Source: Dehalogenimonas sp. THU2
GTDB taxonomy: Bacteria > Chloroflexota > Dehalococcoidia > Dehalococcoidales > Dehalococcoidaceae
Direction of reading: 5' to 3'
Length of the DNA stretch: 64,000 bases
NCBI RefSeq assembly: GCF_039749495.1
Contig: NZ_JBDLLU010000007.1
Location: 1 to 64,000, forward strand
Shown: positions 1 to 64,000 of the stretch, one piece after another
Position numbering within the stretch: position 1 is the first letter of the stretch
How the letters are laid out: every line of letters begins with the position of its first letter
Notes under the pieces: model-generated
The model's input: the letters and a program-made list of their open reading frames with translations, nothing else
The model's database searches: none
What the model was told of the DNA's origin: nothing
Made by a program: the position numbers and the translations under genes

Positions 1-1
1 A

Positions 2-325
2 ATTCCAAAAGTGTCATCCTGTCTTTGGCCATTGTCGTGGTTACCTCCTGAAAGTCTTTGTTGTTATTTGCTTTCAAGAAACCACACAATGGCCTGCTTT
101 TTCAACTCCAGGAATTTACACCACGTACGGGGATTCTACTGGCGACAACGGGGAGGATCCAAATCTAAAGAGTTGGGAGTCTGTCCTGCTTATCCTGATA
201 ATGGGAAGAGATGTGCCCGGGTTGCTGGTACGTTGTGCGGGGGAATCGTCCAGGGGACTTTTGCTGGAAAACTGGCAAGTTGCATGAAATGTGAATTTTA
301 CCGAAGTTCAAATTACCAGCGTTAA
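2..325 (+). pseudogene. two-CW domain protein remnant (C-terminal part)
   Basis: The frame is open to the left edge. Its second half reads GGSKSKELGVCPA, then VAGTLCGG, VQGTF and SCMKCEFY, which is the C-terminal pattern of two-CW domain proteins (small Cys-rich proteins of unknown function in anaerobes). In intact relatives this is preceded by an N-terminal Cys-Trp motif followed by a CG pair. Here the matching stretch reads only YWRQRGG, so the first Cys-Trp half seems lost or scrambled. Residues before about position 120 look unlike coding sequence of this family. It may be a decayed copy or the tail of a gene starting outside the window. Confidence 0.5.
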
Positions 326-376
326 ATACGAATTTGGTATTGTACACACCGGCATTACAAGGTGTAGCGAAATTCG

Positions 377-877
377 ATGACTGCGTATAAAAAATACGAA
401 AAGCAGGATCAAAGAACCATGGCTTCCTGGGCGGCGGATTGCGCCGAACGGGTGTTGCCATTGTTCGAAAAAGCGCGCCCAAATGATGACAGACCTCGTA
501 GAGCCATCGAAGAATGCCGGAAATGGGCCGATACAGGCGAGTTCAAGATGGCGACCATCCGGAAGGCATCCCTGGATGCCCATGGCGCCGCCCGTGAAAC
601 GGAAAAGGACAGCGCCGCCTGTTTTGCTGCCCGCGCTGCGGGCCAGGCGGTAGGAACGGCCCATGTGGCACAACATGCTTTCGGGGCGGCGTACTACGCC
701 TTGAAAGCCATCGTAGTGGCGGACCCTGAAAATATAATCAAAAATGTCTCAAAGGAATGGGAGTGGGAGTTACAGCGAGTTCCAGAGAACCTTAAAGATG
801 CAGTCTTGAAGATAATCATAATTCAGAATAAGGGGAGTGGGGTCACAATCAAGATTAACAAGGGGGAGGGGTTTTAG
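377..877 (+). CDS. putative immunity protein (Imm-5-like)
   Basis: A 166-residue cytoplasmic protein with no signal peptide or membrane segment. The N-terminal part has WAADCAERVLPLFE followed by DDRPRRAIEECRKW. Alanine-rich helices follow with AAGQAVGTAHVAQHAFGAAYYALKA. This alpha-helical layout matches what I know as the Imm-5-like immunity family, found both in polymorphic-toxin loci and as orphans. No toxin gene lies beside it. The C-terminus (KGSGVTIKINKGEGF) is not obviously part of the domain. A weak AGGTG lies upstream of the ATG. The family call rests on remembered motifs; immunity function is not shown by context. Confidence 0.5.
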   Translation: MTAYKKYEKQDQRTMASWAADCAERVLPLFEKARPNDDRPRRAIEECRKWADTGEFKMATIRKASLDAHGAARETEKDSAACFAARAAGQAVGTAHVAQHAFGAAYYALKAIVVADPENIIKNVSKEWEWELQRVPENLKDAVLKIIIIQNKGSGVTIKINKGEGF

Positions 878-1063
878 AAATGTGGGAAGATATGATTCCG
901 ACTTGATCCGGGGGCTAATGCAAGTGAGGTCGGTCTGACCTAATAACCGCTTAAACACTTCTACTAAAGTCCCCAACCATAATAACAGAGGTCGCAAACA
1001 CCACAGCCAAACATTCCCAATGCTGTTTTATAGTATATTGACAAGGGGGAGATGAGCCTCGTT

Positions 1064-1558
1064 TCAGTGTCCACCTATAAAACTCTCTATATCATTTACA
1101 AATCGCATGATGCCATTTTCTAAATGCGTTATCAAAGTGTCCGGATCACTGAAATCAGGATAGGTAACCAGATCGTACTCAACAATGGAATCGACACCTT
1201 TCCCCGGCGCTGACACCCGGTATTCAATCTGATCCTTTTGTTCGAACAGTTTCCTGTAGTCCTTCTGGACCTGCTTATTTACTCCCGCCAGCCAGGCTTC
1301 AAAACTAAGGGTTTCGTGGATGAAAACTATCGCGATCTTCAATTTACGGCTTTTCAATGACCTCGTAACAATTGGAAAATAGGTCATATCCATGTATCCG
1401 GGATAAACGCTTCCAGAGATATCAAATTCGGGATGAGTATTTTTAAGGTGAGATTTTAGATCAAGGATAAATCCCATCAAGCCCCGGTACGCCACCTGGA
1501 TGTAGCCCTTTTCTAGTTGCTTTTTGTATTCGATGACGGATTCCGGAAACGATGCCAT
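1064..1558 (-). CDS. DUF7000-like conserved hypothetical protein
   Basis: A 164-residue cytoplasmic protein. The start was set at the internal ATG giving MASFPESVIEYKKQL because AGGAGG stands seven bases upstream. The longer frame adds 12 residues with no ribosome site. Core motifs are GYIQVAYRGLMGFILDLKSHL, a GYMDMTYFP turn, and RKLKIAIVFIHETLSFEAWLAG, which recall a small family annotated DUF7000 with no known activity. It is monocistronic in an accessory patch next to a broken gene. Function unknown. Confidence 0.65.
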   Translation of the reverse strand: MASFPESVIEYKKQLEKGYIQVAYRGLMGFILDLKSHLKNTHPEFDISGSVYPGYMDMTYFPIVTRSLKSRKLKIAIVFIHETLSFEAWLAGVNKQVQKDYRKLFEQKDQIEYRVSAPGKGVDSIVEYDLVTYPDFSDPDTLITHLENGIMRFVNDIESFIGGH

Positions 1559-1708
1559 AAGTACCCTCCTGGCCGAATAATAGTCCAAAACCACGGATTG
1601 TCTAACTTAGATTATAAGCGCAATCCCGGTAATTTTGCGACAGTGCAGTATTGATGTATGTCGGTGGATGATACGTCGATATTTGTTAAAAAGTGCTATA
1701 TTGTTCTC

Positions 1709-2242
1709 ATGCGAAAAGTCATTGTGCAAGAGTATGACCCTGATTGGCCGCGGCAGGCCAAGGTCGAGATAGACCGGATTATCGCCGCTTGCGGTAAAGA
1801 TATCATTTCGGTGGAACATATCGGCAGTACGTCCGTACCAAATCTCCCAGCCAAGCCGATCATAGATCTGCTGGGTGAAGTGAGAGATATCTTGATCATC
1901 GACGATTATACCCCGGCGTTAGAGGCAATCGGTTAACAGGCACGGGGAGAATTCGGGATAAACGGCCGTCGCTATTATTTTAGAGAAGGATCCGGGCAGC
2001 ACACGCATCATTTACACATTTTCGCCACGGGCGATATTGGACTACACCGTCACCTAGCAGTACGCGGTTATCTCCGAACCCACCCGGAGGAAGCAGCAAG
2101 ATATGGTTTACTCAAGACAGAATTGGCCGAACGTTTCCCTGAAGATATCGAGGCATATATGGACGGTAAAGGTGAGTTCATGAGGGAACTGGAAGATCGA
2201 GCGATGTCCTGGATGAGAGAATATAAACCCCTCGGTATGTAA
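1709..2242 (+). pseudogene. GrpB/UPF0157-family gene interrupted by one nonsense codon
   Basis: From the ATG at 1709 the frame reads MRKVIVQEYDPDWPRQAKVE, then VEHIGSTSVPNLPAKPIIDLL, the N-terminal hallmarks of the GrpB (UPF0157) nucleotidyltransferase-like family. A TAA at 1934-1936 stops it after EAIG. The same frame then continues for about 100 codons with GEFGINGRRYYF, THHLHIF, HLAVRGYLRTHPEEAARYG and FPEDIEAYMDGK, all expected later in the family, ending at a TAA at 2240. Family members usually carry Tyr at the stop position, so one TAT/TAC-to-TAA change explains the break. The downstream half has not decayed, so the mutation is recent or a sequencing error. Confidence 0.85.
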
Positions 2243-2302
2243 ACACCTCGATTGTATATGCCCGTTGTGATGCTTAAGGCGCTCCGCAACGCCCGCCAAA
2301 GT

Positions 2303-3085
2303 TTAGAACGGAAGCCTGAACAGCCTCTTCGTATTTTCCATGGTCGCCCTCGCCAATTCCTCAAACGGTATACCCCTGATCCCAGCCAGCGCTTCCGCCG
2401 TCTGAACGATGTATGATGGCTCGTTGCGTTTGCCGCGGCGGCTTTGCGGGGGGAGGAAGGGGCAGTCGGTCTCCAGCAACAGTTTGTCGATGGGGATGTA
2501 GCGCAGGGCGTTATAGATCACCTTCGATGACGGGTAGGTGATATAACCGCCGATCGAGATGTGGAATCCGGCATCGAGATAACGCTTTGCCAGTTCGAGA
2601 CTATCACCGAAGCAGTGAATGACGCCTTTGGGATGAGAGGGATTGGCTGCCGCCCAGTCGATAAGCACCGGCACGATGGCTTGGTCAGCCTGGCGGTTGT
2701 GGATGACCACCGGCAGGTTGATCCTGACGGCCAGGTCCAGATGGAAACGCAGGGTCTTGAGTTGGTCAGTCTCCGAAAACGGTTTGTGATAGAAATCCAT
2801 GCCGGTCTCGCCGACAGCGACGACCTTTGGCATGGCAGCCAGTTTTTCGATTCCGGCGAGCGCTTCATCTGTCGCCGTCGCCGAATCGCAAGGGTGAATG
2901 CCGACGGTGGCGTAGATGTTGTCATGGGCGGTGGCCAGTTCGATGGCTTTTTTACTGGATTGAAGATCGATGCCGATGGTGATGATCGTTTCGACCCCAG
3001 CATCGGTCGCACGCTTCAAAACAGCGTCGAAGTCCGGGGCGAAGTCCGGCAGGTCGAGGTGTGCGTGGGAGTCGATGAGGTTCAA
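2303..3085 (-). CDS. tatD: TatD family metal-dependent hydrolase/DNase
   Basis: A 260-residue TIM-barrel hydrolase. The N-terminus NLIDSHAHLDLPDF carries the HxH metal site. It is followed by VGIHPCDS, VAVGETGMDFYHK (acidic ligand), LPVVIHNRQAD, GVIHCFGDS and LLLETDCPFLPP. These match TatD family motifs in order and at normal length (about 260). Family members are 3'-5' exonucleases or related phosphodiesterases acting in the cytoplasm. It starts 10 bases after the nuoN stop on the same strand and is likely transcribed with the complex I operon, although no role in complex I is known. Confidence 0.93.
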   Translation of the reverse strand: MNLIDSHAHLDLPDFAPDFDAVLKRATDAGVETIITIGIDLQSSKKAIELATAHDNIYATVGIHPCDSATATDEALAGIEKLAAMPKVVAVGETGMDFYHKPFSETDQLKTLRFHLDLAVRINLPVVIHNRQADQAIVPVLIDWAAANPSHPKGVIHCFGDSLELAKRYLDAGFHISIGGYITYPSSKVIYNALRYIPIDKLLLETDCPFLPPQSRRGKRNEPSYIVQTAEALAGIRGIPFEELARATMENTKRLFRLPF

Positions 3086-3095
3086 GGCAGGTACC

Positions 3096-4556
3096 TTACG
3101 GAACGAGCGCCGAGGCGGCGGTTTCGGCCAGTTTCAGGGCTACGGCGGGCAGGATGCCGAAGAGCAGGATGCCGAAGGATGAGATAGCCAGCGCCGTTTT
3201 CAAAGAACCCGAAGAAGGTACCGGGCCTTGTTGTTCCGGTTCACGGAGCCACAAAACCTTGATGACGCCAAAGTAGTAGTAGGCGGATATGACAGTATTG
3301 ACCGCGGCCAGGACCACCAGCCACAGAAGATCCGCCTGGACACCTGCATTGAAGATGTAGAACTTGGCGAGGAAACCGGCAGTCGGCGGGAAACCGATCA
3401 GGGACAAAAGCGACAGCGTAAGTGCTCCAGCCATGAAAGGTGATGTTCGCGCCAGACCGGCATAGTTTGCGAAATTGTCGCTGTTGAACTTCCGAGAGAT
3501 GGCGATAACGCTGATGAAGGCGGCCAGATCGCTCACGGCAAAGGCGATCAGATAGAAGATGATGCCGCCGACGGCCAGCGTCGAAAGCGACGGCGCGTTA
3601 CCTAAAGCCGCCAGTCCGACCAGGATGTAACCGGCGTGAGCTACGGTGGAGAAACCCAGCAGGCGTTTGATGTTCTTCTGGGGAATGGCCATGAGATTAC
3701 CCATGGTCATACCGATAGCGGCGATAGCGGCGATGACCGGCGCCCACTGTTGCGCCAGGACGCCGGGTTCGATGAACGCCGTACCCAGGATACGCAGGAT
3801 GAGGGCAAATCCGGCCGCCTTGGAGGCGATCGACAGGTACATGGTGATGGGCGTCGGGGCGCCTTCGTAAACGTCCGGTACCCAGAACTGGAAGGGGACA
3901 GCGGCTATCTTGAAACCCACGCCGGCGATGATGAGCACCAGGCCCATCAGGAGGCCGGGGGAGTCGAGAATGGAGGCCGGTGACATCGATTGCAGCGAGG
4001 CGGCGATCTCCGCCAGGCCGGTGGTGCCGGTGAAACCGAAAACGAGCGCCATACCGTAAAGCAGCACCGCTGAGGCGACGCCGGACAGGAGAACATATTT
4101 CAACGCGGATTCGGTGGACTTCTTATCTTTCTGGATACCCACCAAAACGTAGAAAGCCACGGCGGTGATCTCCAGCGCCAGGTAGAGAGTTATGAGGTTA
4201 GTGGCGGCGGCCATGAGCATCATTCCGAGGGAGGCAATAAGGACGAGGGCGTGGTACTCACCCCGGAAGCGGCGGAAATTATCCGTCCAGTCGATGGACG
4301 CCATGATAACCAGGCCAGCCATCACCGGGAAGAATATCTTGAAGAAAGCGGCGAAGGCGTCATGGGAGACCATGCCGCCGAAAAGGCTTTGGGAAGCGTC
4401 CGGCCATTGGATGACGGCGGCGATAACGGCGGCAGAGAGGCCGGCCAGGGCCGAGCCGACGAGGACCTTCTTCTGAGAGACGAAGAGGTCGGTCAGGATC
4501 ACGGCGATGGCGGTGCCGAGGACGATCAGTTCCGGTATGAGGTAGGTGAAGTCCAC
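3096..4556 (-). CDS. nuoN: NADH-quinone oxidoreductase subunit N
   Basis: An antiporter-like membrane subunit of complex I, about 486 residues with roughly 14 hydrophobic helices, that helps translocate protons. Recognisable parts are LYLALEITAVAFYVLVG, KYVLLSGVASAVLLYGMAL, the discontinuous-helix region with FQFWVPDVYEGAPTP, and KRLLGFSTVAHAGYILVG. I chose the GTG at 4556 (VDFTYLIPELIVL) because GAGG stands about eight bases upstream. An upstream TTG at 4589 lies inside an AT-rich repeat. It is the last nuo gene, separated from nuoM by about 100 bases holding that repeat, and tatD follows. Confidence 0.95.
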   Translation of the reverse strand: MDFTYLIPELIVLGTAIAVILTDLFVSQKKVLVGSALAGLSAAVIAAVIQWPDASQSLFGGMVSHDAFAAFFKIFFPVMAGLVIMASIDWTDNFRRFRGEYHALVLIASLGMMLMAAATNLITLYLALEITAVAFYVLVGIQKDKKSTESALKYVLLSGVASAVLLYGMALVFGFTGTTGLAEIAASLQSMSPASILDSPGLLMGLVLIIAGVGFKIAAVPFQFWVPDVYEGAPTPITMYLSIASKAAGFALILRILGTAFIEPGVLAQQWAPVIAAIAAIGMTMGNLMAIPQKNIKRLLGFSTVAHAGYILVGLAALGNAPSLSTLAVGGIIFYLIAFAVSDLAAFISVIAISRKFNSDNFANYAGLARTSPFMAGALTLSLLSLIGFPPTAGFLAKFYIFNAGVQADLLWLVVLAAVNTVISAYYYFGVIKVLWLREPEQQGPVPSSGSLKTALAISSFGILLFGILPAVALKLAETAASALVP

Positions 4557-4580
4557 TAGGCCGCCCTCATTCTTTGGCGG

Positions 4581-4643
4581 AAATTCCAAATCACAAATCC
4601 CAAATTACAAACAAATCCCAAATTCGAAAATCCAAATTTGAAA
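4581..4643. repeat. AT-rich intergenic repeat (CAAATCCCAAATT units)
   Basis: Between nuoM and nuoN the plus strand reads a run of short near-copies of AAATTCCAAATC, ACAAATCCCAAATT and ACAAACAAATCCC. The composition is far more A-rich than the surrounding GC-rich operon. A related tract lies at about 18571-18690. Similar degenerate CAAATTCC-type intergenic tracts are known to me from several bacterial genomes, but their origin is unclear. Confidence 0.6.
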
Positions 4644-4656
4644 CGTGACATCATGA

Positions 4657-6153
4657 TCAGGAGCCTCCGAAAAGGGCGGCGATGGGTTTGATGCCGCCTT
4701 CGAAGACGTCGGTCAGGATACGGGGGTAGAGGCCGATAACGAACATGGCAATGACGAAAACGATGGCGAAGATGTTCTCCACGCGGTCGGTGTCATGGAC
4801 GCCGGCGAACCTGGGCAGTGGCTGGCCGAAGAATACCCTCTGGATGGTCCAGAGGATGTAAGCCGCGGCCAGGAGGATACCAAGCAAACCGATTATGGTG
4901 AAGACCTGGATACCGGGAACGACACCGCTGCTGAATGAGCCCAGGAAGGTCCAGACCTCCGCGATGAAGCCGCTGGTGGCGGGGACGGCCATGGCGCCCA
5001 GGCCGCCCAGGACGAAGATGATAGTGGCGCGGGGCATCTGGTTGGCCAGGCCGCCCAGGCGGGGAATGGCGCGCTCATGCGTATTGTGCATCACCACGCC
5101 GGTGATGGCGAAGAGCAGGCCGGTGATGATGCCGTGAGATACCATCTGGAGCGAGGCGCCGATCATCGACAGCTGTCCCAGGGCGAAAATGCCCAGGAGC
5201 ACGAAGCCCATGTGACTAACCGACGAGTACGCGATAAGGCGCTTGATATCCGTCTGCTTGAGGGTTACGGCGCCTCCATAGACGATGTTGATGACCGCCA
5301 GTACCAGGATAATCGGGGCGAACTTGAGCGCCTCATCCGGGAACATGGCGGCGTTGATGCGCAGCATGGCGTAGCCGCCCATTTTAAGGAGCGTGCCGGC
5401 CAGGATAACCGAGACGGCGGTGGGGGCGTCGGTATGGGCGTCCGGCAGCCAGGTGTGGAAGGGGAAGACCGGCAGTTTGATGGCGAAACCAAGGAAGAAA
5501 AAGACGAAGGTCAGCGCCAGCGCACCAGCCTTCATAACCTCGGTCAGGTCTGTGTTGAGCATGGTGACCATATCGAGCGAACCGGTGGCGAAGTACAGCA
5601 CCAGGATACCGGCCAGGATGAAGGCGCCTCCCAGCAGGGTGTAAAGAACGTATTTAAGGGCGGAGTATTCCTTGCGCCCGGCCCCCCAGATGGCGATGAG
5701 GAAATACATGGGGATGAGTTCCAGTTCCCAAAAAATGAAGAAGAGCAGGAAGTCCAGCGAGATGAACACGCCGGTGATCGATGCCTGGAGCAAAAGTATC
5801 CAGGCGAAGTATTCACGGACCCGGAGATCGATCTTCCAGGAGATCAGGATTACCAGGACGCCGAGGAGTGTGGTCAACAGCAGGAACGGCAGCGACAGGC
5901 CGTCCACGCCCAGGGAGTAATTGGCGTTGATCAACGGAATCCAGGAGACCTTCTCCCCGAACTGAATGACACCGCTCATCTCCGCCGAGCGGTCGAAGCC
6001 GGCAAAGACGATAATGGAAAAGATAAGCGGCAGCACCGTGGCTATGAGAGAGAGATATGTGATCGCCTTCGGCGACAGCTTTGGCCAGAGCGCGATCAAA
6101 AGAGCCCCGATGATGGGGATGAAAATGGTTAGCGTTAAATAGGGCATATCCAA
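4657..6153 (-). CDS. nuoM: NADH-quinone oxidoreductase subunit M
   Basis: An antiporter-like membrane subunit of complex I of about 498 residues, the usual length. It has 14 predicted helices, a conserved WELELIPMYFLIAIWG with the essential glutamate of helix TM5, FAIKLPVFPFHTWLPDAHTDAPTAVS around the broken helix and key lysines, and KRLIAYSSVSHMGFVLLG. AGGAGGTG lies about 10 bases before a TTG at 6153 and 16 before the ATG at 6147, so either start is possible and changes only two residues. It lies 16 bases downstream of nuoL in the operon. Confidence 0.97.
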   Translation of the reverse strand: MDMPYLTLTIFIPIIGALLIALWPKLSPKAITYLSLIATVLPLIFSIIVFAGFDRSAEMSGVIQFGEKVSWIPLINANYSLGVDGLSLPFLLLTTLLGVLVILISWKIDLRVREYFAWILLLQASITGVFISLDFLLFFIFWELELIPMYFLIAIWGAGRKEYSALKYVLYTLLGGAFILAGILVLYFATGSLDMVTMLNTDLTEVMKAGALALTFVFFFLGFAIKLPVFPFHTWLPDAHTDAPTAVSVILAGTLLKMGGYAMLRINAAMFPDEALKFAPIILVLAVINIVYGGAVTLKQTDIKRLIAYSSVSHMGFVLLGIFALGQLSMIGASLQMVSHGIITGLLFAITGVVMHNTHERAIPRLGGLANQMPRATIIFVLGGLGAMAVPATSGFIAEVWTFLGSFSSGVVPGIQVFTIIGLLGILLAAAYILWTIQRVFFGQPLPRFAGVHDTDRVENIFAIVFVIAMFVIGLYPRILTDVFEGGIKPIAALFGGS

Positions 6154-6169
6154 TTAACAAACACCTCCT

Positions 6170-8134
6170 CTAGCCGGCGAGAAACACGACGACAACGATG
6201 GTCAAAATACCGAAAGCGATAAACATACCATAAGTCTGGAGTTGACCGGATTGGGCGCGCCGCAATATGGATCCCGCTGATACTGTGCCGTCGGCCACGG
6301 CGTTGACGGTGCCGTCCACCGCCTTTTCATCGAAATACCTGAAATGACCGAAAAGCTTGCGGGTGATCACGTTCTGCACGATGACAGTGTTCAACCCGTT
6401 GTCCAGCAGCCGGCTGTCGAAGAACTGGAAACCGGCGAATAAACCGCGGAGCAGCACCAGTTCGCCGATGATCTTCTCGTATAACTCATCGAAGAAGTAC
6501 TTGCGCCGGACCAGTTCGTAAAGGGCGCCGAAGCGGCGGGCGATAATTTCGGCGGAGACCCAGCGCTTGATGTACATGGCGTAAGCCAGGAAGATGCCCG
6601 CGGCGGCCAGACCGAGAGATAGCCAGGTTACCGGATGGGTGAAGGCGCCGAAAAGACCCTCGATCACGCTCATCGGTTCACCATGGCCGAACAAACCGCC
6701 GAAACCGCCGGTGAGGTTCAGGAAACCGGAGAAGGCAGCGGGCACAGCCAGGATCAACAGCGGCGCGGTCATCACACGGGGAGATTCATGGGGGTGATTG
6801 TGACCCCGATACTCGCCGTGGAAACTCAGGAACATCAACCGGAACATGTAGAACGCAGTCAGGAATACGGTGATCAGAGCCAGAGTGAAAAGTATCGGCT
6901 GGCCGGATGATCCGGCGATGATCTCATCCTTGGAGAAGAAGCCGGACAGCGGCCAGATCCCGGCCATGGAAACCGAGGCGATCAGCATGGTGTAATAGGT
7001 TTTAGGCATGAACTTCTTCAAGCCGCCCATATGGCGCATGTCGAAGGTGCCGGTAGCGTGATTGACCGAACCGGAACCCAAGAAGAGCAGACTCTTGAAA
7101 AAAGCGTGGTTCATCAGGTGGAACATGGCGATGGCTACGCCGCCGGTACCAAGGCCGAGCATCATGTAGCCCAGTTGCGACACGGTAGAATAAGCCAGAA
7201 CCCGCTTCATGTCATGCATGACCAGTCCCATGGTGGCGGCAAAGATGGCGGTAATGCCGCCGATGACAGCGACGGTGGTCAACGCCGTTGTGGAATGCTC
7301 GAACAGGGGATAAGTCCGGGCGACGAGGAAAACACCGGCGGCGACCATGGTGGCGGCGTGGATCAGGGCGGAAACGGGGGTGGGGCCTTCCATGGCGTCC
7401 GGCAACCAGACGTGCAGCGGGAATTGGGCGCTCTTGCCCACCGCGCCCAGGAAAACACCCAACGCAGCTAATGTCAGCACGCCGCCGGCCAGGACGCCGG
7501 CAACAGCCAGTTCGTTAAGCTCGCAGATGTCCAGTGTGCCCGTATTGGCAAACAGCAGCACGATGGCTGCCAGGAAGCCGAAATCCCCGATGCGGGTGAC
7601 GATAAAGGCCTTCTTGGCAGCAGCGGCGGCGGCGGGACGCTGGAACCAGAAGCCGATCAACAGATAAGAACACAGGCCGACCAGTTCCCAGAAAGCGAAG
7701 GTGAGGAACAGGTTGTCGGACAGCACCAGGCCGATCATCGCGACGCCGAAGAGAGACAGAAAGGCGTAGTAACGCTCGTAGCCCGGGTCGCCGTGCATGT
7801 AGCCCTGGGAATAGATGTTGACCATGAGGGCGACGAAGGTGATGACCACCAGCATGACGGCGGTCAGGCCGTCCAGGATGAAGCCGAAGTGGATATTGAG
7901 GCCGGCAACATTAACCCAATCGATCGGCGCGATGACGATCTCGTGGTGTTCAGCGCCTATAACGCCGGTAAGCGCCCAGAGAGAAAGCAGCAGCGCACCG
8001 GACATAGCGGCGACGCCTACATAACCGCTTATCTCAGGCCGCAGCTTCAGCAGAGGCTTGATCACCAGGGCGATGAGGGCGAAGGCCGCCAGAGGCAGCA
8101 GCAGGATCGCCCAGACGAACGGCGCCGTTATCAA
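6170..8134 (-). CDS. nuoL: NADH-quinone oxidoreductase subunit L
   Basis: The distal antiporter-like subunit of complex I, 654 residues, with the long lateral helix region expected at the C-terminus. Motifs: FWELVGLCSYLLIGFWFQRP (TM5 glutamate), GKSAQFPLHVWLPDAMEGPTP (TM7 lysine and broken helix), HAATMVAAGVFLVARTYPL, and KRVLAYSTVSQLGYMMLGLG. The start is a TTG at 8134, 16 bases after the nuoK stop, with only a weak GAG upstream, so coupling to nuoK translation is plausible. No ATG lies at a better place. Confidence 0.97.
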   Translation of the reverse strand: MITAPFVWAILLLPLAAFALIALVIKPLLKLRPEISGYVGVAAMSGALLLSLWALTGVIGAEHHEIVIAPIDWVNVAGLNIHFGFILDGLTAVMLVVITFVALMVNIYSQGYMHGDPGYERYYAFLSLFGVAMIGLVLSDNLFLTFAFWELVGLCSYLLIGFWFQRPAAAAAAKKAFIVTRIGDFGFLAAIVLLFANTGTLDICELNELAVAGVLAGGVLTLAALGVFLGAVGKSAQFPLHVWLPDAMEGPTPVSALIHAATMVAAGVFLVARTYPLFEHSTTALTTVAVIGGITAIFAATMGLVMHDMKRVLAYSTVSQLGYMMLGLGTGGVAIAMFHLMNHAFFKSLLFLGSGSVNHATGTFDMRHMGGLKKFMPKTYYTMLIASVSMAGIWPLSGFFSKDEIIAGSSGQPILFTLALITVFLTAFYMFRLMFLSFHGEYRGHNHPHESPRVMTAPLLILAVPAAFSGFLNLTGGFGGLFGHGEPMSVIEGLFGAFTHPVTWLSLGLAAAGIFLAYAMYIKRWVSAEIIARRFGALYELVRRKYFFDELYEKIIGELVLLRGLFAGFQFFDSRLLDNGLNTVIVQNVITRKLFGHFRYFDEKAVDGTVNAVADGTVSAGSILRRAQSGQLQTYGMFIAFGILTIVVVVFLAG

Positions 8135-8150
8135 CTCTTGTTCACTCGCT

Positions 8151-8462
8151 TTACCATTTCATTAAATCTATCTTGGTGGCATCGATAGTATCGCGGCTGC
8201 GGTAGATTGACATAATAATCGCCAGGGCAACAGTGGCCTCCGCCGCGGCGACCACGATGATGAAGATGGTGAAGATCTGGCCGGTCAGCAACTCCGGAAC
8301 CACAAAACGGGAGAAGGCGACCATGGCGATGGCCGCGGCGTTAAGCATCAACTCAATGCACATCAATATGATCACGGCGCTGCGCTTGGACAGGGCGCCC
8401 CAGAGCCCGATGCCGAAAAGCACCGCCGAGAGGATTAAATAATGGTTCAGGCCGACTTCCAT
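8151..8462 (-). CDS. nuoK: NADH-quinone oxidoreductase subunit K
   Basis: A small 103-residue membrane subunit with three hydrophobic helices, usual length about 100. The N-terminus NHYLILSAVLFGIGLWGAL and the segment CIELMLNAAAIAMVAF contain the conserved membrane glutamate of NuoK/ND4L. IIVVAAAEATVALAIIMSIYR carries the second conserved acidic residue. Its ATG overlaps the nuoJ stop (TAATG), a normal translational coupling within this operon. Confidence 0.97.
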   Translation of the reverse strand: MEVGLNHYLILSAVLFGIGLWGALSKRSAVIILMCIELMLNAAAIAMVAFSRFVVPELLTGQIFTIFIIVVAAAEATVALAIIMSIYRSRDTIDATKIDLMKW

Positions 8463-8944
8463 TATTTATCCCTCACTAAGATGATAGCGCCGATGATGGC
8501 GGTGAGCAGCAGCACCCCGGCCATCTCCAACGGCAGCATGAAACCGTCGGTAGAGAACAGCAGAGCCGCCAGCTCCGGAGTGGTGTTATCGACCGGCGGC
8601 GCCTCGGAGATGTTCCAATCAGTCGCCAGGGTGGTGACAATAAGCGCCAGGGATATTCCGCCGCTGGCAAAGAGCGCCGGCAGCCGCAGCCGGTTGGTGA
8701 GGCTGCCCAACTGGATCTCCCGGGTCAACATGATAGCCAGGATGATCAGCACCGAAATGGCGCCGACGTAGATCAAAACCTGGATGGCCGCCAGGAAATC
8801 CGCGGAGAGAGTAACGAACAATCCGGCTACCAGGAAGAAACACAGCACCAGCATCAGAGAGGCGCGGAAGACGTTCTTCAAAAGCACCACCGCCAATGCG
8901 GAAATGATGATGCCGGCCGCGAAGATGAAAAAGCCGATCTCCAT
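8462..8944 (-). CDS. nuoJ: NADH-quinone oxidoreductase subunit J
   Basis: A 160-residue membrane subunit with five predicted helices. FFLVAGLFVTLSADFLAAIQVLIYVGA is the characteristic NuoJ/ND6 TM3 segment with the pi-bulge, followed by ISVLIILAIMLT. A soluble loop (TDWNISEAPPV) precedes the last helix. Length is near the family norm. It overlaps nuoK by one base and follows nuoI directly. Confidence 0.96.
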   Translation of the reverse strand: MEIGFFIFAAGIIISALAVVLLKNVFRASLMLVLCFFLVAGLFVTLSADFLAAIQVLIYVGAISVLIILAIMLTREIQLGSLTNRLRLPALFASGGISLALIVTTLATDWNISEAPPVDNTTPELAALLFSTDGFMLPLEMAGVLLLTAIIGAIILVRDK

Positions 8945-9522
8945 TACTTAGCCTTCTTCTTCCGCCGGTCTTCGGCATAGGTGGTCTGGTTGATGAGGAG
9001 TGTCTGCATCGGCAGCTTGGCGGCGGTGTCGGGGCGGTAATAGCCGGAGCGCGGCCGTTTGGCGTCATCGACCAGGAGTTCATCGTTGCTTTTAGTCAGT
9101 TCAAGACAGCGGCCGTCGGACGGGGTGGTCCCGGTCTTGGCCCCTTCGAAACTGGTGCAGCGGTAGGTGGTGCCGGTGTAATTGTAACCCAGGTAGATGG
9201 ATATGCCAGTAGGGCAGGATTCGATGCACAGGCCGCAATAGATGCACAACCCCAGGTCCACCACGAAATCGTCGGTTTTAAGCTTCTTATCTTCACCCCG
9301 GGACACTTCCATCTTGATGGCGCCGACCGGACAGGCACGTTCGCAGGCGCGGCAGGAGATACAGCTTTCCTTGTCCCAGATGATATCGGTGCCGCGCAAC
9401 CGCCGCGACATGGTCAGCCGCTGCTCCGGATACTGCACCGTGATCCACTTGCGGCCCAGATGCTTGACCGTGGTCTGGAGGCCGCGGACCAACCCCTCGC
9501 CGAAATTCTTAACTGAAGGCAT
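8944..9522 (-). CDS. nuoI: NADH-quinone oxidoreductase subunit I (two 4Fe-4S)
   Basis: A 192-residue peripheral-arm subunit with two 8Fe-ferredoxin motifs, CISCRACERACP and CIYCGLCIESCP, that carry clusters N6a and N6b and pass electrons to NuoB. The amphipathic N-terminus (FGEGLVRGLQTTVKHLG) docks to the membrane part. The first 13 bases of the gene overlap the end of nuoH. With NuoE, NuoF and NuoG missing, NuoI is the likely entry point for electrons from an unknown donor such as a ferredoxin; that role is inference. Confidence 0.97.
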   Translation of the reverse strand: MPSVKNFGEGLVRGLQTTVKHLGRKWITVQYPEQRLTMSRRLRGTDIIWDKESCISCRACERACPVGAIKMEVSRGEDKKLKTDDFVVDLGLCIYCGLCIESCPTGISIYLGYNYTGTTYRCTSFEGAKTGTTPSDGRCLELTKSNDELLVDDAKRPRSGYYRPDTAAKLPMQTLLINQTTYAEDRRKKKAK

Positions 9523-10561
9523 GGCCGCCTCCGGTGCGGAACTGCCGGCTCATCAGGAAGATGAGCGCTGCCGCCAGTCCAAAGTTCAGCGGTATGGCCA
9601 ACCACAATTGGTCGGAGAGGCCGGTGAGCACCAGTATGGCGGTCAGGAGCAGGTTCAGGAGCGCCAACGGCAGGAGGAATTTCCAGCCGAAAGCCATGAC
9701 CTGATCTATCCTGAGACGGGGGAAGGTGGCCCGCACCCACATGATAAGCGTAAACACCGCTAAAATCTTGATAATTAGCCACATAAAGCCGGGCAGGAAG
9801 GGACCGGCCCAGCCGCCGAGGAAAAGAGTGCTGGCGATGGCGGAAACGGACAAAGTCTCGGCGTACTCGGTGAGGTAAAACAGACCGAATTTCATGCCGG
9901 AATACTCGGTCTGGAAACCGGCGATGATCTCGGAATCGGCCTCTAAAAGATCGAACGGCGTCCGGTTGATCTCGGCCATGGCCGCTGTGATGTAGATGAG
10001 AAAGCCCAATGGCTGCAGGAAAATGAAAGGCACGTTTTGCGCTTTGACGATTTCATTCAATGAAAGAGAGCCGGCCAGCATCACGGCGCCCAGGATGGAC
10101 AGGACGAGGGGTATCTCGTAACTGACTTCCTGGGCGATGGTGCGCATGGCTCCCAGGAGCGAATACTTGTTGGATGAAGCCCAGCCGGCCATGAAAATGC
10201 CGATAACCACCACCGAACTCACCGCCATGATATAGAGGATACCGATATTGAGGTCGGCCAGGAGCGCATCGTCGCCGAAGGGAATGACGGCGAACACCGC
10301 CATGGCGGGGACGAAGGCCACCAGGGGCGCCAGAAAATGCACCGGTTTGTCGGCCAGCGCCGGGACCAGATCTTCCTTAAGCAGCACTTTGACGGCGTCG
10401 GCGATGGGTTGCAGCAAGCCAAAAGGTCCGGCGCGGTTGGGACCCGGCCTGATCTGGAAACGTCCCAGGCCGCGCCGTTCATACCAGATAAAAAAGAGCA
10501 CGCCGGAGATGACGAAACCGAACAGGATGACAGTGAAAATGAGGAAGTGTAGCCAATCCAT
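9509..10561 (-). CDS. nuoH: NADH-quinone oxidoreductase subunit H
   Basis: A 350-residue membrane subunit that forms the quinone chamber. It has eight or more helices, with GVLFFIWYERRGLGRFQIRPGP near the N-terminus, LQPIADAVKVLLKEDLVP, GWASSNKYSLLGAMRTIAQEVSYEIP, and AEINRTPFDLLEADSEIIAGF, all signature NuoH loops with the conserved acidic residues. Normal length. It overlaps nuoD by one base and nuoI by 14. Confidence 0.98.
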   Translation of the reverse strand: MDWLHFLIFTVILFGFVISGVLFFIWYERRGLGRFQIRPGPNRAGPFGLLQPIADAVKVLLKEDLVPALADKPVHFLAPLVAFVPAMAVFAVIPFGDDALLADLNIGILYIMAVSSVVVIGIFMAGWASSNKYSLLGAMRTIAQEVSYEIPLVLSILGAVMLAGSLSLNEIVKAQNVPFIFLQPLGFLIYITAAMAEINRTPFDLLEADSEIIAGFQTEYSGMKFGLFYLTEYAETLSVSAIASTLFLGGWAGPFLPGFMWLIIKILAVFTLIMWVRATFPRLRIDQVMAFGWKFLLPLALLNLLLTAILVLTGLSDQLWLAIPLNFGLAAALIFLMSRQFRTGGGHAFS

Positions 10562-11664
10562 CAGCGGTCGACCTCACCCATGACGATATCGATGCTGCCG
10601 AATATAGCCATCAAATCGGCGACTTTCCAACCCAACAACATCTCGCGGAGGGCAGTCAGGTTGATGTAACTGGGGGCGCGTACGTGCCAGCGGTAGGGAT
10701 TCTCCGTACCGTCGGCTACGACATAAAAGCCCAGTTCCCCTTTGGCTCCTTCAACGGCGTTGTAGGTTTCGCCGGCGGGGGGACGGATTATTTTGGAAAC
10801 TTTAGCAATGATCTCACCTTGAGGCAACTGATCCACCGCCTGTTTCACGATGCGGACGCTCTGCCGCATCTCTTCCATACGCACCATGTAACGGTCATAG
10901 GTATCGCCGACGGTACCGACGGGAATGTCGAAGTCGAACCGATCGTATATCGAATACGGCTGGTCTTTTCGCAGGTCCCACTTGACCCCGCTGCCCCGGA
11001 GCACCGGCCCGGCGGCGGAGGCGTTGATCGCCAACTCTCGTGGCAATATACCGACGCCTTTGGAGCGCACCAGCATGATCTCGTTGGTGGAAACGAGCTT
11101 GTCGTACTCGTCGATAAAACCGGGCATCTCGTCCAGGAACTTTTTAAGAGCCGGCAGGAATTCATCCGGCAGATCCATGGAAACGCCGCCGAAGCGCATG
11201 TAGTTGTAGTTGAGGCGCTGCCCGCACACCATGTCGAAGAGTTCCACGATCTTCTCTCGCTCGCGGAACATGTAAAGCAGGGGCGTCATGAAAGCGCCGA
11301 TATCGTTGATGAAAAAGCCGATGCCGGCCAGGTGGGAGCCGATGCGCTGGAGTTCTGCCATGATAACCCGGATATATTGGGCACGCTCCGGAACTTCGAT
11401 TTTAAGCAGGTCTTCTACCGCCATGCAGTAAGCTTGGTTGTTGATCATCGATGTCAGGTAGTCCAAACGGTCGGTGAGCGGGATATTCTTAGTGTAATTA
11501 CGGCCTTCGGCGATCTTTTCCATGCCCCGGTGAAGGTAACCGAAGATCGGCTCCACATCGATGATGACCTCGCCGTCAAGCGTCAGCCGCAGCCGGAACA
11601 CCCCATGGGTACTGGGGTGCTGGGGACCGACGTTAATGACATAATGTTCGGTTTTAAGCGTCAC
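10561..11664 (-). CDS. nuoD: NADH-quinone oxidoreductase subunit D
   Basis: The 49-kDa-type quinone-site subunit, 367 residues. It begins with [19 protein letters not shown], the conserved HxxxH quinone-site loop, then [35 protein letters not shown], and ends with [12 protein letters not shown]. It is homologous to the large subunit of NiFe hydrogenases but lacks the Ni cysteines, as normal for complex I. It overlaps nuoC by 11 bases. Confidence 0.98.
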
Positions 11665-12103
11665 GGTCTACCCAGTCCTTTCGGAGCGGATAACCGGGAA
11701 AGCCATCCCATAGAAGGATGCGCTTCAAATTCGGATGCCCGGTGAATTCGATGCCCATGAGATCATAGATTTCCCGTTCCTGAAGGTCGGCGCCGCGCCA
11801 TACGGGCGTCACCGACGGAGCGGTGGGTTTATCATGATCGGTCAAATCGACCCTGAAATCCAGACGCTGTTTGCGTGATAGGGAAGTCAGGCGGTAGATC
11901 AGGCTGAAATGAGTTTTATGGTCGACGCCGGTGACGGAGTTCAAATAATCGAAGTTGAATTCCGGGTCATCGCGGAGGAAGGCGGCGACTTCGGTCAAGC
12001 GGTCCGGCTTGACCGAAAGGCGCCCGTTATCCGCGGCGGATGCACCTTCGCCAAACTTATCCTTCAGCCGCTCGTGGACGGCGATGCAGTCCAGGTCCAG
12101 CAT
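11654..12103 (-). CDS. nuoC: NADH-quinone oxidoreductase subunit C
   Basis: The 30-kDa-type subunit, 149 residues, at the short end of the family and not fused to NuoD. The C-terminal signature [23 protein letters not shown] and FPGYPLRKD is intact. It forms the core of the peripheral arm with NuoD and NuoB. The gene overlaps nuoB by one base and nuoD by 11. Confidence 0.97.
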
Positions 12104-12714
12104 CAGCCTTCCACCGCCCTTCTGGTGGGGCTCATCTTATCGACTTTAGCGTGAATGTCCAGGATAGCCTGCAACAGCGCTTCCGGGCGCGGCGGGCAGC
12201 CCGGGACGTAGACATCGATCGGTACGATCTTATTGAATCCGGGCACCACGGAATAAGAACCTTTGAAGATGCCGCCGGAGGTGCCGCAGGAGCCCATGGC
12301 CAGCACCCACTTGGGATCCGGCATCTGGTCATAGATACGCTTGAGCCAGGGGGCCATCTTCCAGGTCAGTGTACCGGCCACGATCATGAGGTCGGCCTGC
12401 CGGGGAGAGGCGCGGAAAATTTCCATACCGAAGCGCGCCAGGTCGAAGCGGGAGGCAGCGGTGCACATCATCTCGATGGCGCAGCAGGCCAGGCCGAAGG
12501 TCACCGGCCACATCGAATAGTGGCGGGACCAATTGACTACTTTGTCGACGCTGGTTAAAAGAACGTTGGAGGCCAACGGCGGCGCGTTCAGCCAGTCTAT
12601 CGGGTCAGGGATAGCGGTCTGATGGCTCTTCAGAAAACTCTCGACGATCTCGCCCTCCCGTGCATCGAGTTCGATGTCGGAATAGGCGAAATTGCGCGGC
12701 GGTTCTATTGCCAT
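12103..12714 (-). CDS. nuoB: NADH-quinone oxidoreductase subunit B (cluster N2)
   Basis: A 203-residue subunit carrying the terminal 4Fe-4S cluster N2. Ligands are visible in [11 protein letters not shown] (tandem Cys), [10 protein letters not shown], and [13 protein letters not shown]. An N-terminal extension of about 60 residues precedes the core. It passes electrons to quinone at the NuoB-NuoD interface. It overlaps nuoA by 10 bases and nuoC by one. Confidence 0.98.
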
Positions 12715-13079
12715 TCCAGCGCCCCTTTCTTCCAGGCGTAAAAATAGCCCACCGTCACGATGAAGAGGAAAAACATCGCGATGAAAAAGGCGGGGACACC
12801 CAGATCACCCAGGCTGGCCGCCCAGGGGTAAAGAAAAACAGCCAGCACATCCATGACGATGAGCATCAGCGCGTAAATGTAATAGCGGAAATTGAATTGC
12901 ACCCAGGAACGCCCTGTGGTTTCCATACCGCATTCGTAAGTCTCCTGTTTAACCTGGGACGGGTTCCTGGGCACGATCTTGGTGAGCCGGCCGAGAATAA
13001 TCGGAATGAACAGCGTCACCAGGATAAACCCGATGGCAATAATTAAAAAAAGCCCGACATAGCCGAACTGGGTTAACAT
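12705..13079 (-). CDS. nuoA: NADH-quinone oxidoreductase subunit A
   Basis: A 124-residue membrane subunit with three helices. [30 protein letters not shown] is split here only to note the family motif YECG followed by the FRYYIYAL segment and the acidic residue in [12 protein letters not shown]. It is the first gene of the operon. GGAGG stands about nine bases before the ATG and a strong promoter lies 45-75 bases upstream. Confidence 0.97.
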
Positions 13080-13124
13080 GATGCGTCAGCCTCCGGGGTA
13101 GTACTAGGCCAAAAGTTATAGGGT

Positions 13125-13153
13125 AGTATATACTTTTTGACCCAAGATGACAA
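13125..13153 (-). promoter_or_regulatory. sigma-70-type promoter for nuoA operon
   Basis: On the minus strand TTGTCA (13153-13148) is followed after exactly 17 bases by TATACT (13130-13125). The predicted start of transcription lies about 38 bases upstream of the nuoA ATG. It is the only good promoter seen before the 11 nuo genes and tatD. Confidence 0.7.
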
Positions 13154-13256
13154 GCAGACATCACTTACCAGTATATGATACACCAACTTATCCGGAATCG
13201 TGAATCTCTAACATTGCCAGCGATGCCGTTCTCGATAGACTACCGCTAGACCGAAT

Positions 13257-14435
13257 CTAATCCAGCAGCGTCGGTATGCCCTCCGCCGCCTCCATCGTCA
13301 TGTCGGTTTTCAGGGCGCGGGACTTCTGCCGCTCCTTGAACTCCGCCGCCAGTTCCGTTGATTCCTGGTAGAACTGACGTAGGATGGGTACCTCGGAGAG
13401 GTCGGACAGCATCAACGTTACATCCAGGATTCCGCGTTCCCGCGGATAGTCACCAAGGCGCTGCTGCGCCGCCGGTGCTACCTCCCTGAGGCGTTCGGAG
13501 AGGTCTTTGACCAGTTCGACGCTGATCTCACGGGCGGGCCCGGAAACCAGCAGACCAGCCCGGCCGGCGTCAACGGGGTTGCAGGCGACCGACATCTCCG
13601 CCAGCGCCTCATCCATGGCATATAGACCGCGCTGGTTCTCAAAGTTCTTCTTGAGGTAGTTACGAGTTTTCTCGAACGGTAAAACGATCAAGTCCAGCGG
13701 CACCGTGCCATAGCCGATGCCCGTCCAGCCGCGCAGCGTCTCCTTGAGATCTCCGGTGTCCAGAATCGAGGTGCCTATTGACTTGGCTTTGCGTTCCTCA
13801 CCCGAGCACAGCAGGTTATAGAAAGGTGTGACAATCATCTCGTTGATCTTCTGGAAGTTGCTGGCCAGTGACTGGCTTTTCCGGATGAAACGCTGGTTGT
13901 CCACGAGGATCACCGCATCGGCGGCCTGATTGGCGGACTTGAGGCACATCGCGGTATTGAAAACAGCCCGCTCCTCATTCAGCCGCTCGTGCTCGAAGGG
14001 CAAGGCCACCATGGCGTACACCGGCTTATCCCGAAAATTCTCCTTGAACGCCCGGGCGAATATCGGAAGTGCGCCCGAGCCTGTTCCGCCGCCGCCGGAG
14101 GCCATGAGCAGCAGCGCGTCGGCATCATAAAAGCGTTCGTTCTTCTTCATGATGCCAATGAGGTTATCCCGCTCCTCTTTGGCGATCTCGGCGCCCGTCT
14201 CTGAGATCTTGGCTACCCCGTGGCCGCCGGTGTGACCGGCGCCGATAAGGATACGGTGAAGGGAGTCTTTTTTAACTTTGGTCAATGAGGAAAGGTCGGC
14301 GGTATCGGTGTTGATCGCTAATATGTCGGTGGCAATGCGTAAGTTTCTCTCCTGACGCGCTTTGATGGCCATCCGGGCGAATTCATCGGCGAGCCTGCCT
14401 CCGGCCTGTCCCAGACCGACAATGATCAGCTTCAT
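13257..14435 (-). CDS. CetZ/FtsZ-like tubulin-superfamily GTPase
   Basis: A 392-residue soluble protein. The N-terminus MKLIIVGLGQAGGRLADEF has the GxGQAGG loop of tubulin and CetZ rather than the GVGGGG form of FtsZ. It is followed by RILIGAGHTGGHGV with SETGAEIAKEE, matching archaeal CetZ, and by the tubulin signature GGGGTGSG at about residue 115. A T7-like loop reads CNPVDAGRAGLLVSG. The C-terminal domain is present, so the protein is full length. CetZ proteins polymerise with GTP and shape archaeal cells; a role here is inferred only. It is monocistronic, with AGGAGG before the ATG and its own promoter. A diverged FtsZ paralogue is the alternative reading. Confidence 0.85.
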   Translation of the reverse strand: MKLIIVGLGQAGGRLADEFARMAIKARQERNLRIATDILAINTDTADLSSLTKVKKDSLHRILIGAGHTGGHGVAKISETGAEIAKEERDNLIGIMKKNERFYDADALLLMASGGGGTGSGALPIFARAFKENFRDKPVYAMVALPFEHERLNEERAVFNTAMCLKSANQAADAVILVDNQRFIRKSQSLASNFQKINEMIVTPFYNLLCSGEERKAKSIGTSILDTGDLKETLRGWTGIGYGTVPLDLIVLPFEKTRNYLKKNFENQRGLYAMDEALAEMSVACNPVDAGRAGLLVSGPAREISVELVKDLSERLREVAPAAQQRLGDYPRERGILDVTLMLSDLSEVPILRQFYQESTELAAEFKERQKSRALKTDMTMEAAEGIPTLLD

Positions 14436-14467
14436 TTCAGGGTTCCTCCTGAGTGCATTTCGGCTTG

Positions 14468-14496
14468 AGTCTAAAGGGGCGGGACGGGTTTGTCAA
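14468..14496 (-). promoter_or_regulatory. promoter of the CetZ-like gene
   Basis: Minus strand: TTGACA (14496-14491), 17-base spacer, TAGACT (14473-14468), ending about 32 bases before the gene start. The 15 bases AAAATCCTATTGACA that include the -35 recur exactly at 23935-23949 on the plus strand. Confidence 0.7.
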
Positions 14497-14529
14497 TAGG
14501 ATTTTATAAAAGCTTGCCACAGTCGAATC

Positions 14530-14699
14530 TATAATGAGTCATTTATCGACCATGCTTGCCCGGTACTAGTACTTGGTGCTAAAATGTCGACAGATTACCC
14601 TTCGAGCTGTCCTCGCCTAAATCAATCGACATGGCAGGCGGCCGGTCAGGGTGTCGCTGGAAACGGCGGCGCCTCCCGTATTTGGAAAGGAGGGCGGAT
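14530..14699 (+). promoter_or_regulatory. structured moaA leader, possible Moco-type riboswitch
   Basis: A TATAAT at 14530-14535 without a good -35 precedes a leader rich in complementary segments. ATGTCGA near 14582 pairs with TCGACAT near 14625. CGCT and GGCG flank a GGAAAC loop near 14655-14668. CGCCTCC at about 14670 can pair, with one bulge, with GGAGGGCG at about 14689-14696, which would hide the ribosome site of the downstream ORF. Moco riboswitches control moa operons in other bacteria, but I cannot confirm the Moco consensus by eye. Confidence 0.35.
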
Positions 14700-14744
14700 A
14701 TGGCATATTGCCGCCTCTTTATTGGAGGCTGTTTAATAATATGA
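14700..14744 (+). CDS. 14-codon leader peptide coupled to moaA
   Basis: AAGGAGG lies about six bases before an ATG at 14700. The frame codes [14 protein letters not shown] and stops at a TGA (14742-14744) that overlaps the moaA start as ATGA. The ribosome site is better than that of moaA itself. It may serve as a translation-coupling or attenuation device; the two cysteines have no known meaning. It could also be chance, since it is very short. Confidence 0.4.
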   Translation: MAYCRLFIGGCLII

Positions 14745-15730
14745 CTGAAGGCAACTGCATCACCGGCACCTACGATGCCTTCAACCGCCGCGTCAATTAC
14801 CTGAGGATATCGGTCACCGACCGCTGCAATCTGCGATGCATCTATTGTTCCGACGGCGAAATTTCCCATCTCGGACATAACGACATCCTGTCGTATGAAG
14901 AGATAGCCCGTATCACACGGGTGGCGGCGGAGATGGGGGTAACCCATGTGCGGCTTACCGGCGGCGAACCTCTGGTACGTCCGTATGTCGCTAATCTGGT
15001 CAGCCTGTTGACCGCGATACCGGGTATTGAGGATATATCCCTGACCACCAACGGAACACTTCTGGAAGCGCAGGCGGCCGAACTAAAAGCAGCCGGTTTG
15101 AAGCGGATCAACGTCAGCCTGGATTCCCTGCAACCGGATCGCTTCACCCGCATTACCGGCGGGAAGAACCTTCACGATGTCTTCAAAGGCATGGCTGAGG
15201 CGCACCGGGTGGGCTTGTCGCCGGTCAAGATCAATATGGTGGTCATGCCCGGCATCAACGACGACGAGATCGTCGATTTCGCCAAAAAGGCCCGGGACGA
15301 AGCCTGGCACGTGAGGTTCATCGAATATATGCCTTTCGACGGCGCCGGCGCGGAACCGGTGTTGACCGTTTCGGAGATAAAAGACCGGATCGAAACATCG
15401 GCAGGGGCATTATGGGCCTGTTGCCTGAACGGCGCCGGACCGGCCAATTACTATTCGTTCGGCTCCGGCGAGGGCACCATCGGCTTTATCCGGCCGGTGA
15501 GCCATCGTTTCTGCGGCCAATGCAACCGGCTGCGCCTGACCGCTGATGGCAAATTGCGACCTTGTTTACTCAACGACCTGGAAATCGACATCCGGTCATC
15601 GATCAGAAACGGCGGCGGTGAAGCGGAATTGAAAGCTCTGTTACGACAGGCGATCATGGCCAAGCCGGAACGGCATTACCTTGAAGAAGCCGCAGTGGGT
15701 GGCCGCCAGATGCGCCAGATAGGGGGCTGA
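14741..15730 (+). CDS. moaA: GTP 3',8-cyclase MoaA
   Basis: A radical SAM enzyme of 329 residues that starts molybdopterin synthesis from GTP. The N-terminal cluster motif is CNLRCIYC after [19 protein letters not shown] motif follows ([10 protein letters not shown]). The C-terminal second cluster uses FCGQCNRLR and RPCL. The protein ends in the double glycine (RQIGG) needed for activity. The ATG at 14741 gives the usual N-terminus; a longer frame to 14651 lacks family similarity. GGAGG stands 12 bases upstream, and the start overlaps the small upstream ORF. moaC follows with one-base overlap. Confidence 0.95.
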
Positions 15731-16215
15731 TGACAATGGAACTATCTCACGTGGATCAACACGGCCAGGCTCGAATGGTCGATGTCACCGCCAAGGCCGT
15801 GTCCGACCGGTGCGCTGTTGCAGTAGCTGAAATCACGATGAAACCAGAGACGGCCGAACTGATAAAGGCGATGGAGATCAAAAAAGGGGATGTGCTGGCC
15901 ACAGCGCGCATCGCCGGGATAATGGCGGCTAAAAAGACACCAGATCTAATACCGCTTTGCCATCCGCTGATGATTACAGGTGTTACCGTCGATTTCGAAT
16001 TCGCCGATACAGACCGATTGAAGATAACCGCTGAAGTCAAATGCTCCGGCCAGACTGGTGTGGAAATGGAAGCCCTGACCGCCGCTTCCGTAGCGGCGCT
16101 GACCGTTTATGATATGTGCAAGGCGGTGGACAAAGGAATGACCATCGCAAGTATTTACCTCGAATCCAAAGAAGGCGGCAAAAGCGGCGCCTACAGGAGA
16201 ACAACTAATGGCTAA
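15730..16215 (+). CDS. moaC: cyclic pyranopterin monophosphate synthase MoaC
   Basis: A 161-residue protein that converts the MoaA product to cyclic pyranopterin monophosphate. Family motifs are [49 protein letters not shown] and [13 protein letters not shown], with the catalytic lysine in the last. Length is normal. The ATG overlaps the moaA stop and the end overlaps the MOSC gene by eight bases, so the three form a tight operon. Confidence 0.97.
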
Positions 16216-16648
16216 GATCATCGCGGTTTGCACCAGCGTTAAAAAAGGAACCAAAAAGAAAGATATTGGCTGTGGTGTACTGGAGACGGATTACGGTCTC
16301 CAGGGAGACGCTCATGCCACGCGGGGCTGGCACCGGCAGATCAGCCTGCTGGACAATTCCAGCATTGATAAAATGAGAGCCAAAGGGCTGGAACTATCGC
16401 CCGGAGATTTCGCCGAGAACCTGACCACCGAGGGCATAGAACTGATGACCCTGCCCATCGGTACCCGTCTCAAGACCGGACGGGGCGTGGAATTGGAGAT
16501 CACCCAGATCGGCAAGGAATGCCACCAGCACTGCCAGATCTACCGGCAGGTGGGCATGTGCGTCATGCCGCTGGAGGGGGTTTTCGCCCGTATCATCGAG
16601 GGTGGAGATGTGGCGGCGGGAGATACTCTGGAGATATTGAAATCCTAA
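16208..16648 (+). CDS. MOSC domain-containing protein
   Basis: A 146-residue stand-alone MOSC domain, the C-terminal fold of molybdenum cofactor sulfurases. Features: [35 protein letters not shown], and a conserved cysteine in [11 protein letters not shown] that could bind sulfur or cofactor. AGGAGA precedes the ATG inside moaC. Its place directly after moaA-moaC suggests sulfur or cofactor handling in Moco maturation, but the substrate is not known. Confidence 0.93.
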
Positions 16649-16809
16649 TATCTAATATCTGAACCCTTCATACCCAACGGGGAGAGGTTAGAGCCTGTAT
16701 TGAGCGAAGCGAATGTGAGGGGGCACCTCAACGAGGAATCGATTGTGTGAGTGCCCTACTACGGAAAAAATGCAACAGACGGAACCAGTCCAATAAAACA
16801 TGGACTAGC

Positions 16810-18024
16810 TCAACCGTTGAACAGAAATACCTTGACCGCTTCGCCCTTTTCTAAAATATCCACGTTCGGCGCAATGTCCAGGTAGCCGTCGGCTTCGGCG
16901 GTGGCGGTGATGGCGCCGGACTCTTTGAACAGAGGCGCCGCCTGACCGTCGATCAGTCTGACGGGCAGGAATTGCCGCCGTCCGACGCTTCCGGGTACGC
17001 TTTGTGATAACACAGCATCGACGGCATTTTTACGATCGAAGGCTAACCCTGCCATCTTTTTGACGGCAGGCGCCAATAATAAATGAGCGTTGATGAGGCA
17101 GGAGGTGGGATATCCCGGCATCCCCAGCACCGGTTTGCCACGCACCACGGCGAACATGGTCGGTTTACCCGGTTTGACCTGGATGCCGTGGAAAAGAACC
17201 TTGCCGAGTTCTTCCAGGATGCCGAACATCAGGTCCCGTTCGCCGACCGACGATCCCCCGGAGATGACCACCATATCAGCCTCTAACGCGGCTTCGATGG
17301 CTGAACGAAGTTTATCACGCTTATCCTCGGCGATAGGCATTTTAACCGGTTCACCGCCATTTTGCTGCACCACGGCGGCCACCGTGTGGGAGTTGATGTC
17401 GTAGATCTGTCCCGGAGCCAAATCGTTACCGGCGGCGGCGATCTCTTCACCGGTGGGCATCACGGCAACGCGGGGTTTAACGTAAACGCTCGCTTCGGTC
17501 AGTCCCTGGGAGGCCAGCACACCGATCTTTCCAGCGTCGAGAACCGTTCCCGCTTTGAGTATCAGTTCGCCTTTTTTAATATCTTCACCGATCTGCCCGA
17601 TGTTGGCGCCGGGGTAAACAGCCTTGAAGATGGCGACCTCTTCACCGCATTTTTCGGTCTCTTCCACCATGACCACGGCATCGGCGCCGTCAGGCATGGG
17701 AGCGCCGGTGGCTATCTGGACGACCTGACCCTTTTGGAGTGTTTGGACAGGCGCGTCGCCGGCGAATATCCGGCCGGCTAAAGGTAGTTGCCGGGGGTTG
17801 CGGCGTCCGGCGCCGAAGGTGTCCTCGGCAATAACGGCGTAACCGTCCATGGCGGCGCGGGCGAAGGGGGGGATCGACAGAGTGGACCGGATATCCTCAG
17901 CTAAAACGCGGCCGGACAGCCCCATGAGGCCCACCTTTTCCGCCGCGATCACCGGGTGAATATTAGCCAGCACGGTCGTCAGGGCGGTATCGAAGTCAAG
18001 CAGTTGACCGAAAGGTTTCATCAT
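16810..18024 (-). CDS. moeA: molybdopterin molybdenumtransferase MoeA
   Basis: A 404-residue MoeA that inserts molybdate into adenylylated molybdopterin. Domain order is normal: FDTALTTVLANI start, PFARAAMDGYAVIAED, AGDAPVQTLQKGQVVQIATGAPMPDGADAV, then the MoCF-like domain with VVISGGSSVGERDLM and PGKPTMFAVVRGKPVLGMPGYPTS, and a C-terminal beta domain. The ATG overlaps the moaB stop (ATGA). It converges on the moaA operon across about 160 bases. Confidence 0.96.
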   Translation of the reverse strand: MMKPFGQLLDFDTALTTVLANIHPVIAAEKVGLMGLSGRVLAEDIRSTLSIPPFARAAMDGYAVIAEDTFGAGRRNPRQLPLAGRIFAGDAPVQTLQKGQVVQIATGAPMPDGADAVVMVEETEKCGEEVAIFKAVYPGANIGQIGEDIKKGELILKAGTVLDAGKIGVLASQGLTEASVYVKPRVAVMPTGEEIAAAGNDLAPGQIYDINSHTVAAVVQQNGGEPVKMPIAEDKRDKLRSAIEAALEADMVVISGGSSVGERDLMFGILEELGKVLFHGIQVKPGKPTMFAVVRGKPVLGMPGYPTSCLINAHLLLAPAVKKMAGLAFDRKNAVDAVLSQSVPGSVGRRQFLPVRLIDGQAAPLFKESGAITATAEADGYLDIAPNVDILEKGEAVKVFLFNG

Positions 18025-18524
18025 CTTCCGGCCTCCCGCACCATATGGCCGATCTCCGGCAGGATGATCTTCTCAGCCGCCAGCTTTACCGCGTTGAGGG
18101 AGCCGGGGAGGCACAATATAACTTTGCCGCTCCTGACACCGCCAAGGGCCCGGCTCATGACCGACGGTGTTCCGATGGACTCCCAGGTCAACAGCCGGAA
18201 CAGTTCGCCGAAGCCCGGCATCTGCTTCTCCAGCAGGGGTGTCACCGTCTCAACCGTAATGTCCCGCCGAGACAAGCCGGTGCCGCCGGTGAAGACGATA
18301 ACCTGTAAATCAGCGTCAATGAAAAGATCATCGAGGGTGTTCTCGATGGCCGATGAGTCATTCTTCAGCAGGCGGTAATGGCTCAGGATATGACCGTGAT
18401 CCTTGAGCGCGGAGGTGAGGTATCGTCCGGACTCATCGGTGTCCTCCGTCCGGGAATCCGATACGGTAATTACCGCGCAATTGACGATAGCGGGGGCGTG
18501 TGCTTTGTGATCTATGTGTCCCAT
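18021..18524 (-). CDS. moaB: molybdopterin adenylyltransferase-type MoaB/MogA protein
   Basis: A 167-residue protein of the MoCF-binding fold. Motifs: NCAVITVSDSRTEDTDESG, VIVFTGGTGLSRRDITVETV, GFGELFRLLTWESIG and LCLPGSLNAVKLAAEKIILPE. These fit MoaB/Mog proteins that adenylylate molybdopterin before MoeA acts. The two names cannot be separated by sequence here. It is the first gene of the moaB-moeA pair. Confidence 0.92.
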   Translation of the reverse strand: MGHIDHKAHAPAIVNCAVITVSDSRTEDTDESGRYLTSALKDHGHILSHYRLLKNDSSAIENTLDDLFIDADLQVIVFTGGTGLSRRDITVETVTPLLEKQMPGFGELFRLLTWESIGTPSVMSRALGGVRSGKVILCLPGSLNAVKLAAEKIILPEIGHMVREAGR

Positions 18525-18570
18525 AGCCCTGCATTATAAAGCCAGTGCGGTGTTAAGGCAATCCTTTAAT

Positions 18571-18690
18571 GCAGGGAAGCTCCAAATGCCAATATTCAAA
18601 CCTCGTTTGGTCATTTGGAATTGGTTATTGGAATTTGTTTGGTTATTGTTTCTTGTCTCTTGTATCTTGCCTATTGCTTCTTGTATCTTG
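18571..18690. repeat. low-complexity intergenic repeat tract
   Basis: A 120-base tract between moaB and pilT with near-repeats such as ATTTGGAATTGG, TTATTGGAATTTGTTTGG and two copies of TTCTTGTATCTTG or TCTCTTGTATCTTG. Its composition differs sharply from nearby genes and resembles the tract at 4581-4643 read on the other strand. It carries no open frame of interest. This type is probably a dispersed intergenic element. Confidence 0.6.
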
Positions 18691-18695
18691 GCTGC

Positions 18696-19778
18696 TTATC
18701 GGAATCCAGCCGTCGCCTGGTACTGCAGCAGTTTTTGCAGTTTCTCCGGATGGCTGCTCTTCAATAGCGCTTCTTCCTTGGAGACCATGTTTTTACGCAT
18801 CAGATCGGCCAGAGACTGATCGAGCGTCATCATCCCGTCTTTGCCGGAGAGCTGGATAACATTGGTCAATTCATGGGTTTTTTGCTCCCGGATCAGGTTC
18901 CTGACGGCGGGAGTGGCGGTCATCACCTCAAACGCTGGGACCCGGCCTTTGGCGTTCAGGCGCGGGACGAGCGTCTGTACCAGCACCGCTTCCAGCACCT
19001 GACTGAATTGGAGGCGGATCTGCTGTTGCTGGGAGGGGGGGAAGATGTCGATAACGCGATCAACCGTCTGGGCGGCGTCGGTGGTGTGCAAAGTACCAAC
19101 CACCAGATGTCCGGTTTCAGCCGCGGAAATGGCGGTGGAAATGGTTTCCAGATCTCGCATTTCGCCGACGACTATAACATCCGGGTCATGACGCAGGGCA
19201 TGTTTTAGCGCTACGGCGAAGGCCTTGGTGTCATCGCCGAGATCACGCTGGGCGATCAGGCATTTTTTATTGGCATGCAGATATTCAATGGGATCTTCGA
19301 TGGTGATCACGTTCCGGGCGGCGTTCTGGTTGAGATGGTCAACCATGGCCGCCATAGTGGTGGATTTGCCGGACCCGGTGGGGCCGCAAACCAGGATCAT
19401 TCCCCGGGGTTTCATGATCAATTCTTTGCAAATAGCCGGCACGCCCAGTTTCTCCATTGAGAGAATCTGAAAGGGTACCTGGCGGAACGCCATGGAAAGC
19501 GTGCCGCGCTGGCGCATCACGCTGACGCGAAAGCGGGCCAGTCCTGGGATGCCGTAGGCAAAATCCAGTTCTTTCTCTCGGAGGAAAGACTCTTTCTGCT
19601 CCGGCTTGGCGATCTCATCGAGGACGTGTTCGAGGTCCGCAGTTTTGAGATTGGGGTATTGCTCCTGGATGACCAGTTCACCATCGACTCGGATAACCGG
19701 CGGACTGGGCACACGCAGGTGAAGGTCCGAACCACCCTGTTCTACCAGAAGACGCAGCCATTCATCGATCAAAGACAT
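18696..19778 (-). CDS. pilT: PilT-type twitching/retraction ATPase
   Basis: A 360-residue hexameric secretion ATPase. The N-terminal PAS-like domain starts with LLVEQGGSDLHLRVPSPPVIRVDGEL. Walker A is GPTGSGKST, then ITIEDPIEYLHANK (Asp box), the AIRAETGH-type loop as SAAETGHLVVGTLHTTDA (Walker B/His box), and R.RVPAFEVM. This is the PilT/PilU layout rather than PilB. AGAGGCG precedes the ATG. No other pilus genes are in the window. It may be co-transcribed with the small HTH gene 30 bases upstream. Confidence 0.9.
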   Translation of the reverse strand: MSLIDEWLRLLVEQGGSDLHLRVPSPPVIRVDGELVIQEQYPNLKTADLEHVLDEIAKPEQKESFLREKELDFAYGIPGLARFRVSVMRQRGTLSMAFRQVPFQILSMEKLGVPAICKELIMKPRGMILVCGPTGSGKSTTMAAMVDHLNQNAARNVITIEDPIEYLHANKKCLIAQRDLGDDTKAFAVALKHALRHDPDVIVVGEMRDLETISTAISAAETGHLVVGTLHTTDAAQTVDRVIDIFPPSQQQQIRLQFSQVLEAVLVQTLVPRLNAKGRVPAFEVMTATPAVRNLIREQKTHELTNVIQLSGKDGMMTLDQSLADLMRKNMVSKEEALLKSSHPEKLQKLLQYQATAGFR

Positions 19779-19808
19779 CCGGGTTCGCCTCTTTTCATCA
19801 GAATAAAA

Positions 19809-20027
19809 TTACTCGTTGAGGGTCGATCCATCGACGCGGTTCGCTTCAACTTTGAGTGTTTCGACCTCTGCCTCAGTAAAAAGACGCCATCCGCGCCGAT
19901 CGCGGGCTACCCCGGCGCCCAGCAGATCGCTTTTCAACCAGCGAAATAACGTGGTGCGGCTGATGCCAGCTAACTCGCAGACCTCAGCGGTACGGTAGTA
20001 TTTCACACCTTTTAGTAATAACGACAT
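19809..20027 (-). CDS. small MerR-like helix-turn-helix protein
   Basis: A 72-residue DNA-binding protein. KYYRTAEVCELAGISRTTLFRWL is a MerR/excisionase-type winged helix-turn-helix, followed by RDRRGWRLFTEAEVETL typical of the wing and second helix. No effector domain follows. AAGG precedes the ATG. Two perfect inverted repeats lie 20-60 bases upstream and could be its operators. It may regulate itself and the downstream pilT; that is inference from position. Confidence 0.8.
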   Translation of the reverse strand: MSLLLKGVKYYRTAEVCELAGISRTTLFRWLKSDLLGAGVARDRRGWRLFTEAEVETLKVEANRVDGSTLNE

Positions 20028-20047
20028 CAGCGTAAACCTTATGTGGC

Positions 20048-20061
20048 TATATCCGGATATA
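20048..20061. promoter_or_regulatory. 14-base palindrome TATATCCGGATATA
   Basis: A perfect palindrome 21 bases upstream of the HTH gene start. MerR-like proteins bind such dyads, so it is a candidate operator. No binding data are available. Confidence 0.45.
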
Positions 20062-20071
20062 CTTTACCGCA

Positions 20072-20088
20072 TTACCGGCGTCCGGTAA
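20072..20088. promoter_or_regulatory. inverted repeat TTACCGG-CGT-CCGGTAA
   Basis: A perfect 7+3+7 inverted repeat 10 bases beyond the TATATCCGGATATA palindrome, upstream of the HTH gene. It shares the CCGG core with that palindrome, which favours a common binding protein. Confidence 0.45.
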
Positions 20089-20238
20089 ATGGGCCAAAGG
20101 TATGGGTAAGCCTCAATCTTTAGTACTGGTCATTAATGAAAACATTGATGAATTGAGAATTGTGGATGGCCATGTTTTCAAACCAACGGATCCTACCCGT
20201 ACTTTAGTAAGGGGTGCGACGAATAACAGTTTTGTCGG

Positions 20239-20961
20239 TCAAAGCCGCCTAAGTCGTACCTTGCCCCAGGCTCCCATGCAGTCGCCCTTGATTATCAAGG
20301 CGCCGGTGACTCCCTCGATTTTCTCCGCAAGCGCCAGAGCATATCCGATGTCATCGGCGGTTTGGACGAGGTTGGCGCAGGCGGTGGCCGCGGCGTCGGC
20401 CAGGGTGGCGGATGGGGCGATAACGGCCACAGCATCCGCTTTTCCGAATGAAAGTGAATGACCCACTGTGCCGGATGAGGTGCAGACGCCGCAGGGTGTT
20501 TCTTCGGATTTAATCTCGATCGCGATCTTGCCGCTCAAAGGTGAATCGCCAGCAAAGATACCGATGGTCCGATCCCTTGTACTGCGCACATATACGTCGC
20601 CGCCGTTTTCGATAATGATGTTAGGTGAGTACTCCGCCAATTCCTCCCCAACGAATTGAGCGATTGCCCCGGCCACCGCCGCCATCGGTCCGACTCCCGC
20701 CAGGCGCGCCGCATCGGTCATCGCTTTTACAATACGCGGTGCCTCACGCTCGATATCGATAGGTTTGAGTGAAGTCAGGAATTCCGGATGGCCGGCGATG
20801 TAACGCTCGATGATCCCACGGTATTTGAGCACCAGCCGGTAAGCCTTGCGTTCGAGGTCGGTTCGGGCGCTGATGAAGAGGTTGGTCTCCTCTACGCTGA
20901 CGGTGAAGGAGATCAGATCTGGGCTTAGGTGCTGCCGTCGATATGTGCGGGGTTGGTACAA
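20239..20961 (-). CDS. UPF0280 (COG2122) family protein
   Basis: A 240-residue ApbE-like fold protein. The start is set at a TTG at 20961 giving M-YQPRTYRRQHLSPDLISF, the normal UPF0280 N-terminus, with AGGA upstream. The longer frame runs inside the ferredoxin gene. Motifs: VGPMAAVAGAIAQFVGEEL, IIENGGDVYV, CGVCTSSGTVGHSLSFGKADAV and DAAATACANLV. COG2122 genes are known to work with COG1900 and a NIL-ferredoxin in sulfide assimilation and homocysteine synthesis in methanogens. That exact trio is present here in order on one strand. Confidence 0.92.
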   Translation of the reverse strand: MYQPRTYRRQHLSPDLISFTVSVEETNLFISARTDLERKAYRLVLKYRGIIERYIAGHPEFLTSLKPIDIEREAPRIVKAMTDAARLAGVGPMAAVAGAIAQFVGEELAEYSPNIIIENGGDVYVRSTRDRTIGIFAGDSPLSGKIAIEIKSEETPCGVCTSSGTVGHSLSFGKADAVAVIAPSATLADAAATACANLVQTADDIGYALALAEKIEGVTGALIIKGDCMGAWGKVRLRRL

Positions 20962-20984
20962 CGAGAAAATCCTAAGATATTTCG

Positions 20985-21395
20985 CTAGAAGTGCAGTTCC
21001 ATCGACCGTGAAGGACAGGACAATATACATAGTCCGCAGACGATGCATTTTTCCTCGTCGAAGACCACTTCCCGGGTATGGGGATCCACGGTGAAGGACG
21101 AGGCCGGGCAGACGGTGACGCAGGCGCCGCAGTCGGTGCAACGGTCTTCGTTACGGGTGACCTCGCGGCAGAGGGTGTCGATGATAAGACCGGTGCGGGT
21201 CAGGTAATCGATTCCCTTATCGAAGTCAGCGCGTTCGCCACGGAGCTCTAGCACCATGTGTCCTTCCTCACTGCTGATAGAGGCCTTCAAGATGTTCAGT
21301 TCCAGGTTGTATTCCTTGATCAGGTGATAGACCACCGGGCGGTCGACCAAGTGGCGGGGAAAGCGTAGAGCGATCTTTTTAGTTGTAATGGTCAT
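20985..21395 (-). CDS. NIL domain ferredoxin (two 4Fe-4S)
   Basis: A 136-residue protein with an N-terminal NIL domain (ITTKKIALRFPRHLVDRPVV to about residue 75) and two ferredoxin motifs, CTDCGACVTVCP and CIVCGLCILSCP. It is the MA1822-type partner of COG1900 proteins that make homocysteine from aspartate semialdehyde and sulfide in some anaerobes. The ferredoxin part would supply electrons. The gene sits 31 bases after the COG1900 stop and just before the COG2122 start. Confidence 0.93.
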   Translation of the reverse strand: MTITTKKIALRFPRHLVDRPVVYHLIKEYNLELNILKASISSEEGHMVLELRGERADFDKGIDYLTRTGLIIDTLCREVTRNEDRCTDCGACVTVCPASSFTVDPHTREVVFDEEKCIVCGLCILSCPSRSMELHF

Positions 21396-21426
21396 GGTTA
21401 CATACCTGAGCTTTCGATTAGAGTGA

Positions 21427-22644
21427 TCATAATCGGTCGCCGTTGATGGGGCGCTCGTTAAGCAGTTTGAATTTCACGCCGCTATCCGGATCGGGCAGGG
21501 CTTCGACCGCCTGCGATAATTCGAATTTCCCCGCGGTTATCCATTCTTTAAGGGTGCTTGCAATCTCTCGCGCCCGGGGGTAGCTCGATAATGAACCTGT
21601 CGGGATCTCCCGGCCGTTGATGACTACCTTGCCTGATCGCAACTGGCCGTAGCTGACCTCGGCTACGATGTCCGGCTTGACCTCGGGATAGACGCTGGAA
21701 TAATCGATGACCGCGGCGAAGATATCGTCGTCGGTGACGGTGGTGAACTTGAGTATCTCCTCATTGAGAATCGGAATGGGCACGCCGATGCCGACGGAGA
21801 GGGTAACACCGTAGCCCAGCATGGAGGCGCCCATGAGATAGCGCGGGTTCATCTGCTTGAGGTCGCCGATGACCGCCAGCGTTCCGGCGCCGCGTTTGGG
21901 AACCCCGGATTCCGTGCGTGGCACGCCGGGGTTGAACTGGGTGCCTGGCCAGGCGACGTAACCGGTACCGCCGCCCAGGAAGATGCGGGTGCCGATGCCG
22001 ATAGTTTTATAAAGAGGATCGTTCAAGAGCGGGGACAGCTGCCCGGCGCTGCAATAGGTGATATTGCCCATATTTGGTTTGAGCGTCCCCATGTAGGTGT
22101 AGATGGCTTTGTCGGATAGATTGACCGCCACGTTGTAGTTCTGGTAAGAGTTCCTCATATTGAAGAGGACCGCTTCGTTCAAATCCTTGATATTGATCCA
22201 GGTCTCCAGTTTCTTGCGGGGATAGCAGTCGGTACCGTAGGCCTGGGCTACCAGCTTGACGTCCCGGCCGGCCACCAGTTCTTCGATGACGTGACCGCCG
22301 CCGTAGTTGAACTCCCCGGGGTGAACGCGGTTGCGGGGATCGTCGTCCGGCAAAGCGTTGGCGCCGATCATGACGTCCGCTGCGGCGAAACCGCCGTAGG
22401 CCGGAACGTCGTTCAGATAAACACGGCCGCCGCCGAGCTTGATGCGGGGTTTGGAATGGCCGATATTGAAATAAGCGCCAGAGGAGCACATGGGGCCGAA
22501 GGTGCCGGTGGTGACCACGTCCACCTCCGCGGCGGCGCGTTCCAGCCCTTTTTCCCTGACGACGCCGATGATCTCTTCAGCGGTAAAGACCACGGCCTTG
22601 CCTTCACGGATCTTCCGGTTGATCTCTTCTATGGTCTTGGACAT
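21427..22644 (-). CDS. homocysteine biosynthesis protein (COG1900, DUF39)
   Basis: A 405-residue soluble protein. It opens with TIEEINRKIREGKAVVFTAEE and has VVTTGTFGPMCSSGAYFNIGH with a conserved cysteine, GGGHVIEELVAG, a second cysteine in AYGTDCYPRKK, a third in NITYCSAGQLSPL, and GIGTRIFLGGGTGYVAWPGTQ. This is the DUF39/HcyBio family, shown genetically in Methanosarcina to be needed for homocysteine synthesis. GAGG precedes the ATG. First gene of the three-gene sulfur module. Confidence 0.93.
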   Translation of the reverse strand: MSKTIEEINRKIREGKAVVFTAEEIIGVVREKGLERAAAEVDVVTTGTFGPMCSSGAYFNIGHSKPRIKLGGGRVYLNDVPAYGGFAAADVMIGANALPDDDPRNRVHPGEFNYGGGHVIEELVAGRDVKLVAQAYGTDCYPRKKLETWINIKDLNEAVLFNMRNSYQNYNVAVNLSDKAIYTYMGTLKPNMGNITYCSAGQLSPLLNDPLYKTIGIGTRIFLGGGTGYVAWPGTQFNPGVPRTESGVPKRGAGTLAVIGDLKQMNPRYLMGASMLGYGVTLSVGIGVPIPILNEEILKFTTVTDDDIFAAVIDYSSVYPEVKPDIVAEVSYGQLRSGKVVINGREIPTGSLSSYPRAREIASTLKEWITAGKFELSQAVEALPDPDSGVKFKLLNERPINGDRL

Positions 22645-22680
22645 AAAATCCTCAAGCTACAACGAGTGATACAGGGCTTT

Positions 22681-22709
22681 AATATAACACGGTGCATCGG
22701 GGGCGTAAA
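22681..22709 (-). promoter_or_regulatory. likely promoter of the COG1900 operon
   Basis: Minus strand TTTACG (22709-22704), 17-base spacer, TATATT (22686-22681), about 37 bases before the ATG. The -35 is only a partial match to TTGACA. I looked for a SAM riboswitch between it and the gene; the leader is too short. Confidence 0.45.
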
Positions 22710-22828
22710 GGCGGGGAGATGGCGGGAACAGTTGAATCGTGATAGCAGTACTATCGGGTTATTTTCATAAATCACCCCTTAGGTGTAGGATAAGATGCCC
22801 AGTCAGGGTCTCGGCGAAGGAGAAAGAG

Positions 22829-23695
22829 ATGAAACAACAGACCATGATGAAAGCCTCGATCCCCATTCTGGCCCTAATACTGATGGCGGCAGGGTGTGGG
22901 GAACCAGCCGTGACGAACCCGACCAATAACCCGGGCAATACAACGCCTCCCGTAACCACTCAGGCTCCGCCGGTTCCCGCGGTTCTCCTGGCGTCGATGG
23001 ACACCGCGGCTGGGGCGATGAACTCTTATAAATCCGAAATGAAGATGGGTATGACCATGTCGTTCCTGGGGACGCAATTCCAGATGGATATGACCACCTC
23101 CATGGCTGTCGATGTTTCGGGTAAAAAATTGTTTATGGATATCAAAGGCGAAGCAATAGGTCTGGATGCCGGATCATACTCACAACAGATGTATCTGGTA
23201 AATGACACGATGTATATGCTGGTTGCCGATCCGGAATCTGGACTTGATCCCAACACCTGGTATAAGTTCGTCATGCCTGAATCTGAGCAGCAGGAAATGT
23301 GGACTTCACAAGATGTCGGCGACCAGTTACAGATCCTCATGGATCTGGCTGCTTTGGAACTCCTCGGTACCGAGACCATAGACGGTAACCTGTGTTATAA
23401 GGTTAAGATAGTACCCAATACCCAGAAATTCATGGAATACCTGGCAGTATCGGGGGACGATCTGGCCGACATGGGTATCACTGACGCCACCCAGGCGTTC
23501 AAACAGCTTGATGTAACCTTCTGGGTCAACACCGCAACATATCTTCCGGCTAAAATGGATATGACTATGGCCATCGATACCCAGGGAGTCGTGGTTACCA
23601 TGCTGATGTCCGCTACCTACGAAGACGTCAATCAGCCGGTTAACATAACCTTGCCTGCCGCGGCACAGACGGCAATAGAGTTGCCAACGGAATAG
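22829..23695 (+). CDS. putative lipoprotein (LppX/DUF6612-like)
   Basis: A 288-residue exported protein. The ATG at 22829 has AAGGAGA upstream; a longer frame from 22739 adds residues with no signal character. The signal peptide ends in the lipobox LMAAGC, so lipid attachment at Cys is expected. A Thr/Pro linker (NTTPPVTTQAPP) follows. The rest is beta-rich with repeated amphipathic Met-rich strands (SEMKMGMTMSFLGTQFQMDM), resembling LppX/LolA-like or DUF6612 lipoproteins that bind hydrophobic ligands. The ligand is unknown. A strong terminator follows, so it is a single-gene unit. Confidence 0.8.
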   Translation: MKQQTMMKASIPILALILMAAGCGEPAVTNPTNNPGNTTPPVTTQAPPVPAVLLASMDTAAGAMNSYKSEMKMGMTMSFLGTQFQMDMTTSMAVDVSGKKLFMDIKGEAIGLDAGSYSQQMYLVNDTMYMLVADPESGLDPNTWYKFVMPESEQQEMWTSQDVGDQLQILMDLAALELLGTETIDGNLCYKVKIVPNTQKFMEYLAVSGDDLADMGITDATQAFKQLDVTFWVNTATYLPAKMDMTMAIDTQGVVVTMLMSATYEDVNQPVNITLPAAAQTAIELPTE

Positions 23696-23716
23696 ACAGC
23701 GTACCATACAACGATA

Positions 23717-23750
23717 AAGAGGGAGAGGCCGGTGCCTCTCCCTCTTCTTT
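23717..23750 (+). terminator. rho-independent terminator
   Basis: AAGAGGGAGAGGC, loop CGGT, then GCCTCTCCCTCTT make a perfect 13-base-pair stem followed by CTTT. It lies 21 bases after the lipoprotein stop. Confidence 0.9.
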
Positions 23751-23943
23751 AGGCTCCCAACTCGATTAAGTAAGTATCACGGCGCTGTTCATGACGCATC
23801 AGAATTCCATTTACCCGGTTTGGCGCGTCTTTAAGCCGTTGCCGTTGCTGATCTCAGTGAACTACGCCCTCGTTCTCTTTATGATCGGCGTGGGACTCTT
23901 TCTCTATCAAATACAAATATTTTCAAAACCCGTCAAAATCCTA

Positions 23944-23973
23944 TTGACAATCAGACCTTCCCGGCCTTATTCT
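23944..23973 (+). promoter_or_regulatory. promoter before the HGFYSK mini-gene
   Basis: TTGACA (23944-23949), 18-base spacer, TATTCT (23968-23973). It lies 40 bases upstream of a 54-codon ORF. The stretch 23751-23943 between terminator and promoter shows no gene I can support. Confidence 0.6.
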
Positions 23974-24012
23974 ATATCCTGCGATTAGTAAAGATAGAAC
24001 AGGAGTATCTTG

Positions 24013-24177
24013 TTGAGTCAAGACATGGAATCAAACGCGCCCCGTCGCCGGGGTTGCCAACCCGGCAATCAGAACGTCCGCACCCATGGCTTTTATTCGA
24101 AATACGCCCGTTGTTTCCGCGCGGCGTGGCTTTCCCCGGAACCGGGATTCGACTCAAATATCGAATCCCACGATTAG
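24013..24177 (+). CDS. 54-aa HGFYSK-motif protein, probably truncated
   Basis: A TTG start follows AGGAG and codes MSQDMESNAPRRRGCQPGNQ, then NVRTHGFYSKYARC. The segment from RRG to HGFYSK matches the N-terminus of a common family in Chloroflexota and phage-related DNA (GNQNARTHGFYSK type), usually well over 100 residues long. After the motif the similarity stops and the frame ends at TAG. It looks like a truncated copy that still has a promoter and ribosome site. The family has no known function. Confidence 0.5.
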   Translation: MSQDMESNAPRRRGCQPGNQNVRTHGFYSKYARCFRAAWLSPEPGFDSNIESHD

Positions 24178-24330
24178 CCCAAAGCTGAGAGCCGGAATTG
24201 TTTTATGAATTTTTATTTTTTGCGTGACGATGATGTCCCCGCAACAACTACTAGACACTCATCATTGACCCGGCCCCTGCGGCACGAGGGAAAATACGTC
24301 TTCCAGCATCTCCGGTTACTCACCGCACGA

Positions 24331-24360
24331 TTGCCCGGAATGGCGCGGCGGCGGTATAAT
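24331..24360 (+). promoter_or_regulatory. promoter of uvrA
   Basis: TTGCCC (24331-24336), 18-base spacer, then a consensus TATAAT (24355-24360), 25 bases before the uvrA ATG. No SOS box was recognised near it. Confidence 0.6.
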
Positions 24361-24385
24361 GGAAGACTGTGTTTAAGGAGTTCAG

Positions 24386-27214
24386 ATGCCGCTAGATAAG
24401 ATCGTCGTCAAGGGTGCCAGGGAGCATAATCTCAAGAATATCGACGTCACCATACCGCGGGACAAGCTGGTGGTCATCACCGGGGCATCCGGTTCCGGTA
24501 AGAGTTCCCTGGCTTTCGACACCATCTACGCCGAAGGACAGCGGCGGTACATGGAGTCTCTCTCCGCTTACGCGCGGCAATTCCTGGGGCGCATGGAGAA
24601 ACCCGATGTCGATTACATCGAAGGACTGTCGCCGGCTATTTCCATCGACCAGAAGGGCGCATCGCGGAATCCGCGCTCGACCGTCGGCACTACGACGGAG
24701 ATATACGATTATCTGAGATTGCTCTTCGCCCGTATCGGCCACCCGCATTGCCCGAGTTGCGGTCGGGAGATCGCCATGCAGACGGTGGAACAGATCGTCG
24801 ATACGGTAAAGGCCTTGCCGGAAAACTCCCGCATCATGGTGCTGGCGCCGCTGGTCAAGGACCGCAAGGGTGAACACCAGGCCATGTTCAAGGAACTTCG
24901 GAAGACGGGCTATGCGCGCATCCGCATCGATGGGTCGGTGTGCGATTTGGCCGATGAAATCGAACTGGACAAGAAAAAAAAGCACCGGATCGAAGTGGTC
25001 GTCGATCGCCTGGTTATCGGGCAGTCCGATACGCAGAGCCGGCTGGCGGATTCCATCGAAACCGCGCTCAAACTGGGCGAGGGGACGGTCATGGTGGCCA
25101 TAATCGACGGTAAAGAGTTCATGTTCTCCGAGAAATTCGCCTGCGCCGATTGCGGCATTTCCATGGGGGAGATTGAACCGCGCAGCTTCAGCTTCAATTC
25201 ACCGCACGGCGCCTGCCCGGATTGCACCGGCCTGGGCGTCAAGATGGAGTTCGACCCGGACCTGGTCATTCCCAACAAGAAATTGACCCTGGCCGAGGGC
25301 GCCATCAATCCCTACCAGTGGCAAACCTGGTATTTTTCCCAATTGGAGGACGTGTCCCGCCGTTATAATTTCAGCCTCAACACGCCGGTGGAGAAACTGA
25401 CGCCAGAACAGATGGAGGTCATCCTCTACGGCGAGGGCGGCGACAAGTTCAAGATGAAGAACCGCTTCGGGCGGACGCGGGAATACACCGCCGGGTTCGA
25501 GGGCGTTATTCCCCGGCTGGAGCGGCTTTACAAAGACTCCGAATCCGAGCAGGTCAGGAGCGGTATCGCCCGCTACATGGTGGCCACCCAGTGTCCCACC
25601 TGCGGCGGTAAAAGGTTGAAACCGGAAGCCCTGGCGGTATTCATCGACGGTAGCAATATCGCAGAGGTAAACGCCATGTCGGTGGTGGACAGCCTGGACT
25701 GGGTGGAACGCCTCGCCGATACCGTGACGCCGCTGTCGGAAAGGGAACAGCTCATCGCCAAACAGATACTCAAAGAACTCCAGTCGCGCCTGGGATTTTT
25801 AGAGGACGTCGGCCTGGACTACCTGTCGATCGACCGCGCCTCGGCGACGCTGTCCGGCGGCGAATCCCAGCGTATACGTTTAGCGACCCAGATCGGCTCC
25901 GGACTCATGGGCGTGCTCTATATCTGCGACGAACCGACGGTAGGCTTGCACCCGGCCGACGATTCACGGCTCATTCAAACGCTCTTGCGCCTGCGCGACC
26001 TGGGCAACTCCATCATCGTCGTCGAGCACGACGAGGCCATGATGCGGGCGGCGGACTGGATCATCGACCTGGGGCCCGGCGCCGGGGAACACGGCGGGCA
26101 TGTCATCGTCTCCGGCCCGCTTGAGGAAGTGCTGGAATGCCGCCACTCGGTCACCGGCCAGTACCTTTCAGGCCGTAAGTTCATAACGCTGCCGGAACAC
26201 CGGCGGCCGGGTATCGGGCGGGAGATGGTCATCCGCGGGGCACGGCAGAACAACCTGAAAAACATCGACGTTCATGTGCCGCTGGGCAAGCTGGTGTGCA
26301 TCGCCGGCGTTTCCGGCTCCGGCAAGAGTACGCTGGTTAACGAGATACTGTTCAAGAAACTGGCCCAGGTATTCGACGGCGCCCGGGAAAAGCCGGGCGA
26401 CCATGACGGCATCGATGGACTCCATTTTATCGACAAGGTCATCGCCATAGACCAGTCTCCCATTGGCCGGACGCCTCGAAGCAACCCGGCGACCTATACC
26501 GGCGCCTTTACGCCTATCCGCGAGATATTCGCCTCGGTGCCGGAGGCGCGGGTGCGGGGTTATAACGCCGGGCGCTTCTCATTCAATATTAAGGGCGGGC
26601 GCTGCGAGGCCTGCCACGGCGAAGGTTATATCGAGATCGAGATGCAGTTCCTTCCGGACGTGACCGTGCCCTGCGAGGTCTGCCACGGGCAGCGATACTC
26701 CCGCGAGGTGCTGGACATCCGGTTCAAAGATAAGAACATCGCCGAAGTCCTGAATATGACGGTGGACCACGCCCTCGATTTCTTCGAGAACATCCCTTCC
26801 ATCAAGGGGAAGCTTAAGAGCATGCACGATGTGGGGCTGGGCTACATCCGGCTGGGGCAACCCGCGCCGACTCTGTCCGGCGGTGAGGCGCAACGCATCA
26901 AGCTGGCATCGGAACTGGCGCGCCGGGCCGTCGGGCACACCCTCTACATCCTGGACGAACCAACCACCGGTCTGTCGTTTGACGACGTGGCGGCGCTGCT
27001 GACCGTGATGCAGCGGCTGGTGAACTCCGGAAACTCGGTGGTGGTCATCGAACACCAGCTCGATATCATCAAGAACGCCGACTGGGTCATCGACCTGGGA
27101 CCGGGAGCGGGGCACCGTGGCGGGGAGATCGTGGCGGTTGGAACGCCGGAAGAGGTTGCCCGTGTCTCCGCGTCGGCGACAGGCGAATACCTCAAAATGG
27201 TACTCCCTGATTAA
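24386..27214 (+). CDS. uvrA: excinuclease ABC subunit UvrA
   Basis: A 942-residue DNA damage recognition ATPase of nucleotide excision repair. First Walker A is [15 protein letters not shown] and the second [11 protein letters not shown]. Zinc sites are CPSCGREI (first module), CADCG with CPDC (insertion), CPTCGGKR, and [14 protein letters not shown] with [12 protein letters not shown] signatures are [12 protein letters not shown] and [18 protein letters not shown] precedes the ATG. Full length. The stop overlaps the stop of the convergent hydrolase gene within TTAA. Confidence 0.98.
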
Positions 27215-28050
27215 GCCGGGGTGTGCTTATTCAACCAATCGGATGTGATGCCCAGCACATAATCCCGACAGGGCTCATTGAATATCTCGTGGTAGCAGCC
27301 CGGGAAGATGTGCAGTTTTTTATCGGTCGAAGCAATGCCGTCATACATGGTTTGGCTGCTCGATGGTTCAGCCAGTCTGTCCAACGCGCCGTGCAGCAGC
27401 AGCACCGGCAGTTTGATCGACGGCAGTTTCGCCTCTACCAAGGACATGGCGGCGATGACCTCGGCTCCCATACGCGCCGGTATCTTACCTCTGAATACCA
27501 GCGGGTCTTTGACATAACCGTCGACGACGGACGTATCGCGACTCACGGCTTCACAGTTCAAACGCTGTATGCCGAGGCGGGGAACAAGGGTGGAAAGCAC
27601 TCCGGCCATTGAGACCATCATCTTGGAAATGCTCTTACCGGTCTTTAAAACCAGGCCGGACAGCACCAGCCCAGCGACGCCGTGAGAGTGACCAGCCACG
27701 ACGGCCGCGCTTTCCAGCGCTCCCATACTATGGCCGATGAGGAATAGGGGCAGGCCCGGATTCTGCTGCCGGACCAGACCGATGAATTTATCGAGATCGC
27801 CGGTCAGGTCGGTGAAACGGTTGATGTAGCAGCGCGTGCCGGGTGAACGCCCATGACCGCGCTGATCATAAGACCAGACAGCAAAACCCTTCGGGAGCAA
27901 ATGATCGACCACGTTCCCGTAGCGGCTGGAATGGTCGGCCAGACCGTGCACCAGGACGATAACCGCTTTGGGCGGATTATCGGGCAACCAGGCCTGATAA
28001 AATAGTTCAGCTTTGCGCCCGATGGTAAAGGTGCCCTCAATGTGAGACAT
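27211..28050 (-). CDS. alpha/beta hydrolase, monoacylglycerol lipase type
   Basis: A 279-residue serine hydrolase of the lysophospholipase/monoglyceride lipase group. [17 protein letters not shown] is the oxyanion-loop region, [17 protein letters not shown] holds the nucleophile serine (GHSMG), [15 protein letters not shown] the acid, and [14 protein letters not shown] the catalytic histidine. I chose the ATG at 28050 (MSHIEGTF) since similarity starts there; the longer frame to 28092 runs through the promoter. The -10 box ends seven bases before this ATG, so the mRNA may be leaderless. Confidence 0.88.
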
Positions 28051-28057
28051 GGTCTTC

Positions 28058-28086
28058 AATATAGCAACAACCGGACATTTTGACAA
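28058..28086 (-). promoter_or_regulatory. promoter of the hydrolase gene
   Basis: Minus strand TTGTCA (28086-28081), 17-base spacer, TATATT (28063-28058). Transcription would start at or next to the ATG at 28050. Its -35 occupies the same bases as the -35 of the divergent promoter. Confidence 0.6.
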
Positions 28087-28109
28087 TGACACGACCGTCT
28101 CACTAAGAT
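28080..28109 (+). promoter_or_regulatory. promoter of the HD-domain gene
   Basis: TTGACA (28080-28085), 18-base spacer, TAAGAT (28104-28109), 19 bases before the ATG at 28129. Shares its -35 bases with the divergent hydrolase promoter. Confidence 0.6.
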
Positions 28110-28128
28110 TAAAGCCAGGGAGAACACC

Positions 28129-28677
28129 ATGAACAGAGCAGATGCCCTAGCGGCTGTCAATACCAAAATCAGCAATCAGAACCTGATCAAGCATATGCTG
28201 GCCACAGAAGCGGTCATGCGCGGGTTGGCCGAAAAATTCGGGGAAGACCTGGAAGATTGGGGATTGGCCGGTCTTTTACATGATATCGACCTCGATGAGT
28301 GCCAGGGGGATATGACCGTCCACGGCCGGATGTCGGCGGAGATGGCCGGTGATTTGGGTGCTTCCAAGGGTGTCTGTCATGCCATCCTGTGTCATGGCAT
28401 GCTGGGCGAACCCTGTGAAACACTCTTAGACAAAGCCCTGTATTGCGCTGATCCGTTAACCGGCCTCATTACCGCCGGAGCTCTGATCAGACCGGAAAAG
28501 AGACTGTCGTTTGTCGAGGCAAAATCCATTCTCAAGCGGTTCAAGGAAAAAAGCTTTGCCGCCGGGGCGAACCGCGAACAGATAGCCAAATGCGCCGACA
28601 TCGGATTGACGTTGGAGGAATTTGTCGGTTTGTCACTTAGAGCGATGCAGGGGATCTCCGAAGACCTTGGTCTTTAA
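28129..28677 (+). CDS. HD-domain (HDIG-type) phosphohydrolase
   Basis: A 182-residue soluble protein. NQNLIKHMLATEAVMRGLAEKF gives the first metal histidine, GLLHDIDLDE the HD pair, then TVHGRMSAEMA, AILCHGMLG and KALYCADPLTGLITA the later ligands. This is the metal-dependent phosphohydrolase layout of small HDIG proteins. Substrate unknown. AGGGAGA precedes the ATG. Its 3' end faces sbcC with 11 bases between. Confidence 0.88.
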   Translation: MNRADALAAVNTKISNQNLIKHMLATEAVMRGLAEKFGEDLEDWGLAGLLHDIDLDECQGDMTVHGRMSAEMAGDLGASKGVCHAILCHGMLGEPCETLLDKALYCADPLTGLITAGALIRPEKRLSFVEAKSILKRFKEKSFAAGANREQIAKCADIGLTLEEFVGLSLRAMQGISEDLGL

Positions 28678-28688
28678 ACCGCGAATAT

Positions 28689-31280
28689 CTAGTTATAACT
28701 TACCCTGATATTGCTGCCGTCCGGAGTCTTGAACACCTCGATGCGGGCGGGGAAGGCGTCTTTGAACTCCTCGATGTGGGTGATCACCAGGATGCAGTCG
28801 AACTGATCCTGTATGCTGCCGATGGCATCTTTCAGCTTATCGATCCCGGCTACATCCTGGGTGCCGAAACCCTCGTCGATGATGAGCGTCCGTAAGGGAG
28901 CGCCGGCGCGCCGGGCCAGGAGGCGGGACAGCGCCAATCTAAGCGCGAAGTTAATGCGGAAGGCTTCGCCGCCGCTGAAGAGATCGTAGTCACGGGTGCC
29001 AAGCTCATCGGCGATCATGATGTCGAAGGTCTCGATCATATCGCCTTTTTTGGAAGTCCGCATCGGCTCAATTTTAAGACTCATGCGGTTGTCGGTCATC
29101 CGGGCCAGCAACCGGTTGGCCTCTTCCTCCATCTCCGGGATGGCGTTCTCGATGAGGATCGCCTGGATGCCATTCCTGCCGAAAGCAAGCTGCAATTCCT
29201 TGTAGATGCTTTCGTCGGCGGCATACCGTTTCAATTCTAGCGCTTTTTCAGAGATAGCCTTTTCCAGATCGTCGAGGTCCTGCAGACGCTGTTTCAAGCG
29301 GCCGACTTGTTCGGACGCGGCGCCGGCGGCAGAGGCCAGGGTGTTTATCCCGGCTTCCAAGGAGACCAGTTCACCGGCATCGACACGCGGCATCCGGGCT
29401 AACGCCTGCTGCTGCTCTGCAACGTCTGCGGCACGTTTTTCGAGTCGCTGTTCCAGATCAGTGATCGCTGTGAATACTTTTTTGAGGGAGGCAACTTCGC
29501 CAGCCAGCAGTTTATCCGCTTCCGCGAGTTCCCCCTGGCGCCGGTCGAAAATCTCCAGTTCTTTAACCTCGGCCGCCGTCAGTTCGTGCGCCGAAGCGTC
29601 GTAGTCCAGCAGTCTTATCTCTTCATCAAGAGTTTTAAGAGCGGCATGTTCTTCCGGACAAAACCCAGCGCGTTCGATCTGTCCGGTGATAGCGCCGATC
29701 TGTTTCGCGCCTTCAGGCAGCCGTCTGGCGGCGGCTTCGGCTTCCTCGGTGTCTTTTAAAACGCGAGCTTCCTGCGCGGTGAGCCGGGCGCGGTCGGCCT
29801 TGATGGCATTTTCCTGCGCCAGATGACGCTCCAAGGCGGTCAGTTCGTTAAGTTTGTCGGACCTGGCCGCCGCCAAATCGTTGAGGCGTGCCTGAGCGGC
29901 TACCCGGTCAGCCTCATATTTGGCCTGTACTATTTTCAGCCGGTCTTCCCGAAGTTCAGCCTCACACACCGGGCAAACTGCCTCGCCGGCCGAGGCCAGT
30001 AAACCGGATCTTTCGGCGATTTCCGTAAGGCGCCGCACCTGGCCAACTTTCTCGGCATCGAGAGAAGCGATTTGAACTTTAAGATTGTGGAGGGTTTTGA
30101 TCTCGGTTTCGGCCTGTCGCTCCCTGACGGCCAGTTTTTCGATCTCCAACCTCATCTCATCGAGGGCAAGTTTCAGTTTACCCAAACCGGATGCTTTGGT
30201 GGATAACTCGTCGTAAACGCTTTGATATCTGTCTCGCGTGCTCTCCAGCTTATGAAGAGAGTCGGTTATGATCTTTTCCAGTGCCTGGCGACGTGTTTCC
30301 AACCGGCGTAATTCGGTCGATCTCCGGTTATACTCGTCGTTCCGCTGCCGGGCGGCCAGGTAACGGCTATAGCCTTCCTCGACGGCCACTCGGCCATCCA
30401 GAACAGCCCGATGCAATGCGATACGTTTTTCGGTCTCGATTCGATCTAACTTCCTGGTTTCGAGGTCTCGTTCGATCTCCCGGAATGACGCCTCCAGTTG
30501 ACGCAATGCCTGCTCCCGGGATTCGATTAGTTGCCGGACTTGACGCAGTTTGTCCAGCGCCGTCCGTTTTTCCAACAGGGCTGTTTCAGCGGCGGAAAGG
30601 TCGTGTTGCGCGGTTTTTAAAGCCACCGTTAACTGCGGGTGTTCTTCCAGTTGCCGCCTTTCCAACTCGATGCTGGCAGCGTGCATGTTTTTGGCAGCGG
30701 CAGCTTCGTTGGCCAGATTCTTAGCTTTTTCAGAAAGCTCGTCATATATGTCCAACCCGAGGATATTAGCCAGTACTTCTTTACGATCTCCGGGCCGGAG
30801 TTCGGTGAAATGGTCGGCCTGACCCTGTTTAAGGTAGGCGCTGTTGATGAAAGTCTCATAATCCAGATGTAGGATCTTCTTGATCTTATCCCCGGTCTCG
30901 CCGATGGTGTTGCCTGAAAGGCTCTTGAAACCTTCTTCGGACTCCAAGAATAGGTTGAGAACGCTCTGCCCGGCGCCTCCTGCTCGCTTGGGTTTTGTAC
31001 GTTTCCGTTCCACACGGTAAATCTGTCCGTCTCCGGCCCGGAAATCGAAAGCGACCGAAGTTTCATACTCGCCCTGGGTGATCAAGTCATCATCCGAAGT
31101 TGACTTGCTCCTGAGACGGGACTTACCCCAGAGCGCCCAGGTGATGGCGTCGATGAGCGAAGTCTTACCGGAGCCATTGTCACCGGATATACAGGCGAGA
31201 TGGATGCCCTCGAAAGAAAAGGCGGGTATGTCGCCTCGGTAAGGCAGAAAATTCTTAAGTTTAAGGCGAACTGGAATCAT
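28689..31280 (-). CDS. sbcC: SMC/SbcC-type nuclease ATPase subunit
   Basis: An 863-residue Rad50/SbcC-like ATPase. The N-terminus has KLKNFLPYRGDIP and Walker A GDNGSGKTSLIDAI. Two long coiled coils flank a zinc hook CPVCEAEL at about residue 440. The C-terminus carries the signature region LFSGGEAFRINFALRLALSRLL and Walker B with TLIIDEGFGTQD. It tethers and processes DNA ends with the SbcD nuclease. No sbcD gene lies beside it, which is unusual. No obvious promoter box was found upstream. Confidence 0.92.
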   Translation of the reverse strand: MIPVRLKLKNFLPYRGDIPAFSFEGIHLACISGDNGSGKTSLIDAITWALWGKSRLRSKSTSDDDLITQGEYETSVAFDFRAGDGQIYRVERKRTKPKRAGGAGQSVLNLFLESEEGFKSLSGNTIGETGDKIKKILHLDYETFINSAYLKQGQADHFTELRPGDRKEVLANILGLDIYDELSEKAKNLANEAAAAKNMHAASIELERRQLEEHPQLTVALKTAQHDLSAAETALLEKRTALDKLRQVRQLIESREQALRQLEASFREIERDLETRKLDRIETEKRIALHRAVLDGRVAVEEGYSRYLAARQRNDEYNRRSTELRRLETRRQALEKIITDSLHKLESTRDRYQSVYDELSTKASGLGKLKLALDEMRLEIEKLAVRERQAETEIKTLHNLKVQIASLDAEKVGQVRRLTEIAERSGLLASAGEAVCPVCEAELREDRLKIVQAKYEADRVAAQARLNDLAAARSDKLNELTALERHLAQENAIKADRARLTAQEARVLKDTEEAEAAARRLPEGAKQIGAITGQIERAGFCPEEHAALKTLDEEIRLLDYDASAHELTAAEVKELEIFDRRQGELAEADKLLAGEVASLKKVFTAITDLEQRLEKRAADVAEQQQALARMPRVDAGELVSLEAGINTLASAAGAASEQVGRLKQRLQDLDDLEKAISEKALELKRYAADESIYKELQLAFGRNGIQAILIENAIPEMEEEANRLLARMTDNRMSLKIEPMRTSKKGDMIETFDIMIADELGTRDYDLFSGGEAFRINFALRLALSRLLARRAGAPLRTLIIDEGFGTQDVAGIDKLKDAIGSIQDQFDCILVITHIEEFKDAFPARIEVFKTPDGSNIRVSYN

Positions 31281-31413
31281 GCCGAAAGACCTCTGCGGCT
31301 GATTTTAGCATAATTCGAGACAGGGTTGCCGCAGCGGCGATCACGATTGGATTTCCAGATCGGGAAAAGCTCGGAGAAGACACCACGTTCAGTTCAAGGT
31401 ATTTCCAAATGAA

Positions 31414-32325
31414 CTATTCTTCGGTAGTTCTCACTTCATGACCGCCGAATTGCCCGCGCAAAGCTGCCAGCAATTTGCCGGAAAATGGGTGTTCCTGCCG
31501 GGAACGATAACGGGCTTGCAGGGCAGCGGTGATCACCGGCAAAGGAACACCGAGGTCAATGCCCTCGGCAGCCGTCCACCTGCCTTCGCCGGAATCTGCG
31601 ACCCAGGATTCGATGCCAGTTAAATCAGGATTCTCAGCAAGCGCCGAAGCTGCTAGGTCCAGCAACCAGGAACGTACCACGCTGCCATAACGCCAGAGCT
31701 CGGAGATCTGGGCGATATCCAGCGCGAAATCTTTTTTTACCTTTAATAATTCGAAGCCTTCGGCATATGCCTGCATCAGACCGTATTCGATTCCATTATG
31801 CACCATCTTGACGAAATGGCCGGACCCGCTGGGCCCCACGTGGGCATAGCCGTGCTCAGGGGACGGTGCCAGGGATTTGAATAACGGTTCGACGGCCTCG
31901 AAGGCCGCTTTCTCGCCGCCGACCATGAGGCAGTAGCCTTCTTTAAGGCCCCAGATGCCGCCGCTGGTCCCGGCGTCGAGAAGTGCGATGCCGCGCGATG
32001 CCAGGACCTTGGAACGGCGAACGGTGTCGTTATAGTTGGAATTTCCGCCGTCGATAACAACATCGCCCGCCGAAAGAATACCGGAAAGGGTATTGATGGT
32101 GCTTTCGGTCGGCGCCCCGGCGGGTACCATGACCCAGATGGCGCGGGGCTGAGGCAGTTGGGAGCACAGGTCAAAAAGCGATAATGCGCCGGCAGCCCCT
32201 TCTCCAGCGAGAGCGGACACTGTTTCCGGAGAGGTGTCGTAAACTACCACCCGATGGCCAGCGCCTAGTAACCGCCGTGAGATATTGCTGCCCATCTTGC
32301 CAAGACCAATCATACCTATGTCCAT
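31414..32325 (-). CDS. gnd: 6-phosphogluconate dehydrogenase, decarboxylating (short form)
   Basis: A 303-residue protein of the YqeC-type, shorter than the 470-residue classical enzyme. The ATG at 32325 (MDIGMIGLGKMGSNIS) follows GAGG; the longer frame lacks a ribosome site. Rossmann motif GLGKMGSN is at the start; VIDGGNSNYNDTVRR, LDAGTSGGIWGLKEG, and the catalytic region GHFVKMVHNGIEYGLMQAYAEG follow. It oxidises 6-phosphogluconate to ribulose 5-phosphate. No zwf or pgl is nearby. It sits between sbcC and GH15 on the same strand. Confidence 0.93.
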   Translation of the reverse strand: MDIGMIGLGKMGSNISRRLLGAGHRVVVYDTSPETVSALAGEGAAGALSLFDLCSQLPQPRAIWVMVPAGAPTESTINTLSGILSAGDVVIDGGNSNYNDTVRRSKVLASRGIALLDAGTSGGIWGLKEGYCLMVGGEKAAFEAVEPLFKSLAPSPEHGYAHVGPSGSGHFVKMVHNGIEYGLMQAYAEGFELLKVKKDFALDIAQISELWRYGSVVRSWLLDLAASALAENPDLTGIESWVADSGEGRWTAAEGIDLGVPLPVITAALQARYRSRQEHPFSGKLLAALRGQFGGHEVRTTEE

Positions 32326-32400
32326 GTCATACCTCACGTTCATCGAATTTATTAGATACAATTCTCGATTCGTTTTAAAGAGTATCGCTGCCTGCAGGTA

Positions 32401-34797
32401 TCAAACTACCGCGACCTCGTAGTCGATACCCTCCCAACGGTCATCGGAGGTCCAATAGAAAGTGAACCGGAAGGGCACTTTCTGCCCTTCTAAGGCGATC
32501 AGATCGACATAAAATATGCCCAAGCGAGTCCCCGCGGCTTCGGCAGTCTGAACCGTCTGCCATTCGTCGCTAGTCCAGGTTAACTTGAAAGACGCCGATG
32601 CCTGAACACGCAACCGATTACCGGCGGCTATACGCCGGGCCTGCCGGTTGGGTTTCCATATCTCGAGTTGCCGCTTCACCGCGGCTGGGCCGATGTAGCG
32701 TTCGGCCACCTCCGGGATAAGATCGAAAATGCTATCGTCGGCTACGGACCGTAAAAGCTTGATATACTCGGCGTGGGCCCACATCAGCGGCATGGCGGCG
32801 CCGGTAGGCCGGCCGAGAAACATACCGGCTTCGGGGTTGTCAGCCTCATCCCAAACCTGTTCCGGCAGCAAGCCGGTGTAAGATGAAAACCCTTCTAGAG
32901 CCTTGATATACGGTGTGATGTCCCGCCCCGCCGCTAACTCGTAATGGGCGCGCTCCCCAGTCAGGAGCGGCCAGGCACGGCCTATGCCCCAGCCCTGGTA
33001 GGCTTCACCGGCGGCACGCTGGCCATATCCATCGTGGTTATAGCGGCGCCAGACAGGGCCGAAGGGCGTTTCTACTCTGAGAACGCTGTCGACCACTTTA
33101 AGCGAGCTTTCGATTAGAGGGTCGGCGGGGCGACGGATACCGTAACGCACCAATTCGAGGAATCCTGCATCCACAATATCCCGCGCGGGAAAATCAGTTG
33201 GGCTGCCGGGAGGACAGTTGTGAAGGGTAACAATACCGCCGTCAAGGTCTTCTTCTGGGGTGGAATCGCTCGTAGAAACCGGGTTGATGCGGACATAGTG
33301 CCGGGGAAGGTCTTCAAGCAGCGTTCCCTGATCGGTTACCGTCCATATCTCCAGATGACATTCAAGGAAGTCGGCATAGTCTTCGAGAAAAGCCGCAGTC
33401 GCCTCGTCACCTCGCCGCCGGGCATAAGAAGTGGCGCAGATAAGTGCAGCGATATTGACCGCCAGGGTCGAAGGAGAGTAGCCGGAAACTTCTTCCCACC
33501 TGTCCTGGCCGGTAGCCGGGCCGTGGCGCACGAGGTAAGCCGCAGCCCTCATGACCATCTCATAGTCGTCAAAATTAGAATCGACGCCCAGACGTTGCAA
33601 TTTCCAGGCCAGGATTACCGGGAAGGCAACCTGATCGAGTTGGATGCCCTGCCAGTAAGGCCGCCCATCCAACCAGAAATTCTGAGGGAAACCGCCGTCC
33701 GGTTGTTGCGCCGCGGCCAGGTAAATCAGAGCACGGCGTGCTGCCTCGGTATCCCCGGCGGCCAGTAGACCGCTTACGCTGTTAACCATGTCCCGCGTCC
33801 ACACGAGGTGGTAGCCGCCCAGTTCGCTGTCCCCGCGTGTTTCGCCCCACGGGATATAGAGCGACGCAATGAACGCGCCGGGGTAGGTTTTGTCTTCATG
33901 AGCAGCCAGAAGGCTGGCGCTAGCCCGATAGAGGTCTCCGCCGTCAGAGGAATGACTTTCCAGCGGCATAACCGTCCGGCCGCGGTTTTCCCATTCAGCC
34001 TCATACTGTTGGCACCGGGATTCGAAGGGTACCGCCAATGCATGAAAAAGATTGGTAATGGCATTCTGCAGGCTGTCTCCCAGTGCCAACCCGATGGTGA
34101 ATTCCTGAGCCTCGGTCCAGTCCAACTCCCCGGTAAGAGCGATATTGCCGTCCGGAGCTTCAGTGAATTCCCAATCCATTTCGAGGTTTTCTTTAATATC
34201 GGTCCAGCCGTCGCTCACTCCGGAGTAACCGCAAGACAGTTTCCTGAATGGTACGGTGGCGCCCAGGATTAGCCATAGCCCATCTTTCTCTGCCGCCAGG
34301 AGGGTTCTTCCCGCTGATTCCACGACATGCCCGTTGTTGCCCCAGCCGCTGACGCCGAGGTGTGGGGCGCACTGGACATAAATATTCAATCGGCCCAACA
34401 GTTCGGGCGCTCCCGAAAGCCTGGTTTTCTGCAGGATGCAGGCGGTAGAGGGGTCTGCGATTATCTCTTTGTCAATCGAGTAACGGCCGTCGAAATCAGA
34501 GTTGGTAACGCGATAGCCCAGGCTATGAGGCGAGAGTGTTTTAATCTCGGTGAACAGCTGAGACCGCTCACCATGGAAAAACGTTTCTCCGTCGGTCAGG
34601 AGCAGTTGCAGGTCGCGTACCTGCGGCCGGTCAACTGTCGGATAATATATCTCGGTGATGATACCGGCGGCGATGGTGAACCAGATCCGACTAACAGAAT
34701 TGTAAGCAGTGCCGACGCCGTCCTTAGCTCCTTCGGTCCAGTTAGGCGGCAAGCCTGGATGTCCGAAAGCAGAACGACCGCTAAGAATCTCAGTCAT
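32401..34797 (-). CDS. GH15 glucoamylase (glucan 1,4-alpha-glucosidase type)
   Basis: A 798-residue glycoside hydrolase without a signal peptide, so cytoplasmic. The N-terminal beta-sandwich begins PPNWTEGAKDGVGTAYNSVS and has EIYYPTVDRPQVRDL. The catalytic (alpha/alpha)6 barrel has GGYHLVWTRDMVNSV, EEVSGYSPSTLAVNIA (general acid) and GLLPEQVWDEADN (general base). A C-terminal beta domain follows, as in glucodextranases. It releases glucose from glucan ends. ATG at 34797 or GTG at 34815 are both possible; neither has a good ribosome site. Confidence 0.93.
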   Translation of the reverse strand: MTEILSGRSAFGHPGLPPNWTEGAKDGVGTAYNSVSRIWFTIAAGIITEIYYPTVDRPQVRDLQLLLTDGETFFHGERSQLFTEIKTLSPHSLGYRVTNSDFDGRYSIDKEIIADPSTACILQKTRLSGAPELLGRLNIYVQCAPHLGVSGWGNNGHVVESAGRTLLAAEKDGLWLILGATVPFRKLSCGYSGVSDGWTDIKENLEMDWEFTEAPDGNIALTGELDWTEAQEFTIGLALGDSLQNAITNLFHALAVPFESRCQQYEAEWENRGRTVMPLESHSSDGGDLYRASASLLAAHEDKTYPGAFIASLYIPWGETRGDSELGGYHLVWTRDMVNSVSGLLAAGDTEAARRALIYLAAAQQPDGGFPQNFWLDGRPYWQGIQLDQVAFPVILAWKLQRLGVDSNFDDYEMVMRAAAYLVRHGPATGQDRWEEVSGYSPSTLAVNIAALICATSYARRRGDEATAAFLEDYADFLECHLEIWTVTDQGTLLEDLPRHYVRINPVSTSDSTPEEDLDGGIVTLHNCPPGSPTDFPARDIVDAGFLELVRYGIRRPADPLIESSLKVVDSVLRVETPFGPVWRRYNHDGYGQRAAGEAYQGWGIGRAWPLLTGERAHYELAAGRDITPYIKALEGFSSYTGLLPEQVWDEADNPEAGMFLGRPTGAAMPLMWAHAEYIKLLRSVADDSIFDLIPEVAERYIGPAAVKRQLEIWKPNRQARRIAAGNRLRVQASASFKLTWTSDEWQTVQTAEAAGTRLGIFYVDLIALEGQKVPFRFTFYWTSDDRWEGIDYEVAVV

Positions 34798-34844
34798 CGA
34801 GAAAGTACATCCCACAAGGTTTGAGAGACGAAAAGCGTCATGAT

Positions 34845-35552
34845 TTAATCATATCCGGTGAAAGAGTCGCGGATCACGCGGTCCTGGGGTATTCTGAGCG
34901 CCGATAATTGTTCCTGAAGCGACATGACCATGCGCGGCGGTCCAGATATAAAGAAAGCACGCTCCTTATAATCCGGGATGGCATCGATAATCAGGTTTTT
35001 ATTTATGAGCCCAGTCCGGCCTTTCCAACTCTGTGGCGGTTCCGACAGAATATGTTCGATTCGTATCCCGGGTATGGCGGCGGATATCTCATCGAGTTCG
35101 TCACGAAAGATGATATTATCATTACGATCGTTGCTGTAAAGCAGCACGATATCCCGGTCCAGCTTCTTGGTGCAGGCGTAACGAAGAATACTCCTGGCGG
35201 GGGTGATGCCTATACCACCGGTGAGGAAAGCCAGCGGCTGCTTGCCTTCAGGCATGGTAAAACTGCCGGATGGTCCCTGGATCCTGGCCCAGTCACCCGG
35301 TTTCATCGCGTCTAACGCCTGTGAATAGTCATGTTCAGTGATGCGCTTGGTGAATTCAAGATACTCAGTGTCGGTGGGGCAACTGGATATTGTGAAATGA
35401 TGCAACACCTCAGATCCATTGACCTTGATGGTCAGGAAAAAATACTGTCCCGGCTCAAAAGGTGCCTTTTCCGGGGAAATCGGGAAACGGAATGATTTCA
35501 CACCTGGGACGCGGGGGATTATCTCTGAAAATTCGGTTTCAAACTGCCACAT
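34845..35552 (-). CDS. FNR-type FAD/NAD(P)-binding oxidoreductase
   Basis: A 235-residue ferredoxin-reductase-like flavoprotein. The FAD domain includes FEPGQYFFLTI, HHFTISSCPTD (RxYS-like site, here HFTIS) and GPSGSFTMP. The NAD(P) domain has LAFLTGGIGITPARSIL, VLLYSNDRNDNIIFRDEL and FFISGPPRMVMSL. There is no fused 2Fe-2S domain, so it needs a separate partner protein. No partner gene is next to it. Gene ends 47 bases before the GH15 start. Confidence 0.88.
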   Translation of the reverse strand: MWQFETEFSEIIPRVPGVKSFRFPISPEKAPFEPGQYFFLTIKVNGSEVLHHFTISSCPTDTEYLEFTKRITEHDYSQALDAMKPGDWARIQGPSGSFTMPEGKQPLAFLTGGIGITPARSILRYACTKKLDRDIVLLYSNDRNDNIIFRDELDEISAAIPGIRIEHILSEPPQSWKGRTGLINKNLIIDAIPDYKERAFFISGPPRMVMSLQEQLSALRIPQDRVIRDSFTGYD

Positions 35553-35734
35553 GTATTTGTCTCCATAAACGATGAAAGATTACAATCTTATTCCAGTATA
35601 GAACCGATGAGTAGTTAAGACAACAATGATCCGGAGGTGTGGTACGCGGTTCACCAAGTAGAGCAACGTTTTCCCAAGGGGTGTTATGACCACTGAATTT
35701 GTTCAGGGGAGGGCAACCAGTTAGAATAGAGAAT

Positions 35735-36652
35735 ATGGGATACAGACTAGAAAAAGAACCGGAACTCCACAATCCTGACCTTATCGTCGGTTGGCCTGGC
35801 ATCGGTAACGTTGGCCTTCTGGCTGTGGAAACCTTATGGCGACAACTTGAAGCCGAACATTTGGGAGATATCGAGCCTGAACCGTTCTTCTACCCCAGCG
35901 GCTTGGTGATTAAGGATGGTATACTGGAAAACCTGAGTTTCCCAGCGTCAAGGTTTTATTACAAGCAACTACCTCACCGGGATCTCATTTTCTTCACTGG
36001 GGAAGAACAACCTTCCGAGACGGGTTCAACGTACGCGGCTGGGGCCAAGGCTTATGAAATGGCTAACCATGTGCTGGACGTGGCGGAACATTTTGGCTGC
36101 CGGCGCATCTTCACATCCGGCGCGGCGGTCAGCGCTATACACCACGACGGTACACCTGGCGTCTGGACGGTGGCGACCAACGCCTCTCTCTTGGCAGAAA
36201 TCAACGCCAGTAGAGGCAACCGCTTGTCAAGTGAACTCCAGGGAAGGGGTGCACAGGCTAACGTGAGTGGATTGAACGGCCTACTCGTTGGTGTAGCATC
36301 GCGACGCGGCTTGCCGGCCGCCTGCCTGATGGGGGAAGTGCCTGATTACCTGGCTAGATCGCCGATGCCTTATCCGGCGGCGGTTAAATCGGTACTGGAA
36401 GTTATCAGCGGATTTTTAGATTTAAAAATCGACTACGCTGAAATTGAAACGATGCGACGGCAGATGAGTGAGATGATCGATCAATTCTTCAACCAGTTTC
36501 CTGATCACATAAAGGAAAAGCTTTCTCAACGACGACAGGTAGTTGAAGCGGAAGGCGGCGAAGCTATTACCGACGAGGATAAGCAATGGATGGAGGAACA
36601 TATCGAGGATTTATTCCGGCCGGGGACAGGTGGCGATGACCGGGCGGCTTAG
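35735..36652 (+). CDS. PAC2 family protein (first of a pair)
   Basis: A 305-residue protein of the proteasome-assembly-chaperone-2 family. Motifs: DLIVGWPGIGNVGLLAVETL, FYYKQLPHRDLIFFTGEEQP, ADYEMANHVLDVAEHFGCRRIFTSGA-type region and SGLNGLLVGVASRRGLPAACLMGEVPDY. Bacterial PAC2 proteins are of unknown role; archaeal ones were linked to proteasome assembly and 2-thioamide or ATP-grasp chemistry only by similarity. The ATG at 35735 fits the conserved start. It overlaps the next PAC2 gene by 17 bases. Confidence 0.88.
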   Translation: MGYRLEKEPELHNPDLIVGWPGIGNVGLLAVETLWRQLEAEHLGDIEPEPFFYPSGLVIKDGILENLSFPASRFYYKQLPHRDLIFFTGEEQPSETGSTYAAGAKAYEMANHVLDVAEHFGCRRIFTSGAAVSAIHHDGTPGVWTVATNASLLAEINASRGNRLSSELQGRGAQANVSGLNGLLVGVASRRGLPAACLMGEVPDYLARSPMPYPAAVKSVLEVISGFLDLKIDYAEIETMRRQMSEMIDQFFNQFPDHIKEKLSQRRQVVEAEGGEAITDEDKQWMEEHIEDLFRPGTGGDDRAA

Positions 36653-37457
36653 TTACCTGGCATCGCCTAGGTTGGAAATTCCGGTGATGGTAGTTGGTTG
36701 GGAGAGTGACGCAGGCAATCTGGGCGGGAGAGTATCCGGGTATCTGACGGAGACTCTAGGCCTGAAACCGCTGGCCGCCATAGATCCGGTTGGATATTTC
36801 CCACTTTCCAGCGTGGACATATCCGCTGACCTTGTCGGTTTTCCCAGCAGCCTTTTTTATTATTCTGAAGAAGCCAATCTCATTGTTTTTAAGTCAGATG
36901 TGCCGGTGTTTGAGACACACGAATTCCTGAGGCTGGTCCTTGACCTTGCAGTGCACTACAACGCCGGATATTTGGTCCTAGTCAACGGATTACCGTCAAT
37001 GGCTTCACACAATACCCCCAGCGAGATACTGGCTAATATGAATTTCATTCAGCTAAAAGAGTGGTTGAACGGCGATGGGATCAACACGGGAATAAACTAC
37101 GAGTCACCACCGGGTCAGAAGCCCCCCATCAGCACTTACCTGATATGGGAAGCCCGGTCACGGGATATAATGTCCGTTTCATTATGGCTGCCGGTCCCGT
37201 TTTACCTTTCCGCCCTGACCGATGAGATCGGGGCGCGCCGCCTGCTGGCTTTTCTGAAAGAGAAATTCATACCGACGCTGGATCTGGAAATAGCCATCGA
37301 GTCTGAGGGACGGTTACGGGGAAAGCTGGGCGACTTGCGTTCCGGTTCAAAGGATTGCGATAAATATCTTTCAATGCTGGAAAGCAATCTCAGCCTCACT
37401 GAATATGAAGCCGGGCAACTGGCGGCGGAAGTGCGGCGAACGTTTCATATGGACTGA
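36636..37457 (+). CDS. PAC2 family protein (second of a pair)
   Basis: A 273-residue PAC2-like protein that is more diverged. IPVMVVGWESDAGNLGGRVSGYL is the opening loop, LVGFPSSLFYYSEEANLIVFKSDVP matches the second strand pair, and GYLVLVNGLPSMASHNTPSE the third. A C-terminal helical tail (CDKYLSMLESNLSLTEYEA) could pair with that of the first protein. The overlap with the upstream gene points to a heteromer; that is inference. Confidence 0.8.
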   Translation: MTGRLSYLASPRLEIPVMVVGWESDAGNLGGRVSGYLTETLGLKPLAAIDPVGYFPLSSVDISADLVGFPSSLFYYSEEANLIVFKSDVPVFETHEFLRLVLDLAVHYNAGYLVLVNGLPSMASHNTPSEILANMNFIQLKEWLNGDGINTGINYESPPGQKPPISTYLIWEARSRDIMSVSLWLPVPFYLSALTDEIGARRLLAFLKEKFIPTLDLEIAIESEGRLRGKLGDLRSGSKDCDKYLSMLESNLSLTEYEAGQLAAEVRRTFHMD

Positions 37458-37510
37458 CCGTGTCAGACTGCAATGACAATGGCTGATCCGTGTAATTGTT
37501 AAGCCGTCTT

Positions 37511-37678
37511 TCACGCGGAGGAATGGTGGTTACCGGTGGAGTTGTCGTCGGTGTTATGGTCGAGCTTGGGAGTGGTGATTGGACTGCCACCAAAATCACA
37601 ACCGAAAGACAGAGCCAGACTGTATAATAAAATCAAGCTGAGTGCAATAAGCAACAAACGGACAATGATCGGTTTCAT
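37511..37678 (-). CDS. 55-aa putative exported peptide or lipoprotein
   Basis: An ATG at 37678 opens MKPIIVRLLLIALSLILLYS then LALSFGCDFGGSP, a signal-peptide-like helix ending in a weak lipobox (SFGC). A short Thr/Asn/His-rich tail follows and ends at a TGA. No Shine-Dalgarno is evident. Another frame in the same stretch reads TPTTTPPVTTIPP, like a lipoprotein linker, so this may instead be a frameshifted lipoprotein remnant. This is the only candidate between the PAC2 pair and trpB2. Confidence 0.4.
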   Translation of the reverse strand: MKPIIVRLLLIALSLILLYSLALSFGCDFGGSPITTPKLDHNTDDNSTGNHHSSA

Positions 37679-37695
37679 CGGATTATAGCTTCAAT

Positions 37696-37730
37696 GAAAA
37701 ATAGAGGAAGCTGCAATCGCAGCTTCCTCT
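37696..37730 (-). terminator. terminator of trpB2
   Basis: A perfect 12-base-pair stem AGAGGAAGCTGC / GCAGCTTCCTCT with a four-base loop. On the minus strand it is followed by ATTTTTC, so it ends the trpB2 transcript 23 bases after its stop. Confidence 0.85.
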
Positions 37731-37752
37731 ACTCAAAAAACTGGCGGTTAGT

Positions 37753-39117
37753 CTAACCGATGATACATTGCGGAAGGTCTTTTAAAGCCTCTGTAACCAG
37801 AGATTCCGGGTACTCATAATCGGTGAGCTTGCCGGACAGGTAGGCGTCGTAGGCCGCCATATCGAAGTGGCCGTGACCGGAGTGATTGAACAGGATGACT
37901 TTTTTCTCACCGGACTCACGGCACTTGATGGCTTCGTCAATGGTGGCGCGGATAGCGTGATTCGTTTCCGGCGCACTGATGAAGCCTTCCGTACGGGCGA
38001 ACTGAATCCCGGCCTCGAAGGTGGGAAGCTGCATGACTGACTTGGCTTCGATCAGACCGAGCTTGTGCAGGTGGCTGACGATGGGCGCCATGCCATGATA
38101 GCGCAGACCGCCGGCGTGCACCGGAGGGGGCATGAATTTGCGACCCAGGGTGAACATCTTGGCGATAGGAGCCATGCCGGCTACATCGCCGTAATCGAAA
38201 GCGAAGGTGCCTTTGGTCAGGGTTGGGCAGCTGGCAGGCTCTACAGCGACGATGCGGGTGTTCTTGCCGCCGGTCAAGTTCTGATGAACGAAGGGCAAGG
38301 CCATACCGCCGAAATTGGACCCGCCGCCGACACAACCGATGACCACGTCCGGATATTCCCCGGCCATTTCCATCTGTTTCAGGGCTTCCAGACCGATGAC
38401 CGTCTGATGCATAAGAACGTGGTTCAAGACGCTGCCCAAGGCATAATGCGAGTCCGCACGGGGTGCAGCGTCCTCAACGGCTTCCGAGATGGCCAGACCC
38501 AGGCTGCCCGGGTTGTTGGGATCTTCTGCCAGGGCGGCGCGGCCGGAATTGGTATCCATGCTGGGACTGGGTACACACTGGGCGCCCCAGGTTTCCATCA
38601 TCATCTTGCGATATGGTTTCTGCTGGTAGCTTACCTTGACCATGTAAACTTTGAGTTCGATGCCGAACTGACTGCAGGCAAAAGCCATGGAACTGCCCCA
38701 TTGTCCGGCACCGGTCTCGGTGGTGAGACGGTTGATCCCTTCTTTTTTGTTGTAGTATGCCTGAGGCACGGCGGTATTGGGTTTATGGCTGCCGGCGGGG
38801 CTGGAACCTTCGTATTTGTAGAAGATCTTGGCCGGAGTCTGCAATGCTTTTTCCAGTGCGTGAGCCCGATAGAGAGTAGTCGGTCTCCAGCTGCGATAGA
38901 TGTCGATGACTTCTCCGGGAATATCGATGTATCGTTCCTGAGAAACTTCCTGCATGATAAGAGCCATCGGGAACAGTGGCGCCAGATCGGCGGGACCCAA
39001 CGGTTGTTTGGTTCCTGGATGCAGATATGGGGCCAGGGGTTGCGGCAGGTCAGCCTGGATGTTGTACCAGGCCGCGGGCATTTCAGTTTCATTCAATTGA
39101 TACTTGGTGCGGTTCAT
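37753..39117 (-). CDS. trpB: tryptophan synthase beta-like protein (TrpB2)
   Basis: A 454-residue PLP enzyme of the TrpB2 subfamily, longer than TrpB1 and typical of archaea and some bacteria. The N-terminal [18 protein letters not shown] is specific to this group. The PLP lysine is in [15 protein letters not shown], the glycine-rich phosphate loop is [12 protein letters not shown], and [15 protein letters not shown] the catalytic glutamate region. It makes tryptophan from serine and indole. No trpA or other trp gene is adjacent. GGAGG precedes the ATG, and a Trp-specific T-box leader lies upstream. Confidence 0.95.
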
Positions 39118-39207
39118 GGATTGCCTCCCTGTTTATTATTATTATCTTGGTCGTTCGATCGGGAATGCCTTTAAACTTTCAGGTCACGGCACCACTCCTT
39201 CAGGGTA

Positions 39208-39500
39208 ATAAAAAACCCTCTGCCTTATTCAGGGGCAGAGGGTTCTGCGGTGCCACCCTTGTTGTTCCTTCTAATGCAGGAACATCTCATTACGGATACG
39301 ACCTTCATTTGAAGGTTTATACCCTGGGATGCTAACGCTTCCCTTGCGGCCGGACCTACTGGTCAGTGGTATGACGTTGGGGCGGCGGCTCCCGGGTCCA
39401 TTCAGTTCCCCGCTCAAGGCGCCGGCTTCCACCTGACCCGGCTCTCTGTGCCCAGCTTTGGGACCTACTAATCCCGTTCATAGCCTTTAGCTATTCGATT
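39208..39500 (-). promoter_or_regulatory. T-box riboswitch, tRNA-Trp specific
   Basis: The minus strand carries the invariant T-box GGGTGGCACCGC (39258-39247) followed by a terminator stem AACCCTCTGCC / GGCAGAGGGTT (39214-39244) and TTTTTT. Stem I is seen upstream with AGTAGGTCCC and GAGAGCCGGG. The specifier loop reads CTGAA-TGG-ACC with TGG at 39400-39398, the Trp codon. Uncharged tRNA-Trp would stabilise the antiterminator and turn on trpB2. Confidence 0.92.
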
Positions 39501-39506
39501 AAGCGC

Positions 39507-39535
39507 AATATAGACCAATTGACCGCTCTTGTCAA
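39507..39535 (-). promoter_or_regulatory. promoter of the trpB2 T-box transcript
   Basis: Minus strand TTGACA (39535-39530), 17-base spacer, TATATT (39512-39507), immediately before the T-box. Confidence 0.75.
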
Positions 39536-39542
39536 GATGGGG

Positions 39543-39556
39543 AAGTATTAATACTT
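39543..39556. promoter_or_regulatory. 14-base palindrome AAGTATTAATACTT
   Basis: A perfect palindrome eight bases upstream of the trpB2 -35 and about 70 bases before the AMP-binding gene. Candidate operator or activator site for either direction. Confidence 0.35.
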
Positions 39557-39627
39557 TAGTCTTAATTTGGCATGGGAGGCGGGGATTTGATAGACTTCAT
39601 GGCGATGTTTCGAATCAAGGATCAGTT

Positions 39628-41136
39628 ATGACTTTAACCAGATTTTTAGCCGAAGCGGGGCGACGGCACCAGGATAGAATCGCCTTTCAAATGGGTGAAC
39701 GACAACTATCGTTCAAGGAACTGGACAGGCTGTCAAACGGGTTGGCTGAGAGCCTTGTCAAAATGGGGATTAAACCCGGAGAACATGTGGCATTGTTGCT
39801 GGAGAACAGTCCTGATTTTGTGATCAGTTATTTTGGCGTGGTGAAAGCAGGCGCAATCGCCATGCCGTTGGATACCAAGTACAAACTGCTGGAACTCACG
39901 GCCGTATTTGATGATTGCCGTCCCGTGGCACTTATCGCCGAGACAGCTGCACTGAAAGCACTTTCAGCGGTTCCGTCGCTCATCGGATCCTTCAAATACA
40001 AGATCTGCCTGGGTAACATCGATATACCCGGGTGTGTCATATATGATTCACAGGTAAAAAGTGCGGAAACGGCCCCGCTTATAAGTGAATATCCGGAACT
40101 GGCGCATATCGCCTATACCTCAGGGCCGACGTTGCGGCCCCACGGAGCTGAGATAAAACAAAGAAATCTTATCGAAGCGGCGGCTGGCTCGGCGGCGGGT
40201 TTCGGGCAAACAGACCAGGACACGGTGGCGTTGTTCGCTTTGCCGCTGCATCACACTATCGGTATCGCCGTCATCATGATGACATCTCTGTTTGCAGGCA
40301 GCAGAGTGGTAATTGTCAATGGTATTTCTATGGACGCACTCTTATGCTCCATAGAAAAAGAACGGGTAACCATGTTTCATGGGGTACCGTTCATCCACGC
40401 CATGATGGTCAATCACCTGAAAGCCAACGGGCTTAAATACGATATAAGTTCACTCCGGTTTTGCGGCAGCGCCGGTGCGCCCATCCCGGTAAGCGTCATC
40501 ACGGGTTTCGAAGAACTTACCGGAAAATATCTCAATCAATATTACGGGTTAACGGAATCGACAAGTCATGTTACCTGCCAGGAGTTGAACAAATCCGGAG
40601 ACAGCGGCGGCGTCGGCACATCTATACCCGGTTTCGAAGTACGGGTGGTCAATGAAGAGGGAAGAACAGTAGCTGCCGGTGAACCGGGAGAAGTGGTGAT
40701 TCGTGGGCCGATCATGCGAGCTTATCATAATCGTGTTGAAGACACCGAGAGATTCATCAGGGATGGTTGGCTTTACACCGATGACATTGGCATCGTCGAT
40801 GAAAATGGGGAACTATTCATCACCGGCGTCAAGAAACCAATGCTGATCACCAAGGGTCAGAATATCTACTTTTCCGACATTGCCGATATTCTGATCACCC
40901 ATCCGTTGATCGCCGATGCCGCGGCAGGGGGCATCCCGGATCCGGACGGCATGCGTGGTGAGGTTGTACTGGCGGTCGTTACACTTATAGATGGCGCAAA
41001 CTTGACCGAACAGGAAGTAAAAAAATTCTGTTTGGAACGCCTGGCTAACTACAAGTGTCCCAAGAAGGTTTTATTCGTGTCGGATATACCGAGATCGCCC
41101 AACGGACAACTTGCGACTTTCAGCCTATTGGAATAA
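39628..41136 (+). CDS. AMP-binding (acyl-CoA synthetase-like) protein, degenerate
   Basis: A 502-residue member of the ANL adenylating superfamily by fold: FKELDRLSNGLAESLVKMG, GAIAMPLDTKYKLLEL, GSAGAPIPVSVI, and the A5 box YYGLTEST. Key catalytic boxes are altered. The A3 phosphate loop reads YTSGPTLRPHGAE where TSGTTGxPKG is expected. A8 has GVKKPM in place of GRxKD. The A10 lysine (TGK) is replaced: RSPNGQLATF. It may not form an acyl-adenylate. The ATG at 39628 fits the family start; a longer frame to 39529 runs into the trpB2 promoter. Confidence 0.85.
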   Translation: MTLTRFLAEAGRRHQDRIAFQMGERQLSFKELDRLSNGLAESLVKMGIKPGEHVALLLENSPDFVISYFGVVKAGAIAMPLDTKYKLLELTAVFDDCRPVALIAETAALKALSAVPSLIGSFKYKICLGNIDIPGCVIYDSQVKSAETAPLISEYPELAHIAYTSGPTLRPHGAEIKQRNLIEAAAGSAAGFGQTDQDTVALFALPLHHTIGIAVIMMTSLFAGSRVVIVNGISMDALLCSIEKERVTMFHGVPFIHAMMVNHLKANGLKYDISSLRFCGSAGAPIPVSVITGFEELTGKYLNQYYGLTESTSHVTCQELNKSGDSGGVGTSIPGFEVRVVNEEGRTVAAGEPGEVVIRGPIMRAYHNRVEDTERFIRDGWLYTDDIGIVDENGELFITGVKKPMLITKGQNIYFSDIADILITHPLIADAAAGGIPDPDGMRGEVVLAVVTLIDGANLTEQEVKKFCLERLANYKCPKKVLFVSDIPRSPNGQLATFSLLE

Positions 41137-41187
41137 TCGGTATATCTCTCTTATCATCTTGATGAACACCGGCGTATAATTGCCAGT

Positions 41188-41781
41188 GTGAAATCTGAAG
41201 TCTTGCGCGCCCGGGACGTGGATACATTGAGGCGGGCTATCGCACCTAAACTGCCACGGAAGACCGACCGCCCCGCCGTGATTATCCTTGTCGGGTTGCC
41301 GGGCAGCGGTAAGAGTTACTTCGCCGCCAAATTGCTCGAACGCATACCGGCGGCCGTACTCGAAAGCGATTACCTCAGGAAGACCCTGGTTCGCCGCCCA
41401 GTTTACAGCCAATGGGAACATATCCGATTATTCAGAGCTATCCACGCACTGGTAAAAGAATTACTCACGGCTAAATACAACGTTGTCCTGGACGCCACCA
41501 ATCTGACCGAGAATTACCGGCATCCGCTTGAAGCTATCGCTATAGACACAAAGGCAAAATCGATTATCGTTCATATAGACACTCCCCGTGATGTCGCTGA
41601 AAAACGGTTGGTGGAAAGATTAACCCAGCAAGGTGGATACTCCGATGCCGATTGGGCGGTTTACCAAAAGCTCGAGGAAACGTTTGAACCGATAAAACGC
41701 CCTCATTTCTATGTCAGAACCCCTATGGACATTTTGCCTGTAATTGATAAAATAGTGTCAGAGATAAAAATCCAGGGATAG
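41188..41781 (+). CDS. P-loop kinase-like ATPase
   Basis: A 197-residue protein with Walker A LVGLPGSGKSYFAAKL, a DxD-like ESDYLRKTLV, and NVVLDATNLTENYR followed by HIDTPRDVAEKRLVER. This layout matches small AAA_33/zeta-like or polynucleotide-kinase-like P-loop proteins that phosphorylate a small molecule or nucleic acid end. Substrate unknown. GTG start at 41188 with no strong ribosome site. It lies nine bases before pepA and is likely co-transcribed. Confidence 0.8.
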   Translation: MKSEVLRARDVDTLRRAIAPKLPRKTDRPAVIILVGLPGSGKSYFAAKLLERIPAAVLESDYLRKTLVRRPVYSQWEHIRLFRAIHALVKELLTAKYNVVLDATNLTENYRHPLEAIAIDTKAKSIIVHIDTPRDVAEKRLVERLTQQGGYSDADWAVYQKLEETFEPIKRPHFYVRTPMDILPVIDKIVSEIKIQG

Positions 41782-41790
41782 AGGAGCAAC

Positions 41791-43287
41791 ATGGAAATAA
41801 AACAGATCACGGGCGACATCAACAAGACTGAGGCTGATGCCATAATCCTGGGTGTTTTTGAAGATGATGAAACTAACGACATCGAGAAGGACCTGGACAA
41901 GGCCCTGGGTGGAACGATCGCGGCTCTACGCAAATCAAAGGAGATCAAAGGCAAATCCAGTGAACTAACTGTTATTCATACACTTGGCAAAATCAAATCC
42001 GCCAAGGCGGCAGTCCTGGGATTGGGTAAGAAAAAAGACTTCGATGCGACAAAATTGCGCTCCGCGATGGCCGATGCCTGCCGTTGTTTACAGCGGAAGA
42101 ATAATCTCAAACTGGCCCTGACGCTCCCTGATACGGGTTTAACGACTTACGAGGTCGCTCGGGTCGTCGCCGAAGCAGCCTATCTGGGCGGATATAGCTT
42201 CCGGAAACATCTGACAAAAGCAGCGGATTATGGCGACCTGAAATGCATGACCGTCATTTTTAAAGAAAAGATAGAAAAGAGCAGTTTCGAAATGGGCGCC
42301 AAGAGGGGGGAGATAGTCGCCCAGGCTACCATACTGGCCAGAGACCTGGCTAATGAACCTTCTAACCATATGACTCCAGAAGACCTGGCCGATGCCGCTC
42401 ACCAGGTGGCTCGGGAATCCGGCCTCAAGATTGAGATACTCGAACGCCGGGACATGGAAAAGCTGGGTATGGGCGGGTTGCTGGGGGTTTCTCAAGCTTC
42501 GAAAGATATCAATCCGCCGAAATTGATCATGATGAGGTATAAAGGCCGGGAGGGCGAGGGCTGGGATCTGGCGCTCGTCGGCAAAGGTCTGACCTTCGAC
42601 AGCGGCGGCGTTTCCATTAAGCCTTCCGAGAAGATGGAAGAAATGAAATTCGATATGAGCGGTGGCGCGGCGACCATCGCCGCGATGGGAGCAATCGGTA
42701 AACTGAAACTGGATATCAATGTGATCGCCGCCGTGCCGGCAACGGAAAATATGCCCGACGGCGCCGCTTTCAAACCGGGGGACGTACTGAAGATGTTTAC
42801 CGGTAAGACGGTCGAAGTAATTTCCACCGACGCAGAAGGCCGACTTATTCTGGCGGATGCTTTAGGCTACATCAATAAGGAAAAACCAAAGGTGATCGTC
42901 GACATGGCGACACTGACCGGGGCCTGTGTCATCGCCCTGGGTAATATCACCACTGCTGCCATAACCAATAATCAACCTCTGATGGATAAAGTCATCAAAG
43001 CGGGCACTTCGGCAGGGGAAAGGATCTGGCAGTTGCCGGCCTATGATGAATACAGAGATCAGTACAAGAGCGACTATGCCGATATCAAAAACGTCGGTGG
43101 CCGCCCGGCCGGCACCATAACCGCGGGGCTTTTCCTTTCCGAATTTATCGGCGACACGCCATGGGTTCACCTGGATATCGCGGGCACCGCCTGGGGTGAT
43201 AAGGATAAAGGACACCTGACCAAGGGCGGAAGCGGTGTGCCGGTGGCGACCCTGGTCAACCTCGCGGAGATGCTGGCGCAAGAGTAG
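41791..43287 (+). CDS. pepA: leucyl aminopeptidase (M17)
   Basis: A 498-residue M17 metallopeptidase. The N-terminal macro-like domain runs to about residue 170. The catalytic domain has LVGKGLTFDSGGVSIKPS (Lys and Asp zinc ligands), MKFDMSGGAATIAAM, STDAEGRLILADAL (Asp/Glu ligands) and MATLTGACVIALG. It forms a hexamer and removes N-terminal residues from peptides in the cytoplasm. AGGAGCAAC precedes the ATG. A terminator follows. Confidence 0.96.
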   Translation: MEIKQITGDINKTEADAIILGVFEDDETNDIEKDLDKALGGTIAALRKSKEIKGKSSELTVIHTLGKIKSAKAAVLGLGKKKDFDATKLRSAMADACRCLQRKNNLKLALTLPDTGLTTYEVARVVAEAAYLGGYSFRKHLTKAADYGDLKCMTVIFKEKIEKSSFEMGAKRGEIVAQATILARDLANEPSNHMTPEDLADAAHQVARESGLKIEILERRDMEKLGMGGLLGVSQASKDINPPKLIMMRYKGREGEGWDLALVGKGLTFDSGGVSIKPSEKMEEMKFDMSGGAATIAAMGAIGKLKLDINVIAAVPATENMPDGAAFKPGDVLKMFTGKTVEVISTDAEGRLILADALGYINKEKPKVIVDMATLTGACVIALGNITTAAITNNQPLMDKVIKAGTSAGERIWQLPAYDEYRDQYKSDYADIKNVGGRPAGTITAGLFLSEFIGDTPWVHLDIAGTAWGDKDKGHLTKGGSGVPVATLVNLAEMLAQE

Positions 43288-43307
43288 CGTCATTTATGGC
43301 TGTTTGG

Positions 43308-43345
43308 CAGAGCCGTTCCCCAAAAAGGGCGGCTCTGTTTATTAT
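43308..43345 (+). terminator. terminator after pepA
   Basis: CAGAGCCG and CGGCTCTG form an eight-base-pair stem around a 14-base loop, followed by TTTATTAT. It stands 20 bases after the pepA stop. Confidence 0.75.
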
Positions 43346-43366
43346 ACGTTGGTACGTTTACAGGCC

Positions 43367-43396
43367 TTGCTCTGTGCTCAACACCTATGTTATTCT
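43367..43396 (+). promoter_or_regulatory. promoter of ileS leader
   Basis: TTGCTC (43367-43372), 18-base spacer, TATTCT (43391-43396), just before the ileS T-box. Confidence 0.5.
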
Positions 43397-43404
43397 TTTA
43401 GTTA

Positions 43405-43675
43405 ACAGCAACGACGGAGAAGAGTAGGCAGGCGAAGGTCCCCAGCGAGTCCGGTACAGTGAGAGCGGACGGAAAACAGCCTTCTGAAAATCACTCCCGA
43501 GCTTCCGGATGAAATCTTCGGGATGAAGAGAGTAATCACCGACGGTTGCCGACCGTTATCGCGGCAGGGCATGTCAGTGCCTGAAAAAGAGCTTCTATCA
43601 AATCATGATAGAGGAAACAGGGTGGTACCGCGGGTCTTTATCCCGTCCCTAGTGGGGCGGGATTTATTATTTTAA
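43405..43675 (+). promoter_or_regulatory. T-box riboswitch, tRNA-Ile specific
   Basis: The T-box GGGTGGTACCGCGGG lies at 43620-43634. A terminator ATCCCGTCCC / GGGGCGGGAT (43640-43663) and a T-rich tail follow. Stem I contains AGAGTAGGCA and GAGAGCGGACGG, and the specifier region reads CTGAAA-ATC-ACTCC with ATC at 43490-43492. This fits the downstream isoleucyl-tRNA synthetase. Confidence 0.93.
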
Positions 43676-43686
43676 AGAGGTTTTAT

Positions 43687-46600
43687 ATGTTTCAACCAGT
43701 CAACAGCCGTGTTAACTTCGGGGAACTCGAAGAAAAGACGTTGAAGCTTTGGTCGCAGAAGAACGTTTTCAAACGCAGCATTGAAAACCGCAAAGACGGC
43801 AAACGCTTTACCTTGTACGAAGGGCCGCCGACGGCTAACGGCAAACCGGGTATCCACCATGTTCTGTCGCGGGTCTTCAAGGATGTCATTCCTCGCTATA
43901 AAGTGATGAAGGGTTTTTACGCGCCCCGCATCGGCGGATGGGACACCCATGGCCTCCCGGTAGAACTTGAGGTAGAAAAGGAACTCGGTTTCAAGAGCAA
44001 GACCGATATCGAGAGATACGGCATCGCCGAGTTCAATCAAAAATGCCGCGAGTCCGTGTTCAAATATGTCCGGGACTGGAACGCCCTAACCGAACGCATC
44101 GGGTACTGGGTGGATCTGGATAACGCCTACATCACCATGAATAACAGCTATATCGAAAGCGGCTGGTGGGTGGTCAAACAACTCTGGGACAAGGGATTAA
44201 TCTACCAGGGTCATAAAGTCACCCCGCACTGCCCGCGTTGCGGAACTTCACTTTCATCGCATGAAGTGGCATTAGGTTATGAGGAACATACCGAAGACCC
44301 CTCGGTCTATGTGAAATTTCAGATTCTGCCGGAATCCTTTACCGGGCCCCTGAAGGCTTTTATGGACAAGCCGTTGTCCTTACTCGCCTGGACGACCACG
44401 CCGTGGACATTGCCCGCCAATACGGCCCTTGCGGTCTGTGACAGCGCCGAATACGCGGTCCTGGACCTGGGAGACGAATACCTGGTCCTTGCCGCGGCCT
44501 TGCTGGAGGCGAACGCCTTACATACTGCTCATGAAGCCGGCAGAGTTGCCGGCAGCCGCCTGGTGGGTTTGAAATACCGGCCGCTGTTCGATCCGTTCGC
44601 GAACAGCATGGCAGTGAGTCGCCTCGACAAAGGCGAACTCGTTGCCGTCGAAGCGACCGAGCTCACTTACCCGGTCATCGCCGCCGATTATGTCTCCATG
44701 GATGACGGTACCGGTATCGTTCACACGGCGCCGGCCTATGGCGAGGTGGACTATGAATCCGGAAAGAAGCACGGGCTGTATTTTATTCACCATGTCGATC
44801 TCCAGGGGAAGATAACCGGCACCTATCCCGGCGCGGGAAAGTTTGTCAAAACTGCCGATCCCCTCATCACCCAGGACTTAAAACAACGTAATATGCTTTT
44901 CAAAAGTGAAAAGATACATCACACATACCCGTTTTGCTGGCGTTGCAGTACGCCGCTGCTGTATTTTGCCAAACAGAGCTGGTATATCCGCACCACCGCC
45001 TGCCGAGATGCATTGATCGAAGGCAACGAACGTATCAACTGGTACCCGGAACATATAAAAAAAGGCCGTTTCGGCGACTGGTTGCAAAATAATGTCGATT
45101 GGGCGTTCTCACGCGAGCGTTACTGGGGAACGCCGGTGCCGGTATGGCGATGCCAGAGATGCCAGACAACCGAATGTATCGGAGGGTTAACCGAACTCCA
45201 GGCAAAGACGGGGTTTTCCGGGCTTAACGAACCACTCGACCTGCATCGGCCTTATGTCGATGACATGACGTATGAATGCCCGCAGTGCCACGGAGAGATG
45301 AAGCGCGTCAGTGATGTTATAGACTGCTGGTTCGATTCCGGCGCTATGCCGGTTGCCCAGCACCACTATCCATTTGAGCCGGACAGCCTGGATATCTTCA
45401 AGGATGGGCGTTTCCCCGCGGACTATATTTGCGAGGCGGTGGATCAGACGAGAGGCTGGTTCTATAGCTTGCACGCTCTTTCGACACTCCTCTTTGACCG
45501 GCCGAGCTACGATAATGTCATCTGCCTGGGGCATATTCTCGATGAAAAAGGCGAGAAGATGAGCAAGTCCAAGGGCAATGTGGTGTTGCCCGAAACTGTC
45601 ATCGGGAAATATGGGGCTGACGCGGTACGCTGGTACTTGTTCACCGCTTCACCAGCGGGCAACGCCAGACGCTTCTCGGAGAAACTGGTGAGCGAGGTAA
45701 CACGCTCCTTCATGTCCACTCTGTGGAACACTTATTCCTTTTTCATTCTCTACGCTAATATCGACAACTATCAGCCAAAAACTGAAACCTGCGAGGTGGC
45801 CTCGGAACTCGACCGCTGGATTTTGTCCGAGTTGAATCAACTCGTCGAGGAGGTCACCACCGATCTGGACGCATATGATCCGGTGGCCGCGGCGCGCGCC
45901 ATAGAGGCTTTTGTGGATTACCTGTCCAACTGGTATGTCAGGCGATCGCGGAGGCGTTTCTGGAAATCCGAGAGCGACGCGGATAAACTGTCGGCTTATA
46001 ACGCTCTTTATGAATGCCTGGTTACGATGTCTAAATTACTGGCTCCGTTCATGCCTTTCCTGGCCGAGGAGATATACCAGAACCTGGTCGTATCGATCAA
46101 TGCCCAGGCGCCGGATAGTGTACATCTTTCTGATTTCCCGTTGGCTGACATTACCCGTATCGATGCCGACCTATCGACGGCAATGCGGTTGGCGATGAAG
46201 GTGTCCAGCATCGGCCGGGCCGCCCGGGCACAGGCGAGTATCAAGGTCCGTCAGCCCCTGGCGAGGGCGATTGTTGCCGGACTTAACGCCGGGGAACAAG
46301 CCAGGCTCGAAATAATCGCCGATTCAGTGATCGAAGAACTAAACGTCAAACGGCTCAACTTCGTCGCCGATGCTGAGGCGTTGCCGGATGATTCGGCCCA
46401 AGTGACCGAAGGCGCTTTGACCGTAGCCGTTGATAAAAATATCACTCCTGAACTGGCCGACGAAGGCCTGGTCAGGGAGATAACTCACCGTATACAGGGT
46501 TTGCGCAGAAACGCCAACTACGAGATCGCCGACAATATCGTCACCTACTTCGACGGCGATGAACAGGCCGAAAGAGTCATGGGCGAGTGGTCGGACTACA

Positions 46601-46725
46601 TCAAGCGAGAAACTTTATCGCGGGAACTGGTAAAAGGCGTCCCCGTTGATGAAACAGTGACGGCTGAAATCTTCAAGCTTGAAGGTCATCCGATCAATCT
46701 CGGGGTAAGCAAGGCGAACCCTTGA
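43687..46725 (+). CDS. ileS: isoleucyl-tRNA synthetase
   Basis: A 1012-residue class I synthetase. The HIGH-like site is PTANGKPGIHHVLSR, the editing domain includes WTTTPWTLPANTALAV and DGTGIVHTAPAYGE, and the KMSKS motif is KMSKSKGNVVLP. The catalytic-core zinc-like sites are CPRCG and CRRCST-type segments (CWRCSTPLLYF, CQRCQTTEC). The anticodon-binding helical domain follows from about residue 690. It resembles the long eukaryote-like IleS type. AGAGG precedes the ATG. Expression is controlled by the T-box just upstream. Confidence 0.97.
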   Translation: MFQPVNSRVNFGELEEKTLKLWSQKNVFKRSIENRKDGKRFTLYEGPPTANGKPGIHHVLSRVFKDVIPRYKVMKGFYAPRIGGWDTHGLPVELEVEKELGFKSKTDIERYGIAEFNQKCRESVFKYVRDWNALTERIGYWVDLDNAYITMNNSYIESGWWVVKQLWDKGLIYQGHKVTPHCPRCGTSLSSHEVALGYEEHTEDPSVYVKFQILPESFTGPLKAFMDKPLSLLAWTTTPWTLPANTALAVCDSAEYAVLDLGDEYLVLAAALLEANALHTAHEAGRVAGSRLVGLKYRPLFDPFANSMAVSRLDKGELVAVEATELTYPVIAADYVSMDDGTGIVHTAPAYGEVDYESGKKHGLYFIHHVDLQGKITGTYPGAGKFVKTADPLITQDLKQRNMLFKSEKIHHTYPFCWRCSTPLLYFAKQSWYIRTTACRDALIEGNERINWYPEHIKKGRFGDWLQNNVDWAFSRERYWGTPVPVWRCQRCQTTECIGGLTELQAKTGFSGLNEPLDLHRPYVDDMTYECPQCHGEMKRVSDVIDCWFDSGAMPVAQHHYPFEPDSLDIFKDGRFPADYICEAVDQTRGWFYSLHALSTLLFDRPSYDNVICLGHILDEKGEKMSKSKGNVVLPETVIGKYGADAVRWYLFTASPAGNARRFSEKLVSEVTRSFMSTLWNTYSFFILYANIDNYQPKTETCEVASELDRWILSELNQLVEEVTTDLDAYDPVAAARAIEAFVDYLSNWYVRRSRRRFWKSESDADKLSAYNALYECLVTMSKLLAPFMPFLAEEIYQNLVVSINAQAPDSVHLSDFPLADITRIDADLSTAMRLAMKVSSIGRAARAQASIKVRQPLARAIVAGLNAGEQARLEIIADSVIEELNVKRLNFVADAEALPDDSAQVTEGALTVAVDKNITPELADEGLVREITHRIQGLRRNANYEIADNIVTYFDGDEQAERVMGEWSDYIKRETLSRELVKGVPVDETVTAEIFKLEGHPINLGVSKANP

Positions 46726-46779
46726 TGCCGAAGGCAATCCTGGCGTAAAGCGATCCGGTTGTGAGCTTCACTTCCCGGC

Positions 46780-47478
46780 CTAGTGAGCGGGAGGTGAAGC
46801 TTCTTCGCTTGCGCTTTCGGTCTCTTCCGGTGCTGTCTCAACCGGTTCCTCTTCCTCCGGCCGGCCGGTAGGATGGGTCATATCGCGAAGGTAACGGTGT
46901 ATCTCGTTAAGAGACGGCGGAAAAACACTGAAGACTTCGATTTCTTTGGGGAACTGGATCGGGTGACCTTCCCGAATAAAAAGGACGCCGGCCTGGTCCG
47001 GTTGGAGCGTTTCGGCGATCCTGTTGATGATGAAATCGTAGCGGCGTTTCATGACGTCCATCAGACTTTCGGTGGCTATCCTGGCCACTTTGGGAGAAGT
47101 GAATCCAAGCATAGAGAAGCGCTCCCAATCAAGGCTCTCAGCCATCAATTCACGGTCCTCGATATATGTTAAAGAAGCGCCGGACTGCAGTCTGTCCTGG
47201 GTGATATCAAAACTGGGTGTGTTGAATTGTTCCAGGCTTTTCAGAGCGGCCTCACCGGTAGCATCGATGCCCTCGTGATAAACATGGTTCACCGCACCGA
47301 TTCGCTCTTCCAGATGTCGAAGCTGGCCTTTGATTTCTTGCCAGTAACGTTCAAATAAGACATTATATTCTTTGGGCGCTTCAGGCCAGCGGTATAAGAG
47401 GGGTACGACATATAATTTGCGTTTGCCTGTGAATGTTGCCGCTTCCGGTCGTTCCACTTTTCCCAGTTCTTCAGCCAT
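46780..47478 (-). CDS. conserved-looking protein of unknown function
   Basis: I do not recognise this 232-residue protein. It is soluble with no signal peptide. The middle part looks well folded: KLYVVPLLYRWPEAPKEYNV, LRHLEERIGAVNHVYHEGID, and a helical stretch AESLMDVMKRRYDFIINRIAE-like, then GVLFIREGHPIQFPKEIEVF. The last 35 residues are an acidic Glu/Pro/Ser tail. It is 47 bases downstream of a ferritin-like gene on the same strand, so they may share a transcript. Confidence 0.7.
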   Translation of the reverse strand: MAEELGKVERPEAATFTGKRKLYVVPLLYRWPEAPKEYNVLFERYWQEIKGQLRHLEERIGAVNHVYHEGIDATGEAALKSLEQFNTPSFDITQDRLQSGASLTYIEDRELMAESLDWERFSMLGFTSPKVARIATESLMDVMKRRYDFIINRIAETLQPDQAGVLFIREGHPIQFPKEIEVFSVFPPSLNEIHRYLRDMTHPTGRPEEEEPVETAPEETESASEEASPPAH

Positions 47479-47525
47479 TTCGTCTCCTATTAAATGAGTT
47501 AATAATTCGTTGATGATGCCTCAGG

Positions 47526-47981
47526 CTAGTCATCGATATGAACGATGTTATCATAGAGAAGTTCGAGCCGTAGCTTGTGTCCCATTTCCTGGTGCGCCAG
47601 AAACCGGCAGAGCGATTTGGCGGTCTCTGTGCTGAACACTCCCATCAGGTCCGAATAAAAAGAGACGGACTCGGCCTCGCGTTTTATAGCGAAAAGCACG
47701 GTATCGGTCAGGTCGGCGCCGGCAAGTTCGTCAGGGGCTTTCAAATGGGCGGAGACCAGGAGATCCGCCAGGCGTGATTTGGTTTCGAGTGAATCTATGA
47801 AGGCTTCCAGTGGCAGGTTCTTTAGCGAATCAAGGTGCTTTTCCTCGGTGCCGGCCAGTTCCCGTAAGAGAGTGGCCGCAGCCGGATCATCGGTCATACC
47901 GGCAGATTTACGATATAAAGCAGCGGAAGCAACCTCTTTGAACATGGCTGCTTCCAGCAACTCGGCAATTTCGTCGTTCAT
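47526..47981 (-). CDS. ferritin-like / rubrerythrin-type diiron protein
   Basis: A 151-residue four-helix protein. Helix motifs LLEAAMFKEVASAALYRKSAG and LAGTEEKHLDSLK give an ExxH pair, and the second half repeats the pattern with FAIKREAESVSFYSDL and LAHQEMGHKLRLELL. These are rubrerythrin-domain iron ligands; no rubredoxin Cys4 tail is present. A role in oxidative stress or iron handling is plausible. It has a strong promoter divergent from the stress-protein gene. Confidence 0.8.
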   Translation of the reverse strand: MNDEIAELLEAAMFKEVASAALYRKSAGMTDDPAAATLLRELAGTEEKHLDSLKNLPLEAFIDSLETKSRLADLLVSAHLKAPDELAGADLTDTVLFAIKREAESVSFYSDLMGVFSTETAKSLCRFLAHQEMGHKLRLELLYDNIVHIDD

Positions 47982-48019
47982 GAGGCTCCTTGATAAGATT
48001 GTTGATAGACTCCTTAACC

Positions 48020-48048
48020 ATTCTAAAGAGCACTCCGGTGACTGTCAA
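48020..48048 (-). promoter_or_regulatory. promoter of the ferritin-like gene
   Basis: Minus strand TTGACA (48048-48043), 17-base spacer, TAGAAT (48025-48020), about 39 bases before the gene start. Divergent from the stress-protein promoter. Confidence 0.7.
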
Positions 48049-48055
48049 TTAAGTC

Positions 48056-48084
48056 TTGGTCGTTGAATCCAATTCAGGTATAAT
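48056..48084 (+). promoter_or_regulatory. promoter of the universal stress protein gene
   Basis: TTGGTC (48056-48061), 17-base spacer, TATAAT (48079-48084), 30 bases before the ATG. The first 14 bases TTGGTCGTTGAATC are identical to those of the transketolase promoter. Confidence 0.7.
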
Positions 48085-48114
48085 CTGGGATAGTATAAAG
48101 TTGAAGGTCTGATA

Positions 48115-48969
48115 ATGGAATACCGAAAAATCCTGGTCCCGCTGGATGGTTCAGAATCGGCAGAGCAGGCTTTGCCGCTAGCGAAGGCGCTGGCAGGCAA
48201 AAATACCAATATTGTTCTTTTCAGCGTATGTCCTGAAGATGAACTAAGGCTTTGCCGGTTGAACAGCGCATATCTCGATGTCCAGGCTAAAGCATTAACT
48301 GCTGAGGGCCTGCAATCCGTTATCTGTCATACCGAACCCGGTGATCTCGCCGACCGAATTAAAAACTATACGGCGAGGGAAGGTGTGGAACTGGTAATCG
48401 TCTGCCGGCAGGGCTACTCCGACCTATCCCGGGAAGAAAAGGTACTTCAGAATCTAGTTACCGATAATAGTTCTCTGCTACTGGTCAAACCAGATGCTGC
48501 AAAACCCAGGCTGTCCAGGATACTCCTGCCATTGGACGGGTCAATAATTTCGGAAGGTGCGGTGCCCCATGTTATTAAGCTAGCCAAAGCGGCCGGATTG
48601 GAAGTATTGCTCTTATCGGTTAACGGTTTCCCTGAGATACCCTCGGATCGCCCGCCTGCTGCCAAGCCCAGTTGGGAAGAATACGCTTTGGTGTTGATGA
48701 AAGAGGTAAGGGAACAAGCTTCAGGCTACCTCGATCGGCAAGCTCAAGATTTCCGGCAGGCCGGATTGAAGGTAAAGACCCAGGTGGTATTTGGAAGCGT
48801 CGCCGAAAGCATCCTCAAGGTATCGGAAGAAGAACACGTAGATGTGATCGCCATGGCCACTCACCGGCGTTCCGGACTGGACCGCTGGGTTTACGGCAGC
48901 GTTGCCGCTACAGTGAGTGCGGCCACTGAGTTACCGATGCTTTTGGTCCGCGGTAGCGAAAACCGTTAA
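48115..48969 (+). CDS. tandem-domain universal stress protein
   Basis: A 284-residue cytoplasmic protein with two UspA domains: residues 1-125 start with YRKILVPLDGSESAEQALPL and residues 135-284 start with RILLPLDGSIISEGAVPH. The second domain keeps the ATP-binding pattern MATHRRSGLDRWVYGSVAATV; in the first domain the matching loop reads VCRQGYSDLSREEKVLQNLV and has lost the glycines. Such tandem proteins bind ATP and respond to starvation or stress. Own promoter; ends 56 bases before the Rpe-like gene. Confidence 0.93.
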   Translation: MEYRKILVPLDGSESAEQALPLAKALAGKNTNIVLFSVCPEDELRLCRLNSAYLDVQAKALTAEGLQSVICHTEPGDLADRIKNYTAREGVELVIVCRQGYSDLSREEKVLQNLVTDNSSLLLVKPDAAKPRLSRILLPLDGSIISEGAVPHVIKLAKAAGLEVLLLSVNGFPEIPSDRPPAAKPSWEEYALVLMKEVREQASGYLDRQAQDFRQAGLKVKTQVVFGSVAESILKVSEEEHVDVIAMATHRRSGLDRWVYGSVAATVSAATELPMLLVRGSENR

Positions 48970-49025
48970 CCGATCAGCGCTCGGGTTTTCCGATTTCCGA
49001 TTATTTAATATTCAAGGATGAGATA

Positions 49026-49676
49026 TTGAGAAAAGTACGCGTGGTACCGGCAATCCTGACCGATGACGTCACGGCGTTGAAAAAGATGGCCGATCAGATC
49101 AGGGAAGCGGTCACCTGGGCGCAGGTGGATATCATGGACGGGGGATTCGTGCCGTCGAAGAGCATCGGGTGGCAGGCGGCCAAGGCGGCTGAGCTGCCGT
49201 TCGCCTGGGAAGTTCATCTGATGGTGAAGGATCCTGAAACCTGGTTCAGCGACTTCAAGTTCGCAGGCGCTAGCCGTGTCATCTTCCATTTTGAGGCTGC
49301 GCCCGAACCCCGATGCGTCATCGAGTCCGCCAGAAAGCTGGGGCTGGACGTCGGGATGGCGATTAACCCCGAAACCTCAGTAGCGACGGTTGCAGAGTTT
49401 CTGCCTCTGCTCGACAACGTTCTCTTGATGTCGGTGAATCCCGGTTTCTATGGCGCGAAATTCATACCGGAAGTATTGCAAAAGATCAGCCAAATCCGCG
49501 CACTGTTGCCAAACATATCGATCAGTATTGATGGTGGTATAAAAGAGGCGAATCTGCTGGAAGTAGTCTCCAGCGGAGTGGACGATATCTGTGTGGGCAG
49601 CGCCGTTTTCTGTACACCGGACCCGGCGGAAAGCTACCGTAGGTTACAGTCCATGGTCGATGCAGCAACCTGTTAG
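49026..49676 (+). CDS. ribulose-phosphate 3-epimerase-like protein
   Basis: A 216-residue TIM barrel starting at a TTG with AAGGATGAG upstream. VPAILTDDV, QVDIMDGGFVPS, WEVHLMVKDP, LLMSVNPGFYGAKFIPEVL and SIDGGIKEAN follow the Rpe layout and keep three metal ligands. The first metal histidine, normally HVDVMDG, is Gln here (AQVDIMDG). The protein could still be an epimerase or have shifted substrate. It faces rpiB and tkt, also pentose-phosphate genes. Confidence 0.8.
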   Translation: MRKVRVVPAILTDDVTALKKMADQIREAVTWAQVDIMDGGFVPSKSIGWQAAKAAELPFAWEVHLMVKDPETWFSDFKFAGASRVIFHFEAAPEPRCVIESARKLGLDVGMAINPETSVATVAEFLPLLDNVLLMSVNPGFYGAKFIPEVLQKISQIRALLPNISISIDGGIKEANLLEVVSSGVDDICVGSAVFCTPDPAESYRRLQSMVDAATC

Positions 49677-49714
49677 TCACTCGATTCAGGCCAGCGATTA
49701 AAAGCGGTTAACCT

Positions 49715-50179
49715 TTATCGGTTGAGAAGTGCCCTGCGTTCGATTTCATTCAACATATCCAGGCGGCGGCGGTAACGGGGTTCTTCTCTGAAAGAAGCGT
49801 TGAGAAACGCTTTACAGAGTTCCTGGGCGAGAGATAGCCCCAAAACCCGTGCTCCCAGGCACAGGACGTTCATGTCATCGTGTTCCACCGCCTGATGGGC
49901 GGAATAGGTGTCATGACAAACCGAGGCGCGTATCCCGGGCACTTTGTTGGCGGCCATACAGGCGCCAGCGCCCGAACCGCAGATCAGTATGCCTCTCTTG
50001 ACCTTGCCCCCGTTCACTTCCCGGGCAACGCGCTCGGCGTAATCCGGGTAGTCATCGTCCTGTAGAAATTCATGAGCTCCGAGATCGATGATCTTGATGC
50101 CTTCTTTTTGCAACAGAGGCACCAGCGCCTGTTTTAGAGCGAAACCGCCGTGATCAGAGGCCACAGCGATGCTATTCAC
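49715..50179 (-). CDS. rpiB: ribose 5-phosphate isomerase B
   Basis: A 154-residue RpiB/LacAB enzyme interconverting ribose 5-phosphate and ribulose 5-phosphate. [34 protein letters not shown] (catalytic Cys and anion hole) and [21 protein letters not shown] are family signatures. Normal length. The start overlaps the tkt stop by eight bases, so translation is likely coupled. Confidence 0.96.
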
Positions 50180-52184
50180 TTTCGGCCGCCAGTTTCTCCG
50201 CTGTATCGACGATGTGTTCTACGGTGAAGCCGAATTTTTCGAACAGCACATCACCGGGGGCGGAAGCCCCGTAGTGGTCGATGCCGATCTTGATGCCCCT
50301 GTCACCGGCGTACCTCTCCCAACCCAATGTGCGGCCAGCTTCAACAGTGATACGTTTCCAGATCTGACGCGGCAGCACCTGCTGGCGATATTCTTCCGGC
50401 TGAGCGTCGAAGACCTCCCATGAAGGTAACGACACGACACGGGCGGAGATTCCTTTTACCTTGAGTGCCTGCGCAGCTTCAAGGACGAGGTGAACCTCCG
50501 AACCGGTGGCGATGATGATTACGGCCGGTTTGAGGTCCGCTTGCCAAAGAATGTAACCGCCGCGGTGAGTGAGAGCGGCGGGAGCCAGTTCTGTCCGGTT
50601 GAAAACCGGTAGTTTCTGACGGGTGAGGACCAGTACGGTCGGGCCGCCGGTACGCCCGATAGCCATTTCCCAGGCCATGGCGGTCTCGGTGGCATCGGCG
50701 GGGCGTAAAGTTACCAGGTGTGGGACTGAGCGTAAACCCAGCAGTTGTTCCACCGGTTGGTGTGTCGGACCGTCCTCGCCCAAGCCGATGGAATCATGAG
50801 TGTAAACATAGTTGACGTTGAGTCCCATGATGGCCGCCAGGCGGACCGAGGGGCGCATATAGTCATAAAAGGCAAGGAAGGTAGCGGCGTAAGGGATGAT
50901 GCCGCCGTGCAGCGCCAGACCGTTGCAGATGGCACCCATGGCATGTTCCCGGACGCCAAATTGCAGATTGCGGCCGGCATGGTTTTCCGGGCTGAAGATA
51001 CTATCGAATTCCAGAAAGGTCTTGGTGGACGGAGTCAGATCACCCGATCCGCCGATTATGTTCTCAACCTTTTTACCGATCAGATTAAGAACCTTACCCG
51101 ATGCTTCACGCGTGGCCAGCGGCTTGTCTCCCGCTTTGAAAAAGGTTTCCAGCCCATCGTTCCAGCTTGCAGGCAGGTTGCCTTCGAGGAAAGATCGGAA
51201 CTGGGCGGCCTGGGCAGGGAAGTTCGCGGCGTAGGCGTCGAAATGTGCCTGCCATTCTTCCTGGCGCACTTTCCCGGCTGCCAATGCAGACATATTCTCC
51301 TTTACCTCGGAGGGAATAAAGAACGGTTCCGCGTAGGACCAGCCGAGCCGTTCCTTTGCCGCGGCCAGTTCCGCTTCTCCGAGAGCTTCGCCATGGGCTG
51401 AACCGGTGCCTGCCTTGTTGGGCGCACCGTAACCGATGACGGTGCGGCAAACGATCAGTTTGGGTTTGCCGGTTTCCCGGTGAGCTTCCTCCATGGCGGA
51501 CTTGACTGCGTCTATGTCCATGCCGGCGATGGGGCCGATGACATGCCAGCCGTAAGCGCGGAAACGCGCTGCCACGTCTTCATTGAAATAGTTGGCGGTA
51601 TCGCCCTCGATGGTGACCTGGTTGTCATCGTAGAGGTAGATCAGCTTGCCCAACTTCAGGGTACCGGCCAGCGATGCCGCTTCGCTGGTCACGCCTTCCA
51701 TTAAATCACCATCGGAGACGATGGCGTAGGTGCAATGATCGACGATCTCATAGCCCGGTCTGTTAAAGCGCGCCGCCAGCCATTTCTCGGCGATGGCCAT
51801 CCCGACGCCGTTACCGAAGCCCTGTCCTAACGGACCGGTGGTGGCCTCCACCCCCGGGGTCAAACCGTGTTCGGGATGCCCTGGAGTTTTAGAATCCCAT
51901 TGCCGAAATTGCTTGATCTCATCCATCGGCAAATCATAACCGGTCAGATGCAGCATGGAATACAGCAGCGCGGAGGCGTGACCGGCTGAGAGAACGAACC
52001 GGTCCCGATCGAACCAGGCAGGGTCAGAGGGATTGTGCTTCAAATAGCGTTGCCACAGGACATAGGCCATGACAGCGGCGCCCATGGGTGCGCCAGGGTG
52101 TCCGGAAACCGCTTTTTGCACCATATCGGCGGAGAGAAAACGGATGGTGTTGATGGAAAGCTGGTCCAGCGAGTTACTGTTCAT
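50172..52184 (-). CDS. tkt: transketolase
   Basis: A 670-residue thiamine-diphosphate enzyme moving two-carbon units in the pentose phosphate pathway. [23 protein letters not shown] and AGHASALLY open it. The ThDP motif is [20 protein letters not shown] with DDNQVTIEG. The second domain has [29 protein letters not shown] (catalytic Glu) and [17 protein letters not shown]. Full length. It starts the tkt-rpiB operon and has its own promoter. Confidence 0.97.
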
Positions 52185-52229
52185 TTTTAACCTTTCGCAT
52201 GCGTTTCAAAATTTATTCTCCGTCGCCCA

Positions 52230-52258
52230 ATTATAACGCCGGAAGATTCAACGACCAA
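52230..52258 (-). promoter_or_regulatory. promoter of tkt-rpiB
   Basis: Minus strand TTGGTC (52258-52253), 17-base spacer, TATAAT (52235-52230), about 45 bases before the tkt start. Shares TTGGTCGTTGAATC with the stress-protein promoter. Confidence 0.7.
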
Positions 52259-52281
52259 GGGAATATCGACCAAAAAAAGAT

Positions 52282-52932
52282 TCAGTCAGGGCTTGGAGTG
52301 CTGTCGGGGTTATGGGTTTCCATGAGCCGTACGTACTGCTGCAACAGCGTTTCCCGGTAGAGGTCTTCAAGTTTGGTGAGAAGTTTCTCCGGGTCCGAGT
52401 CATAGCTCATGATGGCGCCGGTGTTTTTATCGATCATACGTATGATGTCAGAGAGAGGTTCCGATATGCCGCCGGTGCCCAGGAGGATGCCTATGATCTT
52501 GCCCTCGCCGAAAGCGATGGCAAATTCTCCCAGCGTACCCGATCGGCCGCCGGCAAAAATAACGACATCACAGGAGCGGATATTCTCGATCTCCCGCCCC
52601 ATAAGACCGCTGCCGGTATAGATAATGGAACGATAGCCCCGGGTGGGTGAATTGTACTTGACGACATGCTCTTCCAGGTTCAGAGCAGGAGAAACACCGA
52701 CCACGATACCACCCTTTTCAAAAGAACCCAGCACTGTTTCATGCGGGATACCGGGTGAAGCACCGGTGATAAGAACGTACCCTCGGCGGGCGATACAATG
52801 ACCAAGCTCGCGCATCTTTCCTTTGGTTTCTTCGGTGATGATACCACCCGCCGCTCCCATGATGCCGACTGTCATGACAGGGAAGGGATATTTATGGGTA
52901 TCGAGTGTCGCGGCGCAATCCGAGGTTTCCAT
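52282..52932 (-). CDS. LOG/TIGR00725-like nucleotide-binding protein
   Basis: A 216-residue Rossmann-like protein. The ATG at 52932 has TAGGAG upstream; the longer frame lacks it. TVGIMGAAGGI, GHCIARRGYVLITGASPGIPHETV and VVIFAGGRSGTLGEFAIAFGEGKIIGIL are the phosphate-binding and GGxxGTxxE signature of the LOG/lysine decarboxylase-like superfamily, closest to the TIGR00725 group. Plant LOGs cleave cytokinin nucleotides; the bacterial substrate for this group is not known. Confidence 0.85.
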   Translation of the reverse strand: METSDCAATLDTHKYPFPVMTVGIMGAAGGIITEETKGKMRELGHCIARRGYVLITGASPGIPHETVLGSFEKGGIVVGVSPALNLEEHVVKYNSPTRGYRSIIYTGSGLMGREIENIRSCDVVIFAGGRSGTLGEFAIAFGEGKIIGILLGTGGISEPLSDIIRMIDKNTGAIMSYDSDPEKLLTKLEDLYRETLLQQYVRLMETHNPDSTPSPD

Positions 52933-53132
52933 GGCGCTCCTACAATATATCAACGATATTGTACAAAAATTCAGTTGCTATAAGCTAATGCCGGTTTGAG
53001 CGACCGTTGGCAATTGAAAATTTGCAATGATTTCAGATTCGCTCATCCGCTTTTTGGTCAAGAATTGAACACTAATGGAATTTTTTCACACCAGGGAAAT
53101 CAGTATGATAGTCAAAGGTTGAGGGAAACATT

Positions 53133-53258
53133 ATGCCCAAATCAGCCGGCAAAACATCTCACCGCTTCGAAAAACAAGCCGGAACCTATGATTGTGACGT
53201 GGGAGATGCGGTCAGGTACCGATGTGCATTGCCTGCACGATTACGTTGTGCGCCTTGA
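53133..53258 (+). CDS. 41-codon ORF, possible broken zinc-ribbon gene
   Basis: GAGGGA lies about eight bases before an ATG that opens MPKSAGKTSHRFEKQAGTYD then CDVGDAVR. The segment GTYDCDV resembles the first CxxC knuckle of small zinc-ribbon proteins, but the second Cys is missing. In another frame just downstream VHCLHD recalls the later knuckle, so a frameshift is possible. The end overlaps the 3' end of the opposite HD-GYP gene. Weak evidence. The rest of 52933-53132 shows nothing I can support. Confidence 0.3.
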   Translation: MPKSAGKTSHRFEKQAGTYDCDVGDAVRYRCALPARLRCAP

Positions 53259-54252
53259 AAAAGGCATCAGCTACCGCCAGGTCGAATTGCAGGCCGCTGC
53301 AACGGAGGATCTCATCCATGGCATAAGAGACACTCTTTGCAGTGCGATAAGGCCGTTCTGAAGTCATGGCATCGAATGTATCAGCCAGCATCAGTACGCG
53401 GGCGCCGAGGGGGATGCCCTCTCCGGCTAAGCCATCCGGATAACCAGCGCCGTCCCAACGCTCGTGGTGGTTACGAACCATGGCCAGGATCTCGGTATCT
53501 TCGACTACCGGCGCCAGTATCTTTTCGCCGATGGCGGAATGACGTTCGATCTCTTCACGTTCGGCCTGACTCAGAATACCTGGTTTGTGAAGGATGCTAC
53601 CGTCGATGCCGATCTTGCCGATGTCATGGACCAAACCGGCCAGACGGATCTGTTCAATAAGCGTCTGCGGTAAGCCCATCTCTATGCCGATGCCAACGGC
53701 CATCTCGGAAACACGTTGTGAATGACCGGCTGTGTAGCCGTCCTTGGCGTCCAATGCATATGCGAGGGAGGTGATGGAATTGAAGAAGGAAAACCTGATC
53801 TTCTCCGCCTGGATTTCCACCTTGGCTTCCAGGCTCTGCCGGTATTCCCGGTTTTCCAGTTGAAGACGGCGTTTTTCCAGAGCCCGCCAGACCGAAAATA
53901 CCACTTCATCCAATTTGAAAGGTTTGGTCAGGTAATCGTAAGCCCCCTGTTTCATGCATTCAATAGCGATAGCCGTCTCTGTAACGGCGGTAGCCATGAT
54001 GACGGCGGTGTCAGGGTAGCGGGATTTGATCTCGGAGAGGAGTTCCATTCCGCTTTTGCCCGGCATTTTCATATCGGAAACAACGAGGGCGATATCGGGA
54101 TTCTGCTGGAGCATGGCCAACGCCTCATCGGCCGAGGCGGCTTCGATACACTCATACCCTTCGTTAGCCAGTTTCTGATGCAACAACCGGCGCACGATCT
54201 GTTCGTCATCGACGACCATGATAGTTTCGTTGCGTTTAATTCGATTCATCAT
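53212..54252 (-). CDS. response regulator with HD-GYP output domain
   Basis: A 346-residue two-domain protein. The receiver domain (1-125) has IMVVDDEQIVRRLL, the phosphorylated Asp in LVVSDMKMPGKSG, and Lys in DYLTKPFKLDEV. A short coiled linker follows. The HD-GYP domain has GHSQRVSEMA, LVHDIGKIGI, HSAIGEKIL, HHERWDGAGYPDGL and LADTFDAMTSERPYR, so the metal and GYP residues are intact and it likely degrades cyclic di-GMP. Its ATG overlaps the stop of the upstream receiver gene. Confidence 0.93.
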   Translation of the reverse strand: MMNRIKRNETIMVVDDEQIVRRLLHQKLANEGYECIEAASADEALAMLQQNPDIALVVSDMKMPGKSGMELLSEIKSRYPDTAVIMATAVTETAIAIECMKQGAYDYLTKPFKLDEVVFSVWRALEKRRLQLENREYRQSLEAKVEIQAEKIRFSFFNSITSLAYALDAKDGYTAGHSQRVSEMAVGIGIEMGLPQTLIEQIRLAGLVHDIGKIGIDGSILHKPGILSQAEREEIERHSAIGEKILAPVVEDTEILAMVRNHHERWDGAGYPDGLAGEGIPLGARVLMLADTFDAMTSERPYRTAKSVSYAMDEILRCSGLQFDLAVADAFFKAHNVIVQAMHIGT

Positions 54253-54641
54253 GCTGATGATGCCATCACTTCATTAATAATTTTTAGTAATTCCGAAGGG
54301 GAAAACGGCTTGGGAAGATAGGGGCGATTCGCTTCAGTAAGAAAGATTTCGGTGCGGTTGGAGATGACATCCCCGGTTGTGAACACAACGCCGGGAACCA
54401 TCTCGGGACGCTGACCCTTGATCCAGTTGAATAGCTCCTCACCGCTCATCCGGGGCGTCCGGATGTCAATGAGGCAGAGGTCGAAAGACGATGTTTGGAG
54501 GCATTCCTGAGCAGCGCGACCGTCAGGGCACAGTGTAACGTTGAATCCCTGACGATCAAGCGTACGGTGACATACCTGACTGATTACAGGTTCATCCTCA
54601 ACCACCAGAACGCGCACGTTCTTTCCAGGAGTGGGAGTCAC
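54249..54641 (-). CDS. stand-alone response regulator receiver domain
   Basis: A 130-residue receiver domain: VRVLVVEDEPVISQVCHRTL, the phosphorylation Asp in LCLIDIRTPRMSGEEL, Thr in GVVFTTGDVIS, and Lys in YLPKPFSPSELL. No output domain. The start is a GTG at 54641 without a clear ribosome site. It overlaps the HD-GYP regulator gene by four bases, suggesting both serve one pathway. No histidine kinase gene is in the window. Confidence 0.88.
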   Translation of the reverse strand: MTPTPGKNVRVLVVEDEPVISQVCHRTLDRQGFNVTLCPDGRAAQECLQTSSFDLCLIDIRTPRMSGEELFNWIKGQRPEMVPGVVFTTGDVISNRTEIFLTEANRPYLPKPFSPSELLKIINEVMASSA

Positions 54642-54785
54642 GACCGATTTATCTCTTGATAATTATGGATCAACATTATTTTGTATAAAGGTTAACATAT
54701 ACATGACATAAGAGCAATATAATTGGCATGGTACGATAGTCATGGGTAGCGTGTTTCCTGAGACGCTAGACATGGTGTTACCGGA

Positions 54786-57188
54786 TTATTCGATCCTGAT
54801 GAGTAACAACCGGGCCAATCGGCGGAAGGATTCCGCCCATACGGCGTGTTCAGGTTGAGTCACTTTTCCCGGATAAAACTCTCGAAGCATGGTATAGAAG
54901 ATGTTCTGGACCCGCCACAAGTTCGGGGAGAGTCCGGAATTCAGGAAGAGCACCAATAGATTGGAGGCGGTGTCTAATTCCCCAGAATCCGGTGGCTGAT
55001 TTTCATCTCGCTGAAGTATCGCTTCCAGCCTTCCCGAAAGATGATAGACAATTTGATCAGCGTCCATGGTGACGCTCCACAATTTTACTTCCTCCAGGAG
55101 GTTCTCGATGGCTCTGAGATCTGGCTGTTCGGACGACAGTGACCGCGCGAGATCGGTATTGAGAACGAAGGCGGCGGCGGCGATAAACTGGGGCGGAGCG
55201 CTCTGCCCCAGTCTGACCATGAAGCGCATGGTGGCATGGTGACGGTGATAGATGTCACGATGAGCCTGCTCGGCTTCCACCAGTGCCGGTGCCATGATGT
55301 GGTGAAGAACCTTGCGTTGTTCATCTACGAAAAGATTCACCAGGCTATAAACAGCGCCGGGAAAACGGCTTTCCAGAAATTTAAGGCAATCGGCGCAGTC
55401 GGCACGGTCGGATAGCTTCCTAACTTCATCAACCAGACTCTGGTATGCGGTATCATTATCAACAACAGCCAGACCCGCGTTAAGATTGTGGTCGCCCCAG
55501 TAGATGGCGGCAAATATATAACGTGTCATTTCCCCGAGAATCGCGGAAGTGACAGTAACGTCTCCAGCTGACATACGCAACCTGCCGGCACCAAAGTGTC
55601 GTATGTCATTGGAGATCACATTGAAGGTGTAAATGCTGGTTTCGGTGCCGTATTCCTCGAAAAACGAACTCAAAGCGAAGTGTGCGACAACCCTGGCCGG
55701 GTCGGTGACCAAAGGTCGCACCTGACGCTCAAATACGTCTCTCCCGGTACCAATTGAGGGGACGTTGCTCCGAGCCTTTTCCAGGATGTTTAAAAAGGTT
55801 TCCTCTGGAGTTTTGATATGTAAATCCCCCGCCAGTTGCAGCGCCCGACCGGCCTGTTTGAGCACCAATATCGATTCCAAGTTGCCAATATCGTCGAAAA
55901 ACCAGCCGCAGCTGGTGTATGCGGCCATCATAAATCGCTGAATCTCCAGGTGTTTTAATGCCCGCGATTTTTCCGCATCCGACAAAGTCCGGGATGCCCA
56001 ATGGCTGAGAAAGGTCTCGATATTGGCAGAGGTACGATCAGCAATGACACTGTGATAGTCGTTCCTGGCCGCCCAGGGATCAGTCAGCAGAGTCTTAGCT
56101 TCACTTTCGAACACCGGTGCAAGGCTGTCCCTGAGGTGATCCATTGCCTCTCGCAGGGGAACCCGCCAATCCTGGTTCCAGCCTGGATGCGAACCGGTCG
56201 AACAGCAGCAACCGCTACGCCAGCGCTCGATACCGTGGGCACAACTCCAGGCAGTGTTTTCAATGATCTCGACATCCGTGGCAGGAGGGTGCAGTTCCAG
56301 ATATTCGCCGATATTTGTAATGCGAATACCAACTTCTTCCAACTTGTTGAAGGCGTAGGCTAGAGCCATTTCCCCGAAACGGTGATGGTGCCCGTAAGTT
56401 TCACCATCAGTGGCGATAGTGACCAACTGCGGTTGTTCGTGGTGGGTGAACGCGCTTGAGATTCGTTCGACCAGGGTGTCCCCACTCTTGAGCAAGTCGC
56501 TGAAGGCAATGTCGTGGGAGAGAGCTTGGTGATAGAAAATGATAGAGATGTGGTTCCCGGACGGTAGCGGACAACGATATGCCTGAGTGGTATCGATGCC
56601 GGCTTCTGGTTTATGCCACTGGCCACCGGGTGCCTTTATCCGTCCGGCCTGCTGCGGTGCCAAAATAACGTACTTGATGCCTCGATCCGACATTATATCC
56701 AGGGTTTCTGGATCCACCGCCGTTTCCGGCAGCCACATGCCCTCCGGGTCCCGGCCGAAGCGGCGGTGGAAATCGCCGATGCCCCAAACTACCTGAGTTT
56801 CTTTGTCACGTCGGTTAGCCAATGGCATGATGATGTGGTTATACCCCTGGGCTATCGCCGGACCATGACCTCGGAATGCCGCCACATTATCCGCGTCAGA
56901 CTGGATAATAGCAGCGTGAACCTCTGGCTGGCTGGATTCGAGCCAGTTGAGCAGTGTCGGGCCGAAGTTGAAACTAAGGTGCCCGAAATTGTTGATGATG
57001 CTGGTTATCTCATTGTTGCCGTTAAGTATCCGGGCAGCCATATTGGCGGCGTAACACTCATCGGTGATGCGCTCGTTCCAGTCGTGATACGGAGCCGCCG
57101 TTTTTTCAATTTCCACAGCTTCAAGCCATGGGTTTTCCCTCGGTGGCTGGTAAAAATGGCCGTGGATGCAAAGAAACCGTTCACCCAT
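54786..57188 (-). CDS. GH57 family glycoside hydrolase (DUF3536 type)
   Basis: An 800-residue protein with no signal peptide. The N-terminal GH57 barrel shows FLCIHGHFYQPPRENPW, MWLPETAVDPETLDIM with the nucleophile Glu, and TIATDGETYGHHHRFGEMAL with the second acid. A long C-terminal DUF3536 domain follows (SCGWFFDDIGNLESILVLK). GH57 enzymes act on alpha-glucans as amylases, transferases or branching enzymes; the exact activity of this subgroup is uncertain. It is the last gene of the malQ-glgB-GH57 operon with a one-base gap to glgB. Confidence 0.92.
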   Translation of the reverse strand: MGERFLCIHGHFYQPPRENPWLEAVEIEKTAAPYHDWNERITDECYAANMAARILNGNNEITSIINNFGHLSFNFGPTLLNWLESSQPEVHAAIIQSDADNVAAFRGHGPAIAQGYNHIIMPLANRRDKETQVVWGIGDFHRRFGRDPEGMWLPETAVDPETLDIMSDRGIKYVILAPQQAGRIKAPGGQWHKPEAGIDTTQAYRCPLPSGNHISIIFYHQALSHDIAFSDLLKSGDTLVERISSAFTHHEQPQLVTIATDGETYGHHHRFGEMALAYAFNKLEEVGIRITNIGEYLELHPPATDVEIIENTAWSCAHGIERWRSGCCCSTGSHPGWNQDWRVPLREAMDHLRDSLAPVFESEAKTLLTDPWAARNDYHSVIADRTSANIETFLSHWASRTLSDAEKSRALKHLEIQRFMMAAYTSCGWFFDDIGNLESILVLKQAGRALQLAGDLHIKTPEETFLNILEKARSNVPSIGTGRDVFERQVRPLVTDPARVVAHFALSSFFEEYGTETSIYTFNVISNDIRHFGAGRLRMSAGDVTVTSAILGEMTRYIFAAIYWGDHNLNAGLAVVDNDTAYQSLVDEVRKLSDRADCADCLKFLESRFPGAVYSLVNLFVDEQRKVLHHIMAPALVEAEQAHRDIYHRHHATMRFMVRLGQSAPPQFIAAAAFVLNTDLARSLSSEQPDLRAIENLLEEVKLWSVTMDADQIVYHLSGRLEAILQRDENQPPDSGELDTASNLLVLFLNSGLSPNLWRVQNIFYTMLREFYPGKVTQPEHAVWAESFRRLARLLLIRIE

Positions 57189-57189
57189 A

Positions 57190-59118
57190 TCAGCTTCCCT
57201 TCACTAGTGTCAGAATTATTCCACCGAGGGGCGGCAGATCGAGACTGATCGAATATGGCCGTCCGTTCACCACTGCGTTTTCTGACTGAATGATACCCTT
57301 GCAAATCAAACTGCCGGAACCACCGTAAATCGGGTCATCGCTGGAAAACGCAACCCGCCAGCTTCCCGTTTCTGGTATGCCGATGCGGTAACCAGATCTC
57401 AGTACCGGAGTAAGATTAAGCACAACCAGCACTATGGCGCCGGGAGCCCTTCCCCTCCGCAAGTAGGCGAGGACACTGGCGGCGGCATCGTCGGCGGCCA
57501 GCCATTCAAAACCGCCGATTTCGGCATCCAGTTCGTGCAGGGCAGGACTTGAAAAATAGAGACGGTTCAAATCGCTCACCAGATCCAGTATCTGCCGGTG
57601 ACGGTCGTACTTAAGAAGTTGCCAATCGAGGGTTTCGTCATGCCGCCACTCATGCCACTGGCCGAACTCCCCACCCATGAAAAGCAGCTTCTTTCCAGGT
57701 TGCGTGAACATATAAGTGTACAGTAATCGCAGGTTAGCGAATTTATGCCATTCGTCACCGGGCATTTTCCCAAGGAGCGAGGCTTTACCGTATACCACCT
57801 CATCATGCGACAGCGGCAGAACGTAATTTTCGGAGAAGGCGTAGATCATGCGAAACGTCAGAACGTTATGATGGTAACGTCGGTGTATCGGGTCGAGTTG
57901 GAAATACCTGAGTGTATCATGCATCCAGCCCATGTCCCACTTGTAACCGAAGCCCAACCCGCCCGTATGGACGGGATGGGACACCATCGGCCAGGCGGTC
58001 GATTCCTCGGCTATCGTTTGGACATCCGGAAAGCGGCGATAGATCTCAGTATTGAGTCGTTTGAGGAGGTCAATGGCCTCAAGGTTCTCCCTTCCCCCGT
58101 TTTTGTTGGGAGACCATTGGCCGGCCTTACGCGAGTAATCCAGGTATAACATGGAAGCTACACCATCGACCCGCAAGCCGTCGGCATGATACTTATCCAG
58201 CCAATAAAGGGCGCTGGAAATAAGAAAACTTCTGACCTCATTGCATCCATAGTTAAATATCCAGCTTTGCCAATCAGGATGGAATCCTCGCTTGGGGTCG
58301 GCGTGTTCATAGAGGTGGGTACCATCAAAATACGCCAGACCGTGTTCATCTCCGGGAAAGTGTGCCGGAACCCAATCCATGATGACGCCGATCCCGGCCT
58401 GGTGGAGATGGTCGATAAGGAACATCAAATCCTGCGGTTTGCCGTAGCGGGCGGTAGGAGCAAAATAACCGGTTACCTGGTAGCCCCAGGAACCAAAAAA
58501 GGGATGCTCCATTACCGGCAGAAGCTCCACGTGGCTGAATCCGGCTTCCTTGACATAATCAGCCAGTAAAAACGCCATTTCCCGGTAGGTAAGATAACGC
58601 CCGTCATTGCCGCGCCTCCAGGAACCGAGGTGTACCTCGTACACACTTATCGGCGAGCCGACGTGGTTTTTCCGCCAGCGTCCTGCCATCCATTCGCCGT
58701 CGGACCAGACATAGTCGATATGGGAAGTAAGGGAGGCGGTATGCGGTGCAGTTTCGGCGGCAAAAGCCAGGGGATCAGCCTTGTCCACCGTATAATGGTC
58801 GCGACGCGACACGATGTGGTATTTATAGAGGCTGCCAGAGCTTATGCCGGGCAGGAAACCCTCCCAAATTCCGGAACTGCCTTTGGGTCGAAGCGGATGA
58901 CTCGTGGTATTCCATTCATTGAAATCTCCAACGACGGTAAGCTCAGCGGCATTGGGGGCCCAGACGGCAAAATAATAACCTTTTACTCCCTTGCGTTTCG
59001 TGGCGTGGGAGCCCAGTTTGTTGTAGAGGGTGTAATGTGAACCTTCGTTGAACAGGTAGAGATCGTCGTCGCTCAGCAGGCTGACGTCATAATACACTTT
59101 AGTCTTTGGGCGAGACAT
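57190..59118 (-). CDS. glgB: 1,4-alpha-glucan branching enzyme
   Basis: A 642-residue GH13 branching enzyme. A CBM48-like domain (YYFAVWAPNAAELTVVGDFN, about residues 45-140) precedes the barrel. Catalytic motifs: DWVPAHFPGDEHGL, DGLRVDGVASMLYLDY (nucleophile Asp), TIAEESTAWP (acid Glu) and LPLSHDEVVYGK. It lacks the extra N1 domain of longer forms. It introduces alpha-1,6 branches in glycogen. It overlaps malQ by 20 bases. Confidence 0.95.
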   Translation of the reverse strand: MSRPKTKVYYDVSLLSDDDLYLFNEGSHYTLYNKLGSHATKRKGVKGYYFAVWAPNAAELTVVGDFNEWNTTSHPLRPKGSSGIWEGFLPGISSGSLYKYHIVSRRDHYTVDKADPLAFAAETAPHTASLTSHIDYVWSDGEWMAGRWRKNHVGSPISVYEVHLGSWRRGNDGRYLTYREMAFLLADYVKEAGFSHVELLPVMEHPFFGSWGYQVTGYFAPTARYGKPQDLMFLIDHLHQAGIGVIMDWVPAHFPGDEHGLAYFDGTHLYEHADPKRGFHPDWQSWIFNYGCNEVRSFLISSALYWLDKYHADGLRVDGVASMLYLDYSRKAGQWSPNKNGGRENLEAIDLLKRLNTEIYRRFPDVQTIAEESTAWPMVSHPVHTGGLGFGYKWDMGWMHDTLRYFQLDPIHRRYHHNVLTFRMIYAFSENYVLPLSHDEVVYGKASLLGKMPGDEWHKFANLRLLYTYMFTQPGKKLLFMGGEFGQWHEWRHDETLDWQLLKYDRHRQILDLVSDLNRLYFSSPALHELDAEIGGFEWLAADDAAASVLAYLRRGRAPGAIVLVVLNLTPVLRSGYRIGIPETGSWRVAFSSDDPIYGGSGSLICKGIIQSENAVVNGRPYSISLDLPPLGGIILTLVKGS

Positions 59119-61231
59119 TCGATACCTTTTTCCTGATTTGATCGATTTTCTTGAGAAAATGTTGTATTTCAGGAGTTGTCTCCAACTCCTCCAACGATAA
59201 CTTTATCTTTCGGCGCCAGTTGGCGTGTTCCTGATAGGTACCGGGGATATTCTGCGCCCGGCGTTCACCAGTAAGGTCGGCAAGATTCACTAACATTACC
59301 TCAGACGTGCTTTCCGCTAATATTTCTGCAATCACGCGGAGAACCTCTTCTGCGGTGGGGTTTATCTCTTCGAAACGGCCTTCAGTGACCAGGCATCTTA
59401 AAAGTGATGTTTTCCCAGCTTGGCGCTGCTCTTTTTCAGCGACAGCCTGTTCCGGCATGAGTACACCGACTGCCTGTCGTTCGGTGATATCCTCCTCGTC
59501 CCAAAATGCGGCAAAGGGATGCATGTCATGTGTATTTAGAGTTGCCACAGAGTCAGCCGGAGCGGCTTCCGGGCAGCCGCCGTCCCCAGTGACCATCTCG
59601 TACTGAGCGACATAGCTGCGGTAGATATGGCGGCGGCGCATCGCCCTCCTCACTTCCCTGGGCACAAGACCCAGGTCCTCGCCGACTATCACAGCCCGCT
59701 GGCGATGCGCCTCCAAACAGAGAATAGCATACAGTTCCTTCGCCTCATAACGGACATAGATGCCTTCGGTGGCTTTCAGTCCCGGCGGGATCCAGAACAA
59801 TCTGTGCAATCCCATAATATGATCGAGCCGCAGTATACCCGCAAAACGAAGATGGTGTCGTAAAACCTCGATGGTATATTTGTAACCGCTTTCACGCTGT
59901 CGCTGTGGATGAAGCGGGGGGAAACCCCAGTTCTGGCCGCCCGAAAACGCCGGGTCCGGCGGCGCGCCGACACTAGCCCCAAGGGCAAAAACAGACTGTT
60001 CCCGCCAGACATCATAACCATCAGGGTGGGTGCCCAGCGACAAATCAAGGTAAAAAGCCTGACCTCGTTCACGCGCGCGTGCCGTGGTATCCGCCATCTG
60101 TTCGTGAGCGATAAACTGAGTGTAGAGATAGTAGCGTAGCAGTTCGGGGCAGCAGTCGGAGTCCACGATATATCCATTACGCAGCTTTTCCGGCCAGTCC
60201 CGCCACGGTGCCTTACGCTCTTCTGAAACGGCGCGAAAACGGCAATAGCGCTCAAGGTCGGGCTTGCTAACCAGGTAGTCGGTAAATGATTTCCAGCGTT
60301 CGGACGGTTGTCGTTGGAAAAATGCTTCGGCCAGCAATTCCAGGATGCCCCGTTTCAGATGGGACGCCCGGGCATAGTCCACCATTTCCAGCGCGCGCAG
60401 AGCTTCAAGTTCATCTTTAAATTCCGTAGAGCGTAATCGTGCCGCAGCTTCCGGACAATCGGCCAGTTCAGGGATCGTCTCTACGTTGATATACAACTCG
60501 TTCCAATACAAGCGGCTAACCGGAGAGTATGGGCTGGGGTTGAAATGCTCTTTGAGGAATACCGGTAAGAGTGGCAGGGTTGCGATCACACTGCCGCCAA
60601 GAGAAGCGTTGAACTCCGCCAGTTTTTCCAGATCGCCGACATCGCCAGCGCCCCAGCTTGTCCCGGAATGCAGGGCGTAAAGCGGACAAAACAAGCCCCA
60701 GCGCTTGGGTCCCCCAGCCGGCGTGAATACATGCGGCGGAGCTGAGATGATTAGAGTGGAGGCGCTGTCACCAGCGATGGAAAGATCAAGTCGGTGGTAA
60801 CCCCAGGGCAACGGTTCCTTAAGCGGAAGCCTGAGATTTAGAATAACACCATCATCCTTTGAGTTTATTGCGGCAAAGCGCGCGATATCTTTCCATTCCA
60901 ATCGGCGCGTCTCTCCGGATTCAAGCCTTAGTTCAGCTTTGATATCTTCTAGCGGCACCCTGGATAATGAAAGCGATATTCCGGCTCGCCGTCCGTTCCA
61001 GGCGATAATAACCGGTTCCACTATTCTTTTCAGGCGTTCATTTTTCAATCGTTCCAGTGCTTTGATTGCATCAGACGTATCCTTTAACTCAATGCCCATC
61101 GCCCGAATTGTCGATATCACGATTTCCGAGGTGGCGCGATGGGTACGACCGTTCATATCCCTGTACGCTGTTTGAATACCGCAGGCTTTTGCCAGCGCCG
61201 CCAGGGCAATGCGGTCTTTCCTCGCCGCCAT
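59099..61231 (-). CDS. malQ: 4-alpha-glucanotransferase (GH77 amylomaltase)
   Basis: A 710-residue GH77 enzyme of the long bacterial type with an N-terminal extension of about 150 residues. RWGLFCPLYALHSGTSWGAGDVGDL opens the barrel. SPYSPVSRLYWNELYI, GILRLDHIMGLHRLFW (nucleophile Asp), VIVGEDLGLVP (acid Glu) and ATLNTHDMHPFAAFW follow. It transfers maltodextrin units. The ATG at 61231 directly follows an in-frame TTG. It leads the operon on minus with a good promoter about 155 bases upstream. Confidence 0.95.
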   Translation of the reverse strand: MAARKDRIALAALAKACGIQTAYRDMNGRTHRATSEIVISTIRAMGIELKDTSDAIKALERLKNERLKRIVEPVIIAWNGRRAGISLSLSRVPLEDIKAELRLESGETRRLEWKDIARFAAINSKDDGVILNLRLPLKEPLPWGYHRLDLSIAGDSASTLIISAPPHVFTPAGGPKRWGLFCPLYALHSGTSWGAGDVGDLEKLAEFNASLGGSVIATLPLLPVFLKEHFNPSPYSPVSRLYWNELYINVETIPELADCPEAAARLRSTEFKDELEALRALEMVDYARASHLKRGILELLAEAFFQRQPSERWKSFTDYLVSKPDLERYCRFRAVSEERKAPWRDWPEKLRNGYIVDSDCCPELLRYYLYTQFIAHEQMADTTARARERGQAFYLDLSLGTHPDGYDVWREQSVFALGASVGAPPDPAFSGGQNWGFPPLHPQRQRESGYKYTIEVLRHHLRFAGILRLDHIMGLHRLFWIPPGLKATEGIYVRYEAKELYAILCLEAHRQRAVIVGEDLGLVPREVRRAMRRRHIYRSYVAQYEMVTGDGGCPEAAPADSVATLNTHDMHPFAAFWDEEDITERQAVGVLMPEQAVAEKEQRQAGKTSLLRCLVTEGRFEEINPTAEEVLRVIAEILAESTSEVMLVNLADLTGERRAQNIPGTYQEHANWRRKIKLSLEELETTPEIQHFLKKIDQIRKKVSNVSPKD

Positions 61232-61386
61232 CAACCGGTAACCGGCCTGACGTTGATAGCGAGCAGAGCCACGAGTATTCCCCTCAATGGCGGGGCGATC
61301 ATGTCCGGCCGGTGGGCGATATTAAATGGCAATTCTCAGACGACCTTTTCCGACACATAGACGTCGATGATCATATCTTTAAAATC

Positions 61387-61415
61387 ATTATACTTAGATT
61401 AACTTGACTTGCCAA
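61387..61415 (-). promoter_or_regulatory. promoter of malQ-glgB-GH57
   Basis: Minus strand TTGGCA (61415-61410), 17-base spacer, TATAAT (61392-61387). It overlaps the divergent glgP promoter by about 12 bases and leaves a leader of about 150 bases before malQ. Confidence 0.65.
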
Positions 61416-61431
61416 AGTCAGCGGATATAAT
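61404..61431 (+). promoter_or_regulatory. promoter of glgP
   Basis: TTGACT (61404-61409), 16-base spacer, TATAAT (61426-61431). The -10 overlaps the first ATG of the glgP frame, so either transcription begins elsewhere or translation uses a later start. Confidence 0.55.
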
Positions 61432-63649
61432 GAAAGGATTAATACAGGCAACATCGCCTTCCGAAAGGCTTAACCTATTGAATGTAAATGATCTTTTATC
61501 CCGATTACCTGAGCGTATAAAGCGCCTGGCCGAACTCTCGGCGAATCTGTGGTGGAGCTGGCATCTGCCAGCCAGGGAAATGTTCGATACCATTGATCGC
61601 CGTCTTTGGCGCTCAACAGGTCATAATCCGGTCAGGATGCTGTACGAACTGAACAGCGACCGGTTGGAGCGTCTGGCTACGAATCAGGATTTCCTGGCGG
61701 TCTATGATACGGTCATGGCCGCTTACGACACGGAATTGACCGATGGTCGGCACTGGCTGTCACGAACGTATCCGGAAGCGATGACTTCTCCGGTCGCTTA
61801 CTTTTCGATGGAGTTTGCTGTTCACAATTCGTTGCCGATGTATGCCGGAGGGTTGGGTGTTTTGGCGGGGGATATCTGCAAAGAATCATCTGATCTTGGT
61901 ATTCCTTTCGTCGGCATCGGGTTCATGTACCCGGAAGGATATTTTCATCAAAGAATCAGCTCCGACGGTTGGCAGGTGGAGCATTACCGACAATTGGATT
62001 TCGAACGGGCGCCTATTTCCCGGGTGACCACACCTGATGGTGACCGGTTTCTTTTAAATCTGCCACTAGGTGAAAAAACGGTATTTCTCACAGCTTGGCG
62101 GGTGCTGGTCGGTCGCAGCATACTGATTCTCTTGGATACCAACGTACCTGAAAACACCCCGGAAGATCAGGGTCTCTCAGCAAGGCTCTATAGTGCCGGC
62201 AGGGAGATCCGCCTGCAGCAGGAATACCTTCTGGGTGTCGGGGGCGTCAGGGTGCTGCGGGCGCTGGGAATAGAACCCGCCGTTTGGCATTGTAACGAGG
62301 GGCATACTTCTTTTCTGCTTCTGGAAAGGGTGAGGGAATTCATGGCTGCCGGGGATGAGATGGTGGTTGCAGTGACCAAGGTAAAGGCGACGTCCGTATT
62401 TACTACCCACACCCCCGTTCCGGCGGGACATGACACCTTCGACCGGGCGCTCATGGAACGGTATTTTTGTTGCTTCTGGCAGAGCCTCAAAGTAGCGCCG
62501 GAGACATTTCTATCGTTAGGTCAGGCGGGACCGGATGAACCGTTTAACATGACGGTGCTTGGACTTAAGCTGTCGGATAAGACTAACGGTGTAAGCGAAC
62601 TTCATGGAGAGGTCAGCCGCCGCATGTGGCGCCGCCTCTATCCGGACAAAGCTGAAGCTGATATCCCTATTGACTACGTAACTAACGGCGTTCATATACC
62701 CACCTGGGTGGGGCCGGAACTGGCTCGCCTCTACGAACGCCATATCGGTCCGGACTGGTATAACCGGCAGGACGAGAAGGAACTCTGGCGATCTGTAGGC
62801 AATATCCCAGATGAGGAGTTGTGGCGTGTTCATCACGGCCGCAAACAGCGCCTCATCCATTATATACGTGAACGGGTAAGGCGGGAGTGGAATGGCGGGG
62901 AAGAGTCAGGGCAACGGCTGGTAGCCCTTGGAGGAATGCTCGACCCGGAGGTGTTGACCATCGGTTTCGTGCGACGTTTTGTCGAATATAAACGGCCAAC
63001 GTTGCTATTCCGTGACATCGAGCGCCTCAAGAACCTAATCCGGAACTGGCAGCGGCCGGTCCAGTTCATTTTTGCCGGCAAATCCCATCCGGCGGATTTC
63101 ATGGCAAAGGAGTTGATCCATAGGGTTTATAATCAGGCTACCGACAAGGAATTCGAGGGTAGATTGTGCTTTGTGGAGGACTATGACCTGCATATGGCGC
63201 ACTATCTGGTGCAGGGCGTGGATGTCTGGCTGAACAACCCCAGGCGATTACTCGAAGCCTCCGGTACCTCCGGCATGAAGGCGGCGGTTAATGGAGTTCC
63301 TAATCTTTCCGTGAGGGATGGCTGGTGGCATGAGGGTTTCAACGGCCGCAATGGTTGGGCTATCGGCGATATCAACAAGGCCGACAATGTCGCCGACGAG
63401 GACGCATTGGATGCCGGGGCTCTTTACTATGTTCTTGAGGAAATGATATTGCCGATGTACTATGACCGGGATCTGGGCGATATCCCCAGGAAATGGCTTC
63501 AGGTGGTCAAGCAGTCGATTGGTTCCGTATTACCCCAGTTCACCGCCAGCAGGATGATGAAAGAGTACGCCGAGAAGATGTATCTGCCCATCGTCAAAAA
63601 AGCAGGATCTCCGGATCTGGGCGGCATTAATACGACCGCATATCGTTAG
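61430..63649 (+). CDS. glgP: alpha-glucan phosphorylase (GT35, DUF3417)
   Basis: A phosphorylase of about 740 residues. The N-terminal DUF3417 domain reads LPERIKRLAELSANLWWSWH. PVAYFSMEFAVHNSLPMYAGGLGVLAGD, EPAVWHCNEGHTSFLLLERV and TNGVHIPTWVG follow, and the PLP lysine is in EASGTSGMKAAVNG. It releases glucose 1-phosphate from storage glucan. Start choice is uncertain: TTG 61409, ATG 61430, or TTG 61478 with AAAGG upstream. A promoter -10 overlaps the ATG at 61430, which favours the TTG at 61478. Confidence 0.94.
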   Translation: MKGLIQATSPSERLNLLNVNDLLSRLPERIKRLAELSANLWWSWHLPAREMFDTIDRRLWRSTGHNPVRMLYELNSDRLERLATNQDFLAVYDTVMAAYDTELTDGRHWLSRTYPEAMTSPVAYFSMEFAVHNSLPMYAGGLGVLAGDICKESSDLGIPFVGIGFMYPEGYFHQRISSDGWQVEHYRQLDFERAPISRVTTPDGDRFLLNLPLGEKTVFLTAWRVLVGRSILILLDTNVPENTPEDQGLSARLYSAGREIRLQQEYLLGVGGVRVLRALGIEPAVWHCNEGHTSFLLLERVREFMAAGDEMVVAVTKVKATSVFTTHTPVPAGHDTFDRALMERYFCCFWQSLKVAPETFLSLGQAGPDEPFNMTVLGLKLSDKTNGVSELHGEVSRRMWRRLYPDKAEADIPIDYVTNGVHIPTWVGPELARLYERHIGPDWYNRQDEKELWRSVGNIPDEELWRVHHGRKQRLIHYIRERVRREWNGGEESGQRLVALGGMLDPEVLTIGFVRRFVEYKRPTLLFRDIERLKNLIRNWQRPVQFIFAGKSHPADFMAKELIHRVYNQATDKEFEGRLCFVEDYDLHMAHYLVQGVDVWLNNPRRLLEASGTSGMKAAVNGVPNLSVRDGWWHEGFNGRNGWAIGDINKADNVADEDALDAGALYYVLEEMILPMYYDRDLGDIPRKWLQVVKQSIGSVLPQFTASRMMKEYAEKMYLPIVKKAGSPDLGGINTTAYR

Positions 63650-63732
63650 TTGGTTGGCGTATTTCAATCATATCCGGCGCCAGTAACGGTTTCAAGAGAT
63701 CTGAAACGACCGTGACTCGTTATGGTTCGGGA

Positions 63733-64000
63733 CTACTCGCGCCAGGTCCACCAGTTGTTGACCAGGAAATTCCAGCCAAAAGCCGCCACGATACCGATGG
63801 CCGCGGAAACAATATAGAACAGGCCTAACGTCTCGGTCAATAGGGCCAGGGTGCCAAGGTAGATGCCAAGGCCACCCAGACTAATGACGTTGAAACGCCA
63901 TAAACGCCCGAAGAAACCGCCGACGGAGCGGTGGCGATCACGAAATGTGAAGTGATCGTTGAGGATAAAGTTCCAGATAACCGCGGCTTCGAAGGCTAGG
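63733..64000 (-). CDS. GtrA family membrane protein, partial
   Basis: The last 89 codons of a gene that starts beyond the right edge. It has WNFILNDHFTFRDR, then two hydrophobic segments (FNVISLGGLGIYLGTLALL and FYIVSAAIGIVAAFGWNFLV) and ends NNWWTWRE. The N-D-xxTFRD and final W-N-F...WxWR motifs are typical of GtrA-family proteins, four-helix membrane proteins tied to polyprenyl-phosphate sugar transfer. It converges on glgP; 63650-63732 between them shows no feature. Confidence 0.85.
   Translation of the reverse strand, partial: LAFEAAVIWNFILNDHFTFRDRHRSVGGFFGRLWRFNVISLGGLGIYLGTLALLTETLGLFYIVSAAIGIVAAFGWNFLVNNWWTWRE

Follow-up and report, generated by a model that had tools for sequence, protein, structure and literature searches.

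The bacterium Dehalogenimonas sp. THU2 encodes a tubulin-superfamily protein that almost certainly belongs to the CetZ clade; to judge from sequence and modelling, it would most likely form GTP-driven filaments that have an accessory role in the shape or envelope of S-layer cells. We give the whole proposal (CetZ-clade member, GTP-driven filament, FtsA-type docking, accessory shape or envelope scaffold) a probability of roughly 0.55. The functional part is more tentative and would stand slightly below even odds. The gene lies in the window, by which we mean the whole 64,000-nucleotide stretch of DNA that was analysed.

13257 to 14435, minus strand: cetZ (group A, subclade A1), 392 amino acids (open reading frame, Pfam Tubulin and CetZ_C, tree, fold)

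The open reading frame starts with ATG and its ends agree exactly with those in the initial annotation, which had called the product a CetZ-like tubulin homologue in a bacterium. The CetZ_C domain, the fold ranking, the tree and the restriction of plasmid matches to haloarchaea all put the protein on the CetZ side, and the first three set it apart from FtsZ; its diagnostic residues are mixed.

Pfam Tubulin (PF00091) matched the protein at 96 bits (E 4e-27, cut-off 33) and CetZ_C (PF21011) at 55 bits (E 8e-15, cut-off 21.6); the NCBIfam ftsZ equivalog model failed, with 73 bits against a 295-bit cut-off. When the family profile was compared with the PDB, CetZ1 (4e-101), CetZ2 (6e-78) and Methanosaeta CetZ (2e-35) ranked ahead of FtsZ (6e-21 or weaker). 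The predicted structure (mean pLDDT 86, pTM 0.85) gave the same ranking of families: Z was 44.3 to CetZ2 (4b45) and 43.7 to CetZ1 (4b46), with rmsd of 1.9 and 1.8 over around 330 residues, then 38.9 to Methanosaeta CetZ (3zid) and 35.0 to the best FtsZ. The CetZ relatives in Dehalococcoidia form two lineages, group A, which contains the window gene, and group B. In the maximum-likelihood tree group A is monophyletic (98/100) and joins archaeal CetZ (95/87), as the sister of the sampled archaeal sequences rather than nested within them. The FtsZs of the host genome and of archaea fall outside this clade, and a constraint uniting group A with archaeal FtsZ was rejected (p-AU 1e-39). A phylogeny had been suggested as a check on the assignment; placement inside ordinary FtsZ was not seen, and well-supported branches part group A from the archaeal and Dehalococcoidia FtsZs.

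Group B occurs in other Dehalococcoidia, has about 43% identity to archaeal CetZ and is nested inside archaeal CetZ in the tree. As group A is separate, CetZ seems, on these sequences, to have entered or arisen in Dehalococcoidia at least twice. In the passages cited here, Santana-Molina et al. 2023 (PMC9871819) place Chloroflexota-Dehalococcoidia among CetZ-like sequences on the basis of a CetZ_C HMM match, and describe sparse paraphyletic groups including Dehalococcoidia, a description consistent with groups A and B; those passages do not deal with what is reported below on the paralogues, the tail, the promoter, the coiled-coil partner and the distribution among wall-less genomes. Our search of the open-access literature found no paper treating bacterial CetZ proteins, the tail, the partner or the wall-less distribution. 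We note that in archaea the open frames of some CetZ_C proteins run to 600-780 amino acids, and these are apparently CetZ domains with long extensions (L211 1972-3945 and similar loci).

The motifs quoted in the initial annotation were all found in the 392-residue protein: GLGQAGG at residues 7-13, the HGV...GAEIA segment HGVAKISETGAEIA at 72-85 and GGGGTGSG at 114-121. Sequence and model together show a complete tubulin/FtsZ GTPase fold with nucleotide loops and T7 acids intact; a long C-terminal helix is followed by a linker and a conserved terminal peptide.

14073 to 14093, minus strand: T4 phosphate loop GGGTGSG, residues 115-121 (alignments, diagnostic columns)
13725 to 13775, minus strand: T7 synergy loop GTSILDTGDLKETLRGW, residues 221-237, with acidic Asp226 and Asp229 (alignment columns)

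We used 39 diagnostic columns, those separating canonical archaeal CetZ from FtsZ, derived in the manner of PMC9856176. The protein is CetZ-type at 14, FtsZ-type at 8 and neither at 17. Gln10, His72, Ser120 (in the T4 loop, Thr in FtsZ), Tyr140, Asn198 and Arg326 are CetZ-type; Asp44, Thr69, Gly243 and T7 Asp229 are FtsZ-like. The Asp229 column holds Asp in 41/41 group A, 6/6 group B and 17/17 FtsZ sequences, and Glu in 21 of 29 archaeal CetZ. This split indicates that the window protein is a distinct subfamily, and its function may therefore differ from that of CetZ1. The earlier wording, archaeal CetZ rather than FtsZ, thus has the right side of the divide; it needs amending in that the protein belongs to a separate bacterial subfamily, FtsZ-like at several diagnostic positions, such as the T7 Asp in place of Glu.

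With CetZ1 and CetZ2 of Haloferax volcanii (PDB 4B46/4B45) the protein shares the fold (Z 44), CetZ_C, the T1 GQAGG, GGTGSG with its Ser, the three residues from Tyr140 to Arg326 listed above, the long C-terminal helix and a conserved terminal peptide; the hosts likewise have several paralogues per genome and no peptidoglycan. It differs in having only some 27% identity to them and in its position as sister to the sampled archaeal clade. Unlike archaeal CetZ, it carries the four FtsZ-like residues named above and a DIPSLL tail instead of ELxPLF, and its host is a bacterium with FtsA in which SepF was undetected. The GTPase fold, the T7 Asp and a C-terminal [IV]PxxL peptide are shared with bacterial FtsZ, but identity to the Dehalococcoidia FtsZs is about 21%, the clade is different, most FtsZ diagnostic residues differ and there is no basic end (LRR). 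BtubA/B and TubZ are also bacterial members of the tubulin superfamily; their sequence matches are far weaker (E 5e-14 and weaker), and the window gene has no plasmid context.

Three other origins of the gene can be weighed against this evidence. A divergent FtsZ paralogue that merely resembles CetZ would account for the 8 of 39 FtsZ-type columns, T7 Asp229 included; the tree, CetZ_C, the fold ranking, the six CetZ-type residues and the failed ftsZ equivalog cut-off make it very improbable, and we rejected it because tree and fold ranking contradict it. Bacterial tubulins other than FtsZ are often of the plasmid or phage segregation type, which would suggest TubZ or PhuZ. The gene is, however, chromosomal and syntenic in four genomes, a context on which this idea was rejected as most improbable. 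Of 72,556 plasmid records searched by tblastn, only those of haloarchaea gave matches, to CetZ; phage records gave no match to the window protein, and viral contigs gave pattern matches only and no relative. CetZ was still called archaea-specific in 2024 (PMC11621097), which would favour contamination of the assembly by archaeal DNA. We consider such contamination vanishingly unlikely and rejected it, since the contig is shared with nuo and moa genes that have Dehalococcoidia orthologues, orthologues 89-75% identical to the gene occur in three single-contig genomes, and group A does not branch from within the archaeal sequences.

The host genome (1.84 Mb, 99.8% complete) contains five tubulin-superfamily genes, two for FtsZ and three for CetZ. 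Whether a normal ftsZ also exists had been raised as a check, and the answer is that it does, in two copies, both adjoining ftsA; the FtsZ tails are ELDVPAFLRR and ELEIPAFLRQ. The wall-less genome thus holds two complete ftsA-ftsZ pairs (L036 7600-9975, L037 8141-10492). A reductive dehalogenase gene lies near the second pair, and convergent to that pair is a gene for an Ala-rich coiled-coil protein of 730-913 amino acids with a C-terminal transmembrane-like stretch (L037 10980-13721, L240 10241-12433).

An FtsZ-like peptide, apparently a new observation, ends 48 of the 55 group A proteins, mostly as DIPSLL.

13260 to 13280, minus strand: C-terminal peptide GIPTLLD, residues 386-392, FtsZ-CTP-like (motif in 48/55 group A)

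These ends are of [ILV]P[ST]L type, within the last 40 residues, and most read K-D-I-P-S-L-L. Because the pattern used in the search demands the proline and limits the residues next to it, the evidence consists of the frequency and the flanking positions, which are conserved above most of the preceding linker. The FtsZs of the same organisms end in D[VI]P[SA]FLRR and archaeal CetZ1-type proteins in [DE]x[LI]xPLF; the tail may have descended from the CetZ end peptide and come to resemble that of FtsZ. In other bacteria the FtsZ C-terminal peptide binds FtsA and similar adaptors. As the tail is similar both to this peptide and to the end of archaeal CetZ, binding to FtsA is a guess. Group A also has a fourth CetZ subclade, seen in further genomes of the genus, that is without the tail motif (L053 9170-10408, L054 9262-10473, L109).

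In the genomes sampled CetZ is confined to the peptidoglycan-less part of Dehalococcoidia, apparently also a new observation. The search of 197 Dehalococcoidia genomes for CetZ_C was positive in 41; among 301 genomes drawn from Chloroflexota there were 21 positives, all Dehalococcoidia, and the other Chloroflexota sampled had no CetZ relatives. FtsW/RodA was present in 86 of the 197, with an overlap of 0 with the 41 CetZ genomes where around 18 would be expected. In the RpoB tree every sampled CetZ carrier falls within one FtsW-less clade and there are 2 FtsW state changes in all, in agreement with the single peptidoglycan loss reported previously (PMC10284905). The exclusion of CetZ and FtsW is therefore context and not independent statistical support, since it reflects essentially one ancestral loss. 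MreB scored 440-480 bits in walled relatives but had no strong match in any of 22 wall-less genomes, and SepF was not detected in 23 genomes, nearly all of them CetZ carriers. One genome of the same genus, G189, has zero CetZ_C matches and keeps both FtsZs, which argues that CetZ is accessory; its patchy presence even inside one genus argues that the role is dispensable.

The gene had been said to stand alone with a strong promoter. The promoter is indeed present.

14468 to 14496, minus strand: sigma-70-type promoter TTGACA-17-TAGACT (10/12 consensus matches)
14445 to 14450, minus strand: perfect Shine-Dalgarno sequence AGGAGG, 9 nt 5′ of the ATG (sequence; orthologues have a similar G-rich block)

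TTGACA and TTTAGACTCAAA/G are retained at equal spacing upstream of three orthologues as well as the gene itself (4/4), and the rest of the upstream DNA has diverged among those three loci. The promoter therefore has double support, from the consensus and from conservation of its hexamers in diverged DNA. Purifying selection on cetZ is strong, judging by dN/dS of 0.05-0.12 among the orthologues, at dS close to saturation. The claim of isolation holds only in part: 177 bp beyond the gene comes the nuo operon, in the same orientation, and moaA diverges upstream.

12705 to 13079, minus strand: nuoA, first gene of the nuo operon (Pfam PF00507)
14651 to 15730, plus strand: moaA, divergent neighbour, then moaC and a MOSC-domain gene

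The A1 cetZ is directly upstream of nuo in all four orthologous loci, and its sister in a second family (L058) adjoins the same moaA-moaC-MOSC-moeA cluster. A promoter-like site is also observed 5′ of nuoA. A molybdenum/tungsten (Moco) riboswitch (14589-14708, plus strand) overlaps the region where moaA starts; it lies in the gap 5′ of cetZ, on the opposite strand.

The A2 paralogue sits by the gene for GAPDH, or by that for enolase in other genomes. A3 is on the same contig as the window cetZ, some 6 kb past the window end at C7:70146, and is paired with the gene for an uncharacterised coiled-coil protein, a pairing that is apparently new. This neighbour, which accompanied A3 at all 10 loci inspected, is rich in Ala, Glu and Lys, has 425-910 residues and repeat periods of 7, 11 and 18, and carries a conserved terminal motif that approximates [KR]xR[LM]xxLxxM[YF]; the two examples tested had no Pfam match. 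Representative loci are as follows.

L039 11385-14117 (C7:71381 onward), L043 6377-9079, L052 7781-9106, L225 6699-8411 and others: A3 coiled-coil protein

A model of its tail matched 12 of 12 A3 genomes, always beside A3; 18 other genomes gave nothing save two weak unlinked matches (E 0.0024 and 0.08). Ten of the A3 loci that it matched had gone into building the model, so what is informative is that the gene adjoins A3 each time and is missing from genomes that lack A3. No other lead to a working partner is as strong as this coiled-coil neighbour.

Haloferax CetZ1 controls rod shape and motility (PMC11621097, PMC9856176). We propose that the bacterial CetZ subunits would bind GTP and stack head to tail, T7 Asp229 of one subunit completing the GTPase site of the next, such that the filaments would turn over. 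The tail GIPTLL (consensus DIPSLL) would dock the filament on a membrane adaptor, for which FtsA is the best candidate because it is present in these cells and SepF was undetected. Under the S-layer of these cells, which have no peptidoglycan or MreB, the filaments would then provide an accessory scaffold for cell shape or for envelope complexes, in the manner of Haloferax CetZ1. They would not substitute for FtsZ in division: we infer from the two ftsA-ftsZ pairs, and from the retention of both FtsZs in G189, that CetZ is not an FtsZ replacement. The A3 paralogue would probably work with the adjacent coiled-coil protein. Whether the peptidoglycan- and MreB-less Dehalococcoidia run a CetZ cytoskeleton of this kind, with the FtsZ-like tail binding FtsA and A3 binding the [KR]xR[LM]xxLxxM[YF] coiled-coil filament protein to shape S-layer cells, is a broader idea that we advance as a plausible conjecture, with the odds somewhat against it.

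Two other functions deserve consideration. The protein might be an accessory divisome tubulin, similar to a third FtsZ, that co-assembles with FtsZ at midcell through FtsA and has no part in shape. The likeness of the tail (D[IV]PSLL) to that of the cells' own FtsZ (D[VI]P[SA]FL), the two copies of FtsA with SepF absent, and a catalytic Asp as in FtsZ all fit; on the other side, CetZ is patchy and has zero CetZ_C matches in one same-genus genome, no CetZ gene was linked to division genes in the neighbourhoods examined, and archaeal CetZ, which is not a divisome protein, ends in a related peptide too. We regard a divisome role as unlikely, if a serious contender. The genes constantly found beside the window copy, nuo and moa, are metabolic, which counts against a shape filament and would suit one that positions or organises respiratory complexes (nuo) or Mo-cofactor enzymes, as would the linkage of archaeal CetZ genes to metabolic and pilus genes (PMC9856176). 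Yet cetZ has its own promoter and nuoA a second promoter-like site, the other two paralogues adjoin glycolytic genes or the coiled-coil gene, and linkage is by itself no proof of function, so that this role appears doubtful.

To return to the accessory shape or envelope filament, CetZ together with the coiled-coil protein linked to A3 points to an unstudied bacterial cytoskeleton. These wall-less bacteria have CetZ as a conserved trait in multiple copies, and several of them, in the host's family, have closed genomes. This opens the question of how shape is controlled in a bacterium with neither peptidoglycan nor MreB, and whether CetZ accompanies S-layer cells generally. The coiled-coil gene next to A3 puts a name to one candidate partner, and the tail peptide is a putative docking site open to test. 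Elsewhere in the window we observed two T-box leaders (43402-43653, plus strand, and 39228-39490, minus strand) and, at 54786-63649, a glucan/glycogen cluster encoding a GH57 protein with DUF3536, a branching-enzyme-like protein, a 4-alpha-glucanotransferase and a phosphorylase.
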